64,000 nucleotides of DNA, taken from Desulfovibrio aminophilus DSM 12254. GTDB lineage: Bacteria; Desulfobacterota; Desulfovibrionia; Desulfovibrionales; Desulfovibrionaceae. The notes below the pieces were generated by a model, which searched no databases, was not told the origin of the DNA, and saw only the letters and a list, made by a program, of their open reading frames with translations. Location of the stretch: NCBI RefSeq assembly GCF_000422565.1, contig NZ_KE383876.1, positions 34,803 through 98,802 of the forward strand, written 5' to 3'. Position 1 is the stretch's first letter, and every line of letters begins with the position of its first letter. This document shows positions 1-64,000 of the stretch, in pieces. A program made the translations under genes and the position numbers.

Positions 1-825
1 GCCTCAGCCTTCCTCATCGATCTCCCGGACTACGCCCCGCTCATCGCCACGCCCTTCACCTCGTCGCTGCGCGCCCACGACGGCGACGCGGACGGGCCCA
101 TGGGCGGACTGACCCTGGGCTGGAAGACCGAGGACGGTTGCTTCATCGAGGCCCGCGGCTTCAGCGCCTCCCTGGATGCCGGCCAGGACGACGTGTTCCC
201 CAAGGCGGGCTGGGCGAGCCTGAACGTGGCGGCCGGCGCCTTGTTCGTCGGCGCGCCCGTGCACAGCTCCACCACCCTGCGCGTGGACCAGTTCGGCGGG
301 GAGCTGCTGGCCGGCCGCGACATCCCGGTGAACGAGAACCTGCGCCTGAGCCCCTATGCCGGGTATTTCGGCATGGAGCTGGACCAGCACTACTCCCTGT
401 CCGCCTACCAAATCGCGTTTCCAGGGATCAATATCCAGCAGTATGACCGCCTGAACGCCTCCTACCACGGCCTGACGGCCGGGCTGCGGCTTCAGTACGG
501 CGGCGAGTTCCTCCGCGCGCGGCTGGACGGGAGCCTGGGCGGGGCCCTGGCCCAGGCCCGCTATGACGGGCGGCAGGTGAGTTCGAGCCTCGTCCCGGGC
601 GACTCGGCCGCCTCGGACGACCACTCCGAGATCGCGGCCAGGGCCCGGCTGGAGGGCGGGCTGGACCTGCTCCTGGGTTCCTGGAGCCTGGGCCTGGAAG
701 GCGGGGTGGAATACCTGTCCTACGTGCCCAAGCTCAGCGGCAGCGAGTTTGCGAAGGCCGCGTGCCTGGCCTCCGGCGACTCGCTCTCGGGCAGGCTGGG
801 CCTGAACCTGGGCTACGCCTTCTAG
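1..825 (+). CDS. Outer-membrane beta-barrel domain protein, C-terminal part
   Basis: The frame is open from the first base of the window, so the N-terminus is missing. The 274 visible residues alternate polar and hydrophobic/aromatic positions, contain many Gly-rich strand-like stretches (for example GLTAGLRLQYGG and GRLGLNLGYAF) and end in phenylalanine. A terminal aromatic residue is the usual C-terminal signal of outer-membrane barrels and autotransporter translocators. The likely role is as the barrel of an autotransporter-type surface protein; the passenger cannot be seen. The family assignment is inferred from pattern, not from a conserved motif. Confidence 0.7.
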   Translation, partial: ASAFLIDLPDYAPLIATPFTSSLRAHDGDADGPMGGLTLGWKTEDGCFIEARGFSASLDAGQDDVFPKAGWASLNVAAGALFVGAPVHSSTTLRVDQFGGELLAGRDIPVNENLRLSPYAGYFGMELDQHYSLSAYQIAFPGINIQQYDRLNASYHGLTAGLRLQYGGEFLRARLDGSLGGALAQARYDGRQVSSSLVPGDSAASDDHSEIAARARLEGGLDLLLGSWSLGLEGGVEYLSYVPKLSGSEFAKAACLASGDSLSGRLGLNLGYAF

Positions 826-851
826 GACGCACGCCCCGGCCGCGAGCCGCC

Positions 852-1286
852 CTATCCCTCCGCCGCCTCCCCGCGCCAGGCCCCCAGCAGCAGGGCCGTG
901 CAGAGCGAGCAGAAGAGCGTGGCCGCGCCGTAGAGCCCGAGGCTCGCGGGCAGCCAGAGCGCCACGAGGATGAGCAGGGCGCCGAACTGCTCCATGGTGG
1001 TGGAGCCCAGGCCCGTGCCCAGGATCGTGAAGGACGCCGCCAGGAACAGCGTGTGGGCCAGGAGCCCGGCCGCGAGGCCCAGCAGGGCGGCCCGGGCGAA
1101 GGTCAGGGCCGCTCCCTGGACGAGATTCCGCCATCCGGCCAGGAGCAGGGCCGCGAACCAGCTCAGCCCGGCGCGGTACACGGAAAAGCGGTCCGCCGAC
1201 AGATCCCCGGAGAGGACCACGGCGACCCCGCCCAGTCCGTGGGCCAGGGCGGCGACGAACCACGGAGGCAACGGATTCCGCACCAT
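852..1286 (-). CDS. Small hydrophobic membrane protein of unknown function
   Basis: 144 residues with about four hydrophobic segments (roughly 8-28, 40-60, 65-90 and 98-135), so probably an integral inner-membrane protein. I do not recognise the family. It ends 26 bp from the barrel gene, convergently, and lies downstream of the DMT transporter gene on the same strand, so it may be transcribed with it. No strong Shine-Dalgarno sequence precedes the ATG. Confidence 0.6.
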   Translation of the reverse strand: MVRNPLPPWFVAALAHGLGGVAVVLSGDLSADRFSVYRAGLSWFAALLLAGWRNLVQGAALTFARAALLGLAAGLLAHTLFLAASFTILGTGLGSTTMEQFGALLILVALWLPASLGLYGAATLFCSLCTALLLGAWRGEAAEG

Positions 1287-1347
1287 GCCCCATTCTACCC
1301 CGGAAGCCGCGTCCGGGCAAGGCCGTCGCGTCTTTTCCGCGGGTCGG

Positions 1348-2244
1348 TCAGCCAGCGGGCCTGCGGTTGGTGAGCCAGACCCCGAAGAGGACCAGCACGC
1401 CGCCCGTGGCCAGGGAGATGCCCAGGGGTTCGTCCAGGATGAGGTGGCCCAGGATCAGGGCGAAGACCGGCACGAGATTCAGGAAGACCCCGGCCCGCGA
1501 GGAGCCGAGCACCTGGATGCCCTTGTAGTACCAGGTGAAGGCCAGGCCCGTGGCGATGGTGCCCAGGAAGATGATGTTGCCCCAGTCCACCGGCCCGGCG
1601 CGCAGCGCGTCCTCCCAGACCCCGTTCATCACCGCCGGGGGCAGAAGCATGAGCGTGCCCAGGAAGCAGGACCAGGCCACGGCCGAAAGCGGCGTCATCC
1701 GGCGCATGACCATGCCGCCCAGCAGGGAATAGGCCGCCCAGGAGCCCACGCAGCCCAGGATGAAGGCGTCCCCCGGCCGGATTCCGTGGAGGAACAGGCT
1801 CAGCGGGTTGCCGCCCGAAAGGATCACCGAGGCCCCCAGGAAGGAGGTCAGGATGCCGCATATCCGCGACAAGCCCAGCCGTTCGCCCTGGAACAGCGCG
1901 GCGAACAGGGCCATGACCGCCGGGGTGCAGGCGATCATCAGCGCGGCCCGGCCCGCCGGGACCGTCTTCAGGCCCGAGAAGAACAGGAAATTGTAGAGCG
2001 CCACGCCGAAGAAACCGAGCAGGGCCGTGCCGAACAGGTCCCTCAGCGCCAGCCGGGGCAGGCGCTTCTCCTCCCGGCAGACCAGGAAGAACAGAAAGAT
2101 CGAGGCGGACACGAAGCGCAGGAAGGCCGCCGAGAATGGGCCCATGCTCCGGGCCAGCATCCGGCCCGAGATCCAGGTCGCGCCCCAGATGGCCACCGAG
2201 GCCACCAGCAGGACATACACCAGCGTCAGACTGTTCTTCTTCAT
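1348..2244 (-). CDS. DMT-superfamily (EamA) transporter
   Basis: 298 residues with ten predicted membrane helices in two EamA repeats. The first repeat starts at VYVLLVASVAIWGATWISGR and the second near GDAFILGCVGSWAAYSLLGG; the helix ending ILDEPLG is typical of this family. It is an inner-membrane exporter or importer of small metabolites, substrate unknown. The start at MKKNSL was chosen because homologous proteins begin at this helix; an upstream in-frame Met eleven codons earlier (MKTRRRRDEETM) is less likely. It lies 29 bp after the cyclase-family gene on the same strand, so the two probably form an operon and the transporter may move that enzyme's substrate or product. Confidence 0.85.
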   Translation of the reverse strand: MKKNSLTLVYVLLVASVAIWGATWISGRMLARSMGPFSAAFLRFVSASIFLFFLVCREEKRLPRLALRDLFGTALLGFFGVALYNFLFFSGLKTVPAGRAALMIACTPAVMALFAALFQGERLGLSRICGILTSFLGASVILSGGNPLSLFLHGIRPGDAFILGCVGSWAAYSLLGGMVMRRMTPLSAVAWSCFLGTLMLLPPAVMNGVWEDALRAGPVDWGNIIFLGTIATGLAFTWYYKGIQVLGSSRAGVFLNLVPVFALILGHLILDEPLGISLATGGVLVLFGVWLTNRRPAG

Positions 2245-2273
2245 CGTCTCTTCATCTCTTCGCCGTCGCGTCT

Positions 2274-2915
2274 TCATCCGCACCCGAGCAGCGCGAAGGC
2301 CCGCACGGGCGATCCGTCGCCCCCGGCCAGCGCCAGGGGCGCGGCCAGGAACAGGAAGCCGCGCTCCGGCAGCCGCTCCAGTCCACGCAGGTTCTCGACC
2401 AGAACGAGCCCGGCGTCCAGCAGAATCTTGTGCGCGGGCAGCTCCGCGCTCTCCGGGCCGTCCGGCGAGGGCCAGTCCAGCCCCACCCCGCGCAGACCCG
2501 CCGCCGCCAGCCTCCGGGCCGCGTCCGCGTCCAGGCGCGGAAACGCCTCGTAGTACGCGGGCAAGCCCCAATGCCGGTCGTGGCCCGAACGCAGCAGCGC
2601 GAAGGCCGCGCCGTCGATCCCGTCCAGATCACCGGCCCGGACCACGTCCCGGCCCCGCACGTCGAGCACCACGCCCGGGCCCAGGCAGCGCTCCAGGGGA
2701 ACGGCCTCCACCCCCGCGCCGCCCGCGAGCACGTGCGCCGGGGCGTCCAGGTGCGTGCCCGCGTGGCCGTTCAGCTCCAGCCGCCGCACCCGATAGCCCT
2801 GCACCTCCACCGTGGTCCGCGTCTCCATGAACACGCCCGGATCGCCCGGCCAGACCGGCATTCCCGCCTGCAACGGATGCGACAAGTCCACCACCGCGCC
2901 CCGTCGGACGTCCAT
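2274..2915 (-). CDS. Cyclase / kynurenine-formamidase-like metal hydrolase
   Basis: 213 residues. The metal-binding signature HAGTHLDAPAH of the cyclase family (PF04199) is present near residues 50-60, preceded by the DLSHPL motif typical of the N-terminus. Members hydrolyse aryl formamides or related amides using a divalent metal; the substrate here is not determined. The chosen ATG (MDVRRG) has a GGAG six bases upstream; an in-frame ATG six codons earlier (MTREKQ) lacks one. It is followed after 29 bp by an EamA transporter gene. Confidence 0.85.
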   Translation of the reverse strand: MDVRRGAVVDLSHPLQAGMPVWPGDPGVFMETRTTVEVQGYRVRRLELNGHAGTHLDAPAHVLAGGAGVEAVPLERCLGPGVVLDVRGRDVVRAGDLDGIDGAAFALLRSGHDRHWGLPAYYEAFPRLDADAARRLAAAGLRGVGLDWPSPDGPESAELPAHKILLDAGLVLVENLRGLERLPERGFLFLAAPLALAGGDGSPVRAFALLGCG

Positions 2916-3114
2916 CTGCTTCTCCCGCGTCATGGTATGGAAACCCCCAGGCGGCCCCCGCCCTTCGTCCCGGGCCTTTTCCCGGGACTCCCGAAGGCGG
3001 CGGTAGCGTTTTTCTTGTATAAAGCCAAGCCCGGACACTGGACACGAGCTCGGGAATTTTTTAACAAGCCGGAATACGTACCGAATATCTGCCAGGAGGA
3101 GGAAGGAAACTCTC

Positions 3115-3414
3115 ATGGACCGCGACGAGATCCGTCGGACGTTCGAGCAGTTCTTCAACAAGTACAAGAAGACCGAGGGCGACAAGAGCGCTTACTCGGC
3201 GGTGTGGTCCACGCTCATGCCGTCGGGCAGTTTCGAGATCAACCTGACCAAATGCCCGCGTGGGACCATCTTCAAGTGCTTCGCCAACGGCGAGAAGGTG
3301 AACGAGATCACGGGCTGGGACGCCTTCTTCGCCGCTTCCGGGAAGTTCCAGCAGGACTACCCCGAGCTCTACGACGAGGACGAGTTCTTCCAGAGCATGC
3401 AGGACGCGCTCTAA
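3115..3414 (+). CDS. Conserved hypothetical small acidic protein
   Basis: 99 residues, soluble, rich in Phe, Lys, Asp and Glu, with no signal peptide or membrane segment. A very strong Shine-Dalgarno (AGGAGGAAGG) lies just upstream of the ATG, which argues for good expression. It is transcribed divergently from the cyclase/transporter pair. I do not recognise the family and no catalytic motif is evident. A remnant of the intergenic repeat lies about 80 bp downstream. Confidence 0.75.
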   Translation: MDRDEIRRTFEQFFNKYKKTEGDKSAYSAVWSTLMPSGSFEINLTKCPRGTIFKCFANGEKVNEITGWDAFFAASGKFQQDYPELYDEDEFFQSMQDAL

Positions 3415-3495
3415 CCCTCCGTCGCGCGCCCCGCAACGGCGGTCCCGCCGCCACCCCCAGACGACCGCCTCCGGTCGCCCATCTCCCTTGCGCCC

Positions 3496-3551
3496 CCCCG
3501 GCTTCGCCGGTCTACAGAACAGCCAAGAGACTCCCGATTTTCCGCCTTTCC
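3496..3551. repeat. Terminator-like intergenic repeat (family 1), one degenerate copy
   Basis: Begins with the hairpin CCGGCTTCGCCGG, then TCTACAGAACAGCCAAGAG and the complementary side CCGCCTTTCC. It lies in the 258-bp gap between two convergent genes, which otherwise shows an AT-rich stretch (3580-3640) without an open frame. Confidence 0.75.
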
Positions 3552-3672
3552 ATGACCCGCCACAGCCTGGAAAGTGGCGTTAGAAAAAATCTAGAATTTC
3601 TCTTGATTTTGCATCACGCCGAAACAACAAATCTTTTTTGACCACCCCGGCGCGGCGCGAGAAAGGGGACAA

Positions 3673-3966
3673 TCAGAAGGCGTTGCGCTTGAAGTAGGCC
3701 TGGGAGCCGTCCTTGGGCGGGCCCAGGGGCCTGCGCCAGGCGCTCATCTGGCCCTTGACGCAGCCGATGTAGCAGGTGTCGTATTCCCGCTGCTTCCTGA
3801 TCCGCTCGGTCCAGGCCTTCTGGTCCTCGAGGCCGCCGAAGCGCGGAAACTGGGGACAGCGCGCGATGCATTCCTGCTCCTTGGCCTTCCAGGCCGAGGC
3901 GGCGAAACCGTCGTCGGCCATGCCGAGGATCAGGAACAGGACGAAAACGGACAACACGGCGCGCAT
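3673..3966 (-). CDS. Secreted small cysteine-containing protein
   Basis: 97 residues starting with a cleavable signal peptide (hydrophobic residues about 4-16, likely cleavage after FAAS). The mature part carries four cysteines in two pairs (CIARC and CYIGC) separated by a charged helix, a layout suggesting two disulfides, as in periplasmic coiled-coil-helix proteins. Function unknown. GGGAGG precedes the start codon. mtgA begins downstream of it in a different transcription context, so no operon partner is clear. Confidence 0.75.
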   Translation of the reverse strand: MRAVLSVFVLFLILGMADDGFAASAWKAKEQECIARCPQFPRFGGLEDQKAWTERIRKQREYDTCYIGCVKGQMSAWRRPLGPPKDGSQAYFKRNAF

Positions 3967-4011
3967 GGGGCGACCTCCCAGGAGCCTTTTCGGCCGTTCG
4001 GGCGGTTCCCT

Positions 4012-4923
4012 TTACTCCCCGCCCGACGTTCCGCCGTCCTGCTCCACGTTCTGGCGCACCCAGTCCAGGGCCTCGCGGACCACGGCGTCCTCCCGGCGGT
4101 CGCGCTCGGACTCGGCGGCCGGAGGCGCGGGCGGAACAGGAGCGGACGGAACAGGAGCGGCCTTCTCAGTACTCCCCTCTTCCGCCTTTCTGAAATCCGC
4201 CGAAGGCGGCGACGAAGGCGGCGGCTGGTAGCCCCTGCGTTGAAGCCGGGAAAGGATGATGGCCGCGCGCTTGCGCACGAAGCCGGAGTTCCCGGCCGGA
4301 TCGAAGCGGATGGGGTTGGGCAGGCTCACGGCCAGACGCACGGCCTGCTCCGTGGACAGGCCGGAGGCGGAGACGCCGAAATGGGCCCGGGCCGCGGCCT
4401 CGGCCCCGAAAACCCCGTCGCCCCACTCGACCACGTTGAGGTAGATCTCCAGGATGCGCTTCTTGGACAGCTCGCGCTCCAGCCGCCAGGCCAGCACGGC
4501 CTCCTTGATCTTGCGCATGGGGCTCTTGCTGGGCGAGAGCCAGAGGTTCTTGGCCAACTGCTGGCTGATGGTGCTGCCGCCGGCCCGCAGCCGCCCCTCC
4601 TCCAGATCCTTTTGCAGGGCGTCGCGCATGGCGTCGAAGTCGAAGCCCTCGTGGGACCAGAACTTGTCGTCCTCGGAAATGAGCACGGCCTTGACCAGCG
4701 CGGGCGACATGGACGACAGCGGCGTCCACTTCCACTTCAGGGTCGTCTTGCGGCCCTCGCGCGCCCACTGGTCCTCGCGATAAAGCATGAACGCGGTCTT
4801 GCCCGGCTTGGCCTTGGCCAGCCCCTTCACGTCCGGGACCACCGCGTACCACGCCGCCACCAGCAGCACATAGGCCGCCAGCACGGCCAACGCCTTGACC
4901 ACCCAACCCAGCGCCTTTCGCAT
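4012..4923 (-). CDS. mtgA: Monofunctional peptidoglycan glycosyltransferase MtgA
   Basis: 303 residues. It polymerises lipid II into glycan strands at the periplasmic face of the inner membrane. Visible are an N-terminal membrane anchor (about residues 7-30), the GT51 motif EDDKFWSHEG with catalytic Glu84, the motif GGSTISQQLAKN (115-126), and LEIYLNVVEWGDG around Glu159. The catalytic domain ends near residue 212. After it comes an unusual Pro/Ala/Glu-rich tail of about 90 residues. Residues 217-231 of this tail (PPSADFRKAEEGS and flanks) are encoded by half a copy of the family-1 intergenic repeat, so a repeat has been captured in frame inside the gene. Confidence 0.93.
   Translation of the reverse strand: MRKALGWVVKALAVLAAYVLLVAAWYAVVPDVKGLAKAKPGKTAFMLYREDQWAREGRKTTLKWKWTPLSSMSPALVKAVLISEDDKFWSHEGFDFDAMRDALQKDLEEGRLRAGGSTISQQLAKNLWLSPSKSPMRKIKEAVLAWRLERELSKKRILEIYLNVVEWGDGVFGAEAAARAHFGVSASGLSTEQAVRLAVSLPNPIRFDPAGNSGFVRKRAAIILSRLQRRGYQPPPSSPPSADFRKAEEGSTEKAAPVPSAPVPPAPPAAESERDRREDAVVREALDWVRQNVEQDGGTSGGE
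4171..4209 (-). repeat. Half copy of family-1 repeat inside mtgA
   Basis: Read on the minus strand: the hairpin CCGCCTTCGGCGG followed by ATTTCAGAAAGGCGGAAGAG, the left half of the family-1 element. It is translated in frame in the mtgA tail and, unlike other copies, is not at the stop codon: about 70 further codons follow. Confidence 0.75.
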
Positions 4924-4958
4924 GACCGCCGTGTCTCACACCCCCAGCCCCCTGACAA

Positions 4959-5034
4959 CCCCCTTCGGGGGCTTACAGAAAGGCCAAGAGGCTCTCATCT
5001 CCCCACCTTTCCGTAAATGGGGGCGGGGCCCCCT
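4959..5034. repeat. Family-1 terminator-like repeat upstream of mtgA and the acetamidase gene
   Basis: CCCCCTTCGGGGG hairpin, then CTTACAGAAAGGCCAAGAGG, the complementary arm CACCTTTCCG and a GGGGCGGGGCCCC end. It lies between the divergent mtgA and acetamidase genes; the rest of this 239-bp gap holds the acetamidase leader. Confidence 0.8.
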
Positions 5035-5162
5035 GGACGGAGGGAGGCGGGGCGGATAGGGTGGATTCACAAGGCCGCCCGGGCGACCGACCCCTTCCGC
5101 GCCCGTCGGACGCGGAAACCCCGACACGCGATCCCCGAGACGGCGGCCCAAGGAGGTTCGAC

Positions 5163-6452
5163 ATGGCCGCTGAGACCATCTTCGTCAACACCTTCACCAA
5201 CGGCATCCTGGGACCGGACGTGCCCATGCTCGGCCCGGTGCGCGACGGCGGCGTCATCGTGGCCAACACGGCCCCGGGCTGCTGGGGTCCGATGCTCACC
5301 CCGGCCATCCGGGGCGGCCACGAGGTCTGCCGACCCGTGCTCGTGGAAGGGGCCGAGCCCGGCGACTCCATCGCCATCCGCATCCTGTCCATCGACGTGA
5401 CCAGCGCGGGCACGGCCTCGGGCAACGACCTGATCCACGGCGACTGCTGCCTGGGCGACCCCTACGTGGCGGGCAAGTGCCCGGGCTGCGGCGCGCTCTA
5501 CCCGGCGACGCGCGTGGAGGGCACGGGCAAGGGCTGCATCAAGTGCGCGGCCTGCGGGGCCTCCGCCGCGCCCTTCGAATTCACCAACGGCTACACCATC
5601 GCCTTCGACGAGACCCGGCGCATGGGCCTGACCCTGGACCGGGCCGCGGCCGAAAAAGCCGCCGCCGAGGCCAGGAAATTCATGGCCACGCCGGACAACT
5701 CCATCCAGAATCCGGTGGTGGCCCTGGCCCCCTGCGACATCCCGGGCGTGGCCGCGCGCATGATCCCCTTCGTGGGCCAGCTCGGCGTGGTGCCCGTGCG
5801 GCCCACCCCGGACTCGCACAACGCCCAGGACTTCGGCTCCTTCCTCGTGGGCGCGCCCCACGAGTACGCCATCACCCAGGAACAGCTCGCCGACGTGACC
5901 GACGGCCACATGGACATCAACCGCGTGCGCGCCGGAGCGGTGCTTATCGCCCCGGTGCGCGTGCCCGGCGGCGGGGTCTACGTGGGCGACATGCACGCCA
6001 TGCAGGGCGACGGCGAGATCGCGGGCCACACCGCCGACGTCTCCGGCGTCATCGCCATGCGCGTGAGCGTGCTCAAGGGCGTGACCTGCGGCGGCCCGAT
6101 CATCCTGCCCCTGGCCGAGGACCTGCCGCTCCTGGCCCGGCCCTTCTCGGCCGAGGAAAAGGCCCTGGCCCGGCGCATGGCCGAAGAGCGCGGCGTGACC
6201 CTGGAGGAATCCGCGCCCATCTCCTTCGTGGGCAGCGGCCCGACCCTGAACGCGGCCACCGACTGCGCCCTCAAGCGCGCCGCCGCCTTCCTCGACACGA
6301 CCGTGCCCGAGGTCATGAACCGCGCCACCATCACCGGCAACATCCAGATCGGCCGCAACCCCGGCACCGTCACGGCCACCTTCCTGGCCCCCACGGCCAA
6401 GCTCAGGGAAAAGGGCGTCTACGACCTGATCCGCGACCAATACTCCCTCTGA
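5163..6452 (+). CDS. Acetamidase/formamidase family protein with inserted zinc ribbon
   Basis: 429 residues of the FmdA_AmdA family (PF03069), which hydrolyses short aliphatic amides to the acid and ammonia. Family features include GCWGPMLTPAI near the N-terminus, GDSIAIRI, the GGVYVGDMHAMQGDGE active-site region and SGVIAMRVSV. Between residues 106 and 131 there is a compact four-Cys element (CPGCG ... CIKCAACG), which looks like a zinc ribbon inserted between the first strands. The start is fixed by AAGGAGG seven bases upstream. The gene ends immediately before a family-1 repeat (TCTGACCCCCTTCGG). Cytoplasmic; the context gives no pathway. Confidence 0.9.
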   Translation: MAAETIFVNTFTNGILGPDVPMLGPVRDGGVIVANTAPGCWGPMLTPAIRGGHEVCRPVLVEGAEPGDSIAIRILSIDVTSAGTASGNDLIHGDCCLGDPYVAGKCPGCGALYPATRVEGTGKGCIKCAACGASAAPFEFTNGYTIAFDETRRMGLTLDRAAAEKAAAEARKFMATPDNSIQNPVVALAPCDIPGVAARMIPFVGQLGVVPVRPTPDSHNAQDFGSFLVGAPHEYAITQEQLADVTDGHMDINRVRAGAVLIAPVRVPGGGVYVGDMHAMQGDGEIAGHTADVSGVIAMRVSVLKGVTCGGPIILPLAEDLPLLARPFSAEEKALARRMAEERGVTLEESAPISFVGSGPTLNAATDCALKRAAAFLDTTVPEVMNRATITGNIQIGRNPGTVTATFLAPTAKLREKGVYDLIRDQYSL

Positions 6453-6523
6453 CCCCCTTCGGGGGTTTACGGAAAGGCGGGAGAGGGGTTCCTCTGCCGC
6501 CTTTTTTGGTTTTCCGGAAACCG
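6444..6523. repeat. Family-1 repeat, left boundary copy of the AlbA-ParA cassette
   Basis: 80 bp that include the acetamidase stop codon. It is nearly identical (one substitution and one T fewer) to 8811-8889 at the 3' end of the ParA gene. Contains CCCCCTTCGGGGG, then GGAAAGGCGGGAGAGG, its complement CCTCTGCCGCC, a T6 run and TTTCCGGAAA. The T run makes it a plausible terminator for the acetamidase gene. Confidence 0.88.
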
Positions 6524-6541
6524 ACGAAGCCGGCCCGGAGC

Positions 6542-6570
6542 TTGCGGAATGGACCGGCCCAACGTACCAT
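6542..6570 (+). promoter_or_regulatory. Possible sigma-70 promoter of the AlbA-ParA operon
   Basis: TTGCGG, 17 bases, TACCAT, about 50 bp before the first start codon. Only the general shape supports it. Confidence 0.3.
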
Positions 6571-6621
6571 GCTTCATGCGGCGAGTTTTCCCGAACAGGC
6601 GGAACCGCTTCGCTGGAGAGG

Positions 6622-7830
6622 ATGATGACTTACTCGGACAAGCAACTTGAAGCCCTGCTCGACGATCTCGAATCCGACCTTGCCGAACGCAAGGAGTCCT
6701 GGAAGGGAGACGCGCCTGATAAGGGAAGACAGTCAATATGCGCCTTCGCCAATGACCTCCCGGGCCATGAAAAGCCGGGAGTCTTATTCGTGGGAGCGAA
6801 GGACGACGGCAATCCGAGCGGCTTGGCGATCACCGACGAATTGCTCCGAACTCTTTCCGACATCAAGACGGACGGCAATATTCTGCCCCCGCCGTCGATC
6901 ATCGTTGAGAAGAGACATCTGAAAAACGCCGACTTGGCGGTTGTTTTCGTGCAGCCGTCAGATGCCCCGCCCGTGCGCTACAGAGGGCGGATATGGCTCC
7001 GCGTGGGCCCTCGCCTCTGCCTCGCGACCGCTCAGGATGAACGAGTCCTGAATGAAAAACGGCGGGGCCGCGATCTCCCTTTCGATGTTCAGCCGCTTCC
7101 CTCCTGCGATTTGAAGGAACTCAGCAAGCTGCTGTTCGTGGAAGAATATCTGCCCAACGCCTTCGCCCCGGACATCCTGGCCGCGAACCAGCGGAGCTAT
7201 GAGCAACGGCTGGCCTCATGCCGCATGATCGCCTCGGTGGACTCCCCCATTCCCACGATCCTCGGCGTTCTGGTTCTCGGGCTCACGCCCAGGGATTGGA
7301 TACCCGGCGCGTATGTCCAATTCCTCCGCATCGGCGGCGCTGAACTCTCCGACCCGATTCTCGACGAAGTGCTCGTGGACGGCCCGCTGGGCCAGCTTCT
7401 GCGCAGAATTGATGAAAAGATGGACTCCCACAACCGCACGGGCGTCGACATCACCTCCTCCGACCGGGAAACGCGGACGACGCCCTATCCCCGGGCCGCG
7501 TTGCAACAGTTGGTCCGCAACGCGGTGATGCATCGCACTTACGAAAACACGAACGCTCCGGTCCGGATCAACTGGTTCGACGACCGCATTGAAATCCTGA
7601 ACCCAGGCGGACCATTCGGGACCGTCACGCGGGAGAACTTCGGCCGGCCGGGAATCACGGACTACCGGAATCCCAATTTGGCCGACGCCATGCGGGTGAT
7701 GGGCTTCGTGCAGCGCTTCGGCGTGGGCATCCAGATCGCGAAGGCGGAACTGCGCAGGAACGGCAATCCGGATCTCCAGTTTTCCATTGAACAGAATTAT
7801 GTCCTCGCGACCATCAGGAGACGCCCATGA
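6622..7830 (+). CDS. AlbA_2 (Schlafen-type) domain ATP-binding protein
   Basis: 402 residues. The N-terminal part (about 15-140) fits the AlbA_2/Schlafen-like putative nucleic-acid-binding domain: ERKESW, ICAFANDL, GVLFVGAKDDG and YRGRIWLRVGPR are typical landmarks. The C-terminal part (about 290-395) is an HATPase_c_4-like domain with LVRNAVMHRTY, IEILNPGGPFG and GFVQRFGVGIQIA. Such proteins are often annotated as regulators or are found in phage-defence loci. The gene overlaps the following ParA gene by four bases (ATGA), so the two are translationally coupled. Two adjacent ATGs are available at the start, preceded by GGAGAGG. Its composition is less GC-extreme than its neighbours', consistent with transfer. 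Confidence 0.85.
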   Translation: MMTYSDKQLEALLDDLESDLAERKESWKGDAPDKGRQSICAFANDLPGHEKPGVLFVGAKDDGNPSGLAITDELLRTLSDIKTDGNILPPPSIIVEKRHLKNADLAVVFVQPSDAPPVRYRGRIWLRVGPRLCLATAQDERVLNEKRRGRDLPFDVQPLPSCDLKELSKLLFVEEYLPNAFAPDILAANQRSYEQRLASCRMIASVDSPIPTILGVLVLGLTPRDWIPGAYVQFLRIGGAELSDPILDEVLVDGPLGQLLRRIDEKMDSHNRTGVDITSSDRETRTTPYPRAALQQLVRNAVMHRTYENTNAPVRINWFDDRIEILNPGGPFGTVTRENFGRPGITDYRNPNLADAMRVMGFVQRFGVGIQIAKAELRRNGNPDLQFSIEQNYVLATIRRRP

Positions 7831-8819
7831 GCATCCCGGTCCTCACCTTCTTCAACAACAAGGGCGGGGTAGGCAAAACCTCCCTGGTCTACCACCTGTC
7901 CTGGATGTTCGCGGAGTTGGGGCTCACCGTGGTGGCCGTGGACCTGGACGCCCAGGCCAACCTGACGGCCGGATTTCTCGACGAGGATGAGCTGGAGCAG
8001 CTCTGGGACGTGGAAACCGGCGCGCAAACCATCTATCGCGCCATCAAACCGCTCACGGAAGTCGGTGATCTCCTGCTTCCGGAACTCAAGAAAGTGACCC
8101 AGGGCCTCTATCTGTTGCCCGGCGACGTGGCGTTGGCGTCTTTTGAAGACACCCTCTCCACCGCTTGGGCCGACAGCATGGGGGACAACAACCTATACCG
8201 CCCGTTCCGCATCCTCACGGCCTTCTGGCAAGAGGCGCAACTGGCGGCGGAGCAGGTGGAGGCGGACCTCATCGTCATGGACGTCGGGCCGAACCTGGGC
8301 GCGATCAACCGCTCTGCCCTCATCGCCTCCGAATATGTCGCCATCCCCCTGGGGGCCGACCTCTTCTCCCTTCAAGGATTGAAAAACCTCGGCCCCACTC
8401 TGCGCTCCTGGCGCGCCTCATGGAAAAAGCGCTTCGAAAACTGGCCCTCCCATAGTTTCGCGCTCCCGGGGGGAGAAATGCGGCCTCTCGGCTACATCGC
8501 CCAACAACACAGCGTGCGACTGAGTCGCCCGGTCAAGGCATACGACAAGTGGATCAACAGGATGCCCTCGACCTATCACGACTGCCTGTTGGGCGGGAAG
8601 ACCACGGCAAGCACTCCATCCGAAGACCCGGACTGTCTCGCCACGCTGAAGCATTACCGCAGCCTCATCCCCATGGCCCAAGAGGCGCGCAAGCCCATTT
8701 TCGAGCTGACTTCGGCCGACGGCGCCATCGGCGCTCACGCCCAGGCCGTGGCGGACGCACGCGAGGACTTCAGGGAACTCGCGGAAAAGATGCTCGAAAA
8801 AATGGGCCTTTCCCTCTGA
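7827..8819 (+). CDS. ParA/MinD-family ATPase
   Basis: 330 residues. Walker A of the deviant type KGGVGKT at residues 12-18, the A' motif DLDAQANLT at 39-47, and Walker B in LIVMDVGPNLGAINRSAL near residue 150. Deviant-Walker ATPases form ATP-dependent dimers and position DNA or proteins. No ParB gene or centromere-like repeat array is nearby and this is chromosomal sequence, so a plasmid-partition role is doubtful. Coupling to the AlbA_2 gene suggests one two-protein system. The stop codon is the TGA of a family-1 repeat (8811-8889). Confidence 0.9.
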   Translation: MSIPVLTFFNNKGGVGKTSLVYHLSWMFAELGLTVVAVDLDAQANLTAGFLDEDELEQLWDVETGAQTIYRAIKPLTEVGDLLLPELKKVTQGLYLLPGDVALASFEDTLSTAWADSMGDNNLYRPFRILTAFWQEAQLAAEQVEADLIVMDVGPNLGAINRSALIASEYVAIPLGADLFSLQGLKNLGPTLRSWRASWKKRFENWPSHSFALPGGEMRPLGYIAQQHSVRLSRPVKAYDKWINRMPSTYHDCLLGGKTTASTPSEDPDCLATLKHYRSLIPMAQEARKPIFELTSADGAIGAHAQAVADAREDFRELAEKMLEKMGLSL

Positions 8820-8889
8820 CCCCCTTCGGGGGTTTACGGAAAGGCGGGAGAGGGGTTCCTCTTCCGCCTTTTTGGTTTTCCGGAAACCG
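8811..8889. repeat. Family-1 repeat, right boundary copy of the AlbA-ParA cassette
   Basis: 79 bp nearly identical to 6444-6523, again beginning TCCCTCTGA and covering the stop codon of the upstream gene. Confidence 0.88.
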
Positions 8890-8962
8890 GCCCCCTTCGG
8901 GGGTTCACGGAAAGGCCAAGAGGCTTCCGGCTCTTCGCCTTTCTAAACACCCCCGAAGGGGG
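8890..8962. repeat. Family-1 repeat overlapping the 3' end of cheD
   Basis: CCCCCTTCGGGGG, TTCACGGAAAGGCCAAGAGG, the complementary TTCGCCTTTCT, and CCCCCGAAGGGGG at the right end. The right hairpin encodes the last residues of CheD (PFGGV) on the minus strand. Confidence 0.82.
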
Positions 8963-9476
8963 CGGGGCCGGAGCGCATGCCGTGGACGGGCGTTTCGGAG
9001 AGGATCTTCATGTAGACGTCGCCGGTGGAGGGCAGGAACACGAGCTTGCGGCCGCGCGTGCCGCCCACGTTGGAGGCCGTAACCCGCAGCCCGGCCGAGG
9101 CCAGGCCGGCGAAGGCCGTGCGCACGTTCTTCATGCCGATGCCGAACTCGCCCTGGACCAGGGAGTTGGCCCCGCCGAAGACCTTCACCTCCAGGTCGGC
9201 CATGCAGCGCAGGCTCGCGAAACGGTGAAGCAGCTCCGCGATGGCCGAGTCCACGTAGCGGAACGGGCCGTCGTCCTGGCCCTGCCGGGCGAATTCCGCC
9301 CGCGCGGGCAGCAGGGCGTGGAAGGTGGCCCCGACGCCGCGCGAGGGGGAATGGAAGGTCACGGCCACGCACGAGCCCAGGAGCACGTGGACCCGGGCCG
9401 GGCTGTCGAAGACCCCGCCCTCGCCGATGCCCAGATGCCGGACCGGAAAGCCTTCAGGCGAAAGGAGCGCGTTCAT
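8943..9476 (-). CDS. cheD: Chemoreceptor glutamine deamidase CheD
   Basis: 177 residues. CheD deamidates glutamines of methyl-accepting chemotaxis proteins in the cytoplasm. The catalytic Cys36 lies in VLLGSCVAVTF and the His53 in TFHALLP; the FGGAN motif and the NVGGTRGRKLVF strand are also typical. It overlaps the preceding response-regulator gene by four bases, so the two are coupled. The last five residues (PFGGV) come from an adjoining family-1 repeat. Two MCP genes and a cheV gene elsewhere in the window are possible partners. Confidence 0.92.
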   Translation of the reverse strand: MNALLSPEGFPVRHLGIGEGGVFDSPARVHVLLGSCVAVTFHSPSRGVGATFHALLPARAEFARQGQDDGPFRYVDSAIAELLHRFASLRCMADLEVKVFGGANSLVQGEFGIGMKNVRTAFAGLASAGLRVTASNVGGTRGRKLVFLPSTGDVYMKILSETPVHGMRSGPAPFGGV

Positions 9477-9886
9477 TCGGCCCCGTCCAGCGGATTTTCC
9501 GGCAGGTCGAGGTTGGCCAGGGCGGCCAGCAGATCGGCGGAATCCACCGGCTTGGTCAGGTAGCCGTCGGCCCCGGCGTCATACTGGGAGATGATCTGGT
9601 GTTCGGCGTCGTCCAGGCAGGAGAGCATGAGCAGGCGGCAGGCCCCCTCGCGGCCACGGCCGCGCTCCAGGGCCCGTATGCGCCGGGCGGCCTCGATGCC
9701 GTCCATGCCGGGCATCATGATGTCCAGGATCACGGCGTCGAAGGGCTCGCCCTGGTCCAGGGCCCGGGCGAAGGCCGCCACGGCCGAGGCCCCGTCCGGG
9801 GCGGTCTCGGTCCGCGCCCGTCCGGCCAGCACTCCCGAAAGGAAGCGCAAGGCGACGGGCTCGTCGTCCACCAGCAGAAGTTTCAT
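9473..9886 (-). CDS. Single-domain response regulator
   Basis: 137 residues, one receiver domain and no output domain. The acidic pocket is Asp7/Asp8, the phospho-acceptor is Asp55 (VILDIMMPGMDG), Ser89 stands at the usual Thr/Ser position and Lys112 is in TKP. It is followed by cheD with an ATGA overlap, so it probably acts in chemotaxis or adaptation, as CheY-like proteins do. Length is slightly above a minimal CheY because of an Arg/Gly-rich loop near residues 72-82. Confidence 0.9.
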   Translation of the reverse strand: MKLLLVDDEPVALRFLSGVLAGRARTETAPDGASAVAAFARALDQGEPFDAVILDIMMPGMDGIEAARRIRALERGRGREGACRLLMLSCLDDAEHQIISQYDAGADGYLTKPVDSADLLAALANLDLPENPLDGAE

Positions 9887-10017
9887 GCCCCCCCCGGGAA
9901 TGCGCGATGTTTCAGGCTGTTATCCCAAGAACCCGCGCGGGGCAAGCGGCCGTGCTTGCCCAGCCGGTCCGCATGGTTTATTCGTTTGCTTCCCGTCGCT
10001 CATCGTGGAGGATCACA

Positions 10018-10731
10018 ATGCGTCACTGGCTCACCCTGCTCCTGCTCCTGCTCCTGCTCCCCGGCTGCGCCTACTTCAAGCAGCAGCCCGGCGCGGAGGA
10101 CAAGAACCTCAAGAAGACCGAGACCAAGAACCTCGCCCCGGGCTGGAACCCGGCCTACGACCGGGGCGCGAGCTACGACCGGATCGAGGGCAGGCACACG
10201 GTCCGGGACATGTCCGAGTTCCATGCCCAGCCCGGCAAGACCTTCCTGGTCAAGGTCCGCGACTGGGTGGTCGGTCCCGAGGCCATCGTCCCCACCGCCT
10301 CCGGCGTGGTCTACCTGGAGCAGCAGGCGGTCCGCGCCATCGAGCTGGAGGGCTACGAGCACGCGCTCTCGGGCAAGGCCGACTATTCCATGGAGATCCA
10401 CGTGCTCTGCGCGGCTCCGGCCTGTCCGGTCCCGGGCGGCAAGGACCAGGCCCCGGCCCAGACCCTGGCCGTGCCCGACGCCTTCGACGGCAGTTTCCCC
10501 TTCGCCTGGGCCAAGGACTACCATTCCTGGGCCCAGCCCGAGGGGGCGAAGCCCGGCTGTCAGGCCCTCATGCTCCTGGCCGTGCACGTGGTCAACGAGG
10601 ACAAGACCCGCGACGTGTTCGTGGAGCGGCTGGCCGTGCCCGGCTGCCGCGCCGAGCAGGACTGCCCCCTCTCGGCCTGCGGCTTCAACGTCGGCAAGAC
10701 GCTCTCCGAAAAGCTGGTCGAGCTGTTCTGA
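10018..10731 (+). CDS. Lipoprotein of unknown function
   Basis: 237 residues. An extremely Leu-rich signal peptide (CTG CTC codon runs) ends in the lipobox LLPGC, with the lipidated Cys at 17. The mature protein has several paired cysteines (CAAPAC, CPLSACG), suggesting disulfides in the periplasm. The start is fixed by GGAGG eight bases upstream. It precedes the M23 peptidase gene by only 16 bp, so both probably belong to one envelope operon. Confidence 0.82.
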   Translation: MRHWLTLLLLLLLLPGCAYFKQQPGAEDKNLKKTETKNLAPGWNPAYDRGASYDRIEGRHTVRDMSEFHAQPGKTFLVKVRDWVVGPEAIVPTASGVVYLEQQAVRAIELEGYEHALSGKADYSMEIHVLCAAPACPVPGGKDQAPAQTLAVPDAFDGSFPFAWAKDYHSWAQPEGAKPGCQALMLLAVHVVNEDKTRDVFVERLAVPGCRAEQDCPLSACGFNVGKTLSEKLVELF

Positions 10732-10747
10732 TCCGGCCGGGGACTGG

Positions 10748-11650
10748 ATGCTGTTCGAGGAATACCGGATCGTCTGCCTGAACAGCCAGGGGCAGCCCCG
10801 GCTGACCTTCCGGCTGCGCGGCTGGCACACGGCCCTGGTCGTGTGCCTGCTGGCCCTGCTGTTCGGGACCACGGCCGTGTTCCTGCCCCTGAGCCTGACC
10901 AAGGCCCGCGAACGTTCCCTGCTGGACGCCAACCGCCAGGCCGTCATGGAGCAGCGCAAGCGCATCTATGCCGCCTCGTTCCAGCTCAAGTCCATGGAGG
11001 ACTCCTTCGGCCGCATCGCGGAGTTCGACTCCAAGCTGCGGGTCATGCTCTCCCTGGCGGAAGGCCCGGAACCGGAAGTGGACGGCATGGGCGGCCCCCT
11101 GCCCGGCCCCTACCGCAACCCGCTCCAGCTCCTCTACACCCAGTCCCTGCTCCGCGACATGCGCGAACGCCTCGGCGACCTGGAAATCTCCATGCTCCTG
11201 GAGGAGGCCTCCCAGCAGACCCTGTTCCACGCCGTGTCCGCGCAGCAGGAACGCCTGGCCCGCATCCCGGTGATCTGGCCCTCGCGCGGCCGGTTCACCT
11301 CCCGCTTCGGCTGGCGCGCCTCCCCGCTCACCGGCAAGGGCCGCTTCCACAAGGGCATCGACATCACCGCGCCCACCGGCACGCGCATCAAGGCCACGGC
11401 CCAGGGCCGCGTCGTCCTGGCCGAATGGTTCTCCACCTACGGCCAGTGCGTGGAGATCGACCACGGCGGCGGCATCCACACCCGCTACGGCCATATGTCC
11501 AAGATCCTGGTCAAGGAAGGACAGACCGTGTTCCGCGGCGACATCATCGGACTCGTGGGCAGCACCGGCCGCAGCGTGGCCCCGCACGTCCACTACGAGG
11601 TCCACGTCGGCGGCAATCCCACCAACCCCCTCAACTACATCCTCAAATAG
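10748..11650 (+). CDS. M23-family metallopeptidase (murein hydrolase or activator)
   Basis: 300 residues. A single membrane anchor (about 27-48) is followed by a helical, probably coiled region and a C-terminal LytM domain. Zinc ligands are visible: His201 and Asp205 in FHKGID, and His280/His282 in HVHYE. The usual M23 landmarks SRFGWR, GRVVLAEW and YGHM are present. It should cleave peptide cross-links in the periplasm. It lies 16 bp after a lipoprotein gene; GGGGAC precedes the ATG. A family-1 repeat follows directly after the stop. Confidence 0.92.
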   Translation: MLFEEYRIVCLNSQGQPRLTFRLRGWHTALVVCLLALLFGTTAVFLPLSLTKARERSLLDANRQAVMEQRKRIYAASFQLKSMEDSFGRIAEFDSKLRVMLSLAEGPEPEVDGMGGPLPGPYRNPLQLLYTQSLLRDMRERLGDLEISMLLEEASQQTLFHAVSAQQERLARIPVIWPSRGRFTSRFGWRASPLTGKGRFHKGIDITAPTGTRIKATAQGRVVLAEWFSTYGQCVEIDHGGGIHTRYGHMSKILVKEGQTVFRGDIIGLVGSTGRSVAPHVHYEVHVGGNPTNPLNYILK

Positions 11651-11657
11651 CCCCCCT

Positions 11658-11797
11658 TCTCCGGCTTCGCCGGTCTACAGAAAGGCCAAGAGGCTCCCGT
11701 CTTTTCGCCTTTCTGAAGCGGGCCGAAGGCCCCCCCGGCTTCGCCGGGTTATGGAAAGACGGGGAAGGCTTCCGCCTTCCGCCTTTCTGAAAACCGC
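11658..11797. repeat. Two family-1 repeats between convergent genes
   Basis: The first copy has CCGGCTTCGCCGG, TCTACAGAAAGGCCAAGAGG and TTTTCGCCTTTCTGAA; the second has CCGGCTTCGCCGGG, TTATGGAAAGACGGGGAAGG and CCGCCTTTCTGAAAA. The second copy encodes the stop codon and the last 14 or so residues of the minus-strand transglutaminase-like gene. Confidence 0.82.
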
Positions 11798-12351
11798 TGA
11801 ATGGAACGGAGAAAGGCGGTCACGGATTCCCAGGGCTGGGGCCAGACTCCGGCCAGGTCGGCCTCGCCGGGCAGTCGCGGCTGGAAGGCCAGGGTGGCGC
11901 CGGGCGGCTCGAAGCGGGCGTCCACGCCGGGCTTGTCGCCCCGGGCGTCCACGCGCAGCCAGCCCGCGCCGGGCAGGAGCAGGGCGTTCAGGCCGTGCAG
12001 GCCCAGGGGACCGTTCGGCCCGCCCAGGCGCAGGCGCTGGTAGCAGAGCCCGGCCGGGATGCCGTCGGCCCGCAGGAGCGCGGCCAGGAGATGGCTCTTG
12101 GCGTAGCACAGGCCCGTGCGCGCGGCCAAAACCTCCGAGGCCCGGCAGGTCACGGGCCCGTCCAGCCCGGCGTCCAGGGTGTGGCTCACCTCGTCGCGCA
12201 CGAACTCGAAACAGCGCACGGCCGTGGCCGCGAGCCCGCCGCCGGACAGCTTCCGGGCCAGGGCCGCCACTTCGGGATGGTCCAGATCCACCACCTCGGA
12301 ACCCGCCAGATACGGGGCCAAACCCCGCTTCGAAACTTCGTTGAACACCAC
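11749..12351 (-). CDS. Transglutaminase-like cysteine peptidase domain protein
   Basis: 200 residues. The transglutaminase-like triad is visible: Cys82 in RTGLCYAKS, His119 in LGLHGLNAL and Asp135 in VDARGDK. Members in bacteria act as proteases or amidases; the substrate is unknown. It has no signal peptide, so it is likely cytoplasmic. The last residues (RFSERRKAEAF and on) are specified by a family-1 repeat, so the native domain probably ended near residue 185. Confidence 0.82.
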   Translation of the reverse strand: MVFNEVSKRGLAPYLAGSEVVDLDHPEVAALARKLSGGGLAATAVRCFEFVRDEVSHTLDAGLDGPVTCRASEVLAARTGLCYAKSHLLAALLRADGIPAGLCYQRLRLGGPNGPLGLHGLNALLLPGAGWLRVDARGDKPGVDARFEPPGATLAFQPRLPGEADLAGVWPQPWESVTAFLRSIQRFSERRKAEAFPVFP

Positions 12352-12356
12352 TCCCC

Positions 12357-12634
12357 CGCCTTCGCCCGGCTTCGCCGGATTATGGAACGGCCAAGAGTCT
12401 CTCGCCGTTCCCTCCCCCTGTAAAGGCCCCTTCGAGGCTTCACGGAGCGGCCAAGAGGCCCCCGGCTTCCCGGCTTCGCCGGTTCATAAAACGGCCAAGA
12501 GGCTCCCGCCTTTTTGCCTTTCTGAAACGGGCCGAAGGCCCCCGGCTTCGCCGGTTCATGGAACAGCCAAGAAGCTTCCGGTTTTTCGCCTTTCTGAAAC
12601 CCCCCGAAGAGGGCGAAGGGGGCGAAGGGGGGCC
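12357..12634. repeat. Cluster of four family-1 repeats
   Basis: Four tandem or abutting copies with CCGGCTTCGCCGG or CCCCTTCGAGG first hairpins and GAACGGCCAAGAG or GAACAGCCAAGAAG cores, ending GCCTTTCTGAAACC. Together with the adjoining palindrome they fill the 403-bp gap between two minus-strand genes; no open frame of interest is present. Confidence 0.8.
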
Positions 12635-12751
12635 GGCGCTCAAAAGCCGAGCCGACAAGGCGCAAACGAAGGCCGGGCCCGACGCGTAGCAAGCCTACGC
12701 GAGGGTCCGGCCTTCGCGCGGCAACGCGGTCGGCGCGAGCTTTTCAGCGCC
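12635..12751. repeat. 117-bp imperfect palindrome
   Basis: Outer arms GGCGCTCAAAAGC and GCTTTTCAGCGCC, a middle pair CGACAAGGCGC / GCGCGGCAACGCGGTCGG, and a central near-perfect hairpin (AAGGCCGGGCCC ... GGTCCGGCCTT around GCGTAG/CTACGC). It ends three bases before the stop codon of the FapA-like gene and could act as its terminator. It is different in sequence from family 1. Confidence 0.75.
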
Positions 12752-12754
12752 AGA

Positions 12755-13867
12755 TCAGGCCAGGGCGGGGGAACCGACGATAATCTCGCCGTCCTCGTAG
12801 CGGAAGTGGACGTTCTCGTATTCCTGGTCCACGAAGAGGTAGGCCGGGCCGATGCTGATCTCGACCCCGGGCATGACCCTGCCGGGCGCGATGACGCGGC
12901 AGGAATCCAGGCGTTCGCCCGCGGTGATGCGTTCCCAAATGCGCTTGCGGGCGTCCTCGTAGGTTCTCATGCGGACCCGGCAGTCCTCCATGAGCGGGGC
13001 GTATTCCTCGGCCGCGGCCTTGCCCCGGCCCGCCTGCATCTCGTACTGGCGGAGCCGTTCGGCCAGGGCGCGCAGGCTGTAGATCACCAGCCGGTCCTTG
13101 TAGAGCAGGCGGGGGTTGTAGCCGAGCACGAGCTGGGTCTCCACCTCGCCCGGCCCGCCCAGGCCGCCCTCCACGCAGACGAAATCGTGGCAGAAGGCCG
13201 TACCGCCCATGAACCGGCCGCGCACGTGCAGCCTGCGCCCGGCGTAGAGACGGCTGTGCAGGCAGTGGGCGTCGATGAGCACGTTCAGGCCCGCGTGGAC
13301 CAGGGCCCGTTCGCACCAGTTCAGCTTGACGGTCTTGCCCGCGTCCAGGAAGCCCTTGCCGCCGCCCTTGACCCCGCCCTCGCAGACGATGGATTCCAGG
13401 GCCGTGACCGTGCCCGCGTCCACGTTGCCGCGCACGAGCACGTTCTTGGCCTGGACCTTGAAGCCCGGCATGACCGAGCCGTGGACCACCATGTTGGAGA
13501 CGAAGGAGACGTTGCCGGTGGAGAAGTCCACGTCCTGGCGCACGTTGAGGAGCTTCTTCACCCGGATGAGCCCGGCGTCGTAGAAGACGTAGCCGTCGTC
13601 GGCGGCCAGGAGGCGGTCGGGATTCTCGGGATCGGCCTCGACGCGGAAGCCCTTGGGGAAGAGCTTCTTGGGATAGATGAAGCGCTGGTCCAGCTCGGAG
13701 GCGTCGGCCTCGGGCACCTCGACCCATTCGGCCAGGAGGTCGCCCTTGAGCACGTTCTGCACGTAGTTCAGGTTGTAATGGTCCAGCCGTCCGTCCTCGC
13801 GCTCGCTGGGGGCGAGCTTGAGGTGGTTGAAGTCCGGGTCGAAATGGTGCTTCAGATAATAGGGCAT
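12755..13867 (-). CDS. FapA/DUF342-family polymer-like protein
   Basis: 370 residues. The middle part (about 120-240) has regular beta-helix-like strands with recurrent short hydrophobic repeats (FSTGNVSFVSNMVVHGSV, then VRGNVDAGTV and IVCEGGVKGG), typical of FapA family proteins (PF03961). A charged helical segment (about 255-325) follows and a short strand region ends the protein. The function of this family is poorly defined, with links to envelope or signalling. The start at MPYYLKHH was chosen because GGGGAG lies just upstream; an in-frame ATG twelve codons earlier has no such site. It is divergent from the EAL-HDOD gene. Confidence 0.78.
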   Translation of the reverse strand: MPYYLKHHFDPDFNHLKLAPSEREDGRLDHYNLNYVQNVLKGDLLAEWVEVPEADASELDQRFIYPKKLFPKGFRVEADPENPDRLLAADDGYVFYDAGLIRVKKLLNVRQDVDFSTGNVSFVSNMVVHGSVMPGFKVQAKNVLVRGNVDAGTVTALESIVCEGGVKGGGKGFLDAGKTVKLNWCERALVHAGLNVLIDAHCLHSRLYAGRRLHVRGRFMGGTAFCHDFVCVEGGLGGPGEVETQLVLGYNPRLLYKDRLVIYSLRALAERLRQYEMQAGRGKAAAEEYAPLMEDCRVRMRTYEDARKRIWERITAGERLDSCRVIAPGRVMPGVEISIGPAYLFVDQEYENVHFRYEDGEIIVGSPALA

Positions 13868-13994
13868 GGCTCCCCGCTTCTGGATGTGGACCAACCTTTT
13901 CATAGCGTCGGTTTCGAGTCGGCGTCAATGAGAATGGCCCGCACTTGATTTCCCTGTGCAAATGGACGACAAGTAGGACACGGGGCATCTCAGA

Positions 13995-15296
13995 ATGACA
14001 CGCGCGAGCCATTTCCACCAGCCGCAGACGGGCGGCAACGGGAAAACGCCCTACGAGACGGTCTTCGTGGCGCGCCAGCCGGTGTTCGGCCGCGACCTCT
14101 CCACCTGGGGCTACGCCCTGCTCTACCGCGACGCGGGCGACGCGGACCGGGCCGTGTTCAGCGACGATTTCGACGCCACCCTGCGGGTGGTGGCCAACGC
14201 GCCCCTGTGCCCGGACACCTGCGCCCCGGACAAGCACGTGCTCATCCATTTCCCCGAGCGTTCGGTCATCGGCGGGGTGGCCCACGCCCTGCCGCCGGAG
14301 ACCACGGTGGTCCTGGTGGCCGAGCTGGCCGACCCCGGGCCGGAGTACCTGGACTCCCTGCTGGGGCTCAAGCGCGACGGCTACACCCTGGCCCTGGACA
14401 ACTACAGCGCCGACCCCGCGCGCGAGGCCCAGTACGCGCTGGCCGACATCTTCTGCGTGGACGTGCTGGGCCGCGAGGCGGGCGAACTCTCGGCCCTGGC
14501 CCGGGCCGCCGGCAAGTGGCCCGTCCGGCTGCTGGCCAAGCGGGTGGAGGACCAGGGCACGCTGGAGCTGTGCCGGGAACTGGGCTTCCACCTCTTCCAG
14601 GGCTTCTTCTTCAAGAAGCCGCAGACCCTCTCCGCGCGGACCATCTCGTCGCTGGAGGAAAGCCGCCTGCGGCTCTTCAAGGTCATCGAACACGACGAAC
14701 CGGACTTCCCGGCCCTGACCCAGGCCATCGAGGCCGACGTGTCCCTGACCTACCGGCTGCTGACCTTCCTCAACTCGGCCAGCTTCGGTTTCGCCAAGAA
14801 GGTGGCCTCCATCCGCCAGGCCGTGGTGCTGGCGGGCTGGAAGCCCATCCGGGCCTGGCTCCGGCTGCTGCTGCTCACGGACCTGGTGCCCGCCGCGCGC
14901 ACCCGCGAACTGGCCTACCTCTCGGCCCAGCGGGCGCGTTTCCTGGAGCTGGCGGCCCAGGCCGGAGACCGGCCGGACCAGGCCGACATCCTCTTCCTCA
15001 TGGGCCTGTTCTCGCTCCTGGAGCCCATCTTCAACATGCCCATGGAGCACATCGTGGACCGGCTGCCCCTGCCCGACGCCGTGCGCCTGGCCCTCTGCGG
15101 CGAGGACAACGACCTGTCGCCCTGGCTGGCCCTGACCCAGGCCCTGGAGAACTCCGACTTCAGCGCGGCCCGGGCCCTGTGCCGGGAGCTGGGCCTGGAG
15201 GCGGCCCAGGCCGCCGAGGCCTACCAGGCGTCCCTGCACTGGGCCGACTGCTTCTTCGGCCTGCTGGCCGCGGACCCCGGCGGCGCCGAGATCTAG
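13995..15296 (+). CDS. EAL/HDOD signalling protein (YuxH-like)
   Basis: 433 residues. The N-terminal half resembles a degenerate EAL domain (VARQPVFGRDLSTWGYALLYR at the start, then HFLFQ-like FHLFQGFFFKKP near 210), but the catalytic EAL triplet is replaced by ALLYR, so c-di-GMP hydrolysis is unlikely. The C-terminal half is an HDOD domain (LLTFLNSASFGF, IRQAVVLAGW) in which the HD metal residues are also not obvious. This architecture is common in chemotaxis- and motility-linked signalling proteins of sulfate reducers and relatives. It is transcribed divergently from the FapA-like gene across 127 bp. Confidence 0.88.
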   Translation: MTRASHFHQPQTGGNGKTPYETVFVARQPVFGRDLSTWGYALLYRDAGDADRAVFSDDFDATLRVVANAPLCPDTCAPDKHVLIHFPERSVIGGVAHALPPETTVVLVAELADPGPEYLDSLLGLKRDGYTLALDNYSADPAREAQYALADIFCVDVLGREAGELSALARAAGKWPVRLLAKRVEDQGTLELCRELGFHLFQGFFFKKPQTLSARTISSLEESRLRLFKVIEHDEPDFPALTQAIEADVSLTYRLLTFLNSASFGFAKKVASIRQAVVLAGWKPIRAWLRLLLLTDLVPAARTRELAYLSAQRARFLELAAQAGDRPDQADILFLMGLFSLLEPIFNMPMEHIVDRLPLPDAVRLALCGEDNDLSPWLALTQALENSDFSAARALCRELGLEAAQAAEAYQASLHWADCFFGLLAADPGGAEI

Positions 15297-15463
15297 CGCC
15301 GCCGACGCTTCACGACGAAACTCCCAACCATTCAAAATACAAGACCGACCGAAGACGACGACCGGCGGCGGGTTAATGTTCGCCCGGGCCGCGCCCCGGT
15401 CGCGTCGCGTCTTGACACCGGCACGGGGACGGGGGCACTCTTCGAGCAGACAAGGATGCGCCC

Positions 15464-16207
15464 ATGAGCACCGTCGTTTCCCAGGACCAGGACGACCCGG
15501 CGTCCCCGGCGGGTTCCCTGAACGCGCGTCTGCGCGGCCTGCTCCTCCCGGACGGCCGCCTTCCCCCGGAACGCCGCCTAGCCGAGGCCCTGGGCGTGAG
15601 CCGCTTCGCCCTGCGGGCCGCGTTGGCGGCCCTGGCCGGGGCCGGGTTCCTGCACACCCCGCCCGGCGGCGGCGCGGTCCTCTCCCCGGAGGGGCGCGAC
15701 CGGGCGGCCGAAGTCTTTCTGGAGGGCCTGGCCCTGGGACGGCGGGAGCTGGTCGAGATCCTGGAGGTGCGCCGGATTCTGGAGCCGTCCATCGCGGAGA
15801 TGGCCGCGCGCAAGGCCGCCCCGGCGGACCTGGCCCAGCTGCGCATGCTCCTGGCCTGCCAGCGCCGGGAGGTGGCCTCCGGCGGCACGGGCCGCGACGC
15901 GGACGCCGCCTTCCACGCCTGCCTGGCCCGCATCGCGGGCAATTCCCTGCTCCTCGGCATGGTCGAGGACATCGCCGGACGCCTGGCCGAGACCCGCGAG
16001 GCCTTCCTCCTGGAACGCGAAACCCACCGCATGGCCGCCCTGGTGGCCCACGAAACCGTGCTGGCCGCCGTGGCCGCGGGCGACGCTCCGGCCGCCGCGC
16101 GGGCCATGCGCGACCACCTGGACCGCATGACGCCCGCCTTCACCGGGTCATGGAAAGGCGGCGAAGATGCCGACCGACAGCTGACGATCCTTTCGCAACT
16201 TGCCTGA
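15464..16207 (+). CDS. GntR-family transcriptional regulator (FadR/FCD type)
   Basis: 247 residues. The N-terminal winged helix-turn-helix (about 30-80) reads RLPPERRLAEALGVSRFALR, the classic GntR recognition helix. The C-terminal FCD effector domain (about 95-220) has EVRRILEPSIAEMAAR and the His-containing helix AFHACLARIAGN, with HETVLAAV and MRDHLDRM supplying further likely metal ligands. It probably responds to a carboxylate ligand. The effector and targets are not evident, since it lies alone between a signalling gene and a convergent kinase. The C-terminal 20 residues, from TGSWKGG on, resemble a decayed family-1 repeat. Confidence 0.9.
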   Translation: MSTVVSQDQDDPASPAGSLNARLRGLLLPDGRLPPERRLAEALGVSRFALRAALAALAGAGFLHTPPGGGAVLSPEGRDRAAEVFLEGLALGRRELVEILEVRRILEPSIAEMAARKAAPADLAQLRMLLACQRREVASGGTGRDADAAFHACLARIAGNSLLLGMVEDIAGRLAETREAFLLERETHRMAALVAHETVLAAVAAGDAPAAARAMRDHLDRMTPAFTGSWKGGEDADRQLTILSQLA

Positions 16208-16239
16208 ATACAAGACGGACGATCGCCGACTATGGCGGA

Positions 16240-17649
16240 TCAGAGCGGGCAGGCGCGGGGCAGGAGCACGGTCACGTAAGTCCCCTCGGGGTCCGAGGTG
16301 CGCATCCGCACCGAGCCGCCGTGGGTCTTGGCGATGAGCCGGGCCGAGTAGGTGCCCAGGCCCGTGCCTCCGGGCTTGTCCGCCGTGGCGTACTTCTCGA
16401 AGAAGCGGTCGCGCACGGCCTCGGGCACGCTGCCCCGGTTGTGGATGGTCAGGGCCCAGCACTCCTGCTCCGGCTCCAGGCTCACGCTCACCCGGCTGTC
16501 CGGCGGCGAGGCCTCCACCGCGTTCTTGATCAGATTGGTGAAAAGCGTCTCCAGGTGCCGGGGCTCGCCCATGAGCGGGCAGGATTCGCCGCCGGGCCAG
16601 GCCCGGCCCTCGCGCCGCCAGACCAGGGTCAGCCGCTTGCGCCGGATGAGCGGGTCGAGCAGGCTCTCCACCTTGCCCAGCAGTTCCGAAAGGTCCACGG
16701 GCTCCGGCGAAAGCACGTAGTCGCCCTGCTCCATGTGCAGCAAATCCAGGGAGGTGTTCAGGATGTTCAGCACCTGCTCCCCGGCCTCGCCCATGGCCGT
16801 GAGCAGGGCCCGCTGGCGCTCGGACAACCCGCCGTCGCGCAGCAGCGTGCGCACCAGGCCCACGATGCCCGTGAGCGGGGACTTGATGTCGTGGCGGGCG
16901 ATGCGCTCCACGTCCTCCCGCAGCCGGGCCAGGGCGTGCTGCTCGGTGATGTCGCGGGAAAAGGCCGCCACCAGCGCCACCTCGCCGCTCCGGCCCAGCA
17001 CGGGCCAGAGATTGTGCTCCAGGCGGCGGCCGTCGCGCTCGTCCTCGAAGCGCAGACCCCGGCCCAGACAGAACACGTCGTGCATCCGCGCGAGCCGGTC
17101 CTCGAACAGGTTCCAGGGGACGAACTCCGCCAGGCTGCGGCCGTGCATCTCCTCGGGCGTGCTGTTGAAACGCGTCGCGCCCGAACGGTTGACCGCCACC
17201 ACCGTGCCGTCCACGTCCAGAAGCAGGGCCGCGTCGTCCTCCGCGTCCAGGAGCACCCGGGCCAGGGCCTGGCCCCGGCGCAGACGCTCCTCGGCCAGGC
17301 GCTCCACCGGCCCGCGCACGAGCACCACCCGCGCCGCTCCGTCCGGGGCCTCGGGCAACTGGGCCACGTCCAGGAACACGTCGCGGGGGCCGTCCGGGGT
17401 CTTCAGCCGGGCCATGGCCAGACCCGGAGGATGCGGGTCCAGGGCCACCTCGGCCCCCGGTCCCAGCTCCACGAAATCGCGGCCCGAAAGATCGTCATCG
17501 GAACGCCGCAGCAAACGGCGCAAGGCGGAATTGGCGTAGAGCACACGGCCCGAGGCGTCGAGCACGGCCAACCCCAGGGGCAGCGCCTCCAGCAGGCGGG
17601 CGGCGAAGGCCGGGGCCTCCGCCGTGGGCGAGTCCTTGGGTCCGGGCAT
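16240..17649 (-). CDS. PAS-domain sensor histidine kinase
   Basis: 469 residues, soluble, no membrane segment. Two PAS domains (about 15-120 and 130-240; RVLYANSALRRLL and TVVAVNRSGATRFN are typical), then a HisKA-type helix with the phospho-acceptor His near 252 (IARHDIKSPLTGIVG) and an HATPase domain (NLIKNAVEA; GGTGLGTYSARLIAKTHGG). It is a cytoplasmic sensor; no response regulator is adjacent. The start MPGPKD was chosen because GGAGGAGGG abuts it. It is convergent with the GntR gene across 32 bp. Confidence 0.9.
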   Translation of the reverse strand: MPGPKDSPTAEAPAFAARLLEALPLGLAVLDASGRVLYANSALRRLLRRSDDDLSGRDFVELGPGAEVALDPHPPGLAMARLKTPDGPRDVFLDVAQLPEAPDGAARVVLVRGPVERLAEERLRRGQALARVLLDAEDDAALLLDVDGTVVAVNRSGATRFNSTPEEMHGRSLAEFVPWNLFEDRLARMHDVFCLGRGLRFEDERDGRRLEHNLWPVLGRSGEVALVAAFSRDITEQHALARLREDVERIARHDIKSPLTGIVGLVRTLLRDGGLSERQRALLTAMGEAGEQVLNILNTSLDLLHMEQGDYVLSPEPVDLSELLGKVESLLDPLIRRKRLTLVWRREGRAWPGGESCPLMGEPRHLETLFTNLIKNAVEASPPDSRVSVSLEPEQECWALTIHNRGSVPEAVRDRFFEKYATADKPGGTGLGTYSARLIAKTHGGSVRMRTSDPEGTYVTVLLPRACPL

Positions 17650-17695
17650 CCCTCCTCCAAGGTCGGCCGAATGGGCGGTGTGACAAAAGTGCCCC

Positions 17696-17724
17696 ATTTG
17701 ACGGACAAACGCCCGTTCTGTCAA
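17696..17724 (-). promoter_or_regulatory. Probable sigma-70 promoter of the PAS kinase gene
   Basis: On the minus strand a perfect TTGACA is followed after exactly 17 bases by TCAAAT, about 45 bp before the chosen start codon. Confidence 0.5.
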
Positions 17725-17725
17725 C

Positions 17726-17840
17726 GCCCGGCTTCGCCGGTTCACGGAAACACGGGGGAGGCTCCCGGCTTCGCCGGTCTACAGAAAGGCCAAGAGACTC
17801 CCGGCCTCCTGCCTTTCTGAAGCGGGGCGAAGCCCCTGAA
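17726..17840. repeat. Two family-1 repeats
   Basis: CCGGCTTCGCCGG hairpins begin both copies; the second is complete, with TCTACAGAAAGGCCAAGAG, CTGCCTTTCTGAAG and the final hairpin CGGGGCGAAGCCCC. They lie upstream of the PAS kinase gene and directly left of the first family-2 element. Confidence 0.82.
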
Positions 17841-17856
17841 AGGCGGACGCGAGGAG

Positions 17857-17972
17857 TGTTTTCACGAGCAGGCAGGGGCAAGACGACATTGGCCGACAAC
17901 GGACACGACACGCGCCGCCGAGGGCTGAACGGGAACCGGGAGTGCGCGGCCCCTTGCCTTGTCGTGAAAATA
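17857..17972 (+). repeat. Family-2 inverted-repeat element, copy A
   Basis: 116 bp bounded by TGTTTTCACGA and TCGTGAAAATA (one mismatch at the right end). Subterminal GGCAGGGGCAAG and CCCCTTGCCTTG extend the inverted repeat. The interior contains GACACGACACGCGCCGCC and GGGAACCGGGAGT, shared with the other copies. No open frame with coding character. Confidence 0.8.
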
Positions 17973-17984
17973 CCCGAGGGCCCG

Positions 17985-18148
17985 CCCGGCTTCGCCGGTT
18001 CATAGAAAAGCGAAGAGGCTCCCGTCTTTCGTCTTCCCGAAACGGGCCGCCCGGCTTCGCCGGTCTACAGAAAGGCCCGGCTTCGCCGGTCTACAGAAAG
18101 GCCAAGAGGCTCCCGGCCTCCCGCCTTTCTGAAACGGGCCGAAGCCCC
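17985..18148. repeat. Three family-1 repeats, the middle one truncated
   Basis: Three successive CCGGCTTCGCCGG starts; the middle copy stops after TCTACAGAAAGGC and runs directly into the next, as if by slippage or nested insertion. The last copy ends four bases before the stop of the lipoprotein gene. With the previous two entries this accounts for the whole 502-bp gap. Confidence 0.8.
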
Positions 18149-18151
18149 CCC

Positions 18152-18772
18152 CTAGAGGATGGGGTTGGTGACGGGCAGCCGCACGGACCAGGAGGACTCC
18201 TGGGTCGGGATCGCGGCGGCCTCGGCGGCGGCCAGGGTGGGCCAGTCGGTCAGGACGGGAGCGGGAACGGGAACCGGGGCCGGAACCCGGGCCGGGGTGG
18301 TGGCGGCGGGATCGGGCGCGGGCCGGGGCGTGGGCGCGGCGGCCTGGACGGTTTCGGGCGCGGCCAGATCGGCCAGCAGCACGGAGTCGAAGGGCGAAGG
18401 CAGGGTTTCGTGGGCCTCGGGCGCGGCCTCGGGCAGAGCGGCCACTCCGTAGGTCTCGGAGAGCGAAGCCAGGGAGGCCGCGGCCACGGGCGCGTGGCCC
18501 TCGCGGTCCAGGCCGGTTTCCCAGGGGCCGACGTAGTCCGGGCCGTCCAGGATGTCGACCACGGTGGCGATCTTGTCCTGGATCACCTCGTCGGGGGACT
18601 TGTCGTTCACGGCCATCTCGTAGCCGTACTCGCAGACGGAAAGCGCGGTCCCGGCATACTGCACCGGGCCGCCGAGAACATAGCCGCCCACACTCACGGC
18701 GGCGCCGACGACCATGCAGCCGGACAGCGCCGGAAGGCAGGCCAAAAGAAGGAGGGCCACGAGACGTTTCAT
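18152..18772 (-). CDS. Lipoprotein with proline-rich tail
   Basis: 206 residues. Signal peptide with lipobox ALSGC (Cys19), followed by a Gly-rich hydrophobic segment and a soluble part. The segment from about residue 130 to 185 is rich in Pro, Ala and Val, probably an extended periplasmic spacer. I do not recognise the family. The start MKRLVA was chosen because GGAGAG precedes it at good spacing, rather than the upstream MERP Met. Confidence 0.75.
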   Translation of the reverse strand: MKRLVALLLLACLPALSGCMVVGAAVSVGGYVLGGPVQYAGTALSVCEYGYEMAVNDKSPDEVIQDKIATVVDILDGPDYVGPWETGLDREGHAPVAAASLASLSETYGVAALPEAAPEAHETLPSPFDSVLLADLAAPETVQAAAPTPRPAPDPAATTPARVPAPVPVPAPVLTDWPTLAAAEAAAIPTQESSWSVRLPVTNPIL

Positions 18773-18886
18773 CGGTCTCTCCATCTAAAGAAACTCGCTA
18801 GCCTGTTTCGACCTTTTTGTAAAGAAGGCCGGTCGGCCATGGACGACGGTTTCCCGTCACCCTTCCGGGAGGCATGCAAATTTCGG

Positions 18887-18960
18887 CCCCTTCGGCGCGT
18901 TACGAAAAGGCAAAGAGACTCCTCTCTCCCGCTTTTCCGTAAATGGGGCCGAAGGCCCCC
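18887..18960. repeat. Family-1 repeat
   Basis: CCCCTTCGGCG, TTACGAAAAGGCAAAGAG, CCCGCTTTTCCGTAAATGGG and GGCCGAAGGCCCC. It adjoins family-2 copy B on its left side. Confidence 0.78.
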
Positions 18961-18979
18961 GGAAGGCGGACGCGAGGCG

Positions 18980-19099
18980 TGTTTTCACGAGCCGGGCGGG
19001 GGCAAGTCAGGCCCGGCCCAAAGCGCCCACACGACATGCGCCGCCAAAGGTTGAACGGGAACCGGGAGTGGCGCGGCCCCTTGTCTTGTCGTGAAAACA
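18980..19099 (+). repeat. Family-2 inverted-repeat element, copy B
   Basis: 120 bp with perfect 11-bp ends TGTTTTCACGA and TCGTGAAAACA. Conserved flanks GGCGGACGCGAG on the left and GCGAGTGGACGCCCCC on the right lie outside the ends. Confidence 0.85.
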
Positions 19100-19128
19100 T
19101 GCGAGTGGACGCCCCCATTTTCGCGGAG

Positions 19129-19213
19129 CGCCCGGCTTCGCCGGTCTACAGAAAGGCCAAGAGGCTCCCGTCTCTCTGGCTTTCCATACTCCGGCGAAGC
19201 CGGGCCGAAGCCC
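19129..19213. repeat. Family-1 repeat downstream of the hybrid kinase gene
   Basis: CCGGCTTCGCCGG, TCTACAGAAAGGCCAAGAGG, CTGGCTTTCCATACT, CCGGCGAAGCCGG and GGGCCGAAGCCCC. It lies just beyond the stop codon of the minus-strand kinase. Confidence 0.82.
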
Positions 19214-19219
19214 CCTTCC

Positions 19220-21760
<2,541 letters not shown>

Positions 21761-21824
21761 ACCATTTTCATACACCGGGCAAGTCCGCCTGTAAACGCGG
21801 CGCGTCCCGTTCCGACGCCTTTTT

Positions 21825-22106
21825 TCACCCCGGCGGGAAGCCCTTGGCCCGGGCCACGCGGTCGGCGGCCGCGCGGATCTCGGCCGCCTCGCGCAGTTCG
21901 GCCAGGCAGTCCTCGCTCGGCTCAAACCCCGGGCACGACCCGGCCGAGGTCCAGGACGGCGGCCGCACCGCCACCCCCGGCCAGCCCGCCGCGCGCAACG
22001 CCTCCGAGGCGGCCTCGCAGCAGCCTCCGGCGAGGTTGCGGCAATCCCCGCAACGTCCCCCGCTGTCCCGGCGCGCCATCCCGGCTGAGGTCAATCGGCT
22101 GTTCAT
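21825..22106 (-). CDS. Small cysteine-rich protein
   Basis: 93 residues with an N-terminal cysteine cluster (CGDCRNLAGGCC, then CPGF and EDCLAEL), which may bind a metal. No signal peptide. It lies between a 61-residue gene (10 bp upstream) and the hybrid kinase gene (64 bp downstream), all in one direction, so the three may be one transcript. No clear Shine-Dalgarno precedes the chosen ATG; an alternative start is MARRDSGG, nine codons later. Function not recognised. Confidence 0.5.
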   Translation of the reverse strand: MNSRLTSAGMARRDSGGRCGDCRNLAGGCCEAASEALRAAGWPGVAVRPPSWTSAGSCPGFEPSEDCLAELREAAEIRAAADRVARAKGFPPG

Positions 22107-22116
22107 GCATGAATAT

Positions 22117-22302
22117 TTAGTCAGATGACAACCGCTCGTCAACGTCTTTGTCTCCCTCGACCGGCGGCCGCCCGTCTCCGGGTTCCGCCCCGACCCCATC
22201 CCGGCCCACGGCGTCGGACAATCGGAAGCCCAGCCGCCGCAGGTCTCCGGCGGTGGGCAGGCTCCCGTCCCCGCGGGGCATCAGGATCATGCAACGCACC
22301 AT
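22117..22302 (-). CDS. Hypothetical 61-residue protein
   Basis: A TGGAGGAAGAAC ATG start context is excellent and supports translation. The sequence (MVRCMILMPRG, then GDLRRLGFRLSDAVGRDG) looks soluble and matches no family I know. It ends 10 bp before the Cys-rich gene. The upstream side is the AT-rich stretch at 22.35-22.5 kb. Confidence 0.5.
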   Translation of the reverse strand: MVRCMILMPRGDGSLPTAGDLRRLGFRLSDAVGRDGVGAEPGDGRPPVEGDKDVDERLSSD

Positions 22303-22607
22303 GTTCTTCCTCCAGGGCCGGGCGATGTATCGTCCTTCTTCACCCGCGCCACAGTCGGAAACCTATAGTGCATCGCCAATGCGGAAGTCCAGTATAATCT
22401 ATATTTTTACAATAGAATAGCCTATTTGAGTTCCAAAAGCGCATTCAATAGCCTGATGTATTTTTTCTTTTGCATTGCGTTTCGTCTGTTGTGTTGTGGA
22501 CGGGAGCCTATCCGATCGGAAAAGCTCCAGAAGAATGCCGCGCCGCAAGCGCGCGACGCACGGTCGCCGGAAACGGGGCGCGTCCCCCGGCAAGCCGGTG
22601 CGGGGAA
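22303..22607. other. AT-rich gap without a recognisable gene
   Basis: The centre (22360-22500) is far more AT-rich than its surroundings and includes two AATAGCCT repeats at about 22417 and 22448. It likely holds the promoter for the minus-strand genes at 22.3 kb. Open frames on the plus strand here lack coding character. Confidence 0.4.
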
Positions 22608-23135
22608 TCAGCGGTGGCAGCGGCCGCATTCCAGCGGCCCGTGCGGCAGGTAGTTGGCCTTGAAGCGGGCGTGGCAGCCCAGGCAGCTGCGCGGCGAATC
22701 CGGCAGGTGGAAGGCCCGGTGCAGGGATCGGGGCGGTTCGTCTTCGCGGGTGATCAGGGAATGGCAGGCCGCCTCGGCGGAGCAGCTCGCGGGCTCCTTG
22801 TGGTGGCAGCTCCGGCAGGCGGTGCGGCCGCCGTGAATGTGGCGGGCGTGGGAGAAGAAGACCGGCGGCCGGGTGCGCTGGGCGGGCCAGGTCAGGTGGC
22901 CGTCCTTGGGCATGTTCGCCGGGGACCAGAAGCCCTCCGCGCCGTGGCTGTAATTCTCCGGAGCCGCCTGCCGGGTGTCGCCCATGCGGGGCGCGGGCGC
23001 GCCGTGGCCGCTCGCCCCGGCAGGAGGAACGAAGGCCGGATGCGCCGCCAGGGCGAGCACGAGGATCAGGACCGCCGCGGCCGGGGCGGGTGACGGACGC
23101 CCCCGCTCATGACGTCCCGGGATGGGCTCACGCAT
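22608..23135 (-). CDS. Multiheme c-type cytochrome (class III-like)
   Basis: 175 residues. A hydrophobic segment (about 20-45) acts as signal peptide or anchor. Heme-attachment motifs in order: CRSCH, then CSAEAACH (five residues between the cysteines, unusual), CLGCH, and CGRCH at the very C-terminus. Extra histidines (SHARHIH, LHRAFH) could be distal ligands. This fits a periplasmic tri- or tetraheme cytochrome c3-type electron carrier as used by sulfate reducers. The start is uncertain: MREPIP is chosen, MYEAM four codons earlier is possible. It is divergent from the Fic gene. Confidence 0.82.
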   Translation of the reverse strand: MREPIPGRHERGRPSPAPAAAVLILVLALAAHPAFVPPAGASGHGAPAPRMGDTRQAAPENYSHGAEGFWSPANMPKDGHLTWPAQRTRPPVFFSHARHIHGGRTACRSCHHKEPASCSAEAACHSLITREDEPPRSLHRAFHLPDSPRSCLGCHARFKANYLPHGPLECGRCHR

Positions 23136-23211
23136 GGCTTCATACATAATGGAAAGAGCCGCCGAGGCCAAGCCCGAACCCGGCCAAGGAGCGACCTGCA
23201 CCGCTTCCTGT

Positions 23212-23241
23212 TTGCAATCAATGTCGGAAAATCGATTGCAA
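23212..23241. promoter_or_regulatory. Inverted repeat upstream of the degenerate Fic gene
   Basis: TTGCAATC and GATTGCAA, 14 bases apart, in an AT-rich stretch about 70 bp before the start codon. It could be an operator; a palindromic ATTGCAAT also occurs upstream of the AAA ATPase gene at 30976. Confidence 0.35.
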
Positions 23242-23312
23242 TTCGTTGCATATTTTTCTATCAAGCCATTATCAGTACAGATTCTTTTATTTGCAAAAAA
23301 AGGTGCGGAATC

Positions 23313-24422
23313 ATGCGCGGAAAATCCCTGGTGCTCAGCGCGGAAACCCTCCAGTTCTCGCGCCGCCACGACCGCGTGCGGGTCCAGCCCGTTCTGGCCC
23401 GGGTCCAGACCCTGGCCGGGCTCCTGGCCGAACTCCCCGTTCTTCCCGAAACCGCCGAAGCCCTCGACGCCGACCTCCGCCTGCGCTCCATCCTCGGCTC
23501 GGCCGCCCTCTCCGGCAACGCCCTGCCCCCGGAGCAGGCCGCCCTCATCCTCGACGCCCCCGAGCCCCCCGCCGACCCCGCCGCCCGCGAAGTCCACAAC
23601 CTCGCCCGGGTGCTGCGGCCCCTCACCCGGCCCCGCCGCGAGTTCGGCGTCCTGGAGGTGGCCGAGGCCCACCTGCGCAAGCTCCACGCCGGCATCACCG
23701 AGGGCCTGCCCTACCCCGCATCCGAGCCCGGCGCGTACCGCACCCGCTCCATCGAGGTGGGCGACGAATCCCAGGGCGGCGCCTACGTCCCTCCCCGCCA
23801 GGTCCAGGACATCCGCCGCCTCATGGAACGCTTCACCGCCTGGATCAACTCAGAACCCCTGCGCCACGAGCCGCCCCTGCTCCGCGCCGCCATCTGCTCC
23901 TTCCACCTGGCCTGCATCCACCCCTTCGACACCGGCAACCACCGCGCCATCCGCGCCCTGCACGCCCTGATCCTCTCCGCCGCCGGACTGCGCCGCCTCG
24001 CCTGGCTCCCGGCCATCCACGAGCACCGCGCCCCCCTGGAGTCCTTCCGCGCCTTCCTCGACTCCCTGCGCCACGAGATGGACCTCACCGCCTACCTCGA
24101 GCAGCACCTCCAGGGCCTCCTGGACCAGCTCACCGAAATCAAGACCCGCCTCATCGCCCCCCTGGCCCGCCTCACCGCCGAGCACCACCTCCAGGCCCTC
24201 CTCGACCAGCGCCGCGTCACCCCCCGCCAGCTCGACCTCCTCCACCTCCTCCAGGAGCACGGCCGCCCCCTCACCCTCCAGCAGATCCTCGCCACCCGCC
24301 CCTTCGGCATCCTCTACCGCGGCCGCTCCTCCCACTCCGCCCGCCGCGACCTCCTCAACCTCGCCCGACTCGGCCTCATCCATCGCTCCGGCCACGCCTT
24401 CTCCCCCTTCGGGGGTTCATAG
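23313..24422 (+). CDS. Fic-domain protein with altered active-site and inhibitory motifs
   Basis: 369 residues with the Fic/DOC layout: an N-terminal helical part, Fic core about 100-250, and a C-terminal winged-helix-like region. Canonical Fic enzymes have HPFx(D/E)GN(G/K)R; here residues 203-211 read HPFDTGNHR, with Thr at the metal-binding acidic position and His at the Gly/Lys position. The inhibitory motif (S/T)xxxE(G/N) is SAALSGN at 63-69, with Ser instead of the inhibitory Glu. Compare the canonical copy at 56586-57794. AMPylation activity is therefore uncertain. The C-terminus SPFGGS with its TAG is provided by a family-1 repeat. Confidence 0.85.
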   Translation: MRGKSLVLSAETLQFSRRHDRVRVQPVLARVQTLAGLLAELPVLPETAEALDADLRLRSILGSAALSGNALPPEQAALILDAPEPPADPAAREVHNLARVLRPLTRPRREFGVLEVAEAHLRKLHAGITEGLPYPASEPGAYRTRSIEVGDESQGGAYVPPRQVQDIRRLMERFTAWINSEPLRHEPPLLRAAICSFHLACIHPFDTGNHRAIRALHALILSAAGLRRLAWLPAIHEHRAPLESFRAFLDSLRHEMDLTAYLEQHLQGLLDQLTEIKTRLIAPLARLTAEHHLQALLDQRRVTPRQLDLLHLLQEHGRPLTLQQILATRPFGILYRGRSSHSARRDLLNLARLGLIHRSGHAFSPFGGS

Positions 24423-24552
24423 AAAGGCCAAGAGGGACGGGAGAAGACGAAATCGGGGGCTCCCCGCCCCCCGGCTTCGCCGCCGCCTTCGGCGGTTTAC
24501 AGAAAACCCAAGAGACTCCCGTCTCTCCGCCTTTCTGAAACGGGGCGAAGCC
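24407..24552. repeat. Two family-1 repeats after the Fic gene
   Basis: The first begins CCCCCTTCGGGGG, supplies the stop (GGTTCATAG) and is truncated after AAGAGG. The second has CCGCCTTCGGCGG, TTTACAGAAAACCCAAGAG, CTCCGCCTTTCTGAAA and CGGGGCGAAGCCCC. Confidence 0.82.
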
Positions 24553-24575
24553 CCCTGACAGGCGGACGCGAGATG

Positions 24576-24695
24576 TGTTTTCACGAACCAGGCAGGGGCA
24601 AGTCAGGCCCGGCCCGACGTGCCGACACGACACTCATGGCCGGGGATCGATCGGGAATCGGGAGTCGGCGCGCCCCTTGCCTTGGCGTGAAAACA
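24576..24695 (+). repeat. Family-2 inverted-repeat element, copy C
   Basis: 120 bp, left end TGTTTTCACGA, right end GCGTGAAAACA (one mismatch). Subterminal CCAGGCAGGGGCAAG and CCCCTTGCCTTG are retained. Confidence 0.83.
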
Positions 24696-24721
24696 TACGA
24701 GGGGCCGCCCCCCATTTTCGC

Positions 24722-24788
24722 GGAGCGCCCCCCTTCGGAGGCTTGCGGAAAGGCCAAGAGGCTCCCGTCTCTCCGCCTTTCTATGAAC
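24722..24788 (-). repeat. Family-1 repeat at the 3' end of cheV
   Basis: On the minus strand GGTTCATAGAAAGGC follows the cheV coding sequence and supplies its stop; the far side is GGCCTTTCCGCAAGCC with a CCGAAGGGGGG end. Confidence 0.82.
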
Positions 24789-25734
24789 CGACGACACCGG
24801 CCCCGGATATGAGGGTGATCGCGGTGCGGGCCATCTGGTCCAGGTCCGGCTTGGCCACCTGGGCGTCGGCCCCCACGCTCTCGCCCTTGTGCCGCAGCTC
24901 GTCGGTGATGATGGAGGAGTAGAGGATCACGGGCAGGGTCTTGAGCACGGGGTCGTTCTTCACGGACTTGGTCAGGGTGAACCCGTCCATGAGCGGCATC
25001 TCGATGTCCGAGATGAGCACGTCCAGAAAATCGGTGACGGGCTTGCCGGAGTCGTGGGCCGCGTTCTTGACCTCCTGGAGCTTGTCCATGGCCTCGGAGC
25101 CGTTGTTGGCCATGAGGACTTCGAATCCGGCGGCCTCCAGGTTGTTCTGGAGCATGGTCCGGATGGTGGCGGAGTCGTCGGCCACCAGGGCGCTGTAGCG
25201 CGCCTCGGCGTGGGCCGAGGTGCTCCAGGCCCGGGTCGAGCAGGCCGGGTCCAGGTCGGCCAGGATGTATTCCAGGTCCAGGAGCTGGATGAAACGGCCC
25301 TCGCGTTCCACCAAGCCCACGATGCTGGCCGTGTCCACGCGGCCCAGGGCCTTGGACGGCGGGATGACCTCGGGCCAGCCCACGCGGTGGATCTCGGTGA
25401 CGCCGGAGACGAGGAAGCCGGTGACGGCCTGGCTGAACTCCGTGACGATGACCACCTCCTGGTCGTGGGCGGCCTTGTCCAGGCCGAGCCAGACGGCCAG
25501 GTCGATGACCGGCAGGATGTGGTCCCGCAAGGGAATGACGCCCAGGAAGGAGGCGTGGGTGGCCGATTCCGGGTGCGTGAGCCGGGGGCTCTCGATGACC
25601 TGCATGACCTTGGCCACGTTGACCCCGAAGTGACAGGGCACGGGCCCGGCCGGGGTCTGCTCGTCGATGTGGAACTCCAGGATTTCCAGTTCGTTGGTGC
25701 CGGTCTCCAGGAGGATTTCCGTCTTCTTGGCCAT
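24781..25734 (-). CDS. cheV: CheV-type chemotaxis coupling protein (CheW plus receiver)
   Basis: 317 residues. An N-terminal CheW domain (about 10-165; GVNVAKVMQVIE, HASFLGVIPLRDHILPVIDLAVWLG) links chemoreceptors to the kinase; a C-terminal receiver (about 180-305) has ADDSATIR, phospho-acceptor Asp in DVLISDIEMPLMDGF and Lys in VAKPD. This is the standard CheV fusion. The start MAKKTE has GGAGGCGGAG immediately upstream. The last residues VVGS and the stop come from a family-1 repeat. A lone response regulator gene lies upstream on the same strand, 88 bp away. Confidence 0.93.
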   Translation of the reverse strand: MAKKTEILLETGTNELEILEFHIDEQTPAGPVPCHFGVNVAKVMQVIESPRLTHPESATHASFLGVIPLRDHILPVIDLAVWLGLDKAAHDQEVVIVTEFSQAVTGFLVSGVTEIHRVGWPEVIPPSKALGRVDTASIVGLVEREGRFIQLLDLEYILADLDPACSTRAWSTSAHAEARYSALVADDSATIRTMLQNNLEAAGFEVLMANNGSEAMDKLQEVKNAAHDSGKPVTDFLDVLISDIEMPLMDGFTLTKSVKNDPVLKTLPVILYSSIITDELRHKGESVGADAQVAKPDLDQMARTAITLISGAGVVGS

Positions 25735-25822
25735 CTCCGCCTCCGCGCGGTTCAAGGGAGCGCTTTCGGAGCATAGCGCGGCGAGGCGGGCGGGGGGAAG
25801 GAATCGCGGGAAAAAATAACGT

Positions 25823-26200
25823 TCAGAACACGGGCAGGCGGCTGGACACGAGTTCGCGCAAATCGGGACGGCGCAGGGGCTTGACCAGAATCCCGTCGAA
25901 ACCCGCCTGGGCGCACTGCCGGGCGTGCCCCTCGTCCTCGTGGGCCGTGAGGGCCAGGATGGGGGTGTGGTGGCGCTGCTCGGCGGCCTCCAGGGCGCGC
26001 ATGGCCCGGGCCGCGTCCAGGCCGTTCATCCCGGGCATCTCCAGGTCCAGGAGAACCAGGACGTAGGCGTTGGCCCGGAACAGTTCCAGGGCCTGGGCCC
26101 CGTCGACGGCCTCGTCCACCTCGCAGGGCAGTCCCTTGAGAAAAAGCAGGGCGATGGCCCGCTGGGCCTCGGCGTCGTCCACGAGAAGAAGGCGTTCCAT
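25823..26200 (-). CDS. Single-domain response regulator
   Basis: 125 residues, receiver domain only: Asp8/Asp9, phospho-acceptor Asp52 (LLDLEMPGMNG), Thr85 (LALTAH) and Lys107 (LVKPL). CheY-like in size. It lies upstream of cheV on the same strand and is divergent from the PHP gene, so a role in chemotaxis signalling or as a phosphate sink is plausible. Confidence 0.9.
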   Translation of the reverse strand: MERLLLVDDAEAQRAIALLFLKGLPCEVDEAVDGAQALELFRANAYVLVLLDLEMPGMNGLDAARAMRALEAAEQRHHTPILALTAHEDEGHARQCAQAGFDGILVKPLRRPDLRELVSSRLPVF

Positions 26201-26278
26201 TTTCGTGTGATAGCACCGGTCGGGCGCACCCGCAAGCCGGGATGGACCAAAAAGCGGTTCCGGCCTATCGTGCCGCGC

Positions 26279-27139
26279 ATGAGCATCGACCTGCACACCC
26301 ACTCCACGGCCTCGGACGGCACGGATTCGCCCGCCGAGATGGTGCGCAAGGCCCTGGCCGCCGGACTTTCCGCCCTGGGCCTCACGGACCACGACACCGT
26401 GGGCGGCCTGGACGAGCTGCGCCGGGCCGGGGCCGAGGCCGGGCTGCGCGTGGTCCCCGGGGTGGAGCTGTCGGCCTCCGCGCCGCCGGGTTCCGGGCCG
26501 CTGCACCTGGTGGGGCTCTGGCTGCCCGAACGGCCGGAGAACCTGCTCCGGCTGCTCCGATGGGTTCTGGACGCCCGCGAGGACCGCAACCGCGAGGTGG
26601 CCGACAAGCTGGCCGCCCTGGGCACGGGCGTGACCTACGACGAGGTCCGGGAGCTGGCCGGGGGCGTGGTGGGCCGTCCGCACTTCGCCCAGGCGCTTCT
26701 GAGGCGCAGGGCCGTGACCTCGCTGGAAGAGGCCTTCCGCCGCTACCTGGGGCGCTGGGGCAAGGCCTACGCGCCCAAGGCCAAGCTCACCCCGGCCCAG
26801 GCCTTGGAGGCCTTGCGCGCCGACGGGGCCACCCCGGTGCTGGCCCATCCCGGCCTGCTGGGCCTGTCCCCGGCCGAGCTGGAGCCGGTGGTCCGCCATT
26901 TGCGCGACCTGGGCCTGGAGGCCATCGAGGTCCACTATCCCGAGCATTCCCCGCGCCAGATGGACCAGTACGCGGCCCTGGCCGGGCGGCTGGGGCTTCT
27001 GCCCTCGGGCGGCAGCGACTACCACGGCGCGGTCAAGCCCGGCCTGCTCCTGGGCCGGGGCAAGGGCTCCCTCTGCGTGCCGGATTCCGTGCTCGACCGC
27101 CTGCGCGAACACCGGGCGAAACAGGGCCTGTGGACCTGA
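26279..27139 (+). CDS. PHP-domain phosphoesterase
   Basis: 286 residues. The PHP metal motifs are visible: DLHTHSTASDGT at the N-terminus (HxH), GLTDHDTVGG, GVELSA, VLAHPG and SGGSDYHG near the end. This set is typical of the YciV/RnmA-like family, members of which hydrolyse 3',5'-nucleoside bisphosphates or act as short-RNA exonucleases. Cytoplasmic. The start follows directly on the CCGCGC stretch; no strong Shine-Dalgarno is seen. Confidence 0.9.
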   Translation: MSIDLHTHSTASDGTDSPAEMVRKALAAGLSALGLTDHDTVGGLDELRRAGAEAGLRVVPGVELSASAPPGSGPLHLVGLWLPERPENLLRLLRWVLDAREDRNREVADKLAALGTGVTYDEVRELAGGVVGRPHFAQALLRRRAVTSLEEAFRRYLGRWGKAYAPKAKLTPAQALEALRADGATPVLAHPGLLGLSPAELEPVVRHLRDLGLEAIEVHYPEHSPRQMDQYAALAGRLGLLPSGGSDYHGAVKPGLLLGRGKGSLCVPDSVLDRLREHRAKQGLWT

Positions 27140-27291
27140 TCGCCTGTGGCGAAAAAGTCTGGATTTTTTCTAGTACTTGAAATCACTCAGATTGAAAAAA
27201 TATCGTGCGGCCCGCATTGACTGGGGGCCGATGATGCTTATTTTGTGTCTAACCGGGAGGACGGACCTCCCGAGGTCATAGGACGAACCCC

Positions 27292-27394
27292 AACGGAGGG
27301 TGGAGAGGAATAAACGCCGAGTGGTTTACCGACAGAATGGCGGATCGAGCCGCCCCGAGCCCTGAAAGAGCGCAGTGAGCCGAAAAAATCCCCC
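27292..27394 (+). repeat. Duplicated non-coding segment, copy 1
   Basis: Contains AACGGAGGGTGGAGAGG, the hairpin GGCGGATCGAGCCGCC and a closing ATCCCC. About two thirds of the positions match copy 2 by eye. Confidence 0.5.
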
Positions 27395-27644
27395 TGGGTC
27401 CAGAGAGAAAAGGGGAATGCCGGAAAGACACCGGAATCGGCTCACAACCTTTTGTTTTTCCTCCCCCTTCACCAAATCGCCACACGAACCGTCCCGAATC
27501 CCTCCGCATTCCCCGGACCACCCGCTTCTCCGCCTCCAACCCCGCGCCGCCGTTGACGATAAAAAACATGGACAGCCGTTGCGCGTCAGCGTAACAGTCG
27601 AATCAACGGCAAAGTCCCTGGAAGGCCGTTCGGCCATGAACCGA

Positions 27645-27744
27645 AACGGAGGGAGGGGCGAAATAGAAGCAGAGGCTTTTCACCATATGGCGGATAGAGC
27701 CGCCCCCGCCACGACAGAGCGCGTGCGCCATGAATGAATTCCCC
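27645..27744 (+). repeat. Duplicated non-coding segment, copy 2
   Basis: Contains AACGGAGGGAGGGGCGAAA, the hairpin GGCGGATAGAGCCGCC, then GACAGAGCGC and TTCCCC, in the same order and spacing as copy 1. Confidence 0.5.
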
Positions 27745-27953
27745 AGGCCATCGAGCCGGGAACCGACCGGACCTCCGGCATGGCGCACTTTTCATACTCC
27801 ACCCCCCTGGGGAAAATCGCGAATTTTCTTGACTGATATTTTCCGACCGCATATGGGTCAGCTTTCTGCCGGATTCCGGTTGTCTCCGCTTGGCACGGAG
27901 CCGAGTGGGCCGGAAGGCAAATTTTGTTCTCTTTTTTAAGGAGTTTGGGGTTT

Positions 27954-28217
27954 ATGAAGTCTATTTACGTCGGGAACCTTCCCTTCAGCGCCACCGAGGA
28001 CCAGACCCGCGACCTGTTCGCCCGTTACGGCGAAGTGTCTTCCGTCAAATTCATCATGGATCGCGAGACCGGCCGTTTCCGCGGCTTCGGTTTCGTGGAG
28101 ATGGAGGACAACGCGGCTGACGAGGCCATCCGCAGCCTGAACGGCGCCGATTTCGGCGGCCGCACCCTCAAGGTCAATGAGGCCAAGCCCCGCGAGGAGC
28201 GTCGCCCCCGCTGGTAG
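27954..28217 (+). CDS. Single-domain RRM RNA-binding protein
   Basis: 87 residues, one RNA-recognition motif. RNP2 is IYVGNL (4-9) and RNP1 is RGFGFVEM (43-50); a basic tail (EERRPRW) follows. Such small RRM proteins occur in cyanobacteria and several proteobacteria and bind RNA, often under cold stress. It is monocistronic, with an intrinsic terminator 33 bp downstream and a long AT-rich leader. AAGGAG lies ten bases before the ATG. Confidence 0.95.
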   Translation: MKSIYVGNLPFSATEDQTRDLFARYGEVSSVKFIMDRETGRFRGFGFVEMEDNAADEAIRSLNGADFGGRTLKVNEAKPREERRPRW

Positions 28218-28249
28218 TTGGAAGTTCCGACTTTCCAGTTGACCACCCG

Positions 28250-28282
28250 CCGCCCGGCCCTCACGCCGGGCGGCTTTTTTTT
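28250..28282 (+). terminator. Rho-independent terminator of the RRM gene
   Basis: Stem CCGCCCGGC / GCCGGGCGG with a short loop, followed after one C by eight T residues. Confidence 0.92.
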
Positions 28283-28286
28283 CGCC

Positions 28287-28352
28287 CCCCTTCGGGGATT
28301 TTCAGAAAGGCGAAGCCCCGAGCGTCTCCCGGCCTTTCCTTGAACCGGCGAA
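28287..28352. repeat. Family-1 repeat before the lipoprotein hydrolase gene
   Basis: CCCCCTTCGGGG, ATTTTCAGAAAGGCGAAG, CCGGCCTTTCCTTGAA and CCGGCGAAGCCGG. It lies immediately 5' of the hydrolase gene, within its leader. Confidence 0.78.
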
Positions 28353-28368
28353 GCCGGTAGAAGAGGCC

Positions 28369-29187
28369 ATGCGCCGCTCCGTTCCCTTGTTGTTGGTCGC
28401 GCTCCTGTTGTTGTCCGGCTGCGCTCCGGGCCGCCGGGCTCCAGCGGCCCTGGAGAACCGGGCGGACTGGCGGGAGCTGTCCGTGGACCGGCCCCTGCCC
28501 GCGCGGGCCTGGCTGCGCGGCCGGGCGGACGTGCTTTGGATCTACGTCGAGGGCGACGGCAACGCCTATTCCATGCGGACCCGGCCGTCCCTGGACCCCA
28601 CGCCGCACACGCCCGCGGCCCTGATCCTGGCCCTGAAGGACGACTCCCCGGCCGTGGCCTACGCCGGGCGGCCCTGCCAGTACGGCCCCGACGAGCCCTG
28701 CGTCGCCGCGGACTGGACCACGGGCCGGTTCTCGGAACGGGTGCTGGCCGCCGAGAACGGACTGGTGGACCGGCTCAAGACGGCGGCCGGAGCCCGGAAG
28801 GTGGTGCTGGTGGGCTTTTCCGGCGGCGGGGCCGTGGCGGCGCTGCTGGCCGCGCGGCGATCGGACGTGGCCGGGCTGGTCACGGTCTGCGGCGTCCTGG
28901 ACCACGAACTCTGGACCCGGCTGCACGGCGTGACCCCCCTCTCGGGCTCATTGAACCCGGCGGACGCGGCTCCGCGCCTGGGCGGCGTGCCCCAGGTCCA
29001 CTTCTCCGGCGGCGAGGACCGGATCGCGCCGCCGGAACTGGCGGCCTCCTTCGCCCGCCGTCTCCCTCCCGACGCGCCGTGCACCCTGATCACGGTCCCG
29101 GGGCTCGCCCACGATCCCCACGGTTGCCCCCCCATTCGGGGGTTCTCGGAAAGGCTGAACGACGAGTTCCTCCCGGCCTTTCCATGA
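28369..29187 (+). CDS. Alpha/beta-hydrolase-fold lipoprotein
   Basis: 272 residues. Signal peptide with lipobox LLSGC (Cys18). The nucleophile elbow is GFSGGG (about residue 147), the acid is probably Asp in SGGEDRIAPPEL, and the His is in LAHDPHG. This is the alpha/beta-hydrolase triad; the substrate is unknown but the protein should face the periplasm. The final 20 residues (from CPPIRGFSERL on) are specified by a family-1 repeat that also provides the stop. Confidence 0.85.
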   Translation: MRRSVPLLLVALLLLSGCAPGRRAPAALENRADWRELSVDRPLPARAWLRGRADVLWIYVEGDGNAYSMRTRPSLDPTPHTPAALILALKDDSPAVAYAGRPCQYGPDEPCVAADWTTGRFSERVLAAENGLVDRLKTAAGARKVVLVGFSGGGAVAALLAARRSDVAGLVTVCGVLDHELWTRLHGVTPLSGSLNPADAAPRLGGVPQVHFSGGEDRIAPPELAASFARRLPPDAPCTLITVPGLAHDPHGCPPIRGFSERLNDEFLPAFP

Positions 29188-29252
29188 TCCCCCTTTTCAG
29201 GAAGGCGGAAGAGGCGAGAGCCTCTCGGCCTTTCTCTAAACCGCCGAAGGCG
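29124..29252. repeat. Two family-1 repeats between convergent genes
   Basis: The first (CCCCCCATTCGGGGG, TTCTCGGAAAGGC, CGGCCTTTCCATGA) forms the end of the hydrolase gene; the second (CAGGAAGGCGGAAGAGG, CTCGGCCTTTCTCTAAA, CCGCCGAAGGCGG) forms the end of mutM on the other strand. Confidence 0.82.
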
Positions 29253-30063
29253 GCTGGCATTTGGGGCAGTAGGTGGTGCTTCGGCCGCCGACCTTGGCTC
29301 CGCGCAGGGTGGCGCCGCAGACGCGGCAAGGCTCGCCCGCGCGGCCGTAGACGTTGAAGTGGTTCTGGAAGGCCCCGGCGTTGCCGCCCGCGTCGCGGTA
29401 GTCGCGGATGGAGGAGCCGTTCTCGCGGATGGCCTGGGTGAGGACTTGTTGGAGTTCCTTGTGGAGACGACGCAGCCGGGGGGCCGAGAGGACCGAGGTC
29501 TTGTCCTGGGGCCGGATTCCGGCGCGGAACAGGGACTCGTCGGCGTAGATGTTGCCCACCCCGGCCAGGGTGGTCTGGTCCAGGAGCGCGGCCTTGACGG
29601 CACGCGAGCCCGCGCCCAGGCGCTCGACGAAGAGCTTCGGGGACATGTCCAGGGGCTCCGGGCCGAGGGAGGCGTAGAACGGCCAGGCGGTCAGCTCCTC
29701 GGGCGCGAAGGCTTGGCAGGAGCCGAAGCGGCGGATGTCGGTGAAGACGAAGAACCCGCCGTCCTCGAGGTTGAAGCGGATGCGGGCGAAGCGGCGCACC
29801 TCGTCGGTGTCCAGGTCCGCCGTGACGCCGCCGGTCATGCGCAGATGCACGGCCAGCACGAGGTCGGACTCCAGGTCCAGGAGCAGGAGCTTGGCCCTGC
29901 GGCGCACGGCCAGGACGCGGCGTCCGGCCAGCCGCTTGGCGAAAGGCTTGGGCCCCTGGGGCGCGCTGATGGCGTCGAGCACGTCCACGGAACGGATGCG
30001 GCGGCCCCGCAGGGCGGGGTCCAATCCCCGGGCGATGGTCTCCACCTCGGGCAGTTCGGGCAT
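29236..30063 (-). CDS. mutM: Formamidopyrimidine-DNA glycosylase (Fpg/MutM)
   Basis: 275 residues. It excises oxidised purines such as 8-oxoguanine and cleaves the abasic site. The N-terminal catalytic PELPEVE follows Met1; the helix-two-turn-helix region has LLDQTTLAGVGNIYADE; the C-terminal zinc finger uses Cys246, Cys249, Cys266 and Cys269. All essential parts are present. The last five residues (PPSAV) and the stop lie in a family-1 repeat. It is divergent from the selenoprotein gene. Confidence 0.97.
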   Translation of the reverse strand: MPELPEVETIARGLDPALRGRRIRSVDVLDAISAPQGPKPFAKRLAGRRVLAVRRRAKLLLLDLESDLVLAVHLRMTGGVTADLDTDEVRRFARIRFNLEDGGFFVFTDIRRFGSCQAFAPEELTAWPFYASLGPEPLDMSPKLFVERLGAGSRAVKAALLDQTTLAGVGNIYADESLFRAGIRPQDKTSVLSAPRLRRLHKELQQVLTQAIRENGSSIRDYRDAGGNAGAFQNHFNVYGRAGEPCRVCGATLRGAKVGGRSTTYCPKCQPPSAV

Positions 30064-30129
30064 GATTTTTGGTCCTTGTTGGGCTAGGGTGCCTGAGGCG
30101 TAAGGATAAGCAGACTTGGAGAGTTGTCC

Positions 30130-30438
30130 ATGACCATCCGGTTCACGAGCGCGGCCCTGGACGAGATCGGATTCCTGCTGCCCGCCTCCGGCGCGGAACG
30201 GCTGCGGATCTCCCTCACGGCGGGCTGAGGCGGGGCCAGGCGACGCCTGGCGGCGACCCTGGACGGGCCGCGAGAAGGTGACGACCTGCTGGAGGTCCAG
30301 GGTGTTCCCCTGGCCGTGGAACGGGGCCTGTCGGCCGCGCTGCGCGGCGACCTGGAGATCGACCGGGGGCCCGAAGGCCTCGCCGTGCGCGGCGACCTGC
30401 CGCCGTTCGTGGCCGAGTTCGGCCTGCCCACGTCCTGA
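30130..30438 (+). CDS. HesB/IscA-like selenoprotein (UGA-encoded selenocysteine at residue 33)
   Basis: 102 residues if the in-frame TGA at 30226-30228 is read as selenocysteine. Before it the frame gives LRISLTAG and after it GGARRRLAATLDGP, EGDDLLEVQGVPLAVE and a normal TGA stop at 30436. The Sec sits where the first conserved Cys of IscA/HesB proteins is found; HesB-like selenoproteins are an established family in sulfate- and metal-reducing bacteria. The usual C-terminal CGCG motif of IscA is absent, as in those relatives. A GC hairpin follows the UGA (separate entry). It likely binds an Fe-S cluster or has a redox role. It is divergent from mutM across 66 bp. Confidence 0.85.
30235..30251 (+). 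promoter_or_regulatory. Candidate bacterial SECIS hairpin
   Basis: Perfect 7-bp stem GCCAGGC / GCCTGGC with loop GAC, starting six bases after the in-frame UGA; the loop begins with G. The UGA-to-loop distance (13 bases) is a little shorter than usual, and a longer stem using CCAGG / CCTGG (30236-30265) is an alternative fold. Confidence 0.6.
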
Positions 30439-30532
30439 CCCCCTTCGGCGCTCTGCGCAAGAGTTGAATCCCTGGGGGCTCCTCGCCCCCAGCCCCCCCC
30501 CGCCAGGCCTGAGGCCTGGACCCGATAGCGGC

Positions 30533-30617
30533 GCCCGGCTTCGCCGCCGCCTTCGGCGGTCTCCAGAACAGCCAAGAGACTCCCGCCTCTCCGCGTTTCT
30601 GAAATGGGGCGAAGCCC
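30533..30617. repeat. Family-1 repeat; shares a 53-bp identical block with 32226-32278
   Basis: CCGCCTTCGGCGG, TCTCCAGAACAGCCAAGAG, CTCTCCGCGTTTC. The block 30547-30599 is identical to 32226-32278 on the other side of the AAA ATPase gene. Final hairpin TGGGGCGAAGCCCC. Confidence 0.82.
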
Positions 30618-30638
30618 CCGACAGGCGGACGCGAGATG

Positions 30639-30758
30639 TGTTTTCACGAACCAGGCAGGGGCAAGTCAGGCCCGGCCCGACCCGCCGACACGACATGCAG
30701 AGCCGGGAATTGACCGGGAACCGGGAGTCGGCGCGCCCCTTGCCTTGGCGTGAAAACA
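30639..30758 (+). repeat. Family-2 inverted-repeat element, copy D
   Basis: 120 bp, left end TGTTTTCACGA, right end GCGTGAAAACA, with the same single mismatch as copy C. Interior and flanks (GGCGGACGCGAGATG left, CGAGTGGACGCCCCCC right) match the other copies. Confidence 0.83.
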
Positions 30759-30777
30759 TACGAGTGGACGCCCCCCG

Positions 30778-30932
30778 CCTTCGCCGCCGCCTTCGGCGGT
30801 ATACAGAAAACCAAAGAGACTCCTCTCTTCCGCCTTTCCGTAAATGGGGCCGAAGGCCCCCGCCTTCGGCGGTTTACAGAAAACCAAAGAGGCTCCCGGC
30901 TCTCCGCGTTTCCATGATCCGGCGAAGCCGGG
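30778..30932. repeat. Two family-1 repeats upstream of the AAA ATPase gene
   Basis: Two copies with CCGCCTTCGGCGG starts and CAGAAAACCAAAGAG cores; the first ends CCTTTCCGTAAATGGGG with GGCCGAAGGCCCC, the second GCGTTTCCATGATCC with CCGGCGAAGCCGG. With the preceding entries these explain the 570-bp gap. Confidence 0.8.
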
Positions 30933-30948
30933 GGGCGTTGCCGACTTG

Positions 30949-30971
30949 TTGTTGCAAACTATTTGTAACAA
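30949..30971. promoter_or_regulatory. Palindromic operator-like site upstream of the AAA ATPase gene
   Basis: TTGTTGCAAA, three bases, TTTGTAACAA: nine of ten arm positions pair. It lies 38 bp before the start codon in a short AT-rich patch, followed by ATTGCAAT. The position is suitable for a repressor or activator site. Confidence 0.4.
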
Positions 30972-31008
30972 GAGTATTGCAATAACGAAAGCGCCGGGAG
31001 GAACCAGC

Positions 31009-32133
31009 ATGTCCAACCCCTTCACGCTCAAGACCCTGGGCCCGGACCAGCCGTTCTGCGACCGGGAGAAGGATCTGGCCGACCTGGCCGCCTACGCCGA
31101 GGCGGGCCAGAACGTGGTGCTTTACTCGCCCCGCCGCTACGGCAAGACCTCGCTCTGCCGCCGCCTCCAGGCCGGACTGGCGGGCCGGGGATTCCTGACC
31201 GTCTTCTGCGACTGCTACGCGGTCACGTCCGTGGACGACCTGGCCGACCGGCTCGCCCGACAGGTCCTCGAAGCCCTGCACTCCAGGGAATCCCTGCTGG
31301 ACAAAGGCCGCCGCTGGATCGGCGTGTTCCGGTCCTTCCGGCCGGTTTTCACGCCGACCCCCGAAGGCGGAGTGAGCCTGTCCGTGGAACGCGCCTCCCG
31401 CCGGGATTCCGGGCTCGACGTGTTCGCGCGGGTTCTGGAAGATCTGGACGCCTTCCTGACCCGTGGGGAAACCCCGGTTCATGTGACGCTCGACGAATTC
31501 CAGGAGATTTCGGAACTGGGCGACGGCCGCGTGGAGGCGCTGCTGCGCACGCACATCCAAGGCCAGCGCGCCGCCTATTGTTTCGTGGGCAGCCGCCGCT
31601 CCGTGCTGCTCGGCATGTTCACCGCCCGGAAGCGCCCGTTCTACCAGAGCGCCTTGCTCCACGCCCTGCCGCCCCTGCCGCGCGCGGACCTGATCGCCTT
31701 CCTGCGCGCCCGTTGCGCGGCCGGAGGCAAGGAGTGCCCGGAGGCCGCGGCCGCGACCCTGGCCGACCTCTCCGCCGGATATTCCTGGTACGCCCAGGCC
31801 CTGGGTTTCCACGCCTTCGCCCTGGCCGGGCAGCGGCTGACCCCGGAAGACGCCACGACGGCGCGGGAGATGGTCCAGGACCAGGAGCGCTTCGGCCACG
31901 AGGCCCAGGTGCGCGACCTGCCCGCCCCGCAAATCCAGCTTCTCCGGGCCCTGGCCGCCGATCCCACCTCCGCCCCGTTGGCGGCGGACTACCTGGCCCG
32001 CTGGGCCCTGGGCGCATCCACGACCGCCTACTCGCGCAAGCAACTGGTCAGCCGCGACCTGATCGAGAAGGACGACGCGGGCCTCTGGCGCGTTGTGGAC
32101 CCGTTCTTCGCCGAATGGCTGCGCCGCCTCTAG
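31009..32133 (+). CDS. AAA ATPase of the ATPase_2 type
   Basis: 374 residues. N-terminal NTPase (about 1-240) with P-loop SPRRYGKTSL near residues 40-50, Walker B VHVTLDEFQEI and the sensor-like CFVGSRRSVLLGMF. The C-terminal part (about 290-374) looks like a winged helix (AYSRKQLVSRDLIEKDDAGLWRVVDPFFAEWL), as in DEXX-box/ATPase_2 proteins. These STAND-like ATPases are common, mobile, and some act in defence or regulation; the role here is unknown. GGGAGG precedes the ATG. The gene lies between blocks of near-identical family-1 repeats and has its own operator-like palindrome. Confidence 0.85.
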   Translation: MSNPFTLKTLGPDQPFCDREKDLADLAAYAEAGQNVVLYSPRRYGKTSLCRRLQAGLAGRGFLTVFCDCYAVTSVDDLADRLARQVLEALHSRESLLDKGRRWIGVFRSFRPVFTPTPEGGVSLSVERASRRDSGLDVFARVLEDLDAFLTRGETPVHVTLDEFQEISELGDGRVEALLRTHIQGQRAAYCFVGSRRSVLLGMFTARKRPFYQSALLHALPPLPRADLIAFLRARCAAGGKECPEAAAATLADLSAGYSWYAQALGFHAFALAGQRLTPEDATTAREMVQDQERFGHEAQVRDLPAPQIQLLRALAADPTSAPLAADYLARWALGASTTAYSRKQLVSRDLIEKDDAGLWRVVDPFFAEWLRRL

Positions 32134-32141
32134 CCTGCCGC

Positions 32142-32295
32142 CTTCGCCGCCCCCCTTCGGGGGGCTTCAGAACAGCCAAGAGGCTCCTCTCTTCCCGCCT
32201 TTCCGTAAATGGGGCCGAAGGCCCCCCGCCTTCGGCGGTCTCCAGAACAGCCAAGAGACTCCCGCCTCTCCGCGTTTCCGTGCCCCAGCGGGGGG
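32142..32295. repeat. Two family-1 repeats after the AAA ATPase gene
   Basis: The first has CCCCCCTTCGGGGGG, CTTCAGAACAGCCAAGAGG, CGCCTTTCCGTAAATGGGG. The second contains the 53-bp block identical to 30547-30599. Confidence 0.82.
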
Positions 32296-32388
32296 ATAAA
32301 GAAAGTCTCGATTTTTTGTAGGCAATCGTCGGAAAATAGGCTAGCTGCGGAATCAGGGGGTTGGGCGCGCCCGCCTCCAGGAATCCGC

Positions 32389-33933
32389 ATGACCCAGTCC
32401 GCCGACCGCCAGATCGCCAAAAACGCCTCGGTGGTGGCCGCCGCCACCCTGCTCTCGCGCATCCTCGGCTTCATCCGCGACGCCGTGGTGGCCGCCACGC
32501 TCGGCGCGGGCCTCGGCGCGGACGCCTTCTTCGTGGCCTTCCGCGTGCCGAACGTCCTGCGCCGCCTGTTCGCCGAAGGCTCCATGACCATGTCCTTCAT
32601 CCCGGTGTTCCAGCGCCGCAAGGCCGAACTGGGCCAGGAGACGGCCTTCGTCATGGCCCGCTCGACCCTGCTCTGGCTCGTGGCCGTGGTGGGCGCGGTG
32701 GTCATCCTGGGCGAGGTCTTCGCCGGGCCCCTGACCCAGGCCATCGCTCCGGGCTTCGGGAACAATCCCGGACAGTTGGAAATGGCCACCAACCTGCTGC
32801 GGATCTGCTTCCCGTACATCCTGCTCATCTCCGGCGTGGGCCTGTGCATGGGCGTGCTGAACAGCCTGGGCCACTTCACGGCCCCGGCGCTCTCGCCCGT
32901 GGTGCTCAACGTGGCGCTCATCGCGGCCGCGCTCCTCGGCTGGCGGCTCGGCCTGGACGTGGCCCACTGCCTGGCCTGGGGCGTGCTGGCGGGCGGCGCG
33001 CTGCAATGGCTTTCGCAACTGCCCGCCCTGCGCGCCCGGGGCTTCACCTGGCGCGGCGAACGCTCCTGGCGCGACCCGGGGGTCAAGCGCATGGGACGGC
33101 TCATGCTCCCCACGGTGGTGGGCGCGGCGGTCTACCAGCTGAACATCCTGCTCGGCACGCTCCTGGCCTCGTTCCTGCCGGTGGGCAGCATCTCGTATCT
33201 CTACTACGCCGACCGGCTGGTGGAGTTCCCCCTGGGCGTGTTCGGGCTGGCCGTGTCCACGGCGGCCCTGCCGAGCCTTTCGGCCCTGGCCGCCACGGGC
33301 AAGGACCGGGAATTCGGCTCCGTGCTCTCCTCCACCATGCGCCTGACCCTGTTCATCAGCCTGCCCGCCATGGCCGGGCTCATCGCCCTGGCCGAGCCCA
33401 TCGTGGGCCTGCTCTTCGGGCGCGGGCGCTTCGATCCCCAGGACGTGGCCGCCACGTCCATGGCCCTGCGGGCCTTCGCCCTGGGCCTGCCCTTCGCGGC
33501 CCTGGCCCGGCCCCTGGCCTCGGCCTTCTACGCCCGGGAAAACACGCGCACGCCGGTGCTCGTGGCGGCGGTCTGCATGGTGGTCAACGTGGGCCTGGGC
33601 GCGCTGCTCATGCGGTTTCTGGCCCACGTGGGGCTGGCCCTGGCAGTGTCCGCGTCCTCGGCCGTGAACTTCGCGGCCCTGGCCTGGATCATGCGCGGCC
33701 ACGTCGGGAACCTCCTGCCCTGGCCCACCCTGGCCCGGATGCTCGGGCTCTCGGCCCTGGTCTTCCTGGGAGCCCTGGCCACGGCGGGCGCGCCCGTCTG
33801 GGTCTGGCTCGGGGGCATCCCGTTCTGGATCGCGCTCTACGTGCTCGGCGGGCGGCTGCTGGGCATGGACGAGGCCCGGCTGTTCACCGGAATGCTCCGC
33901 TCCCGGCTCCCGCGCCGCGCGGGCGGGGCGTGA
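32389..33933 (+). CDS. murJ: Lipid II flippase MurJ
   Basis: 514 residues, a polytopic inner-membrane protein with about 14 helices and the expected MviN/MurJ length. It moves lipid II across the membrane for peptidoglycan synthesis. Landmarks: SRILGFIRDAVVAATLGAG, NVLRRLFAEGSMTMSFIPVF, the conserved GRGRFDPQD and LASAFYARENTRTPV. A CAGGAAT site precedes the ATG. It is followed by a methyltransferase gene after 90 bp. Confidence 0.96.
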   Translation: MTQSADRQIAKNASVVAAATLLSRILGFIRDAVVAATLGAGLGADAFFVAFRVPNVLRRLFAEGSMTMSFIPVFQRRKAELGQETAFVMARSTLLWLVAVVGAVVILGEVFAGPLTQAIAPGFGNNPGQLEMATNLLRICFPYILLISGVGLCMGVLNSLGHFTAPALSPVVLNVALIAAALLGWRLGLDVAHCLAWGVLAGGALQWLSQLPALRARGFTWRGERSWRDPGVKRMGRLMLPTVVGAAVYQLNILLGTLLASFLPVGSISYLYYADRLVEFPLGVFGLAVSTAALPSLSALAATGKDREFGSVLSSTMRLTLFISLPAMAGLIALAEPIVGLLFGRGRFDPQDVAATSMALRAFALGLPFAALARPLASAFYARENTRTPVLVAAVCMVVNVGLGALLMRFLAHVGLALAVSASSAVNFAALAWIMRGHVGNLLPWPTLARMLGLSALVFLGALATAGAPVWVWLGGIPFWIALYVLGGRLLGMDEARLFTGMLRSRLPRRAGGA

Positions 33934-34023
33934 TGATCGTTCGCCGGATCAGGCCCGAAAACAGGCCCCATTCCGGCGGCGGAAAAAGAAAAATCAGCGA
34001 TCACGCAATGTTGGGGCTCCGGC

Positions 34024-34791
34024 ATGGATGACTGTATCCGCATGCGGCGATCCGCCTTCCCGCGCGGACTGTCGCAAAGCAAGACAGGCCATAGATTTTC
34101 GGTCGACTCCCTGCTCCTGGCCTCCTTTGCGCGAATCCGCCGCAAGGACCGCCTGGGGCTCGATCTGGGCGCCGGCTGCGGGGTGGTGGGGCTGGCCCTG
34201 CTCCTCCTGCACCCGGACCAGAATCTGCGGATCACGGGCCTGGATATCGACCCGGAAATGGCGCGCCACGCATCGATCAATGCGGAACGTCTCGGACTCC
34301 AACAGCACTTCAACATACTGAACGAAGACGTATCGTCATACAGAACGTCAAACAAAACGCCCTATGACTTCGTATCGTGCAACCCGCCCTGGCGCGATCC
34401 CGCAAGCGGGCGGCTGAGCCCCGGGCCGGACAAGGCCCGCGCCCGGGCCGAACTGGACGCCGGGCTGGACGCCTTCGCCTCGGCCGCGTCCCGGGCCCTG
34501 GGCGCGCGGGGCCGCTTCTTCCTGCTCCACACCCCGGATCGCCTGGAGGCCGTGCTGGCCTCCTGCCGGGCCCACGGCCTGGCCCCCAAGCGGCTGCGCC
34601 TCGTCCACGGCCACGCCGAGACCCCGGCCCGGGCGCTCCTCCTGGAGGCCGTGCGCGGCGGCGCGCCGGGGCTCGTCGCGGAGCCGCCGCTCCTGCTCTA
34701 CCAAGGCCCGGAGCCGAACGCCCCGCACACGGAGGCGGCCCTTGCCTTTTGCCCGTTTCTGGGGTGCAATCGGGCGGCAATGAAGGAGTGA
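34024..34791 (+). CDS. TrmN6-like (YfiC) N6-adenine methyltransferase
   Basis: 255 residues, Rossmann-fold class I methyltransferase. Motif I is DLGAGCGVVGL, the acidic end of strand 2 is GLDIDPE, and the catalytic NPPW is the N-P-P-(Y/F/W) tetrad of amino-methyltransferases. It matches the tRNA1(Val) A37 N6-methyltransferase family in order and length. The 5' half is markedly less GC-rich than the 3' half. It ends five bases before the DUF3795 gene, so it starts a dense run of genes up to 38481. Confidence 0.85.
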   Translation: MDDCIRMRRSAFPRGLSQSKTGHRFSVDSLLLASFARIRRKDRLGLDLGAGCGVVGLALLLLHPDQNLRITGLDIDPEMARHASINAERLGLQQHFNILNEDVSSYRTSNKTPYDFVSCNPPWRDPASGRLSPGPDKARARAELDAGLDAFASAASRALGARGRFFLLHTPDRLEAVLASCRAHGLAPKRLRLVHGHAETPARALLLEAVRGGAPGLVAEPPLLLYQGPEPNAPHTEAALAFCPFLGCNRAAMKE

Positions 34792-34795
34792 CCCC

Positions 34796-35242
34796 ATGCG
34801 ACAAGCGCACCTCGCCCGGCTGGCCCCCTGCGGCCTGAACTGCGGCGCCTGCCTGGCTTTTTCCGGCGGCCCCGTGCAGGAGGCGGCCCAGTCCCTGATC
34901 CGCGCCCTGGGCCCCGACTTCGCGCCCTACGCCGAGCGCTTCACGGCCATGAACCCGGTCTTCGCCGACTACCCGGCCTTCGCCCGGCTCTTGGAGTTCC
35001 TGGGCCACGGCTCCTGCGGCGGCTGCCGCCAGTCCGGCTGCCTGTTCCAGGCCTGCGGGGTGCACGCCTGCATCCGAGACAAAGGCCTGGACTTCTGCTT
35101 CCAGTGCGACGACTTTCCCTGCGATGCCCACGGCCTGCCCCCGGCCCTGGCCGAACGCTGGCGGACCAACAACGAGCGCATGCGCGAGGAAGGCCCGGAG
35201 GCCTACTGGCTGCGCATCAAGGACACGCCGAGATACCCGTAG
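34796..35242 (+). CDS. DUF3795 cysteine-rich protein
   Basis: 148 residues with a regular pattern of cysteines: APCGLNCGACLAF, GSCGGCRQSGCLFQACG, HACI and CFQCDDFPCD. This matches the DUF3795 family, which probably binds zinc or an Fe-S cluster; function unknown. The stop codon abuts the start of the Rad50-N-like gene (no gap), so translation may be coupled. Confidence 0.85.
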   Translation: MRQAHLARLAPCGLNCGACLAFSGGPVQEAAQSLIRALGPDFAPYAERFTAMNPVFADYPAFARLLEFLGHGSCGGCRQSGCLFQACGVHACIRDKGLDFCFQCDDFPCDAHGLPPALAERWRTNNERMREEGPEAYWLRIKDTPRYP

Positions 35243-36580
35243 ATGATCGCCCGCCTCGTCCTGGAAAACTTCATGGCCCACGCCCGCACCGAGCTGGAGC
35301 TGGGCCCGGGCGTCACGGCCCTCACCGGCCCCAACAACGTGGGCAAGTCCGCCGTGGTCGAGGCCCTGCGCTGTCTGGCCCAGAACCCCACACCGCGCCA
35401 CGTCATCCGCCACGGGGCCAAGGAGGCCCGCGTGAGCGTCGAGTTGGACGACGGCACGCGCGTGGTCTGGATCAGGAAGAAGGCCGGCGCGGGCTACCAG
35501 CTCTGGCGGCCCGGGGCCGAGGCCCCCGAGGAGTTCTGGAAACTCGGGCGCGGCGGCGTGCCCGATGAAATTCGCGAGGCCCTGCGCCTGGAGACCGTGG
35601 TCCTGGAGAATCGCGACGACGCCATCGACGTGCATCTCGGCAACCAGCGCCGCCCCATCTTTCTGCTCGACGAACCGCCCTCGACCGCGGCCGCCTTCTT
35701 CGCCGCCTCCAGCGAGAGCGCCCACCTCCTGGCCATGCAGGACTCGCTCAAGCGCCGCGCCGCCGACGCCCGCCGGGACCAGGCCAAGGCGACCGCCCGC
35801 CTGTCGGCCATCGAGGACGCCCTGGACCGCCTCTCCGGCCTGCCGGACCTCGATCTGGCCCTGGCCGAGGCCCGCGACAAGGAAGAACTGCTGCGCCGTT
35901 CCGGCGAGGGCATCCCGGCCCTGGAGGACTGGCTCTCCCGGCGCACGGAGCTGAAGCGCGGGGCCGAGGCCGCCGCCCGCCGCGCCCGCGTCCTGGAGCC
36001 CCTGGCCGCCCCGCCCGCGCCCGCGCCCGTGGACCGTCTCGCCGCCCTCGGCCGCGACCTGCGCTCCGCCCGCGTCGCCCGCGAATCGACCCAGGCCAGG
36101 GCAACCGCCCTGGCGACCCTTTCGGAACCCGCCACCCCGGCCGCGACCGCGCGGCCCGCCGGGATTCTGGCCGAGCTGCGCGGCCTGCTCCGGCAGCGCG
36201 CGGCCGTGCTGGCCCGAACCGCCGCCCTGGCCCCCCTGGCCGAGGCCCCGGCTCCGGCCTCCACACTCCGCGTCGCGGAACTGGCCCAGGGCATCCGGGC
36301 CTTGAAGGCCAAGGAAAAAGCCCTCTCCGGCCGGTTCGCGGCTCTGGCCGGGCTGCGTGAATCCCCAACCGTCCGCAAGGCCGACGCCCTGGCCGAGATC
36401 CTGCGCCGCCTGTCCGAGTCCCGGGCCGCCCAGGACGCGGCCCGCAAGGCCTCCGAGGATTGCGCCGCGCGGCTCGAGACCCTGCGCGCCGAAATAGCCG
36501 CCCGGCTCGACGCCGTCGGCGTCTGTCCCACCTGCGGCGCGGGCCTGGAGCTGCACCGCTTCATCCGGGAGGACGCATGA
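35243..36580 (+). CDS. Rad50/SbcC-like N-terminal ATPase half with zinc-hook-type CxxC
   Basis: 445 residues. Residues 1-36 are the N-terminal lobe of a Rad50/SMC-type ATPase: MIARLVLENFMAHARTELEL followed by the Walker A GPNNVGKS at 29-36. Long Ala/Arg/Glu-rich helical segments (about 165-425) look like coiled coil. The protein ends 15 residues after VCPTCGAG (Cys428, Cys431), the CxxC of a Rad50-type zinc hook. There is no signature motif, Walker B or C-terminal lobe; these are in the gene at 37825. It overlaps the Mre11-like gene by four bases (ATGA). Confidence 0.85.
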   Translation: MIARLVLENFMAHARTELELGPGVTALTGPNNVGKSAVVEALRCLAQNPTPRHVIRHGAKEARVSVELDDGTRVVWIRKKAGAGYQLWRPGAEAPEEFWKLGRGGVPDEIREALRLETVVLENRDDAIDVHLGNQRRPIFLLDEPPSTAAAFFAASSESAHLLAMQDSLKRRAADARRDQAKATARLSAIEDALDRLSGLPDLDLALAEARDKEELLRRSGEGIPALEDWLSRRTELKRGAEAAARRARVLEPLAAPPAPAPVDRLAALGRDLRSARVARESTQARATALATLSEPATPAATARPAGILAELRGLLRQRAAVLARTAALAPLAEAPAPASTLRVAELAQGIRALKAKEKALSGRFAALAGLRESPTVRKADALAEILRRLSESRAAQDAARKASEDCAARLETLRAEIAARLDAVGVCPTCGAGLELHRFIREDA

Positions 36581-37533
36581 GCCTGCCCCGCGTCCGGGCC
36601 TCGGGCCTGCTCTTCGCCGCCGACCCCCACGTGGCCGACACGCCCCCGGGCCAGCGCCTGCCCGGCTACCGCGAGCAGATTCTGGACAAGCTGGCTGCCT
36701 GGCTCGGCCTGGCCCGCGAGCTGGACGCCCTGCCCGTGCTCCTGGGCGACCTCTTCCACTGGCCGCGCGAGAACTCCAACGCCCTGCTGGTGGCGCTCAT
36801 GCGCCTGTTCACGCCCCAGCGGCCCTTCGTCCTGGTGGGCAACCACGACAAGCACCTGGCCCGGCTCACCAGCGACGTGTCCCTCTCCGTGCTGGCCGAG
36901 GCCGGGGCCGTGCGGCTCCTGGACGAGCCCGGGCCCGCCTTCGTCCTGGAAACCCCCGGCGGCGAAGCCCTCATCGGCGCGAGTCCCGACGGCTCTCCCC
37001 TGCCCGCGCGCTTCGAGCGCGCCCCCGGCGATCCCGGAACCGTGGTCTGGCTCACGCACCACAACATCCGCTTCCCGGAGTTCGAGACCCGGGCCCACGG
37101 CATCCACGAGCTGCCGGGCATCGACCTGGTGGTCAACGGCCACATCCACCGGCCCCAGCCCGACGTGCGCGCCGGGACCACGCTCTGGGTCAACCCCGGC
37201 AACACCACCCGGCTGACCTTCACCCGCCGCTCCCAGGAGCGCCGTCCGGCCGTGTTCTTCTGGGCCCCGGGCCGCGACGGCCTGGAGCGCCGCGAGCTGC
37301 CCTTCCTGCCCTTCGAACAGGTCTTCCCGGACCAGGAGTTCCCGCCCGAGGAGCAGGAGACCGAGGGCGAATCCCGCTTCATCCAGGGCCTGGAGCGTCT
37401 GGCCTGGCGGCGCACCGGCGAGGGCACCGGGCTGAAGCAGTTCCTGCAAGCCAACCTGAACCCCGAACTCCCGGAGAGCGCGCTCGTCTGGGAGCTGTAC
37501 GAGGAGGTCGTGCATGGTTCCGAAGCAGAATGA
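36577..37533 (+). CDS. Mre11/SbcD-like metallophosphoesterase
   Basis: 318 residues, shorter than typical SbcD. The phosphoesterase metal motifs are all present: DPH (Asp16, His18), GDLFHW (Asp58), GNHD (89-91 for NHD), WLTHHN and GHIH (His189, His191). In the Mre11-Rad50 family this subunit is the Mn-dependent nuclease. The C-terminal region (about 245-318) is acidic and helical and may bind the coiled-coil base of the partner. It sits between the two halves of a Rad50-like ATPase, with overlaps on both sides (ATGA upstream, 20 bp downstream), so complex formation is very likely. Confidence 0.88.
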   Translation: MSLPRVRASGLLFAADPHVADTPPGQRLPGYREQILDKLAAWLGLARELDALPVLLGDLFHWPRENSNALLVALMRLFTPQRPFVLVGNHDKHLARLTSDVSLSVLAEAGAVRLLDEPGPAFVLETPGGEALIGASPDGSPLPARFERAPGDPGTVVWLTHHNIRFPEFETRAHGIHELPGIDLVVNGHIHRPQPDVRAGTTLWVNPGNTTRLTFTRRSQERRPAVFFWAPGRDGLERRELPFLPFEQVFPDQEFPPEEQETEGESRFIQGLERLAWRRTGEGTGLKQFLQANLNPELPESALVWELYEEVVHGSEAE

Positions 37534-37828
37534 GGACCAGGCCCTGGAGGCCGAGCTGGAGGCGTTGCGCCGCCGCTACGAAGGACTCAAGGAGCAGAAG
37601 GTCCGCCTGGAGCAGGACCAGGCCCATCTGGCCCGCCGCATCGCCGAGCTGGAGGAGGCCGCCCGCGCCGAGTTCGGCACCGCCGACCCGGCCGAGCTGG
37701 AACGCCTCCTGGAAGAACGCCGGGCCGAGAACCGGCGTCTGGTGGAGGACTACCGCAAGCATCTGCAAGGCATCCAGGACGGCCTCTCGGCCATTGAGGC
37801 CCAAGCCTCGCGGGACGAACGCCGGTGA
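37514..37828 (+). CDS. Small coiled-coil protein of the split Rad50-like operon
   Basis: 104 residues, almost entirely heptad-like charged helix (LEAELEALRRRYEGLKEQ, LARRIAELEEAARAEF) with no cysteine. It overlaps the Mre11-like gene by 20 bp and the following ATPase gene by four (ATGA). A coiled-coil bridging or extending the arms of the split ATPase is a reasonable inference. No known family is recognised. Confidence 0.75.
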   Translation: MVPKQNEDQALEAELEALRRRYEGLKEQKVRLEQDQAHLARRIAELEEAARAEFGTADPAELERLLEERRAENRRLVEDYRKHLQGIQDGLSAIEAQASRDERR

Positions 37829-38481
37829 ACGATCCGCAAGCCTCCCCCATGCCCGACGCGCGCGCCCTGGAGCGCCGTCTGGACCGGCTCCAGGCCCGGG
37901 CCGAATCCCTGGCCGCCGAGCACGGCCGCGTCCGCGCCGAGGAGGCCGCCCTCGCGGCCTTCCTGGACCTCGCGCCCCGCGCGGCCCGCACCCTGGAAAA
38001 CCTGGCCACGGCCCTGTTCGGCGAGCTGCTGGACGAGATCGAGGCCAACCTGACCTACGCCGTGCGCGAAATCCTGGGCCAGGACCGCACCGTCACCAGC
38101 CTGCGCGAGGTCAAGAACAACCGCCTCCAGGTCACCTTCCAGATCCACGCCGGGGACCAGCCCGAGAACCTGGAGGACATCCTCCACGGCCAGGGCGGCA
38201 GCGTCTGCAACATCCTCTCCGTGGGCCTGCGGCTCATCGCCCTGTCCCAGCTCGACCCAGCCCGGCACCGGCCCTTCCTGGTCCTCGACGAACAGGACTG
38301 CTGGCTGCGGCCCGCCCTGGTGCCCCGCTTCATGAAGTGCATCGCCGAGATCGCCAAGCGTCTCAACCTCCAGGTCCTGGTCATCAGCCACCACCCCCTG
38401 GACCTGTTCGTCAACGCCTGCGACCGCGTCCTCACCCTGGTCCCCGACCGCCTCCTCGGCGCGGGCTTCGCCCGTTCGTAG
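37825..38481 (+). CDS. Rad50/SMC-like C-terminal ATPase half
   Basis: 218 residues. A short helical N-terminus (about 10-85) is followed by the C-terminal lobe of an ABC/Rad50-type ATPase. The signature-like region is GQGGSVCNILSVGLRLIAL (122-140), Walker B is FLVLDEQD (151-158, Asp155/Glu156) and the switch His is in VISHHPLDLF (189-190). It has no Walker A, which is found in the protein encoded at 35243. The two should form one composite ATPase head. The stop is followed directly by a family-1 repeat. Confidence 0.82.
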   Translation: MNDPQASPMPDARALERRLDRLQARAESLAAEHGRVRAEEAALAAFLDLAPRAARTLENLATALFGELLDEIEANLTYAVREILGQDRTVTSLREVKNNRLQVTFQIHAGDQPENLEDILHGQGGSVCNILSVGLRLIALSQLDPARHRPFLVLDEQDCWLRPALVPRFMKCIAEIAKRLNLQVLVISHHPLDLFVNACDRVLTLVPDRLLGAGFARS

Positions 38482-38600
38482 AAAACCGAAGAAGCTCCCA
38501 TCCCCTGTCTTTCTGAAGACCGGCTTCGCCGCCCCCTTCGGGGGTTCATGGAACAGCCAAGAGGCTTTCGCCTCTCCCGCCACCCTCCCTTTCCTCGAAA
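38476..38600. repeat. Two family-1 repeats ending the split Rad50-like operon
   Basis: The first (TTCGTAGAAAACCGAAGAAG, CTGTCTTTCTGAAG) contains the stop codon; the second has CCCCCTTCGGGGG, TTCATGGAACAGCCAAGAGG and a diverged right arm. The remaining 320 bp up to the MCP gene are AT-richer and hold its leader; I see no gene there. Confidence 0.78.
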
Positions 38601-38921
38601 ATGGGATAGGCGATCCTTATTTCCTTCGATTCAGGAATATTCGATTGGAAAATATGAGCGAGTGCCCCCTTTGACGCGCGAAAACGCCCCAAAAATGACG
38701 AGCGAGGAGGCAATCGGCACCAGCTTTTTTTTCGCGATACAGAATACCCTTGCAACGCAATGATTCCTCAAGACAGCTTTATTTTCTCAAAATTGTGACA
38801 GACATCCCCTTGCCTGCCGCAGATCTTCTGATAGGGATTTTCCCTGCCGCCGCGCTGCCATCGGGGGGAGCGCACGGCGCAACGCCACTTCCTCACCTTC
38901 TCTTCATTTCAGGGGAAACGC

Positions 38922-41237
38922 ATGTTCCGCAAGAGTCTCGCATCCGTGTTCATCGCCTCCGTGGCCCTGGCCCTGGTTCTGACCATGGCCGCCATCATCC
39001 TCTACGTCACCGACTCCTCCTACCACATGGCCCTGAGCCTGGAAGAACAGGCCATGCGCCAGTCGGCCACCTCCGCCCGCGACTCCCTGGGCCTCTATGT
39101 GGAGAACGCCAAGGGCATGATCCAGTCCCTGGCCGGGCAACGCCTCGTGCGCGAGGCCTTCTCCGGCGACACGGCCCCGGCCCGGAAGCGCCTGGCGGAA
39201 ACCCTGCGGGCCAATCCCAACGTCTGGAGCATCATCGTCTTCGACGACAAGGGACTGGTCATCGCCGGGGTCAACGCCGACGGCCAGGACCTGTCGGGCC
39301 AGAGCCGCGCCGACCGGGACTACTTCCAGGCCGTCATGTCCGGCCAGGACCTCTTTCTGGGCAAGACCATCATCACGGCCAAGAGCGGCGGCGGCCACGT
39401 CCACATCCTCACGGCCGTCAAGGCCGTGCGCGACGACTCCGGCAAGATCATCGGCGGTATCGGCATCTACCCCCGCTGGGAGACCTTCACCGGCGTGTTC
39501 GTCGACCGCGCCCGCTTCGGTGAAAACGGCTACGGCTTCATGCTCGACGCCAAGGGTCGGATCATCGCCCACGCCGTGGACAAGTCGCTCATGCTCAAGG
39601 ACCTCTCCGATCAGACCTTCGTCAAAAAGGCCTTGGCGACCAAGAACGGCGCTTTCTTCTATGATTGGAAGGGCGAGTCCAAATACCTGGCCGTGGAGAC
39701 CGACCCGGCCACCGGCTGGGCCATCTGCATGAGCGCCTATGTCTCCGAACTCACCGAGACCGCCGCGACCCAACGCAACATGCTCATCGGCATCGGCGCG
39801 GCCGCCGCCCTCACGCTCACCGGCATCATCTTCCTCATCATGAACCGCCTCGTGGTCCGGCCCATCCAGGCCATCGAGACCTTCACCGCGGCCATCGCCA
39901 AGGACGACTTCACGGCCGTCCTGCCCACGGGGTTCCGCTTCGAGTTCGCCCACTTGGCCGAGAACATCCGCACCATGGTGGCGGAACTCAAGAACAAGCT
40001 CGGCTTCGCCCGGGGCGTCCTGGCGGGCTTCGTCCTGCCCTGCGCCGTCTTCGACCGCGACAACCGCCTGACCTTCACCAACGGGCACATGCTCAAGGCC
40101 CTGGACAAGAACGGCAAGCCCGCCGACTACTTCGGCCAGACCTCGGGCGAGTTCGCCCACGGCGATACGGCGCGCGACACCATCTCGGCCAGGGCCTTGC
40201 GCGAGAAACGCAGCCTCCAGGCCGAGATCGACCACACCAGCGCCAAGGGGGCCACGAAGATCTTCGACGTGACGAGCACGCCCATCAACGACCTGGACGG
40301 CGACCTCATCGGCGTGCTGGCCGTCTGGTTCGAACTGACCGATATCCGCGCCCAGCAGAAGAAGATCGCCGAGCAGAACGAAAAGATCGCCAAGGCCGCG
40401 GCGGAGGCCAACACGATCTCGGACCAGGTGGCCTCGGCCTCCGAGGAACTCTCGGCCCAGATCGAACAGTCCAGCCGGGGTTCCGAGGAGCAGCGCTCGC
40501 GCACCGGCGAGGCCGCCACGGCCATGGAGGAGATGAACGCCACGGTCATGGAGGTGGCCAAAAGCGCCTCCCAGGCCGCCGGACTGGCCGACACCGCCCG
40601 CAACAAGGCCCAGGAGGGCGAACGGCTGGTGGGCGAGGTGGTGACCACCATCACCCGGATCAATGAACAGACCGAAACCCTCAAGGCCGACATGACCGAA
40701 CTCGGCAAGCAGGCCGAGGGCATCGGCCAGATCATGAACGTCATCGCCGACATCGCGGACCAGACCAACCTCCTGGCCCTGAACGCCGCCATCGAGGCCG
40801 CCCGCGCGGGCGAGGCCGGACGCGGCTTCGCCGTCGTGGCCGACGAGGTCCGCAAGCTGGCCGAAAAGACCATGACCGCCACCAGCGAGGTCGGGGCCTA
40901 CATCAAGGCCGTGCAGGACAGCGCGCGCAAGAACATCCAGGGCACCGAGGCCACGGTCCTGGCCGTCACCGCCGGCACCCAGACCGCCGAGAAGTCCGGC
41001 GAGGCCCTGCGCGAGATCGTGGAGATGGTCGAGAAGACCGCCGACCAGGTGCGCTCCATCGCCACGGCCAGCGAACAACAGTCCGCGGCCAGCGAACAGA
41101 TCAGCCGCTCCACCGAGGAGATCAACCGCATCGCCTCGGAAACCGCCGAGGCCATGACCCAGTCCGCCCAGGCCGTCTCCGACCTGTCCCGGCTGGCCCA
41201 GACCCTCAAGACCACCATCGACGACATGCGCCAATAG
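38922..41237 (+). CDS. Methyl-accepting chemotaxis protein (Cache, PAS)
   Basis: 771 residues. N-terminal membrane helix (about 5-30), periplasmic double-Cache-type sensor (about 35-285; [29 protein letters not shown]), second helix (about 287-308), HAMP-like linker, a cytoplasmic PAS domain ([17 protein letters not shown] and on), then the MCP signalling hairpin with its strictly conserved tip ([21 protein letters not shown]) and [16 protein letters not shown]. No C-terminal CheR-tether pentapeptide. AGGGGAAACGC precedes the ATG. Ligand unknown, probably an organic acid or amino acid as for many Cache sensors. Confidence 0.96.
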
Positions 41238-41265
41238 GCCCCTTCGGGGCGTTCCAGAAAGACGG

Positions 41266-41301
41266 AAAGGCGGGAGACAGATTCCCGCCTTTCTCTTTTT
41301 T
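41266..41301 (+). terminator. Intrinsic terminator after the first MCP gene
   Basis: Stem AAAGGCGGGA / TCCCGCCTTT followed by CTCTTTTTT. The stem is the same core as in the family-1 repeats. Confidence 0.88.
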
Positions 41302-41309
41302 CCGCCTTT

Positions 41310-41445
41310 CCCGCCTTCGGCGGTTCATGGGACGGCCAAGAGGCTTTCAGCTCTCCGCCTTTCTGGAAACCGGCGCCGCCTTCGGCGGTTCATGGAAAAC
41401 CAAAGAGGCTCTCGCCTCTCAGCTTTTCTGAAACGGGGCGGAGCC
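41310..41445. repeat. Two family-1 repeats overlapping the 3' end of cobB
   Basis: CCGCCTTCGGCGG with TTCATGGGACGGCCAAGAGG and CTCCGCCTTTCTGGAAA; then a second CCGCCTTCGGCGG with TTCATGGAAAACCAAAGAGG, CAGCTTTTCTGAAA and CGGGGCGGAGCCCC. The second provides the stop and last residues (SAPFQKS) of cobB. Confidence 0.82.
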
Positions 41446-42189
41446 CCCCAGCAGTTCCGTCAGGGCCGCCAGGGTCTCGGCGGCCGGGCCCTGGAGAAAG
41501 ATGTCCGTGACCGCGTCCGTGAAGTGCGAGGGCCGGACGTTGATCTCCACGATGGTCGCGCCGTGGCGGCGGGCTTCCTGGGGGATGTAGGCCGCCGGGT
41601 AGACCTCGCCCGTGCTGCCCACCACGAGGCAGCACTTGCTGAACCGCGCCAGGGAGAGCGAGGCCTCCTGAACCTCGGCGGGAATGGCCTCGCCGAAGAA
41701 GATGAAGTCCGGCTTGAGCAGCCCGCCGCAGGCCGGGCAGCGCGGCGGCAGATCCTCCAGGCTCACCGCGCCCAGGGTCGGGGTCCGGCCGCACTCCAGG
41801 CAGCGCAGCCGCCGCATGTTGCCGTGGAACTCGTAGACCACGCGGCTCCCGGCGGCCTGGTGCAGGCCGTCGATGTTCTGGGTCACGATCCCGGACAGCC
41901 GCCCGGCGCGCTCCAGCCGCGAGAGGGCCTCGTGGCCCGCGTTGGGCCGGGCGCGGCCCAGGGTGTCGAAGAAGATTTCCTTGATGACCCGCCAGGACTC
42001 CAGCGGACGGGCGCGGAACGCGCCGATCTCGAACAGGGCGGGGTCGATCGTGGTCCACAGCCCGCCCGGGCCCCGGAACGGCGGGATGCCGCTCTGCACG
42101 GACATGCCCGCGCCGGTGAAGGCCATGGGGTGGCTGCCGCGCAGAGCCTCGGCGGCTTCGAGAAGGCGATGGCGCTCGGGCAGGGACAT
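41419..42189 (-). CDS. cobB: NAD-dependent protein deacylase (sirtuin, CobB-like)
   Basis: 256 residues. Sirtuin motifs: [23 protein letters not shown], the catalytic His in [10 protein letters not shown], zinc-binding pairs CLEC and CPAC, and [18 protein letters not shown]. It removes acyl groups from lysines using NAD. The start MSLPER has GGGGAGGAAGC upstream. Its tail and stop come from a family-1 repeat. A GNAT-deacetylase fusion gene lies about 4.5 kb away, so two lysine-deacylation systems occur close together. Confidence 0.95.
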
Positions 42190-42265
42190 GCTTCCTCCCC
42201 CGGGCCGTGCGTCGCGGCCCCTGGCCCCGGGCATAGCACCCCCGGACCCGGGCCCGCAACAGGCC

Positions 42266-42694
42266 TCAGCGCAGGGCCGAGCGGGTCCAGGTCACGATGT
42301 CCCCGGCGCGCATGGCCCCGGACTGCCGGGCCAGCTCCCGGCCGTCGCGGAAGAGAATCAGCGTGGGGATGGACTGCACGCCGTAACGCGCGCCCAGGGC
42401 CTGCTGCTCCTCGGTGTTCACCTTGCCGAGGCGCACCGTGGGCCCAAGCAGACCGGCGGCCTGCTCGAAGGCCGGCCCCATCACCCGGCAGGGCCCGCAC
42501 CAGGGGGCCCAGAAATCCACCAGCAGGGGCAGGGAGTCGCGGAGCAGCAGACGCTCCAGGCCGGTGGCGTCCAGATGCAGGGGGGCGTGGCCCCCGGCCA
42601 GGGGCAGGCCGCACTTGCCGCACACGGCCCGCTCCAAACGTTGCGGGTCGGCGCGGTTCACGGCCCAGCAGGAGGGACAAATGATATTCTTCAT
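42266..42694 (-). CDS. trxC: Thioredoxin 2 (TrxC-type, zinc-binding)
   Basis: 142 residues. The N-terminal zinc ribbon (Cys6, Cys9, Cys25, Cys28) followed by a thioredoxin fold with the active site WCGPC at 65-69 is diagnostic for thioredoxin 2. The cis-Pro motif is SIPTLILF. It reduces disulfides in the cytoplasm. The start MKNIICPSC matches known relatives; an in-frame ATG six codons upstream (MIIKKI) is the alternative. It precedes cobB on the same strand across 76 bp. Confidence 0.93.
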
Positions 42695-42899
42695 GATTTT
42701 TTTTATAATCATCCCGCGCCACTCGACAAGGAGAATCCGGCATGTTTCGGGAATGCAGCAACCGCGAAACCCGCGCGGCGATCGCCGAAATGATATACCA
42801 GGCTGAATTATAAGACATGTCATTCATTCCAGCGTGGACACGAATCCCGCCCCCGCGCTAAACTGTCCCTGAATCTTCACCTTCATGAAGGGGGATCAC

Positions 42900-45053
42900 A
42901 TGCTGAACAACCTGAAGATGCGCTGGAAGATACTCCTTCCGGTCTGCCTCGCGGTGATCGCGGTCTTCGCCGCGACCATCTTCTTCATCCACCAGAAGCT
43001 GCGGGAGACCTCCGAGGCGGACATCGCCCTCCTGGGCCAGGAAATGAGCCTGCGCCACGGCAACGCCGTGGGCCGCGAACTGGATTCCGTCATGAGCCTG
43101 GCCGAGGGTCTGGCCCAGATGTTCGCCGGGGCCAAGACCTCCGGCGGCGTGGACCGCGCGGCCCTGGAGGCCATGCTCAAACCCGTGCTGGAAGACTCGC
43201 CCGACCTCTTCGGCGTCTGGACCACCTGGGAGCCCGACGCCTTCGACGGCAAGGACGCCGAGTACGCGGGCAAGGACGCCTTCCACGACGCCACCGGGCG
43301 GCTCATCCCCTACTGGTACCGCGAAGGCGCCAAGATCACCGGCGGCGTGACCACCACCTACGAAGGCCCCTCCCCGGGCTCGGACTGGTACCAGAAGCCC
43401 CTGCGCGGCAAGAAGCCCTACGTCACCCCGCCCACCAGCTACGACGTGGGCGGCAAGTCCATCATGCTCGTGAGCTTCGGCGTGCCGGTCATGATGAACG
43501 GCAAGTCCCTCGGCGTGGCGGGCGTGGACCTCTCCCTGGAAAAAATGGCCGACATGGCCTCGGCCATCAAGATCTTCGAAACCGGCTACGGCTACCTCCT
43601 GGCCGCCGACGGCATGATCGTGGCCCATCCCAAACGCGAACTCATCGGCAAGCCCGCCGAGGCCGCCGTGGGCAAGACCAGCGCGGCCCAGGCGCTGGAG
43701 GCCGTGAAGGCCGGACGTCCCTACAGCTTCCGCCAGGAGACCCCGGCCGGAGTCATGCTGCACGTGCTCACGCCCATCCGCATCGGCGACACGGACACCA
43801 CCTGGAGCTTCGGCGTGACCATCCCCGAGGCCCGCGTCATGGAGAACGCCGACGCCCTGACCCGCCTGCTCCTGATCCTCGGCGTGGGCGGCGTGCTCTT
43901 CGTGATCCTGGCCGTGTTCCTCATTTCCCGCGCCATCGTGAACCCGGTCAACACCCTCGTGGCCGGGGCCGAGGCCGTGGCCAAGGGCGACCTGGACCGC
44001 GACATCGGCGTGCGCCAGAAGGACGAGATCGGCATCCTGGCCGACGCCTTCCGCAAGATGGTCGCCGGACTCAAGGACATGATCGAGACGGCCAACACCA
44101 AGACCCGCGAGGCCGAGGAGATGACCCGCAAGGCCCGCGTCGCGGCCGACGAGGCCGAGGCCGCCCGCCGCCAGGCCGAGCAGGCCAAGCGCGAGGGCAT
44201 GTTGGACGCGGCCCGGCGCATCGAAACCATCGTGGAGCGCGTGACCTCGGCCTCCGAGGAACTGGCCGCCCAGATCGAGGAATCCAGCCGGGGCACCGAG
44301 AACCAGCGCGAACGCACCTCCGAGTCCGCCACGGCCATGGAGCAGATGAACGCCTCGGTCATGGAGGTGGCCCGCAACGCCTCCGAGGCCGCCGGAGACG
44401 CGGACAGCGCCCGCGAGGAGGCCCAGCGCGGCGCGGACGTGGTGAACAACGTCATCGCGGCCATCAACGAGGTCCACACCCAGAGCGAACGCATGCGCGT
44501 GAGCCTCGGCGACCTCGGCCAACAGGCCGAGGGCATCGGCCGGATCATGAACGTCATCACCGACATCGCGGACCAGACCAACCTCCTGGCCCTGAACGCG
44601 GCCATCGAGGCCGCCCGCGCGGGCGACGCCGGACGCGGCTTCGCGGTCGTGGCCGACGAGGTCCGCAAGCTGGCCGAGAAGACCATGACCGCCACCAAGG
44701 AAGTGGGCGAGGCGGTATCCGGCATCCAGACCGGCACCCATCAGAACATCAAGAGCATGGAAGCCTCCGGCGAGGCCGTGGGCAAGAGCACCGAGCTGGC
44801 CGGAGAGGCGGGCAAGGCCCTGACCAACATCGTGGGCCGCGTCGAGTCCACCGCCGACAAGGTCCGGGCCATCGCCACCGCCTCCGAGGAGCAGTCTGCG
44901 GCCAGCGAACAGATCAGCCGGGGCACCGAGGAGGTCAACCGCATCGCGGCCGAGACCGCCCAGGCCATGAACCAGTCCGCCCAGGCAGTGGCCGAACTGG
45001 CCTCCATGGCCCAGGAACTCCAGCGCCTCGTGGACCAGATGAAAAACGCCTAG
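42900..45053 (+). CDS. Methyl-accepting chemotaxis protein (dCache_1)
   Basis: 717 residues. Membrane helix 1 (about 10-32), a long dCache_1 periplasmic sensor (about 35-310; [33 protein letters not shown] and [16 protein letters not shown] are typical), helix 2 (about 320-342), HAMP ([20 protein letters not shown]), and the MCP signalling domain with [21 protein letters not shown]. The signalling half is very similar to that of the MCP at 38922. AAGGGGG precedes the chosen ATG; an ATG five codons upstream is less well placed. It is divergent from trxC. Confidence 0.96.
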
Positions 45054-45115
45054 CCGGCTGCGCCGGTCTTCAGAAGACACAAGTCGGGGGCCTTCGACCC
45101 GCGATGGAAAACCAA

Positions 45116-45148
45116 AAAGGCGGGAGAGCATCTCCCGCCTTTCTTTTT
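45116..45148 (+). terminator. Intrinsic terminator after the second MCP gene
   Basis: Perfect 12-bp stem AAAGGCGGGAGA / TCTCCCGCCTTT with loop GCA, followed by CTTTTTG. It shows the family-1 core in its clearest terminator form. Confidence 0.93.
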
Positions 45149-45261
45149 GTGTTTTCACAGGCCCTTCGCGGCGCGGGATTGCACGGGACGAGCGCGCCGC
45201 CGCCTTCGGCTGTTTCCAGAAAGGCGAAAATCCGCCCGGCCGGGCTTTCGGGGCTGTGTCC

Positions 45262-46434
45262 CTACTTCGTCCCGCCTTGGCCGAGCCTGCCGAGGTCGAT
45301 GCGCACGGCTTCGCCGTCGCGGCGCACGGTGAGGACCAGGGGCGCGTCGTCCTTGTGGGCGCGCTGCCCGGCCTTGTGCAGGTCCATGAGGCTGCGCATC
45401 CGCTTGCCCTGGAAGGCCTCCAGCACGTCGCCGGGCCGCAGTCCGGCCGTGTCGGCCCGGGAGCCGCGCCGGACCTCGCTGACGGTGACGCCGCCCTGGC
45501 CTTCCACCAGGGTCATGCCCATGCGGCTGGTGTAGATGTTCGGGCAGTAGAAGAAGGCGTCGGCCACGCCGGGCTCGAAGTTCTCCACGCCGCGCCAGGG
45601 GGTCAGGCTGACCACGGCCGCGCCCCGGTCCAGGACGTTCAGGCGCTGGGCGATGCCCCAGCCGAAGTCCACGTGTCCCGCGCCCGCGATGATGAGCACG
45701 GGCCGCCTGTACTCGCGGCGCATCCACACGGCCCGGGCGGCCATCTGGGTGTCCCACAGGCTCTGGACCAGGAAGAAGCGGTCCACCTGCTCGGGGTCCT
45801 TGGCGTCCTTGCCTTCGTGGCCGAGCATGACCTCCTTGAGAAAGGCCTCCTGCTCGGCGGGCTGGCGGATGATGTAGGCCGGGATCATGCCCTGCTCCTC
45901 GTCGGTGAGCGAGTCCAGGCCCTCGCGGGCGACCTTGCGCACGATCTCGGGCGGGGCGTTCAGGGCGGCCACGGGCAGATGCTTGTCCTTGGCCAGGTGG
46001 AACAGGGGCTCGAAGAGCTCGAAGGGATAGCCCCAGCGCTCGTCCCAGTCCAGGCGGCCGGACAGGTCGTCCACGCCGAGTCGGCCCTGGTTGAAGGCGT
46101 CCAGCACGCCCTGGCGGTCGGCGGCGACCATTTCCAGGCCGATGGCCGGGGGACGCGGCCCCTGGGCCAGGGCCCAGGCGATCTGCTGCTGCACGGTGTG
46201 GTCGCAGGGGTTCTTGTGGCCTTCGCCGATGAGCACGTAGTCCGCGTCGGCGGCCAGGGCCATGACCTGGCCAAGGCTCAGGCGGGAGCCGTCCCGGGCG
46301 ATGAATTCGCCGTCCGTGGGCACGAAGGTGACGCCCAGGGGCTTGTGGGTCTGTTTCGCGGCGCAGCCCGCCAGCAGCGCGAGACAGAAGAGGAAGCCGA
46401 GCAGGACGGGGACGCGGGACGATGAGCGGTTCAT
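45262..46434 (-). CDS. ChaN-family lipoprotein with PDZ domain
   Basis: 390 residues. Signal peptide with lipobox LLAGC. A ChaN/DUF399-like heme-binding domain (about 55-285; IGEGHKNPCDH, AIGLEMVAADRQ, VLIIAGAGHVDFGWGIAQRL) is followed by a C-terminal PDZ domain (about 310-385; GVTVSEVRRGSRADTAGLRPGDVLEAFQG). The family is implicated in iron or heme handling at the envelope. The PDZ addition suggests binding of a partner or protease. It stands alone between repeat-rich gaps. Confidence 0.85.
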   Translation of the reverse strand: MNRSSSRVPVLLGFLFCLALLAGCAAKQTHKPLGVTFVPTDGEFIARDGSRLSLGQVMALAADADYVLIGEGHKNPCDHTVQQQIAWALAQGPRPPAIGLEMVAADRQGVLDAFNQGRLGVDDLSGRLDWDERWGYPFELFEPLFHLAKDKHLPVAALNAPPEIVRKVAREGLDSLTDEEQGMIPAYIIRQPAEQEAFLKEVMLGHEGKDAKDPEQVDRFFLVQSLWDTQMAARAVWMRREYRRPVLIIAGAGHVDFGWGIAQRLNVLDRGAAVVSLTPWRGVENFEPGVADAFFYCPNIYTSRMGMTLVEGQGGVTVSEVRRGSRADTAGLRPGDVLEAFQGKRMRSLMDLHKAGQRAHKDDAPLVLTVRRDGEAVRIDLGRLGQGGTK

Positions 46435-46544
46435 GATGTTCTCCAGTAGCGGCGTTTCGCCTCCGGCCGCGGATCGGGATCTCGTCCCCGGCCGTGAGGA
46501 ACATCATAATGCCGAAACCCCTTCCCGCCTAGCCCCCTTCGTTG

Positions 46545-46720
46545 CGGCCTTCGGCCCGGCTTTGCCGCCGACTTCGTCGGTTTTCAGAAAGACAGGGGAC
46601 GAGAGCCTCCTGGCCTTTCCATGAACCCCCGAAGGGGGGGCCTTCGGCCCCATTCACGGAAAGGCGCTGTTCCTCTTCGGTTTTCTATAAACCGCCGAAG
46701 GCGGCTATGAACCCCCGAAG
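46545..46720. repeat. Two family-1 repeats overlapping the 3' end of the GNAT-deacetylase gene
   Basis: CCGACTTCGTCGG, TTTTCAGAAAGACAGG, CTGGCCTTTCCATGAA, CCCCCGAAGGGGG; then CCTTCGGCCCC, ATTCACGGAAAGGCGC, CGGTTTTCTATAAA, CCGCCGAAGGCGG and finally CCCCCGAAGGGGG, which encodes SAPFGGS at the end of the minus-strand gene. Confidence 0.82.
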
Positions 46721-48444
46721 GGGGCGGAGAGGCCCTGGAAGAAGTGGCGGGCGTTGGAGCCCAGGGAGCGGGTGCGGTAGCCGCCCTCCTGGACGACCAC
46801 GGTGGGCAGGTCCAGCTCCGCGACCATGCGGCCGTTGGCCAGGAAGTCGCGGGCGCTGAGGGTCCAGGTGCCGGTGGGATCGCCCTTGGCCGGGTCCAGG
46901 CCCAGGGCCAGCACGAGAAAGACCGGGTTGAAGGCCCGCACCACGTCCAGGGCGCGGCGGAGCACGTTGCGGTACATGCGGCCGTCCACGCGCTCGCCCA
47001 GGGGGAAGTTGCGGTTGAACCCCAGGCCCAGGCCCTCGCCGCGCTCCTCGCGGAAGCCGCTGAAGTAGGGATAGGCGAAGCTCGGGTGGCCGTGGATGCT
47101 CACGGTGAGCACGTCGGCGCGGGAATAGAAGATGTGCTGGGTGCCGTTGCCGTGGTGGTAGTCCAGGTCGAGCACGGCCACCCTGCCCAGGCGCGAGAGG
47201 TGCTGGGCGGCCAGGGCGGAGTTGTTCAGGTAGCAGAAGCCGCCGAAGCTGCGGCGCTCGGCGTGGTGCCCGGGCGGCCGGACCAAGGCGTAGGCCAGGC
47301 GTCGGCCGTCGGCCACGGCGGCCGCGGCGGTGAGGGCGCAGTCGGCGGCGCGGCGCGCGGCGCGCCAGGCGTTGGGGTTCAGGGGCGTGAAGGTGTCGAT
47401 GCAGTAGTAGCCCGCGCGCACGGGGAGGTCGCGGGGCGGCCGGGCCTGGTTGCGGATGGGGAAGACGTAGGGATAGACCGAGCGGCCCGCCGGGATGCGC
47501 AGACAGACGCGCTTGAGATAGTCCACGTAGTCCGCGTCGTGGACCTCCTTGATCCGGGCGTCCGGGAAGCGGCGCGCTGGAATCTCCTCGAACAGGCCGG
47601 AGCGCCGCAGGGGTTCCAGGATGCGGCTCACGCGCACCGGGGCCTCCACGTAGCCGCGTTCGCGCACGTGGTGGATCTCGTGGCGGTCGTTGACCACCAG
47701 GGCGATGCGCAAGTCCGGGGGCACGGCCGGACCGGGAGCCGGGGCGGGCGCGGGCGCGGCGTAGCGCGGCGGCCGAAGGGCCACGGGCCCGTCGCGGAAG
47801 GAGCGGACCACCAGGTCCACGTATTCCGGCGGGCAGACGTCCCGGTACTTGCGCTCCAGGATCGCGCGCACGATGCGCCGGGCCGCGCGGCCGGACAGGG
47901 GCCGTTCCCGCCCCAGGGCGTCGAGCACGAGGTAGGGCGGGCAGTCGCCGCCGGGCTTGAGCGGCGTCTCGTAGGCCGTGCCCGCGACGGGCCGGGCCCC
48001 GTAGCGCTCATAGAAGCGCAGCCGGGCGCGGTTCTGGGCCAGGGCGCCCGGGTCGGCGCAGAGCGCGGGGTCGTCGGGCAGGCACTCGAAGAACAGGCCC
48101 CAGGACTTGAGCGCCCGGGCCTCCTGGCGCATCCGCTCGTAGAGCGCCCCGCCCAGGCCCCGGCTGGTCATGGCCTTGGGCACGGAGATGAAGTCCAGGT
48201 AGCAGAAGCGCAGGTCCGGGAAGTGCATCAGCAGGGCGAAGCCCTGGACCTTGCCGCGCACGTCGGCCACGAAGAGCACGGTGCGGAAGCCGTGGCCCAC
48301 GGGGTCGCGCAGCAGGCCGGGCAGCTCCTCGATCTCCTCCCGGCTCAGGAGCTGGAACTGTTCGCGGAGGATGGACTGGGCCGTGGCGATGGCCTCGCGG
48401 TCCTGGGGCAGCGTGTCGTCGTGGATGCGGCGGATGCGGAACAT
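46705..48444 (-). CDS. Fusion of GNAT acetyltransferase and HDAC-like deacetylase
   Basis: 579 residues. The N-terminal part (about 1-165) is a GNAT fold: FADVRG-like strand VLFVADVRGKVQGFALLM, the acetyl-CoA loop SRGLGGALYERM and FYERYGARPV. A linker of 60 or so residues with a Pro/Ala run leads to a class II HDAC/acetylpolyamine-amidohydrolase domain (about 245-575). This has VHDADYVDYLKRV, RPPGHHAE (catalytic His pair near 392), DLDYHHGNGTQ (zinc ligands near 425), SIHGHPSFAYPYF, LALGLDPAKGDPTG and QEGGYRT (catalytic Tyr). All deacetylase residues are intact. One polypeptide thus combines opposing activities. The tail SAPFGGS comes from a family-1 repeat. Confidence 0.9.
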   Translation of the reverse strand: MFRIRRIHDDTLPQDREAIATAQSILREQFQLLSREEIEELPGLLRDPVGHGFRTVLFVADVRGKVQGFALLMHFPDLRFCYLDFISVPKAMTSRGLGGALYERMRQEARALKSWGLFFECLPDDPALCADPGALAQNRARLRFYERYGARPVAGTAYETPLKPGGDCPPYLVLDALGRERPLSGRAARRIVRAILERKYRDVCPPEYVDLVVRSFRDGPVALRPPRYAAPAPAPAPGPAVPPDLRIALVVNDRHEIHHVRERGYVEAPVRVSRILEPLRRSGLFEEIPARRFPDARIKEVHDADYVDYLKRVCLRIPAGRSVYPYVFPIRNQARPPRDLPVRAGYYCIDTFTPLNPNAWRAARRAADCALTAAAAVADGRRLAYALVRPPGHHAERRSFGGFCYLNNSALAAQHLSRLGRVAVLDLDYHHGNGTQHIFYSRADVLTVSIHGHPSFAYPYFSGFREERGEGLGLGFNRNFPLGERVDGRMYRNVLRRALDVVRAFNPVFLVLALGLDPAKGDPTGTWTLSARDFLANGRMVAELDLPTVVVQEGGYRTRSLGSNARHFFQGLSAPFGGS

Positions 48445-48476
48445 GCTTGCAGCATAGGCGAAAATCGCCGCCGCAC

Positions 48477-48547
48477 AACCCCCTTCGGGGGTTCATGGAA
48501 AGACGAGAGACGGGAGCCGCCTTCGGCGGTTCTGGAAACAACCGAAG
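48477..48547. repeat. Family-1 repeat, upstream side of the GNAT-deacetylase gene
   Basis: CCCCCTTCGGGGG, TTCATGGAAAGACGAGAG, then CCGCCTTCGGCGG and CCGAAGGCGG; the right half looks rearranged. Confidence 0.7.
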
Positions 48548-48581
48548 GCGGCTCCGCGAAAATGGGGGACGTCCACTCGCA

Positions 48582-48700
48582 TGTTTTCACGACAAGGCAA
48601 GGGGCGGTTCACTCCCGATTCAGAGTTGGAGAGTCGCGGCGCATGTCGTGTCCATACTCCGGGCCGGACCTGACTTGCCCCTGCCTGGCTCGTGAAAACA
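48582..48700 (-). repeat. Family-2 inverted-repeat element, copy E (opposite orientation)
   Basis: 119 bp with perfect 11-bp ends. Compared with the other four copies it is inverted: CGCGAAAATGGGGG and GTCCACTCGCA lie on its left and CTCGCGTCCGCC on its right. It sits upstream of a divergent position, between the GNAT-deacetylase and the ligase gene. Confidence 0.83.
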
Positions 48701-48716
48701 CATCTCGCGTCCGCCT

Positions 48717-48788
48717 TTCGGGGGCCTTCGGCCCCTGTTGCGGAAAGACGAAAGCCTCCTGGCCGTTCCATGAACCGCCGAAGGCGGC
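48717..48788. repeat. Family-1 repeat adjoining family-2 copy E
   Basis: CGGGGGCCTTCGGCCCC, TTGCGGAAAGACGAAAG, CCTGGCCGTTCCATGAA and CCGCCGAAGGCGG. Confidence 0.75.
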
Positions 48789-48818
48789 GACGAAGCCGGG
48801 GGGCGGGGCAGGAAGACG

Positions 48819-48858
48819 AAAAGGCGGAAGAGGTCGCCCTCTCCCGCCTTTTGCTTTC
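48819..48858. terminator. Terminator-like hairpin after the ligase gene
   Basis: AAAAGGCGGAAGAGG paired with CCTCTCCCGCCTTTT, the family-1 core; followed by CCGCAGGGGG, CTTTCCATAA and CCGGCGAAGCCGG up to the stop codon of the minus-strand gene. Confidence 0.75.
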
Positions 48859-48901
48859 TGGAGTCCCCCGCAGGGGGCTTTCCATAACCCGGCGAAGCCG
48901 G

Positions 48902-50167
48902 CTAGTCCCAGGTGCGCTTGTCCTCGATCGGTCGAATTTGAGGCGGAAGCGTGCCCGGGGCCAGGATCTTCAGCTCGGGGCGCAATTTGATCTTCTCGCG
49001 GAAGAGATGCAGCATCTCGTCCTCGCGCTTGAAGTTTCCGGCCTCGATGGAAAGGACCATCTCGTCGATGCCGCCGGGGTTGGTGACCTCGATCTGCCAG
49101 CGCTTGACCTCCTCGAAACGGGCCATGACCTGCTCCACCTGGTGGGGGTAGACGAACATGCCCTTGATGCGGGCGGTGGTGTCCACGCGGCCCACGATGG
49201 AGCCCAGGCGCGGGCTGGAGCGGCCGCACTGGCAGGGCGCGGAGTCGATGTAGCCCAGGTCGCCGGTGGCCAGGCGGATGAGCGGATAGGTCTTGTTGAA
49301 GGCGGTCACGACGATCTCGCCGACTTCGCCTTCCTTGAGCGGAATGCCGGTGTCGGGGTGGCAGATCTCCACGAAGGCGCGGTTGGAGAGGTGCAGGCCG
49401 TTCTTGTGGAAGCATTCGTAGCCGATGCAGCCCACGTCGGCGGTGCCGTAGCCCTGGCGCATGATGCAGTCGAACTTCTTCTCCAGGAGGGTGCGCATCT
49501 TCTCGGAGAACTTCTCGCCGGTGACGAAGCAGACTTCCAGGAAGAGATCCTTGCGCAGGGACAGGCCCATCTCCTCGGCCTTCTGGGCCAGGTGCATGAG
49601 ATAGGAGGGCGTGCCCACGTAGCCGGTCACGCGCAGCTTCTGCATGATCTCCAGCTGGTTGGTGGTGTTGCCGGGACCGGCGGGCACCACGGCGCAGGCC
49701 AGGTTCTTGAGCGGCTCCTCGAACATGAGGCCCGCCGGGGCCAGATGGTAGTTGAAGGTCAGCTGCACGAGGTCGCCGGAGCGGAAGCCGCAGGCGTAGA
49801 AGCCCTCGGTCCAGCCCCAGTAGTCTTCATGGCGGTCTTCGGGATCGAAGATCGGGCCGGGGGAGAGGAACACGCGGCGCAGCTCGCCGAGGTCCTTGGT
49901 CAGCAGGCCGCCCAGGCGCGGGCCCATGCTCTGAAGGAAGATGAGTTCCTTCTTCTTGATGATCGGGATGTGCTTGAGGTCGGAGAGGGTCTTGAACTTG
50001 TCCACGTTGAACTGGGCGCGGTCGAAGCGCTTCTTCACGTCCTCGGAGTAGCGGTAGGCGTAGGAGAGCAGCTCCTTGAGCTGGAGCTGGTAATATTGCC
50101 TGCGCTCCGAGTCGTCGAGCACCTCGCGGCGGCTGTAGATGCCTTCGGTGCGGTCTTTCCGGGTCAT
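48902..50167 (-). CDS. PaaK-like phenylacetate-CoA ligase / AMP-forming adenylate enzyme
   Basis: 421 residues, the usual size of PaaK-type ligases. Landmarks: an adenylate core with YVGTPSYLMHLAQKAEE, VCFVTGEKFSEKMR, MRQGYGTADVGCIGYEC, YPLIRLATGDLG, and the C-terminal hinge GRVDTTARIKGMFVYPHQVE with catalytic Lys nearby. It activates an aryl or other carboxylic acid to the CoA thioester with ATP. The usual YSSGTTG-like P-loop is replaced by LSPGPI, so the substrate or activity may differ from PaaK itself. AAGGAGACGACC precedes the ATG. No indolepyruvate oxidoreductase genes, common neighbours, are seen here. Confidence 0.88.
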   Translation of the reverse strand: MTRKDRTEGIYSRREVLDDSERRQYYQLQLKELLSYAYRYSEDVKKRFDRAQFNVDKFKTLSDLKHIPIIKKKELIFLQSMGPRLGGLLTKDLGELRRVFLSPGPIFDPEDRHEDYWGWTEGFYACGFRSGDLVQLTFNYHLAPAGLMFEEPLKNLACAVVPAGPGNTTNQLEIMQKLRVTGYVGTPSYLMHLAQKAEEMGLSLRKDLFLEVCFVTGEKFSEKMRTLLEKKFDCIMRQGYGTADVGCIGYECFHKNGLHLSNRAFVEICHPDTGIPLKEGEVGEIVVTAFNKTYPLIRLATGDLGYIDSAPCQCGRSSPRLGSIVGRVDTTARIKGMFVYPHQVEQVMARFEEVKRWQIEVTNPGGIDEMVLSIEAGNFKREDEMLHLFREKIKLRPELKILAPGTLPPQIRPIEDKRTWD

Positions 50168-50316
50168 GGTCGTCTCCTTGTGAACGATACATTCGGGATC
50201 GGAGCGGGTATTTTAGCACGCCGGAAAAATATTGCAAGAAAAATAAAAAAAATGGTGATATACCGGCATATTGCAAGCCGATTCCAAAAAATCGCCCAGC
50301 CCGGGGAAATGAGTTC

Positions 50317-50346
50317 TTGACAGGGAAGCGCCGCCTCGGGTATCCA
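50317..50346 (+). promoter_or_regulatory. Probable promoter of the tRNA pair
   Basis: TTGACA at 50317, 18 bases, TATCCA at 50341; the tRNA-Lys starts 18 bases after the -10. Confidence 0.6.
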
Positions 50347-50363
50347 AGGTTTCCTTTTTGAGC

Positions 50364-50439
50364 GGGCCGTTAACTCAGACGGTAGAGTATCTGCCTTTTA
50401 AGCAGAGAGTCACTGGTTCGATCCCAGTACGGCCCACCA
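50364..50439 (+). tRNA. tRNA-Lys (anticodon TTT)
   Basis: 76 bases with CCA encoded. Acceptor arms GGGCCGT / ACGGCCC, anticodon stem TCTGC / GCAGA with loop CTTTTAA, T-arm ACTGG / CCAGT with loop TTCGATC. Confidence 0.97.
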
Positions 50440-50450
50440 GAAAGTCGCGT

Positions 50451-50526
50451 GTCCCCATCGTCTAGTGGCCTAGGACGTCGGCCTCTCACGCCGATAACAC
50501 CGGTTCAAATCCGGTTGGGGACGCCA
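50451..50526 (+). tRNA. tRNA-Glu (anticodon CTC)
   Basis: 76 bases with CCA encoded. Acceptor arms GTCCCCA / TGGGGAC, anticodon stem TCGGC / GCCGA with loop CTCTCAC, T-loop TTCAAAT. It follows tRNA-Lys after 11 bases. Confidence 0.97.
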
Positions 50527-50539
50527 CCAGAAACCAACG

Positions 50540-50567
50540 AGCCCCCGGAACGATCCGGGGGCTTTTT
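50540..50567 (+). terminator. Intrinsic terminator of the tRNA operon
   Basis: Stem AGCCCCCGGA / TCCGGGGGCT with loop ACGA, then TTTTCG. Confidence 0.92.
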
Positions 50568-50718
50568 CGTTGGCGCTCGGGACGCTCCCCGACGCTCCTT
50601 CGGACCAAGCTTATTATTGGTGAAGAGGCTTCGCTAAAACAAAATAATCTTTCCCCCAACGAAATCAGCGACCATTATAAAAACTGCATTTCATAAACAG
50701 CAAACAATATAACCAGCG

Positions 50719-51759
50719 TTAAAGCCCAAACAACTGATATACTAACAAGCGAATTTCATCATTACATGCGTTATACTTATCGACTATTTCTATTATTCTA
50801 TCAACTTGCAGTTTAGACCTATGTGGCAACGCACTAACCTCAGCTAATTCAGTATCCGACAAATAATCTGCTAAATATTTATATGGATCAATTTTACTAG
50901 GTATAAATTGTTGAACAAAAAGCATCTGCCAAAAACAACGTATAGAATTCGTTCTATGTGCAGCAATGCAACGTTTATAATCCGCTAGCTCTCCATGTGT
51001 ATTATTAATATTGCCTTTTAGCCAGGAATATAAACTATTTATGCTTTGCACATAAGAATCAAACAAGAGTTTGACATCAATATATTCTCCGCAAGACTTA
51101 ATGTAATCTTTTGCCAACGAGTTGAATTCTCCTTCATAAAGCAATTCCTTCGTTGAAAATCTAAAAGAGGTTGCTTTTTCTCCTTCACGATATGATATAC
51201 ACCATTCAGCTTCTTTTATGCATCCATGATTTAAGTTATTGCGTAATTCTTTTATAAATATATGCTCTTTATTATTTATAAATCTTGATTCAATTTTTTC
51301 ACGATAACCTTTGACAAACATTTTTGATTCAAATTTTTGCGAAGCAGCAATAAGCGCTAATGCAGAAGATGAAATGCAAAATATCTCTTTCATCACATTT
51401 GACTGAATATCTAATATTTTATTCTTATTTTCCCGGTGCGAAAATTTTTTTTCGCAAGAAAACGAATTAAATTCATTTATTGCATTACACAGATCGCGCC
51501 ATGAACGATTAAAAATATCAAGCGCAATAAATATACTTTTTATTGCCTCATCTAAAATGTGCCCAGGATGACTTCGTAAAACATCTTCAATTTCTGTTGG
51601 ACCAAGCCACTCAATCCTCTTTAAAATTTCATCACTTACTGGCGGCTTCTGTACAGCAAGCTGAAGCTCTTTAATTATTTTCTTTCTCCTATCCTTATCT
51701 ATTCTTATAAAATATTTAAATTTTTCAAATTGTTCTGCACTTGGCTTCTTGTTTCCCAT
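50719..51759 (-). CDS. AT-rich accessory protein with HEPN-like Rx4H motif
   Basis: 346 residues, Lys/Asn/Ile-rich and clearly different in codon use from all neighbours. Residues 171-179 read ELRNNLNHG; R173 and H178 form the Rx4H motif, with Asn after Arg, that marks HEPN ribonuclease domains in toxins and abortive-infection proteins. The segment around it (about 120-200) is helical, as expected. No other domain is recognised. It lies directly downstream of tRNA-Glu, a common insertion site, but no integrase is present. Function is inferred from one motif only. Confidence 0.7.
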   Translation of the reverse strand: MGNKKPSAEQFEKFKYFIRIDKDRRKKIIKELQLAVQKPPVSDEILKRIEWLGPTEIEDVLRSHPGHILDEAIKSIFIALDIFNRSWRDLCNAINEFNSFSCEKKFSHRENKNKILDIQSNVMKEIFCISSSALALIAASQKFESKMFVKGYREKIESRFINNKEHIFIKELRNNLNHGCIKEAEWCISYREGEKATSFRFSTKELLYEGEFNSLAKDYIKSCGEYIDVKLLFDSYVQSINSLYSWLKGNINNTHGELADYKRCIAAHRTNSIRCFWQMLFVQQFIPSKIDPYKYLADYLSDTELAEVSALPHRSKLQVDRIIEIVDKYNACNDEIRLLVYQLFGL

Positions 51760-51924
51760 ACAAATCCTCTGTCCATTGCAGCGGAATATTTGATATCTGC
51801 ATTCTGCAATTCGCAGCTAAACCTTTTCCCCTGTCTTCCGTTCAAATCCCCGCACCACTTGTTGGCAACAAGCTAGAAATCACAGTTGTTCCAGCCCAAG
51901 TCCCATAACAATCATCAATTTCCC

Positions 51925-52908
51925 CTACCCCCGGACCAGCTCGCGCACGGCCCGGGCCACCGCCTCCGCCGACGGCTTGTAGAAGGCCTCCTGCGGCGGA
52001 GTGAAGGGCACCGGGATGTCCGGGGCCGCGATGCGGCGCGGCGGGGCCTTCAGTTCGCCGTGGCAGGCCTCGGCCACCGTGGCCACGAGTTCCGCGCCGA
52101 AGCCGCAGAAACGCGTGGCGTCGTGCAGGGCCAGGAACCGGCCGGTCCGGCGCACCGAATCCAGCACCGTGGCCGTGTCCAGGGGCAGCAGGCTGCGCAG
52201 GTCGACGACCTCCAGGGACACCCCCTCCTCGGCCAGCGTCTCGGCGGCCTTGAGCGCCACGTGCACCGCCCCGCCATAGGTCGCCAGGGTGGCGTCCGCG
52301 CCCAGCCGGGCGATATGCGCCTTGCCCAGGGGCACGCGCTGGTCGCCCTCGGGAACCTCGGCGTGGATGCTCCAGTAGAGCGGCATCTCCTCGATCACCA
52401 CCACGGGGTCGGGGTCGAAGATGGCCGAGAGGAGCAGGCCCTTGGCGTCGGCCGGGTTGGAGGGATAGGCGACCTTCAGCCCCGGAACGTGGGCCAGCCA
52501 GGCCTCCAGGTGGTGCGAGTGCTGGCAGCCCGCCGAGAACGCGCCGGACTTGACCCGCACGGTGAGCGGGAAGCTCGACAGCCCGCCGCTCAGGTAGCGC
52601 AGCTTGGCCGCGTGGTTCACGATCATGTCCGAGGCCAGGGTGATGAAGGGGAAGAACATCACCTCCACCACGGGCTTGAGCCCCATGCAGCTCGCGCCCA
52701 CGGCCAGACCCGCGATGGCGGCCTCGCTCACGGGCGTGTCGCGCACCCGCCGGGGGCCGAAGCGCTCCAGGAGTCCGAAGGTCGGCAGATGCGGGTTGAC
52801 GTGGATGGAGGTGCCGATGCCCTCGCCCGCCAGAAACACGCCCTCGTCCATCTCCAGGGCCAGGCCCAGGGCCTCGGCCACGGCCTGTCCCATGCTCTTC
52901 ACGGTCAT
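51925..52908 (-). CDS. 2-oxoacid dehydrogenase E1 component, beta subunit
   Basis: 327 residues with the transketolase pyrimidine-binding domain (about 1-180; VFLAGEGIG, RVRDTPVSEAAIAGLAVGA, KLRYLSGG, HSHHLEAWLAHVPGLKVAYP) and the C-terminal domain (about 200-327; ATYGGAVHVAL, LEVVDLRSLLPLD). It pairs with the alpha subunit to decarboxylate a 2-oxo acid (pyruvate, acetoin-type or branched) using ThDP. The start lies three bases after the alpha stop codon. No E2 or E3 gene is found in the window. Confidence 0.93.
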   Translation of the reverse strand: MTVKSMGQAVAEALGLALEMDEGVFLAGEGIGTSIHVNPHLPTFGLLERFGPRRVRDTPVSEAAIAGLAVGASCMGLKPVVEVMFFPFITLASDMIVNHAAKLRYLSGGLSSFPLTVRVKSGAFSAGCQHSHHLEAWLAHVPGLKVAYPSNPADAKGLLLSAIFDPDPVVVIEEMPLYWSIHAEVPEGDQRVPLGKAHIARLGADATLATYGGAVHVALKAAETLAEEGVSLEVVDLRSLLPLDTATVLDSVRRTGRFLALHDATRFCGFGAELVATVAEACHGELKAPPRRIAAPDIPVPFTPPQEAFYKPSAEAVARAVRELVRG

Positions 52909-52911
52909 GTC

Positions 52912-53907
52912 TCAGACCTCCCGCGCGATGGGGTTGACGTACACGTGCTCCAGGGCCTCCTCGGGCGGCGGATAGGGGCTCGCGTCCGCGAAGGCCACGG
53001 CCGCGTCCACGACCGCCGCCGCCCGGCTCCGCAGACCGTCCATCTCGGCCGCCGACGCCACGAACCCGCCGCGGAGCAGAACCTCGGCGTACCGGCCGAT
53101 GGGGTCGCGCGCGGCCCAGGCGGCCAGCTCGGCCTTGTCCACGTAGTGCTGCGGGTCGTGCTCCCCGTGGCCGTGCATCCGGTAGGTCCGGCATTCCAAC
53201 AGCGCCGGGCCCTCGCCCGCGCGGCGGCCCTCCAGGAGGTCCAGCGCGGCCTCATGCACGGCCTCCACGTCGTTGCCGTCGACCACCTCGCCCGTCATGC
53301 CGTAGGACGCGGCGCGATCCGCGATCCGGCCGATGGGGCAGTGTTCCTTGTGGGCCTGGGCCCCGGCCCAGCAGTTGGATTCGCAGACGAAGAGCACGGG
53401 CAGTTTCCAGACCCCGGCCAGATTCATAGCCTCGTGCACGCTGCCCTCGGCGGCCGCGCCGTCGCCGAAGAAGACGCAGGTGGCGGCGCGTTCGTTCCGG
53501 TAGCGCTGGGCGAAGGCCGCGCCCACGGCCAGCGGCGGCGCGGCCCCGACCACGGTGGAGGTCATGAGCACGTTGCGCGAGGGGTCGGCCAGGTGCAGGG
53601 TGCCGGACTTGCCCCGGTTGAGGCCGTCGCGCTTGCCCATGATCTCGGCCATGAGCGCGTTCGGGTCCACGCCCCGGGCCAGCAGGTGGCCGTGGCTGCG
53701 GTGGTTGGTGACGATGACGTCCTCGGGCGTCAGGGCCCGCACCACCCCGGCGGCGACGGCCTCCTGGCCGTGGCAGGTGATCTGCATTCCGGGCAGGCGG
53801 CCCTGCTCGTGGGCCAGTTTGGCGACGCGGTCCTCGAAGGCCCGGATGAGAAGCATGTCGGCGAGCAAGGCGAGGCGCTGGTCGCGGTCGAACGGGGGTC
53901 GTTGCAT
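52912..53907 (-). CDS. 2-oxoacid dehydrogenase E1 component, alpha subunit
   Basis: 331 residues. ThDP-binding motif GDGAAAEGSVHEAMNLAGVWKLPVLFVCESN is split in the usual way (GDG then N), with LPGMQITCHGQEAV, NHRSHGHLLARG and GKSGTLHLADPSRN as E1-alpha landmarks and ECRTYRMHGHGEHD near 250. AAGGAGG lies just upstream of the ATG. First gene of the E1 operon, divergent from the MBL hydrolase gene. Confidence 0.94.
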   Translation of the reverse strand: MQRPPFDRDQRLALLADMLLIRAFEDRVAKLAHEQGRLPGMQITCHGQEAVAAGVVRALTPEDVIVTNHRSHGHLLARGVDPNALMAEIMGKRDGLNRGKSGTLHLADPSRNVLMTSTVVGAAPPLAVGAAFAQRYRNERAATCVFFGDGAAAEGSVHEAMNLAGVWKLPVLFVCESNCWAGAQAHKEHCPIGRIADRAASYGMTGEVVDGNDVEAVHEAALDLLEGRRAGEGPALLECRTYRMHGHGEHDPQHYVDKAELAAWAARDPIGRYAEVLLRGGFVASAAEMDGLRSRAAAVVDAAVAFADASPYPPPEEALEHVYVNPIAREV

Positions 53908-54125
53908 GGAGCCTCCTTGGGTGAGACGTTCCATTCCGCGAATGAGGGGGAAAGACGGCCCGACTATGGGCATTTTTCAGCGGAATTGTCCAGGAAAAGG
54001 GCGTCAAGAGGCGATTTCCGCTCCCCGGCATCCTCTTCCTCCGCTTGCGCCCCGGCCGCGCCTGGTCTAGCTTCGTATGGAAGTGCCCGGGCCCGGCCAC
54101 GGCCGCCCGGCGAGAGGAGGCCACC

Positions 54126-55103
54126 ATGCCCAGCCGACGCGATTTCCTGCGCGCCGCCGCCGCGCTGGCCGCAGCCCAGCTCCTGCCCCTCGTCCCGGCC
54201 CTGGCCCAGGTTCCGCCCAAGCATCCGGGCCAGGCCCCGGGCTTCTTCCGCCTCCAGGTGGGCGACGTCGAGGTCACGGCCCTCTACGACGGGGCCGGGC
54301 TGATCCGGCCGGAGATCCTCCACGGCGCGCCCCCGGATCGTTTGGCCGCCCTCATGGAGGACGCGGGCCTGGACCCCAAGGTCGGGGAGCCCACCGCCAT
54401 CAACGCCTTTCTCCTGAACACCGGCCGCAACCTCATTCTGGTGGACGCGGGCGGGGGAACCGCCCTGGGCCCCCGGGCCGGGCTGCTGCCCGCCAACCTC
54501 CGCGCCTCGGGCTACGAGCCGGGGCAGGTGGACACCGTGCTCCTGACGCACCTCCACCCGGACCACGTCCTGGGCCTGACCGGTTCGGACGGCATGCCGC
54601 TCTTCCCCAACGCCGTGGCGCGGCCCGCGACGGCCGAAGCCGACTACTGGCTGAGCGACGAGCGGCTCGCCTCGGCCCCGGAACAGCGCAAGCGCTCCCT
54701 CCTGGCCCTGCGGGCGCTGGCCGAGGCCTATTCCGGGCTGGGCAAGTGGAAGCCCTTCGGCCCCGGCGAGATCCCGGCCGAGGGCCTGACGGCCGAGCCC
54801 CTGCCCGGCCACACCCCGGGCCATTGCGGCTTCCGGGCCCGCTCCCAGGGCCAGGGCCTGCTCCTCTTCGGCGACGTGATCCACAGCACGGCCGTGCAGT
54901 TCGCCCTGCCCGAGGCGACCATCGACTACGACACGGACCAGGCCAAGGCCAAGGCCGCGCGGCTGCCGCTCCTGGCGCGGCTGGCCCGGGAGTCCACGCT
55001 GGTCGCCGGGGCTCACCTGCCCTTCCCGGGCCTCGGCCGGGTGCGGGCCCGGGGCGCGGGCTACGCCTGGCTGCCCACTCCCTATTCCGCCCAGCGCGCC
55101 TAG
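54126..55103 (+). CDS. Tat-exported metallo-beta-lactamase-fold hydrolase
   Basis: 325 residues. A twin-arginine signal (SRRDFLRAAAALAAAQ) directs folded export to the periplasm. MBL motif THLHPDHVLGL, followed by LPGHTPGHCGF and FGDVIHSTAV, gives all zinc ligands. It resembles quorum-quenching lactonase-like or aryl-hydrolase MBL proteins; the substrate is open. GAGAGGAGG precedes the start. A family-1 repeat follows the stop. Confidence 0.92.
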   Translation: MPSRRDFLRAAAALAAAQLLPLVPALAQVPPKHPGQAPGFFRLQVGDVEVTALYDGAGLIRPEILHGAPPDRLAALMEDAGLDPKVGEPTAINAFLLNTGRNLILVDAGGGTALGPRAGLLPANLRASGYEPGQVDTVLLTHLHPDHVLGLTGSDGMPLFPNAVARPATAEADYWLSDERLASAPEQRKRSLLALRALAEAYSGLGKWKPFGPGEIPAEGLTAEPLPGHTPGHCGFRARSQGQGLLLFGDVIHSTAVQFALPEATIDYDTDQAKAKAARLPLLARLARESTLVAGAHLPFPGLGRVRARGAGYAWLPTPYSAQRA

Positions 55104-55107
55104 GCCC

Positions 55108-55160
55108 GACTTCGCCGCCGACTTCGTCGGTTCATAGAAAGGCAGGGGAGGGGTGGCGAG
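55108..55160. repeat. Family-1 repeat between the MBL gene and the DUF4268 gene
   Basis: CCGACTTCGTCGG, TTCATAGAAAGGCAGGGG; the first 25 bases match the boundary repeats of the Fic gene at 56398 and 57776. The right half is lost. Confidence 0.75.
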
Positions 55161-55182
55161 AATTCATGCGGCGGGTGCGTCG

Positions 55183-56184
55183 CTACTGGTTCTCCCCTGG
55201 CTCATCAAAAGCCCAATCATCAGGGTTCAACTTTTTTATGCGCGGGCCAAAAACTTTAGTAAAGATTTCAAGATATTTTTTCATCCAAGACATGAGCTGC
55301 GGCCAATTTTCAGCGAGGAATGGGTCGCAGCCCTGCTTGAATATAACAATGCGACACGCTTTTTTACCAGGAAGATCTTGCCACTCAAGCCGTTCCCCTA
55401 TCTCTCTTTCTATTTCCTCTTTCTGCTCATGCAGCAAATTGAAGAATGGCAACGCCTGTTCCGAGTTGATATAGAGTTCGACTCCAGCCCTTTTCGCATT
55501 CATATTCAAAGTCGCGCCAAGCAGGAACCCAGACCTGCCGATACTGAAATTCATCCAGTGCTGGGGATATGGTCTCTGTGGGCGAACATATGATTTTGAT
55601 TGCAAAATATAATCATGAAACTTTATCCAGTACTCATATTGCTTGCTCTTTATTTCAGTAAGATTTCCCTTCGATATCGCAGATGCCGCGCTGGAGACTG
55701 AATTTGTCCAGTCATTTGGCTTTGCTATAATATTAAACTTTGGCGCTGCAATAGAATCAGCAATACGCCATAGCTCTATCTCAAGACCAAAAAACTCGAA
55801 TTTATCATCAGTAATCTGATTAAGCCAATCGAGCGTGGCTCTGTGCTCATCCGTAAACTCCTTCGCCAGCCAAACGATCGTAACGGCATCCAGACCAGCG
55901 GCATATGTGAGCAACTGCCCAAGGTGTTTATGATCCGTTGGCTCCAACTGGTTTTCAATCAGAACCCAATGTCCCGTTGCCGTATCCTTGCACAATATAT
56001 CAGCGCGGAACGGTCCGACATTTTTTTCCGTCGCCTCCAATTCCAAATCAACCCCAATCGTTTCGCCGAGAAGTTTCAGGTTTTCCTCTCGAGCCAACCA
56101 TGGAGTGAAATCTCCAGCCTCCGAGCCCCAGACATCTCGCACTTCAACCCGTTCAAGCCGTCCAAGCTTCACGTCGCTCATCAT
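55183..56184 (-). CDS. DUF4268 protein with PD-(D/E)XK-nuclease-like core
   Basis: 333 residues. The start matches this family: LGRLERVEVRDVWGSEAGDFTPWL. The core FRADILC ... HWVLIENQLEPTDHKHLGQLLTYAAGLDA has the Asp and Glu-x-Gln spacing of a PD-(D/E)XK nuclease-like domain. The C-terminal DUF4268 part (about 180-310; LLGATLNMNAKRAGVELYI) follows. The family occurs alone in accessory regions and its role is unknown. GGAGG precedes the chosen ATG (an adjacent second ATG is possible). Codon use is AT-richer than the flanking core genes. Confidence 0.82.
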   Translation of the reverse strand: MMSDVKLGRLERVEVRDVWGSEAGDFTPWLAREENLKLLGETIGVDLELEATEKNVGPFRADILCKDTATGHWVLIENQLEPTDHKHLGQLLTYAAGLDAVTIVWLAKEFTDEHRATLDWLNQITDDKFEFFGLEIELWRIADSIAAPKFNIIAKPNDWTNSVSSAASAISKGNLTEIKSKQYEYWIKFHDYILQSKSYVRPQRPYPQHWMNFSIGRSGFLLGATLNMNAKRAGVELYINSEQALPFFNLLHEQKEEIEREIGERLEWQDLPGKKACRIVIFKQGCDPFLAENWPQLMSWMKKYLEIFTKVFGPRIKKLNPDDWAFDEPGENQ

Positions 56185-56397
56185 CTGCGCCTCCGAGTCC
56201 CAACAATACCGCGCCTGGGCATCTTCTCTAAAAGGACAATCCGCCTTGCCGAGTCTCTTTTTCATGCCATGGCTCCAATTGATAGAAAGGTCGACCCGGC
56301 TGAGTCAACAGGAAAAGAGGGCGCAAGCGAAACGACAGCGGAAGGATAGCATGTCGTCTCGTCGTCAACCTTCCCCCGCCCAGCGCGGCTGACCGTC

Positions 56398-56459
56398 CGA
56401 CTTCGTCGGTTCATAGAAAGGCGGCCGGCTTCGCCGGGTTATAGAAAGGCGGGAGAGGG
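56398..56459. repeat. Family-1 repeat (double), left boundary of the Fic cassette
   Basis: 62 bp made of two half copies: CGACTTCGTCGG, TTCATAGAAAGGCGGC, then CGGCTTCGCCGGG, TTATAGAAAGGCGGGAG. It matches 57776-57837 at 60 of 62 positions. Confidence 0.85.
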
Positions 56460-56484
56460 TCGTCCCACCCCTCGCCCCCCTTGC

Positions 56485-56508
56485 TTTTGCGCCCGAACTG
56501 GCGCAAAA
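56485..56508. promoter_or_regulatory. Inverted repeat upstream of the canonical Fic gene
   Basis: Perfect 9-bp arms TTTTGCGCC / GGCGCAAAA with a 6-base spacer, about 80 bp before the start; could be an operator or a terminator of upstream transcription. Confidence 0.45.
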
Positions 56509-56542
56509 CACGTTTAGATTATAAGCTAAAAATACCGACAAT

Positions 56543-56558
56543 ATTTTTCTAGAAAAAT
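56543..56558. promoter_or_regulatory. 16-bp perfect palindrome near the Fic start codon
   Basis: ATTTTTCTAGAAAAAT, 28 bp before the ATG in an AT-rich leader. Suited to a dimeric regulator; Fic proteins of this architecture carry a winged helix and may autoregulate. Confidence 0.4.
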
Positions 56559-56585
56559 CTAAATAAGACATTATTTCATTGAATT

Positions 56586-57794
56586 ATGAGCGACAAAATG
56601 AACGACAAAAATACCGACAAATCCAGCGACGGGAATCCCGTCGTCAAGGTCCAGACCTTCAAGTCGGGCAAGGTTTCCTTCACCCGCGTCTTCGACCGCG
56701 AGGCCATCAGCAACAATTACATCCTGTTCGAAGCCCTGCTCCTGTCCCTGTCCCAGATGCCCATCCTGCCCGCGCTGGCGTCCAGGCTGGACGCCGAACT
56801 CGTCCGCCGGGCCATCTTCGGCACCGCGGCCATCGAGGGCAACCCGCTCTCCGAGGAACGCGTGGCCGAGATCATCGAGGAGCCGAGCCTGAACGGCCTG
56901 CGCGAACGCGCCGAGCAGGAGATCGTGAACCTCAAGGAGGCCTACCGGCTCCACGCCGTTCCCGGCCCGGCCAAGGACCGGGAGACCCTGGCCGTGAGCG
57001 AGGCCTTCATCCGCGAGATCAACGCCCTGGTGACGCGCGGCGTGGGCGGCGAGTTCCACGCCCCGGGCCAGTACCGCGACCACCCGGTGGAGGTGGGCGA
57101 CCTGGGACACGGCGGGGTCTACAAGCCGCCCAAGATCCGCGCGGACATCGAGACCCTCATGGCGGCCTTCGTGGACTGGCTCAACTCCGAGGAGGTCCGC
57201 AAGGAGTGGCCGCCGGTGCGCGCGGCCCTGGCCCACTACCACCTGGCCCTGATCCATCCCTTCGGAGACGGCAACGGCCGCACCGCCCGGCTCCTGGAGG
57301 TGGCCATCATGGCCCGGGCCGGATACCGCTACGTGCCCACCATGCTCTCCAACTACTACTACCGGAACATCGACGCCTATTACGTCGCCTTCCGGGAGTG
57401 CGAACGGAGCCGGGAGCACGACCTGACGCCCTTCCTGCGCTTCTTCTCCGAGGGGCTGCGGGAATGCGTGCTCGACCTCCAGACCACCATCAACACCCAC
57501 ATCCGGCTCCTGGCCCTGGGCGACCACTACCGCACCCTGCGCCAAAAGAAGGTCCTGGGCCAGCGCCAGCACGACCTGCTCATGATCCTGCTCCAGACCC
57601 CGGACAAGGTGCTCCAGCCCCCGGCCCTGCGCTCGGACCCCCTGCTGGCCCCGCTCTACCGCAAGACCAGCGAGGCCACCCCGCGCCGCGACCTCAAGCG
57701 CCTCCAGGAGCTGCGCCTGCTCGTCCCGGCCGATGGCGGAGGCCTGCGCCTGAATCAGTTCACCGGCTTCGCCGCCGACTTCGTCGGTTCATAG
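56586..57794 (+). CDS. Fic-family protein adenylyltransferase (canonical motifs)
   Basis: 402 residues. The inhibitory motif TAAIEGN (80-86) lies N-terminal (class II arrangement), the Fic motif HPFGDGNGR is complete at 224-232, and the flap region includes GEFHAPGQYRDHPVEVG. A C-terminal winged-helix-like region follows (RQHDLLMILLQTPDKVL to LRLLVPADGG). It should transfer AMP, or another nucleotide part, to a Ser/Thr/Tyr of a target once auto-inhibition is relieved. The first 18 residues are Asp/Lys/Asn-rich and vary. The tail FAADFVGS and the TAG belong to a family-1 repeat. Confidence 0.92.
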   Translation: MSDKMNDKNTDKSSDGNPVVKVQTFKSGKVSFTRVFDREAISNNYILFEALLLSLSQMPILPALASRLDAELVRRAIFGTAAIEGNPLSEERVAEIIEEPSLNGLRERAEQEIVNLKEAYRLHAVPGPAKDRETLAVSEAFIREINALVTRGVGGEFHAPGQYRDHPVEVGDLGHGGVYKPPKIRADIETLMAAFVDWLNSEEVRKEWPPVRAALAHYHLALIHPFGDGNGRTARLLEVAIMARAGYRYVPTMLSNYYYRNIDAYYVAFRECERSREHDLTPFLRFFSEGLRECVLDLQTTINTHIRLLALGDHYRTLRQKKVLGQRQHDLLMILLQTPDKVLQPPALRSDPLLAPLYRKTSEATPRRDLKRLQELRLLVPADGGGLRLNQFTGFAADFVGS

Positions 57795-57837
57795 AAAGGC
57801 GGCCAGCTTCGCCGGGTTATAGAAAGGCGGGGGAGGG
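57776..57837. repeat. Family-1 repeat (double), right boundary of the Fic cassette
   Basis: 62 bp with two differences from 56398-56459; it contains the stop codon of the Fic gene. Confidence 0.85.
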
Positions 57838-58025
57838 CCGCCCCCCCCCACCCCCTGCCCCTCCTTTCTCGGTTCGCCCCCTCCGCCGAAAGTCCGTCAA
57901 GCTGCAATCGCCTGCATTTCCTATGCGGATTCATGTCGTTTCTCTGCCGGGCCCGAAACAGCGGGTATGCTCGTCGGGATTCCCGGGGATGGTCTCCGGG
58001 AACGAAGCGCCAGGGGGAAGAACCC

Positions 58026-59291
58026 ATGAGCGACGTGTATTCCTGTCGACTGAGGCGCGGTCCGGACGGCCGCATCGCGGAGAAAATCGAAACCGTCCAG
58101 GGCCGTGACCGGCGCTGGGCCTACTCCTACGACGCGCGGGGACGGCTCACCGAAGCCCGCCTGGACCAGCGGCTGATCTGCCAGTGCTGCTACGACCGGG
58201 ACGGCCGCAGGCAGCGGGACTACTTCCCGGCCTCCCACGGCTTCTCCACCCGCGACTACCGCTACACCCCGGACGACCGGCTCCTGGCGGCCGGAAACAA
58301 CGGCTACGTCCACGACGCCAACGGGTTCCGGTCCATCTGGAACTCCGAGGGCCGATACACGCTCTACGCCTACGCCCCGGACTACCGGCTGCTCCGGGTG
58401 GAGAAGCCGGACGACGGCGTCGTGTTCGAGTTCGCCCATGACGGGGACGGCCGCCGCGCGGTCAAGTTCCGCGACGGCCGCCCGGTGGAGGCCTACCGCT
58501 GGCTCGACTTCCTGCGCCTGGCCGGGTTCCGCGACGTCGGCTGCTGGTACGAGTTCGCCTACGCCAGGGGCGAGCGCACCCCCTTGGCCATGCGCCGGGA
58601 CGACGGCGCGGTTTTCCGGCTCCATTGCGACCAAATCGGCTCGCTGCGCGTGGTTGCGGACAGTGACGGTCATGTCCTAAAGGAAGTCCTGTACGATCCG
58701 TTCGGCGGGATCATCGAGGACTCCGCCCCGGACCTGCGCATCCCCATCGGCTTCGCGGGCGGGCTGCACGACCGCGACCTGGGCTTCGTCCGGTTCGGCT
58801 GGCGGGACTACGACACCTTCACCGGCCGCTGGACCGCGCCCGACCCGCTGGGCGACGCGGGCGGCGACCCGGACTGGTACGGCTACTGCCTCGACGACCC
58901 GGTGAACGGGGTGGACCCGTTGGGGCTGTTCCAGTTCGGCAAAAGGCCTCTAAATGGCGTTCCGAATTTCCTGAGCTCGCTCACGCAAGCGTTTGATATG
59001 TTTGATGCGAACAATACCGAGTTGATGCACGAACACGGCTTCTACGAGGATGGAAGCGGAAAGAATGTTGGCTTTGGTGAGAGCGGGATAATGGATAAGG
59101 AAGACATCAGCAGATACAAATTGGAAGATAGACACTTTGACGATGCTCGTATGCAGCGAGCGCAACAGAGTCTCGATCCTGGACCATACAAGTTGAAATC
59201 GGATGATGACGGTCCCTCAAACAACTGTCAGGACTATGCCGACAACCTGCGGGAGCGATACCGCTTCCTTCGGGATGCGGAACGGCATTAA
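58026..59291 (+). CDS. RHS-repeat toxin with C-terminal NCQDYA-type domain
   Basis: 421 residues, a short RHS/YD-repeat protein (WAYSYDARGRLTEARLD, CCYDRDGRRQRDYFP, YRYTPDDRLLAAGN). The RHS core boundary RDYDTFTGRWTAPDPLGD ... NGVDPLGL ends near residue 302. The variable C-terminal toxin domain (about 303-421) is AT-richer, with HEHGFYEDGSGKNVGFGESG and NNCQDYADNLRERY; Cys in NCQDYA and the upstream His suggest a papain-like or NlpC/LRAT-type hydrolase (inferred). No large N-terminal delivery part is present, so it may need an exported partner or be a reduced locus. The ATG follows AGGGGGAAGAACCC. Confidence 0.88.
   Translation: MSDVYSCRLRRGPDGRIAEKIETVQGRDRRWAYSYDARGRLTEARLDQRLICQCCYDRDGRRQRDYFPASHGFSTRDYRYTPDDRLLAAGNNGYVHDANGFRSIWNSEGRYTLYAYAPDYRLLRVEKPDDGVVFEFAHDGDGRRAVKFRDGRPVEAYRWLDFLRLAGFRDVGCWYEFAYARGERTPLAMRRDDGAVFRLHCDQIGSLRVVADSDGHVLKEVLYDPFGGIIEDSAPDLRIPIGFAGGLHDRDLGFVRFGWRDYDTFTGRWTAPDPLGDAGGDPDWYGYCLDDPVNGVDPLGLFQFGKRPLNGVPNFLSSLTQAFDMFDANNTELMHEHGFYEDGSGKNVGFGESGIMDKEDISRYKLEDRHFDDARMQRAQQSLDPGPYKLKSDDDGPSNNCQDYADNLRERYRFLRDAERH
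58836..58928 (+). repeat. RHS core-end duplication, copy in the main RHS gene
   Basis: 93 bp identical to 59911-60003 except for one base (CGCTGG versus CCCTGG). It encodes the conserved stretch from APDPLGD to DPLGL that joins core to toxin domain. Confidence 0.93.
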
Positions 59292-59341
59292 TGAATGTAA
59301 CCAGCCGAGGGGCAAGCGCCCCTCGGCGAAAAGGCGATGCG

Positions 59342-59893
59342 ATGCGGTATGTTGCAACAGCAATACTCTTTCTTCTTCTGGCTGGCGGCATCTATTTTTA
59401 CAACACAAACTGGTTTCAATCCACGTCCAAGGACGACTTCTATGATGACATCTGCCATGTGCCATTTGACGTGACCAAGAAAGGAGAAAAAATTGCAATC
59501 CCGCTGAAATATAAATACAATACGTGTTACAGCATAGCCATTTCCGTTCCAGATAAAAATGTCTTCCATAACCACATCGTCGGACCAGGAGTCTTGAATT
59601 ACCGCTTCATTTCTAATGGCCGAGTTCTTGCCGAAGGGTGTACACCAGACCACAACAAATACCGCATTTCATTCTACCAGGATATTTCATCCATACACAT
59701 TTTGGTGTTTAACCTCCCCTTTCCCGGAGCAGGCGACGACCTGACTCTGGAGCTTGACGTCCTGGAACCAATGGCATTCCTGAATCCATATATCGGAAAC
59801 ATCTATTGCAGAATCAAGCCAGCTTACAGCACAAAATTCAGTCTGTGTTACGACAAGGGACTCATGATCCCACAACAGGCCGCCGGAAACTGA
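59342..59893 (+). CDS. Probable immunity protein, membrane-anchored
   Basis: 183 residues, AT-richer than the chromosome. N-terminal membrane anchor (RYVATAILFLLLAGGIYFY), remainder probably periplasmic, beta-rich, with four cysteines (CHVPF, NTCYS, EGCTP, IYCRI region). Position directly after an RHS toxin gene is the classic place of its immunity gene; no family is recognised. The start at 59342 has AAGGCG upstream and opens at the anchor; an in-frame ATG at 59291, overlapping the toxin stop (TAATG), is the alternative. Confidence 0.7.
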   Translation: MRYVATAILFLLLAGGIYFYNTNWFQSTSKDDFYDDICHVPFDVTKKGEKIAIPLKYKYNTCYSIAISVPDKNVFHNHIVGPGVLNYRFISNGRVLAEGCTPDHNKYRISFYQDISSIHILVFNLPFPGAGDDLTLELDVLEPMAFLNPYIGNIYCRIKPAYSTKFSLCYDKGLMIPQQAAGN

Positions 59894-59910
59894 GGATTTG
59901 ATTTTCAGAT

Positions 59911-60411
59911 GCGCCCGACCCCCTGGGCGACGCGGGCGGCGACCCGGACTGGTACGGCTACTGCCTCGACGACCCGGTGAACGGGGTGGACCCGTTGGGG
60001 CTGGAAGGCGGCTTCTGGGACGGGCTCAAAAAGATCGGAGCCGGATTCGGCAAGCTCTGGGACACCGCCCCGGCCGGTATCGGCGAGGCCATGTCCAAGG
60101 GCGCGGACGGAGCGGGAGAGGCGATCGGCAAGACCGTTGACGCCTTCAAGACGAACGAGGACTTGCAAAAGTATACCGCCATCACCCTGGCCGCGGGCGC
60201 GCTGCCGATCGCGGCCGCCGGCGCGGCCGAAGTCGCCCCGGCGGTCATGACCACGGCCATGCGGCATCCCGACAAGGTGGCCGCTGCAACGGACTTTGTT
60301 TCCGGCTTCTTTGATCCCAACCCTCCCCCGCTCACCAAAGGTGGACTGGCGGGATACAGTATCAAAAAAGCGCAAGAAAAACTCGAAGAAGAATGGAGGG
60401 CGAGACCGTGA
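59911..60411 (+). pseudogene. Orphan RHS C-terminal toxin cassette
   Basis: About 166 codons with no start of their own, beginning in the core-end repeat (APDPLGDAGGDPDWYG) in the same reading frame as the main RHS gene. The unique part reads GLEGGFWDGLKKIGAGFGKLW, then a Gly/Ala-rich hydrophobic stretch (TAITLAAGALPIAAAGAAEVAPAV), suggesting a membrane-active or membrane-crossing toxin. Such displaced 'orphan' modules can be recombined onto the intact RHS gene through the shared 93 bp. It is followed by its own small membrane gene. Confidence 0.82.
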
Positions 60412-60623
60412 AGAGAATCAAGCTATGGGAAGCATACATGGCGGTCTTCTTTTTCCTGTATGGACTCGCGGGCGTGATCACAGGTGAATTGCACAACCGG
60501 GGCGTGCCCGTGCTCTGTCCCCGCGCCTTCGGCGCGGCGCTCATGGTCCTTGGCGTCGCCATACCCGTCATGGCCTGGTTCCTCCGCTCGCCCTCGCGCA
60601 AGCGGAAAGACGAGGAAAAATGA
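60408..60623 (+). CDS. Small membrane protein, probable immunity for the orphan toxin
   Basis: 71 residues with two membrane helices (about 9-29 and 45-62) and a charged tail (RSPSRKRKDEEK). A GTG start is chosen: GGAGGG lies seven bases upstream and GTGA overlaps the stop of the orphan toxin frame. An ATG 15 bases earlier (MEGETV) is in frame but lacks the spacing. Position and membrane nature suggest immunity to the membrane-active toxin domain; not a known family. Confidence 0.65.
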   Translation: MKRIKLWEAYMAVFFFLYGLAGVITGELHNRGVPVLCPRAFGAALMVLGVAIPVMAWFLRSPSRKRKDEEK

Positions 60624-60825
60624 GGACCACGCCCGGGGGACATTCTCCTTGGGGGCCTTCCGCCCGCAACGGGAATCACGGGGATGGGCGGAAAAGAGCT
60701 GAATCGCTCCGGCGGCCCGATTCCTTTCCCCAAGGCGTCCAGCGCCACGGCCTGATGTTCGACATGGCCTGACCGTGGTTCCCAGGCTCCTCCGCTCCCG
60801 CGAGAACGGATGGAAGTGATGCAAT

Positions 60826-60859
60826 GAATGCCCCGGAGACGCCGATCTCCGGGGCATTC
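60826..60859. terminator. Perfect 14-bp hairpin
   Basis: GAATGCCCCGGAGA / TCTCCGGGGCATTC with a 6-base loop, without a T run. It lies in the 422-bp gap after the RHS locus, where I see no gene (60624-61045 otherwise holds only low-information GC-rich sequence and an AT-rich patch near 60900-61000). Confidence 0.6.
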
Positions 60860-61045
60860 TCACGTTCTCGGCGTTTTACACGGAAAATGAAACGCGATAG
60901 GCTGCCGCGACACGTGACAACGTGAATTTTCAACTCATCATTCCGCAAAGGATGCGCAATGAAATATATCGCCGCATTTCTCATCGTGCACGGCCCGAAA
61001 CGTTTTTAAACGGCCAGGACGATCCCCGGCGGAAGGAGCGAATGA

Positions 61046-61618
61046 ATGGCGGACTGGAATGACTTCGCGGCGCTGCTGGCCGACAATCTCGCTCGCGTCG
61101 AGGCCGAAACACGCGGGCGCGTCCCCGTGGACATCGAACGGGCCTTCGCCCTGTGGGCCCAATGGACCGTCGCCGTCCGGTCCAACGGCGGCACGACCTA
61201 CTTCGCGGGCAACGGGGCCAGCGCGTCCATGGCCTGTCATTTCTCCGCCGACCTGGCGAAAAACGCCCGGGTCCGCACCCAGGTCTTCACCGACCCCTCG
61301 CTGCTCACCGCCATCGGCAACGACCTCTGTTACGCCGACGTCTTCGCCGAACCCCTGAGATGGTACGGTCGGGAAAGCGACCTGCTCATCACCGTGAGCA
61401 GCTCCGGCAACTCGCCCAACGTGGTCCGCGCCCTGGAAGTCGCCCGGGAGAAGGGCCTGCGCTCCGTGGCCCTGTGCGCCATGGGTCCAGACAACGCCAG
61501 CCGCGACCTGGCCGACCTGTGCTTCTTCGTTCCCGCCGCCACCTACGGCCAGGCGGAAACCGCCCACAGCGCGATCCTGCACCACTGGATGGACATCATG
61601 GAGTCTCTGCCCAGGTAG
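61046..61618 (+). CDS. SIS-domain sugar-phosphate isomerase (GmhA-like)
   Basis: 190 residues. SIS-domain signatures: YFAGNGASASMACHFSADLA near 53-72, TVSSSGNSPNVVRAL near 126-140, and AETAHSAILHHWMD, with the His/Glu/Gln set of sedoheptulose-7-phosphate isomerases. It likely isomerises a heptose or related sugar phosphate in LPS or S-layer precursor synthesis. AAGGAG precedes the ATG. It is convergent with a sugar-nucleotide reductase-like gene. Confidence 0.87.
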   Translation: MADWNDFAALLADNLARVEAETRGRVPVDIERAFALWAQWTVAVRSNGGTTYFAGNGASASMACHFSADLAKNARVRTQVFTDPSLLTAIGNDLCYADVFAEPLRWYGRESDLLITVSSSGNSPNVVRALEVAREKGLRSVALCAMGPDNASRDLADLCFFVPAATYGQAETAHSAILHHWMDIMESLPR

Positions 61619-61662
61619 AAGTCGAGCGACTCACGGAGCCTTCCTCGCCGCCCGGCCGCGCG

Positions 61663-62526
61663 TCATGTCCGCCCGCCCCGGAGAGCCCCGGCGGCCAGTT
61701 CGAAGGCCCGGCGCACGACCTCCTCCGGCTCGGGAGCCGGATCGGACGCGCCCAGCGCCGCATGGGCCGGGAGGAACAGGCCGCGCCCGGCGCCGGAGAC
61801 CGGACGGACCAGCCCGGGGTCCGCGCCCAGCACCGCCGCCCCCAGCCGGGCGGCCTCGAAATAACTCATGTCGCGCGCGGCGGAGAGATGGAACCGTCCC
61901 GGCGTCCGCGCCCGGGCCAATCCCAACATGGTCCGGGCGGCATCGATCTCGCTCACCGGGGCCATGACCATGTCGCTGAAGGCCTCCACCGTCCGCCCGG
62001 CCAGCAGGTCGCCGACCCAGCGACGGATGAGCCCGTTTCCGGCGTCGAGCACCTTGGATATCCGCAATACGGCGGCGCTCCGGGGCGAGTCTCCCAGGAT
62101 CGCGGCCTCGGCCTCGGCCTTGAGCCCGCCGTAGACGGTCACGGGATTCGTCGGGGCGTCCGGCCCGGGCAGAGACGCGGAGCCGTCGAAGACCTGGCTG
62201 GTGGAGGGAAAGACCACGAAGAAACCGCGCGCGGCCAGCATCCGGGCCAGCTCCCGGGGGGCCTCCAGGTTGAGCCGCCGGGCCCGCGCCGGGTCGGCCT
62301 CGCAGGCCGCCGTATCCGTCAGCGCGGCGAGGATCAGGGCCGCGCCGCCCGGCCCGGCGTCCGGCAGACGCCAGGAGTCGGGCGGCGTTTCCAGGTTCAC
62401 GTAGTACGGGCCGGAGTCCTCGCGACTGGTGGCCGTCAGGCCGTCCTCCCCGGCCGCCGCGGCGATGACCGCATGGCCCAGGCAGCCTTCGGCCCCCACG
62501 AGCAGCGTCACGCGGCCCCGCCCCAT
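61663..62526 (-). CDS. RmlD-like NAD(P)-dependent sugar epimerase/reductase
   Basis: 287 residues, short-chain dehydrogenase extended type. The N-terminal nucleotide-binding segment is LLVGAEGCLGHAVI, the catalytic Tyr-x3-Lys is YGGLK (PVTVYGGLKAEAEAAI), and FPSTSQVFDG is the preceding Ser strand. This arrangement fits RmlD-like dTDP-sugar reductases. It overlaps the upstream methyltransferase gene by one base (TGATG), so they are co-translated. Confidence 0.85.
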   Translation of the reverse strand: MGRGRVTLLVGAEGCLGHAVIAAAAGEDGLTATSREDSGPYYVNLETPPDSWRLPDAGPGGAALILAALTDTAACEADPARARRLNLEAPRELARMLAARGFFVVFPSTSQVFDGSASLPGPDAPTNPVTVYGGLKAEAEAAILGDSPRSAAVLRISKVLDAGNGLIRRWVGDLLAGRTVEAFSDMVMAPVSEIDAARTMLGLARARTPGRFHLSAARDMSYFEAARLGAAVLGADPGLVRPVSGAGRGLFLPAHAALGASDPAPEPEEVVRRAFELAAGALRGGRT

Positions 62527-63215
62527 CACTTCGGCCCCACGCACAGACCGATGAGGTAATGAGCCATGGGGTAGAACCCGGTATGCACCACCTCGTCGTT
62601 CATGCTGAACAGGAACACGTTGTGGAAGAAGTCCTGCAGAAGCGCCCTGAAGGGCTTGTGGCTCATGCAGTTCACGTGCCCTTCCTTGCTGGCGGGCGAG
62701 GCGTAGGCCTGGCTCTCCAGGCTCGGCGTGCCGACGATGAGCACACCCTGGGGGGTCAGGCTCCCGGCCAGGTTGCCCATGAAAGTCCGCGCGTGGCGGG
62801 CCTCGATGTGCTCGATGACGTCCATGGTGTAGGCCGCGTCGAACTTGCCGTCCGGCGCGTCGGAAACCACAGGGCCGGTGAGGATGTCGTGCTCGCGGCA
62901 CTCCGCCTCCCACTTGCCCGCGCAAAGCCTGCGGGCGTCCTCGATGAACACCGGGTCGAAGTCCGCGCAGACCAGGCCGCCCACCTCGGCCCGCACGATA
63001 CGGGAACCGAAGGCGTCGGCGCAGCCGAGCTCCAGCACCCGGTTCTTGCCCGCGAGCATCTTGGCCACGAACTTGTAGCGCGACAGCAGGAACACCAGGC
63101 GCTTGGGATCATGCCGCCAGACCTGGTTGCTCATCAGGCCGAACCGCTCCAGCCCCTCGGTCTCGGCGCTCTCCACGTATCCTCGATATTGCGGCTCACG
63201 GGTCGCCTTGGTCAT
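62526..63215 (-). CDS. Class I SAM-dependent methyltransferase
   Basis: 229 residues. SAM-binding motif RVLELGCADAFGSRIV, acidic strand-2 end CADFDPVF, and AAYTMDVIEHIE before strand 4, followed by GVLIVGTPSLES; all typical of Methyltransf_11/23 enzymes. The cluster suggests a sugar or lipid-carrier substrate. It lies eight bases after the zinc dehydrogenase-like gene and overlaps the reductase-like gene. Confidence 0.88.
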   Translation of the reverse strand: MTKATREPQYRGYVESAETEGLERFGLMSNQVWRHDPKRLVFLLSRYKFVAKMLAGKNRVLELGCADAFGSRIVRAEVGGLVCADFDPVFIEDARRLCAGKWEAECREHDILTGPVVSDAPDGKFDAAYTMDVIEHIEARHARTFMGNLAGSLTPQGVLIVGTPSLESQAYASPASKEGHVNCMSHKPFRALLQDFFHNVFLFSMNDEVVHTGFYPMAHYLIGLCVGPK

Positions 63216-63223
63216 GCGTCCAC

Positions 63224-64000
63224 CTACATTTTGATGAGCACCCGGCCCGCCTGGCCGGTGCGCACCGTGTCCAGGGCCTTGTTGATGTCCTCGAGCGCGA
63301 ACTCGTGGGTCACGAGCCCGTCCAGGCTCACCCGGCCCAGCTTGACCAGGTTGATCATGCGCGGGATGTCCAGCGCGGGCAGGCAGGAGCCGCCCTCGGA
63401 GCCCTTGAGCACCTTCTTGAAGTGCAGCGGCAGGGTGTAGATGTTCACCTTGTCGCCCTTGGTGGGCACGCCCACCAGGATGGTCCGGCCGTCGGCGTGG
63501 GTCAGCTCGTAGCACAGCTCGATGATCCGCGCGTTGCCCGTGGTGTCGATGACCACGTCGGCCCCGGCCTCGCCCACGATCTTTTTGATCTCGGCGGCGA
63601 TGTCGGTCACGTTCCTGGAGTTGAAGGCGTGGGTGGCGCCGAACTTCTTCGCCATCTCGGCCTTCTCGTCGGAGAGGTCCACGCCGATGACCGGGTTGCC
63701 GCCCACCAGGGCCGCCAGCTGGACGATGTTCAGGCCCACGCCGCCCACGCCGAAGACGACCACGCTCTGGCCGATCTTCACCTGGGCGTCGTTGTTGACG
63801 ACGCCCATGGCGGTGGTCACGGCGCAGCCCAGAAGCGGCACCAGGCGCGGATCGAAGTCCTCGGCCACCGGGGTCATGCGGTTCTCGCTGATGACCGCGT
63901 GGCGGTTGAAGGTGGTCACCCAGCCCGCGTTCACCACCTTGCCGTCCCAGTCGTACTTAGGCGGCTCGCACTGCAGGCCCGTTCCCGGACGCCAATGCAG
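63224..64000 (-). CDS. Zinc-type medium-chain alcohol dehydrogenase, C-terminal part
   Basis: 259 codons reach the window edge, so the N-terminal zinc-binding part is missing. Visible: LVPLLGCAVTTAMGVV, the Rossmann motif VVVFGVGGVGLNIVQLAAL, IGVDLSDEKAEMAKKFGATHAF and the C-terminal TVRTGQAGRVLIKM. This is a NAD(P)-dependent MDR enzyme, probably acting on a sugar or polyol in view of the neighbouring methyltransferase and RmlD-like genes, with which it forms an operon. Confidence 0.9.
   Translation of the reverse strand: MHWRPGTGLQCEPPKYDWDGKVVNAGWVTTFNRHAVISENRMTPVAEDFDPRLVPLLGCAVTTAMGVVNNDAQVKIGQSVVVFGVGGVGLNIVQLAALVGGNPVIGVDLSDEKAEMAKKFGATHAFNSRNVTDIAAEIKKIVGEAGADVVIDTTGNARIIELCYELTHADGRTILVGVPTKGDKVNIYTLPLHFKKVLKGSEGGSCLPALDIPRMINLVKLGRVSLDGLVTHEFALEDINKALDTVRTGQAGRVLIKM

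Follow-up and report, generated by a model that had tools for sequence, protein, structure and literature searches.

Positions 35243-38481 of the window (i.e., the whole 64,000-nucleotide stretch of Desulfovibrio aminophilus DSM 12254 DNA that we analysed) hold four overlapping genes on the forward strand, here called A, B, C, and D, and all four open reading frames were confirmed. Gene A (35243..36580, +, 445 aa) encodes a Rad50-type N-lobe with a helical arm and a terminal hook motif, gene B (36577..37533, +, 318 aa) an Mre11/SbcD-like phosphoesterase, gene C (37514..37828, +, 104 aa) a small protein that is probably a helical hairpin, and gene D (37825..38481, +, 218 aa), which starts with GTG, a Rad50-type C-lobe. 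An earlier note on this DNA had assigned the four genes such products, and the reading frames, motifs, and fold matches agree with it. It had also described overlaps of ATGA, 20 bp, and ATGA; the first two stand (A/B, 4 nt, ATGA; B/C, 20 nt), while the last one, between C and D, is 4 nt of GTGA, since D starts with GTG. Just downstream of D lies a copy of a dispersed intergenic repeat (38514..38595, +) that is not specific to the operon.

Gene A encodes a Walker A motif (GPNNVGKS, residues 29-36), a Q-loop residue (Q135), a helical arm of about 270 residues, and a hook motif (CPTCG, residues 428-432) near the C-terminus. In a family alignment restricted to matches that reach the profile end, residues G29, N31, N32, G34, K35, S36, Q135, C428, and C431 are invariant in 54/54 rows and P30 is conserved in 49/54. 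This filter removed locus L125; without it, 65/66 A frames carry a CxxC within their last 60 residues, L125 being the exception without one. Thus, the Walker A motif at 29-36 and the hook-type CxxC ending A, both named in the note, were found and are conserved across the family. A scored above the Pfam cut-offs for AAA_23 (2.6e-9) and AAA_27 (4.9e-6; 26.7 bits vs a cut-off of 22 bits), and PHROG 16465 (exonuclease) matched its residues 2-207 (2e-23). The A family profile retrieved Rad50 zinc-hook structures, namely 6zff (positions 375-436, 5.5e-6) and 1l8d (positions 380-436, 1.1e-4), the latter with an E-value near those of chance PDB matches to the arm region (YopM, 2.8e-4). In the AlphaFold2 model of A, whose arm is of moderate confidence (pTM 0.40), the fold matches Rad50 residues 2-148 (1f2u chain C, Z 11.1) and the SMC head 1xex_A (Z 13.2).

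Gene D carries the motifs of the other half: a signature (GQGGSV, 122-127), Walker B (VLDEQD, 153-158), and an H-loop (SHH, 188-190), preceded by an N-terminal helix of 73 residues (12-84). Residues G122, G124-V127, L154-E156, D158, and S188-H190 are invariant in 67/67 alignment rows and Q123 is conserved in 64/67, which bears out the note's description of a half with signature, Walker B, and switch His that lacks a hook. Searched alone, D gave only marginal sequence matches; PHROG 15167 (ATPase) matched residues 72-191 (5.8e-6). The AlphaFold2 model of D (pLDDT 90.6) had Rad50 residues 738-881 (1f2u_B, Z 12.3) as its top VIA match, and ranking by Foldseek E-value placed the SMC head 5h66_B first and Rad50 9a9j_B third.

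Gene B had been described as Mre11/SbcD-like with all metal motifs, and we recovered DxH, GDxxH, GNHD, HH, and GHxH, together with a Pfam Metallophos match (2.3e-7). Residues D16, H18, D58, N89, H161, H189, and H191 are invariant in 49/49 rows, and H61 of GDxxH is conserved in only 33/49. The single B sequence found no match in the PDB, and the family profile matched Mre11 3auz (4.7e-7) and 2q8u (1.6e-6), which we take to be the SbcD-type protein of T. maritima. As to an Mre11 capping domain and a Rad50-binding helix-loop-helix, conserved C-terminal segments of B continue past residue 240, and the Mre11 alignments stop at profile position 249. Gene C carries a YGTxD-like turn, here FGTAD, in the family alignment, and from this alignment it is probably a helical hairpin. 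C-like ORFs occurred at E<=1e-2 in 71/80 loci (the best 80 of 125 relatives), and small C homologues were present in 27/27 phage loci by BLAST and 18/27 by profile. C is thus a recurrent third piece, which sits beside D in the phage versions as well.

Taken together, all Rad50 head motifs are present and divided, Walker A and the Q-loop in A and the signature, Walker B, and H-loop in D, and the two models match complementary parts of one Rad50 entry (2-148 and 738-881). SMC heads match the folds of A and D about equally well, and the assignment to Rad50 therefore rests on the hook and on B.

The split operon is a widespread family. Among the best 80 of 125 relatives, the A-B-C-D order is kept in 66 loci, from Desulfobacterota and Planctomycetota; of the other 14, eight are truncated by the end of a contig (L062, L071, L075, L096, L104, L115, L116, and L122) and six have D alone, with at least 3 kb upstream. 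In five of these six, A-B-C or part of it lies elsewhere in the genome; in the genomes of L097 and L104, D was found and B was not. A second survey, of the genome itself and 58 relatives, gave 17 carriers, not 18, because one weak match in a 507-aa frame (G038, locus L044) was dropped. Fifteen of the 17 keep the gene order, including G001, a draft whose frames are broken there, and two have A-B-C with D apart: G007, whose A is cut by the contig start and which is probably the genome of the D-alone locus L066, and G032. No ORF in the best 80 of 125 loci matched two of the four profiles, as a fused pair within the operon would, and no single Rad50 gene replaced A to D in any carrier examined. 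A search for the gene order, suggested in the note, therefore showed that it recurs widely and is not unique to this genome; of the conditions that the note gave as refuting its reading, neither an intact single Rad50 gene at the locus, in the carriers examined, nor an assembly error behind the split was found.

The gene order, the motifs, and the point of division are found again in other genera and in a second phylum, and the four genes have dN/dS values of 0.17-0.38 when compared with a congener, so we ruled out chance ORFs. The surroundings of the operon are kept among Desulfovibrionaceae, where MurJ-like, methyltransferase, and Fpg-like clusters occur in 10, 9, and 8 loci. The largest flanking clusters (ORFs of at least 90 aa in the fetched flanks) are common to Desulfovibrionaceae only, and we saw no conserved neighbour across phyla in these flanks that hinted at function; we thus dropped the idea of deriving a function from the neighbourhood of the operon.

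The strongest support for a split Rad50 comes from megaplasmids. In 10/11 fetched plasmid loci, D and A form one chain with D first, and in these ten fusions C precedes the fusion in 9/10 and B follows it in 9/10. In 21/22 plasmid records, the query's own included, the alignment ran unbroken over the D/A border. By its sequence, the plasmid D-A chain reads as a circularly permuted Rad50, and it is the nearest single-gene version of the split operon. Methylorubrum has such a D-A fusion, and carriers of the family include Methylorubrum extorquens AM1 and Solidesulfovibrio. Genes for RecQ, helicase, RecJ, RdgC, or LigD are found close to some of the plasmid versions. The order A-C-D-B is seen in 27/27 viral contigs that are relatives of a single Bacillus phage, and the genes in vB_BboS-125 are annotated as exonuclease and ATPase. 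Searches with the D alignment or the Microcystis phage D confirmed no viral relatives, tblastn found no D in phages, and searches for the plasmid D-A fusion in phages and viral contigs found none. The family tree is midpoint-rooted and its outgroups do not form one clade; in it, a long branch places the Microcystis phage outside the family.

We detected no separate intact sbcCD or YhaNO-type pair in the genome itself, where TIGR00618 and TIGR00619 gave nothing above cut-off; the note had called for this check. Across the genome and its 58 relatives, SbcD-type proteins (E<=1e-6) occurred in 0/17 carriers vs 37/42 non-carriers, and YhaN-type AAA_27 proteins (E<=1e-15) in 0/17 vs 30/42. A Desulfobacterota sample gave SbcD-type matches (E<=1e-6) in 0/14 carriers vs 153/283 others (Fisher p 2.8e-5, with descent ignored), and four families of this sample (f1, f12, f56, and f96) contain both kinds of genome. 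Weaker SbcD matches were seen in carriers G018 (3.2e-6) and G033 (3.5e-5) and, at 1.1e-5 to 9e-4, in 6/27 named Desulfobacterota carriers, a set that includes MAGs labelled Deltaproteobacteria; carrier G032 has a short SbcC match (2.7e-10, positions 6-86). Within the sampled Desulfobacterota, then, the split form occurs only where one-piece partner genes are undetected (SbcD-type, E<=1e-6). The exclusion fails outside this phylum, where 9/23 carriers (Planctomycetota, one Sumerlaeia, and one 'Clostridiales' MAG) have an SbcD/YhaO-type match at E<=1e-6; Rhodopirellula rubra, outside the 23-locus count, had no SbcD match.

Gene content, motifs, the predicted folds of the halves, conservation, the D-A fusion elsewhere, and the exclusion within Desulfobacterota support the same reading: the operon most probably codes for an Mre11-Rad50 nuclease that is split in nature, its ATPase head being composite and its hook lying close to a free C-terminus. 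The note's split Rad50/Mre11 proposal thus holds at the level of sequence, fold, and comparison. The alternative that survives best, although it is unlikely, is that the genes form a split, SMC/Rad50-like system for defence against phages or plasmids and not a repair nuclease. The N-lobe of A matches the PADLOC models LmuB (2.9e-10) and GajA (8.2e-9), mad3 is matched by both A (1.5e-6) and D (3e-5), the upstream methyltransferase gene (34024-34788) matches mad2 over its methyltransferase region (2.2e-17), and relatives of the operon are located on plasmids and phages. However, the matches to A span the P-loop region only, those to D cover only parts, and B has none; the methyltransferase gave the only match among seven scanned neighbouring proteins, and no LmuA, the partner expected of a Lamassu system, was among them. 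The operon surroundings kept among Desulfovibrionaceae and the exclusion of housekeeping SbcD/YhaNO-type systems in Desulfobacterota also argue against defence.

Another possibility, which we consider improbable and somewhat less likely than defence, is that no composite head exists: A would be a RecF/SMC-like ATPase, D a separate ABC-like regulator of A, and B would act alone. The halves are indeed separate genes, D can lie apart from A-B-C, and two relatives (G037 and G012) have B-like proteins with no A, C, or D nearby; against this, D and A are fused on plasmids, each half conserves its own share of the head motifs, and the folds of the two halves match complementary regions of a single Rad50. 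A sequencing or assembly artefact or a decaying sbcC, for which only the broken frames of draft G001 speak, is virtually discounted by the identical division in 66/80 loci (best of 125) and in phages, by the dN/dS of all four genes, and by the position of B and C between the halves and the lack of a hook in D. The note's statement that this is no simple broken sbcC is upheld by the same 66 loci and by the CxxC that ends 65 of their A frames.

For the split nuclease, we infer how the complex forms, its stoichiometry and nuclease activity, the binding of zinc, and the role of C as follows. A and D would together make up a single ABC-ATPase head, with no covalent bond between them, and two A/D heads would dimerise around ATP, as in Rad50, with nucleotide held between A and the D of the other protomer. 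B would act as the nuclease, as a dimer seated where the arm begins, and may cut DNA ends, hairpins, or blocked ends once changes in ATP state admit DNA. Through zinc, the CPxC close to A's C-terminal end would join the CPxC of a second arm, and C may complete the arm begun by the N-terminal helix of D (residues 12-84). In this genome, the split machine may stand in for SbcCD or YhaNO. We lean, with less assurance, towards a broader view in which the family is a separate branch of the Mre11-Rad50 superfamily: its ATPase pieces A, C, and D would be interchangeable (scattered, operonic, or as a permuted fusion), its hook would lie near a free C-terminal end, and its ring would never be closed by one covalent chain. 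Such a branch would have repeatedly displaced SbcCD/YhaNO in Desulfobacterota and would move between chromosomes, megaplasmids, and phages.

The usual teaching is that a Rad50 or SMC protein is a single chain, with a head that forms when the ends of one long hairpin meet. Mre11-Rad50/SbcCD, including T4 gp46-gp47, shares with our operon the N- and C-lobe folds of the head, the hook CxxC, and an Mre11-like nuclease in the operon; there, however, the ATPase is one polypeptide with the hook mid-chain between coiled-coil arms, whereas here it is two chains plus a small third with the hook near the free C-terminus of A. In the Rad50 crystals 1f2t/1f2u, presumably a laboratory construct of the catalytic domain, the head is likewise built from separate N- and C-terminal chains (2-148, C; 738-881, B), but the division here is natural and includes arm and hook. 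Pairs of an AAA_27 ATPase and a phosphoesterase, which we take to be YhaO-YhaN (SbcEF-type), are the one-piece counterpart in many relatives without the split operon. They share a phosphoesterase and an SMC-like ATPase, and A passes the AAA_27 cut-off; the two pairs that we looked at each have a single ATPase chain (1176 and 1214 aa), whereas A has 445 aa and D is separate, and the A profile reached these two ATPases with only 10-12 bits. PHROG 16465 and 15167 match A and D, respectively, but their descriptions do not treat the two as parts of a single ATPase. PMC3175470 describes Mre11/Rad50 fusions (Mimivirus R555 and others), with Mre11 fused ahead of a Rad50-like part; in these, too, the same parts are covalently arranged in an unusual way, and they also occur in phages and on plasmids, whereas in our case it is Rad50 that is divided, or permuted into D-A. 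Searches of the open-licence PMC literature yielded no account of Rad50 in split or permuted form.

If a natural Rad50 in pieces and its permuted single-chain cousin are confirmed, both the covalent hairpin and the mid-chain hook would be dispensable. With the split form, one can test directly which elements of the Rad50 arm and hook are important, and how the head loads on DNA when its N- and C-lobes are different proteins. In repair inventories, the usual SbcC and SbcD models score carriers as lacking the complex; A and B had no match at E<=1 to TIGR00618 (SbcC) or TIGR00619 (SbcD) of NCBIfam, E. coli SbcC and T4 gp46 were not among the matches listed for the A or D profiles at E<=1, and E. 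coli SbcD matched the B profile at 3.5e-6.

The four overlapping reading frames that the earlier note had placed at 35243-38481 were borne out on the + strand. They encode a Rad50-type N-lobe with an arm and terminal hook (A), an Mre11-like phosphoesterase (B), a small helical protein (C) and a Rad50-type C-lobe (D). Of the claimed overlaps, ATGA at A/B (36577-36580, +) and 20 nt at B/C (37514-37533, +) stood, but the third, at C/D (37825-37828, +), is GTGA and not ATGA. No second A was found in the genome to which the operon belongs (3.42 Mb, 25 contigs, 99.98% complete by tool estimate), where the next match was a 536-aa frame (5.2e-7 over 53 positions).

Pfam assigned A to AAA_23 (2.6e-9, residues 4-69) and AAA_27 (4.9e-6), both above cut-off, and B to Metallophos (2.3e-7); C and D had no Pfam match above cut-off. 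NCBIfam matches of A were partial and far under cut-off, headed by an archaeal SMC-related protein (5.8e-11), with archaeal Rad50 models next. Against structures, a family profile of A (54 rows) matched SMC6 (3.1e-9) and Rad50 N-lobes (2.2e-8 and below), and its final 60 positions aligned with two structures of the Rad50 zinc hook (6zff, 5.5e-6; 1l8d, 1.1e-4). Because the arm region of this profile also yields chance matches (e.g., YopM, 2.8e-4), 6zff is the weightier evidence for a hook. The B profile (49 rows) matched archaeal Mre11 (4.7e-7) and the SbcD 2q8u (1.6e-6); the single B sequence matched no structure. Matches of the D profile were limited to an SMC fusion chain (1.7e-4) and an ABC protein. 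These profile matches indicate that A spans the N-lobe to the hook and ends there, and that D is the C-lobe.

The AlphaFold2 model of D (pLDDT 90.6, pTM 0.73) has a helix at 12-84 followed by the C-lobe, and superposed on Rad50 residues 738-881 (1f2u_B; VIA-align Z 12.3, 141 aligned, rmsd 3.0). That of A (pLDDT 80.8, pTM 0.40) runs from the N-lobe through a helix at 158-251, three loop-separated helices of 27-28 residues and a last helix at 381-425 to the hook, and superposed on Rad50 residues 2-148 (1f2u_C; Z 11.1, 131 aligned, rmsd 3.1). SMC heads matched equally well (for A, 1xex_A with Z 13.2; for D, 1xex_B with Z 11.3), and Foldseek ranked the SMC head 5h66_B first for D by E-value; thus, the fold by itself is SMC/Rad50 and not Rad50 specifically. 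By eye, residues ~250-380 of the A arm form ~40-residue units of a helix and an LxxLxxPP loop, and the length of A ranges between 399 and 566 aa in 56 relatives.

The earlier note had proposed a search for the four-gene order in other genomes, and it recurred widely. Among 59 genomes (this one and 58 relatives), 17 carry D, an eighteenth having been rejected as a weak match. A-B-C-D lie together in 15 of these 17 carriers, with broken frames in one (G001); in G007 and G032, D is separate from A-B-C, and in G007 a contig start cuts A. B occurs in the same 17 genomes, and two further genomes (G037 and G012) have B-like proteins with none of A, C and D close by. In a scan of named genomes, whose closest relatives of the operon were Desulfovibrionaceae, 66 of the best 80 of 125 relatives had A-B-C-D in order on one strand. 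Contig ends cut 8 of the others, and in the remaining 6 D stands alone although at least 3 kb of sequence precedes it. For 5 of these 6, A-B-C or its B-C part lies on another contig, and neither was found on other contigs for the sixth (L097); once three contig-cut loci are added to the six, B is present in 7 of the 9 genomes. Record titles name, among others, Desulfovibrionaceae, Syntrophobacteraceae, Desulfacinum, Desulfobacca, Desulfobacterales, Planctomycetota and Sumerlaeia, and a single MAG is labelled Clostridiales. Of the 66 A frames, 65 have a CxxC among their final 60 residues; the exception (L125, 429-1889) extends ~400 nt into B. With starts picked by script, overlaps or gaps of ≤10 nt separate A/B in 55/56, B/C in 63/66 and C/D in 48/70 loci. 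Amino-acid identity to a congener was 88% for A, 93% for B, 91% for C and 96% for D (dN/dS 0.38, 0.30, 0.17 and 0.36).

On large plasmids, D and A form one chain, D first and the hook at its end, in 10 of 11 fetched loci. These circularly permuted Rad50-like genes (L189-L192, L201, L202, L204-L207) come from Pseudomonadota plasmids of Alteromonas, Variovorax, Aeromonas, Bosea (two), Methylorubrum, Pseudomonas (two), Acidiphilium and Rhizobium. Where the record has a gene table, they are listed only as AAA family ATPase, hypothetical protein or DNA repair ATPase-like protein; other records lack such a table. The alignment is unbroken across the D/A border in 21 of 22 plasmid records (tblastn, counting the record of the query itself; 11 of the 22 fetched). 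A C-like gene precedes the fusion in 9/10 (not L189) and a B-like gene follows it in 9/10 (not L191; weak, 7.8e-5, in L189). The arrangement C-(D-A)-B is A-B-C-D cyclically shifted. On the eleventh, Cetobacterium plasmid p3 (L203, 4977-7039 and 7222-9432), D is separate and A is split into overlapping 269- and 123-aa frames, the second with CPTC; iscB separates D from B. In a midpoint-rooted tree built from concatenated A N-lobe and D segments, in which the outgroups did not form one clade, the family minus the Microcystis phage stood apart from SbcC, T4 gp46 and two YhaN-type proteins (support 0.99). The fused plasmid genes formed one clade (0.96) adjoining chromosomal operons (1.00 for both together). 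Two Desulfobacterales operons (L094, L118) fell within the Planctomycetota clade, which suggests lateral transfer.

Viruses carry the system as well. Microcystis phage Mvi-JY20 has A-B-C-D (332, 319, 94 and 205 aa; profile E-values 1.7e-23, 5.8e-10, 3.6e-4 and 1.5e-8 at a nominal 1000 sequences). The D gene of Bacillus phage vB_BboS-125 has relatives in a set of 27 IMG/VR loci, that phage included. Profiles found A, D and B in all 27, and a C-like ORF was found in 27/27 by BLAST and 18/27 by the C profile; the order is A-C-D-B, and A carries CPLC or CPTC close to its end. In vB_BboS-125 itself, the Mre11-like B lies in the unannotated gp36-gp37 gap (L045, ~8250-9230; NC_048735.1), found via L128 (8019-8999). 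An ORF resembling its AP2-annotated gp33 lies between A and C in seven loci (L128-L130, L144, L146, L147, L153). Another eight viral contigs were examined: A and B occur in seven, and D too in six of these, scattered across several kb; three resemble copies of one another, likewise two. L200 is a different protein.

We also searched for a separate sbcCD, as the earlier note had proposed. SbcD-type matches (TIGR00619, E ≤ 1e-6) were absent from all 17 carriers, this genome included, and present in 37 of 42 non-carriers (Fisher p 9.5e-11, ignoring descent); within family f1 alone, the counts were 0/17 and 15/18. Two carriers had weaker matches (G018, 3.2e-6; G033, 3.5e-5). AAA_27 ATPases (E ≤ 1e-15) occurred in 0/17 carriers and 30/42 non-carriers, and strong SbcC matches (E ≤ 1e-30) in five genomes, every one a non-carrier; carrier G032 had a short SbcC match (2.7e-10, positions 6-86). 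One relative rated 100% complete (G030) lacked all three of the split operon, an SbcD match and an AAA_27 ATPase at these thresholds. Across the phylum sample, which shares this genome with the relatives sample, 14 of 297 genomes have D, and SbcD-type matches occurred in 0/14 of these versus 153/283 others (p 2.8e-5, again ignoring descent). Families f1, f12, f56 and f96 hold both kinds, and the exclusion is therefore not a single split in the tree. Among 50 named carriers, SbcD-type matches at E ≤ 1e-6 occurred in 0/27 Desulfobacterota (6 with weaker matches) but in 9/23 outside that phylum, which counts against exclusion.

In Rad50, ATP is bound between the two heads, the nuclease sits at the base and hooks join the arms. 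Because each half has motifs missing from the other, the halves are fused elsewhere and their folds are those of the two head lobes, the best reading of the sequences and models is that A and D form a composite SMC/Rad50-type head. By analogy, A of one head and D of its partner would bind ATP between them, DNA would be cut by B at the head base and the hooks would join the arms. The hook lies near the chain end, so the arm is not the usual one-chain hairpin; C and the D helix probably supply part of its second strand. Sections of PMC6969161 describe the hook and ring features of Rad50.

Homology, the exclusion of SbcCD/YhaNO in Desulfobacterota and the repair-type genes near plasmid copies (RecQ, helicase, RecJ, RdgC or LigD) lead us to infer that the operon serves to process breaks or hairpins. 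We consider such a role likelier than defence by a split SMC/Rad50-like system, to which partial PADLOC matches of A and D (LmuB, GajA, mad3) would point. The upstream methyltransferase gene (34024-34788), kept in 9 Desulfovibrionaceae loci, likewise matches the MADS model mad2 (2.2e-17) over the methyltransferase region; six other neighbours, one chemotaxis receptor among them, had no PADLOC match. That the operon works like Mre11-Rad50 has good support. SbcCD as defined has a single-chain ATPase, which the split operon lacks, and it is therefore not a member as defined. Sections of PMC3175470 already describe Mre11-Rad50 fusions, and we found no description of a split or permuted Rad50 in the open-licence literature. 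We file the operon as a variant of the Mre11-Rad50 kind.

By Pfam, the neighbours are MurJ, an AAA_16 ATPase, DUF3795, the methyltransferase, two chemotaxis receptors, Sir2 and thioredoxin. Eight direct copies and at least one inverted copy of a dispersed ~80-nt intergenic repeat (29189-29264, 30529-30923, 32133-32289, 38514-38595 and 41293-41439) lie in a 14-kb stretch.
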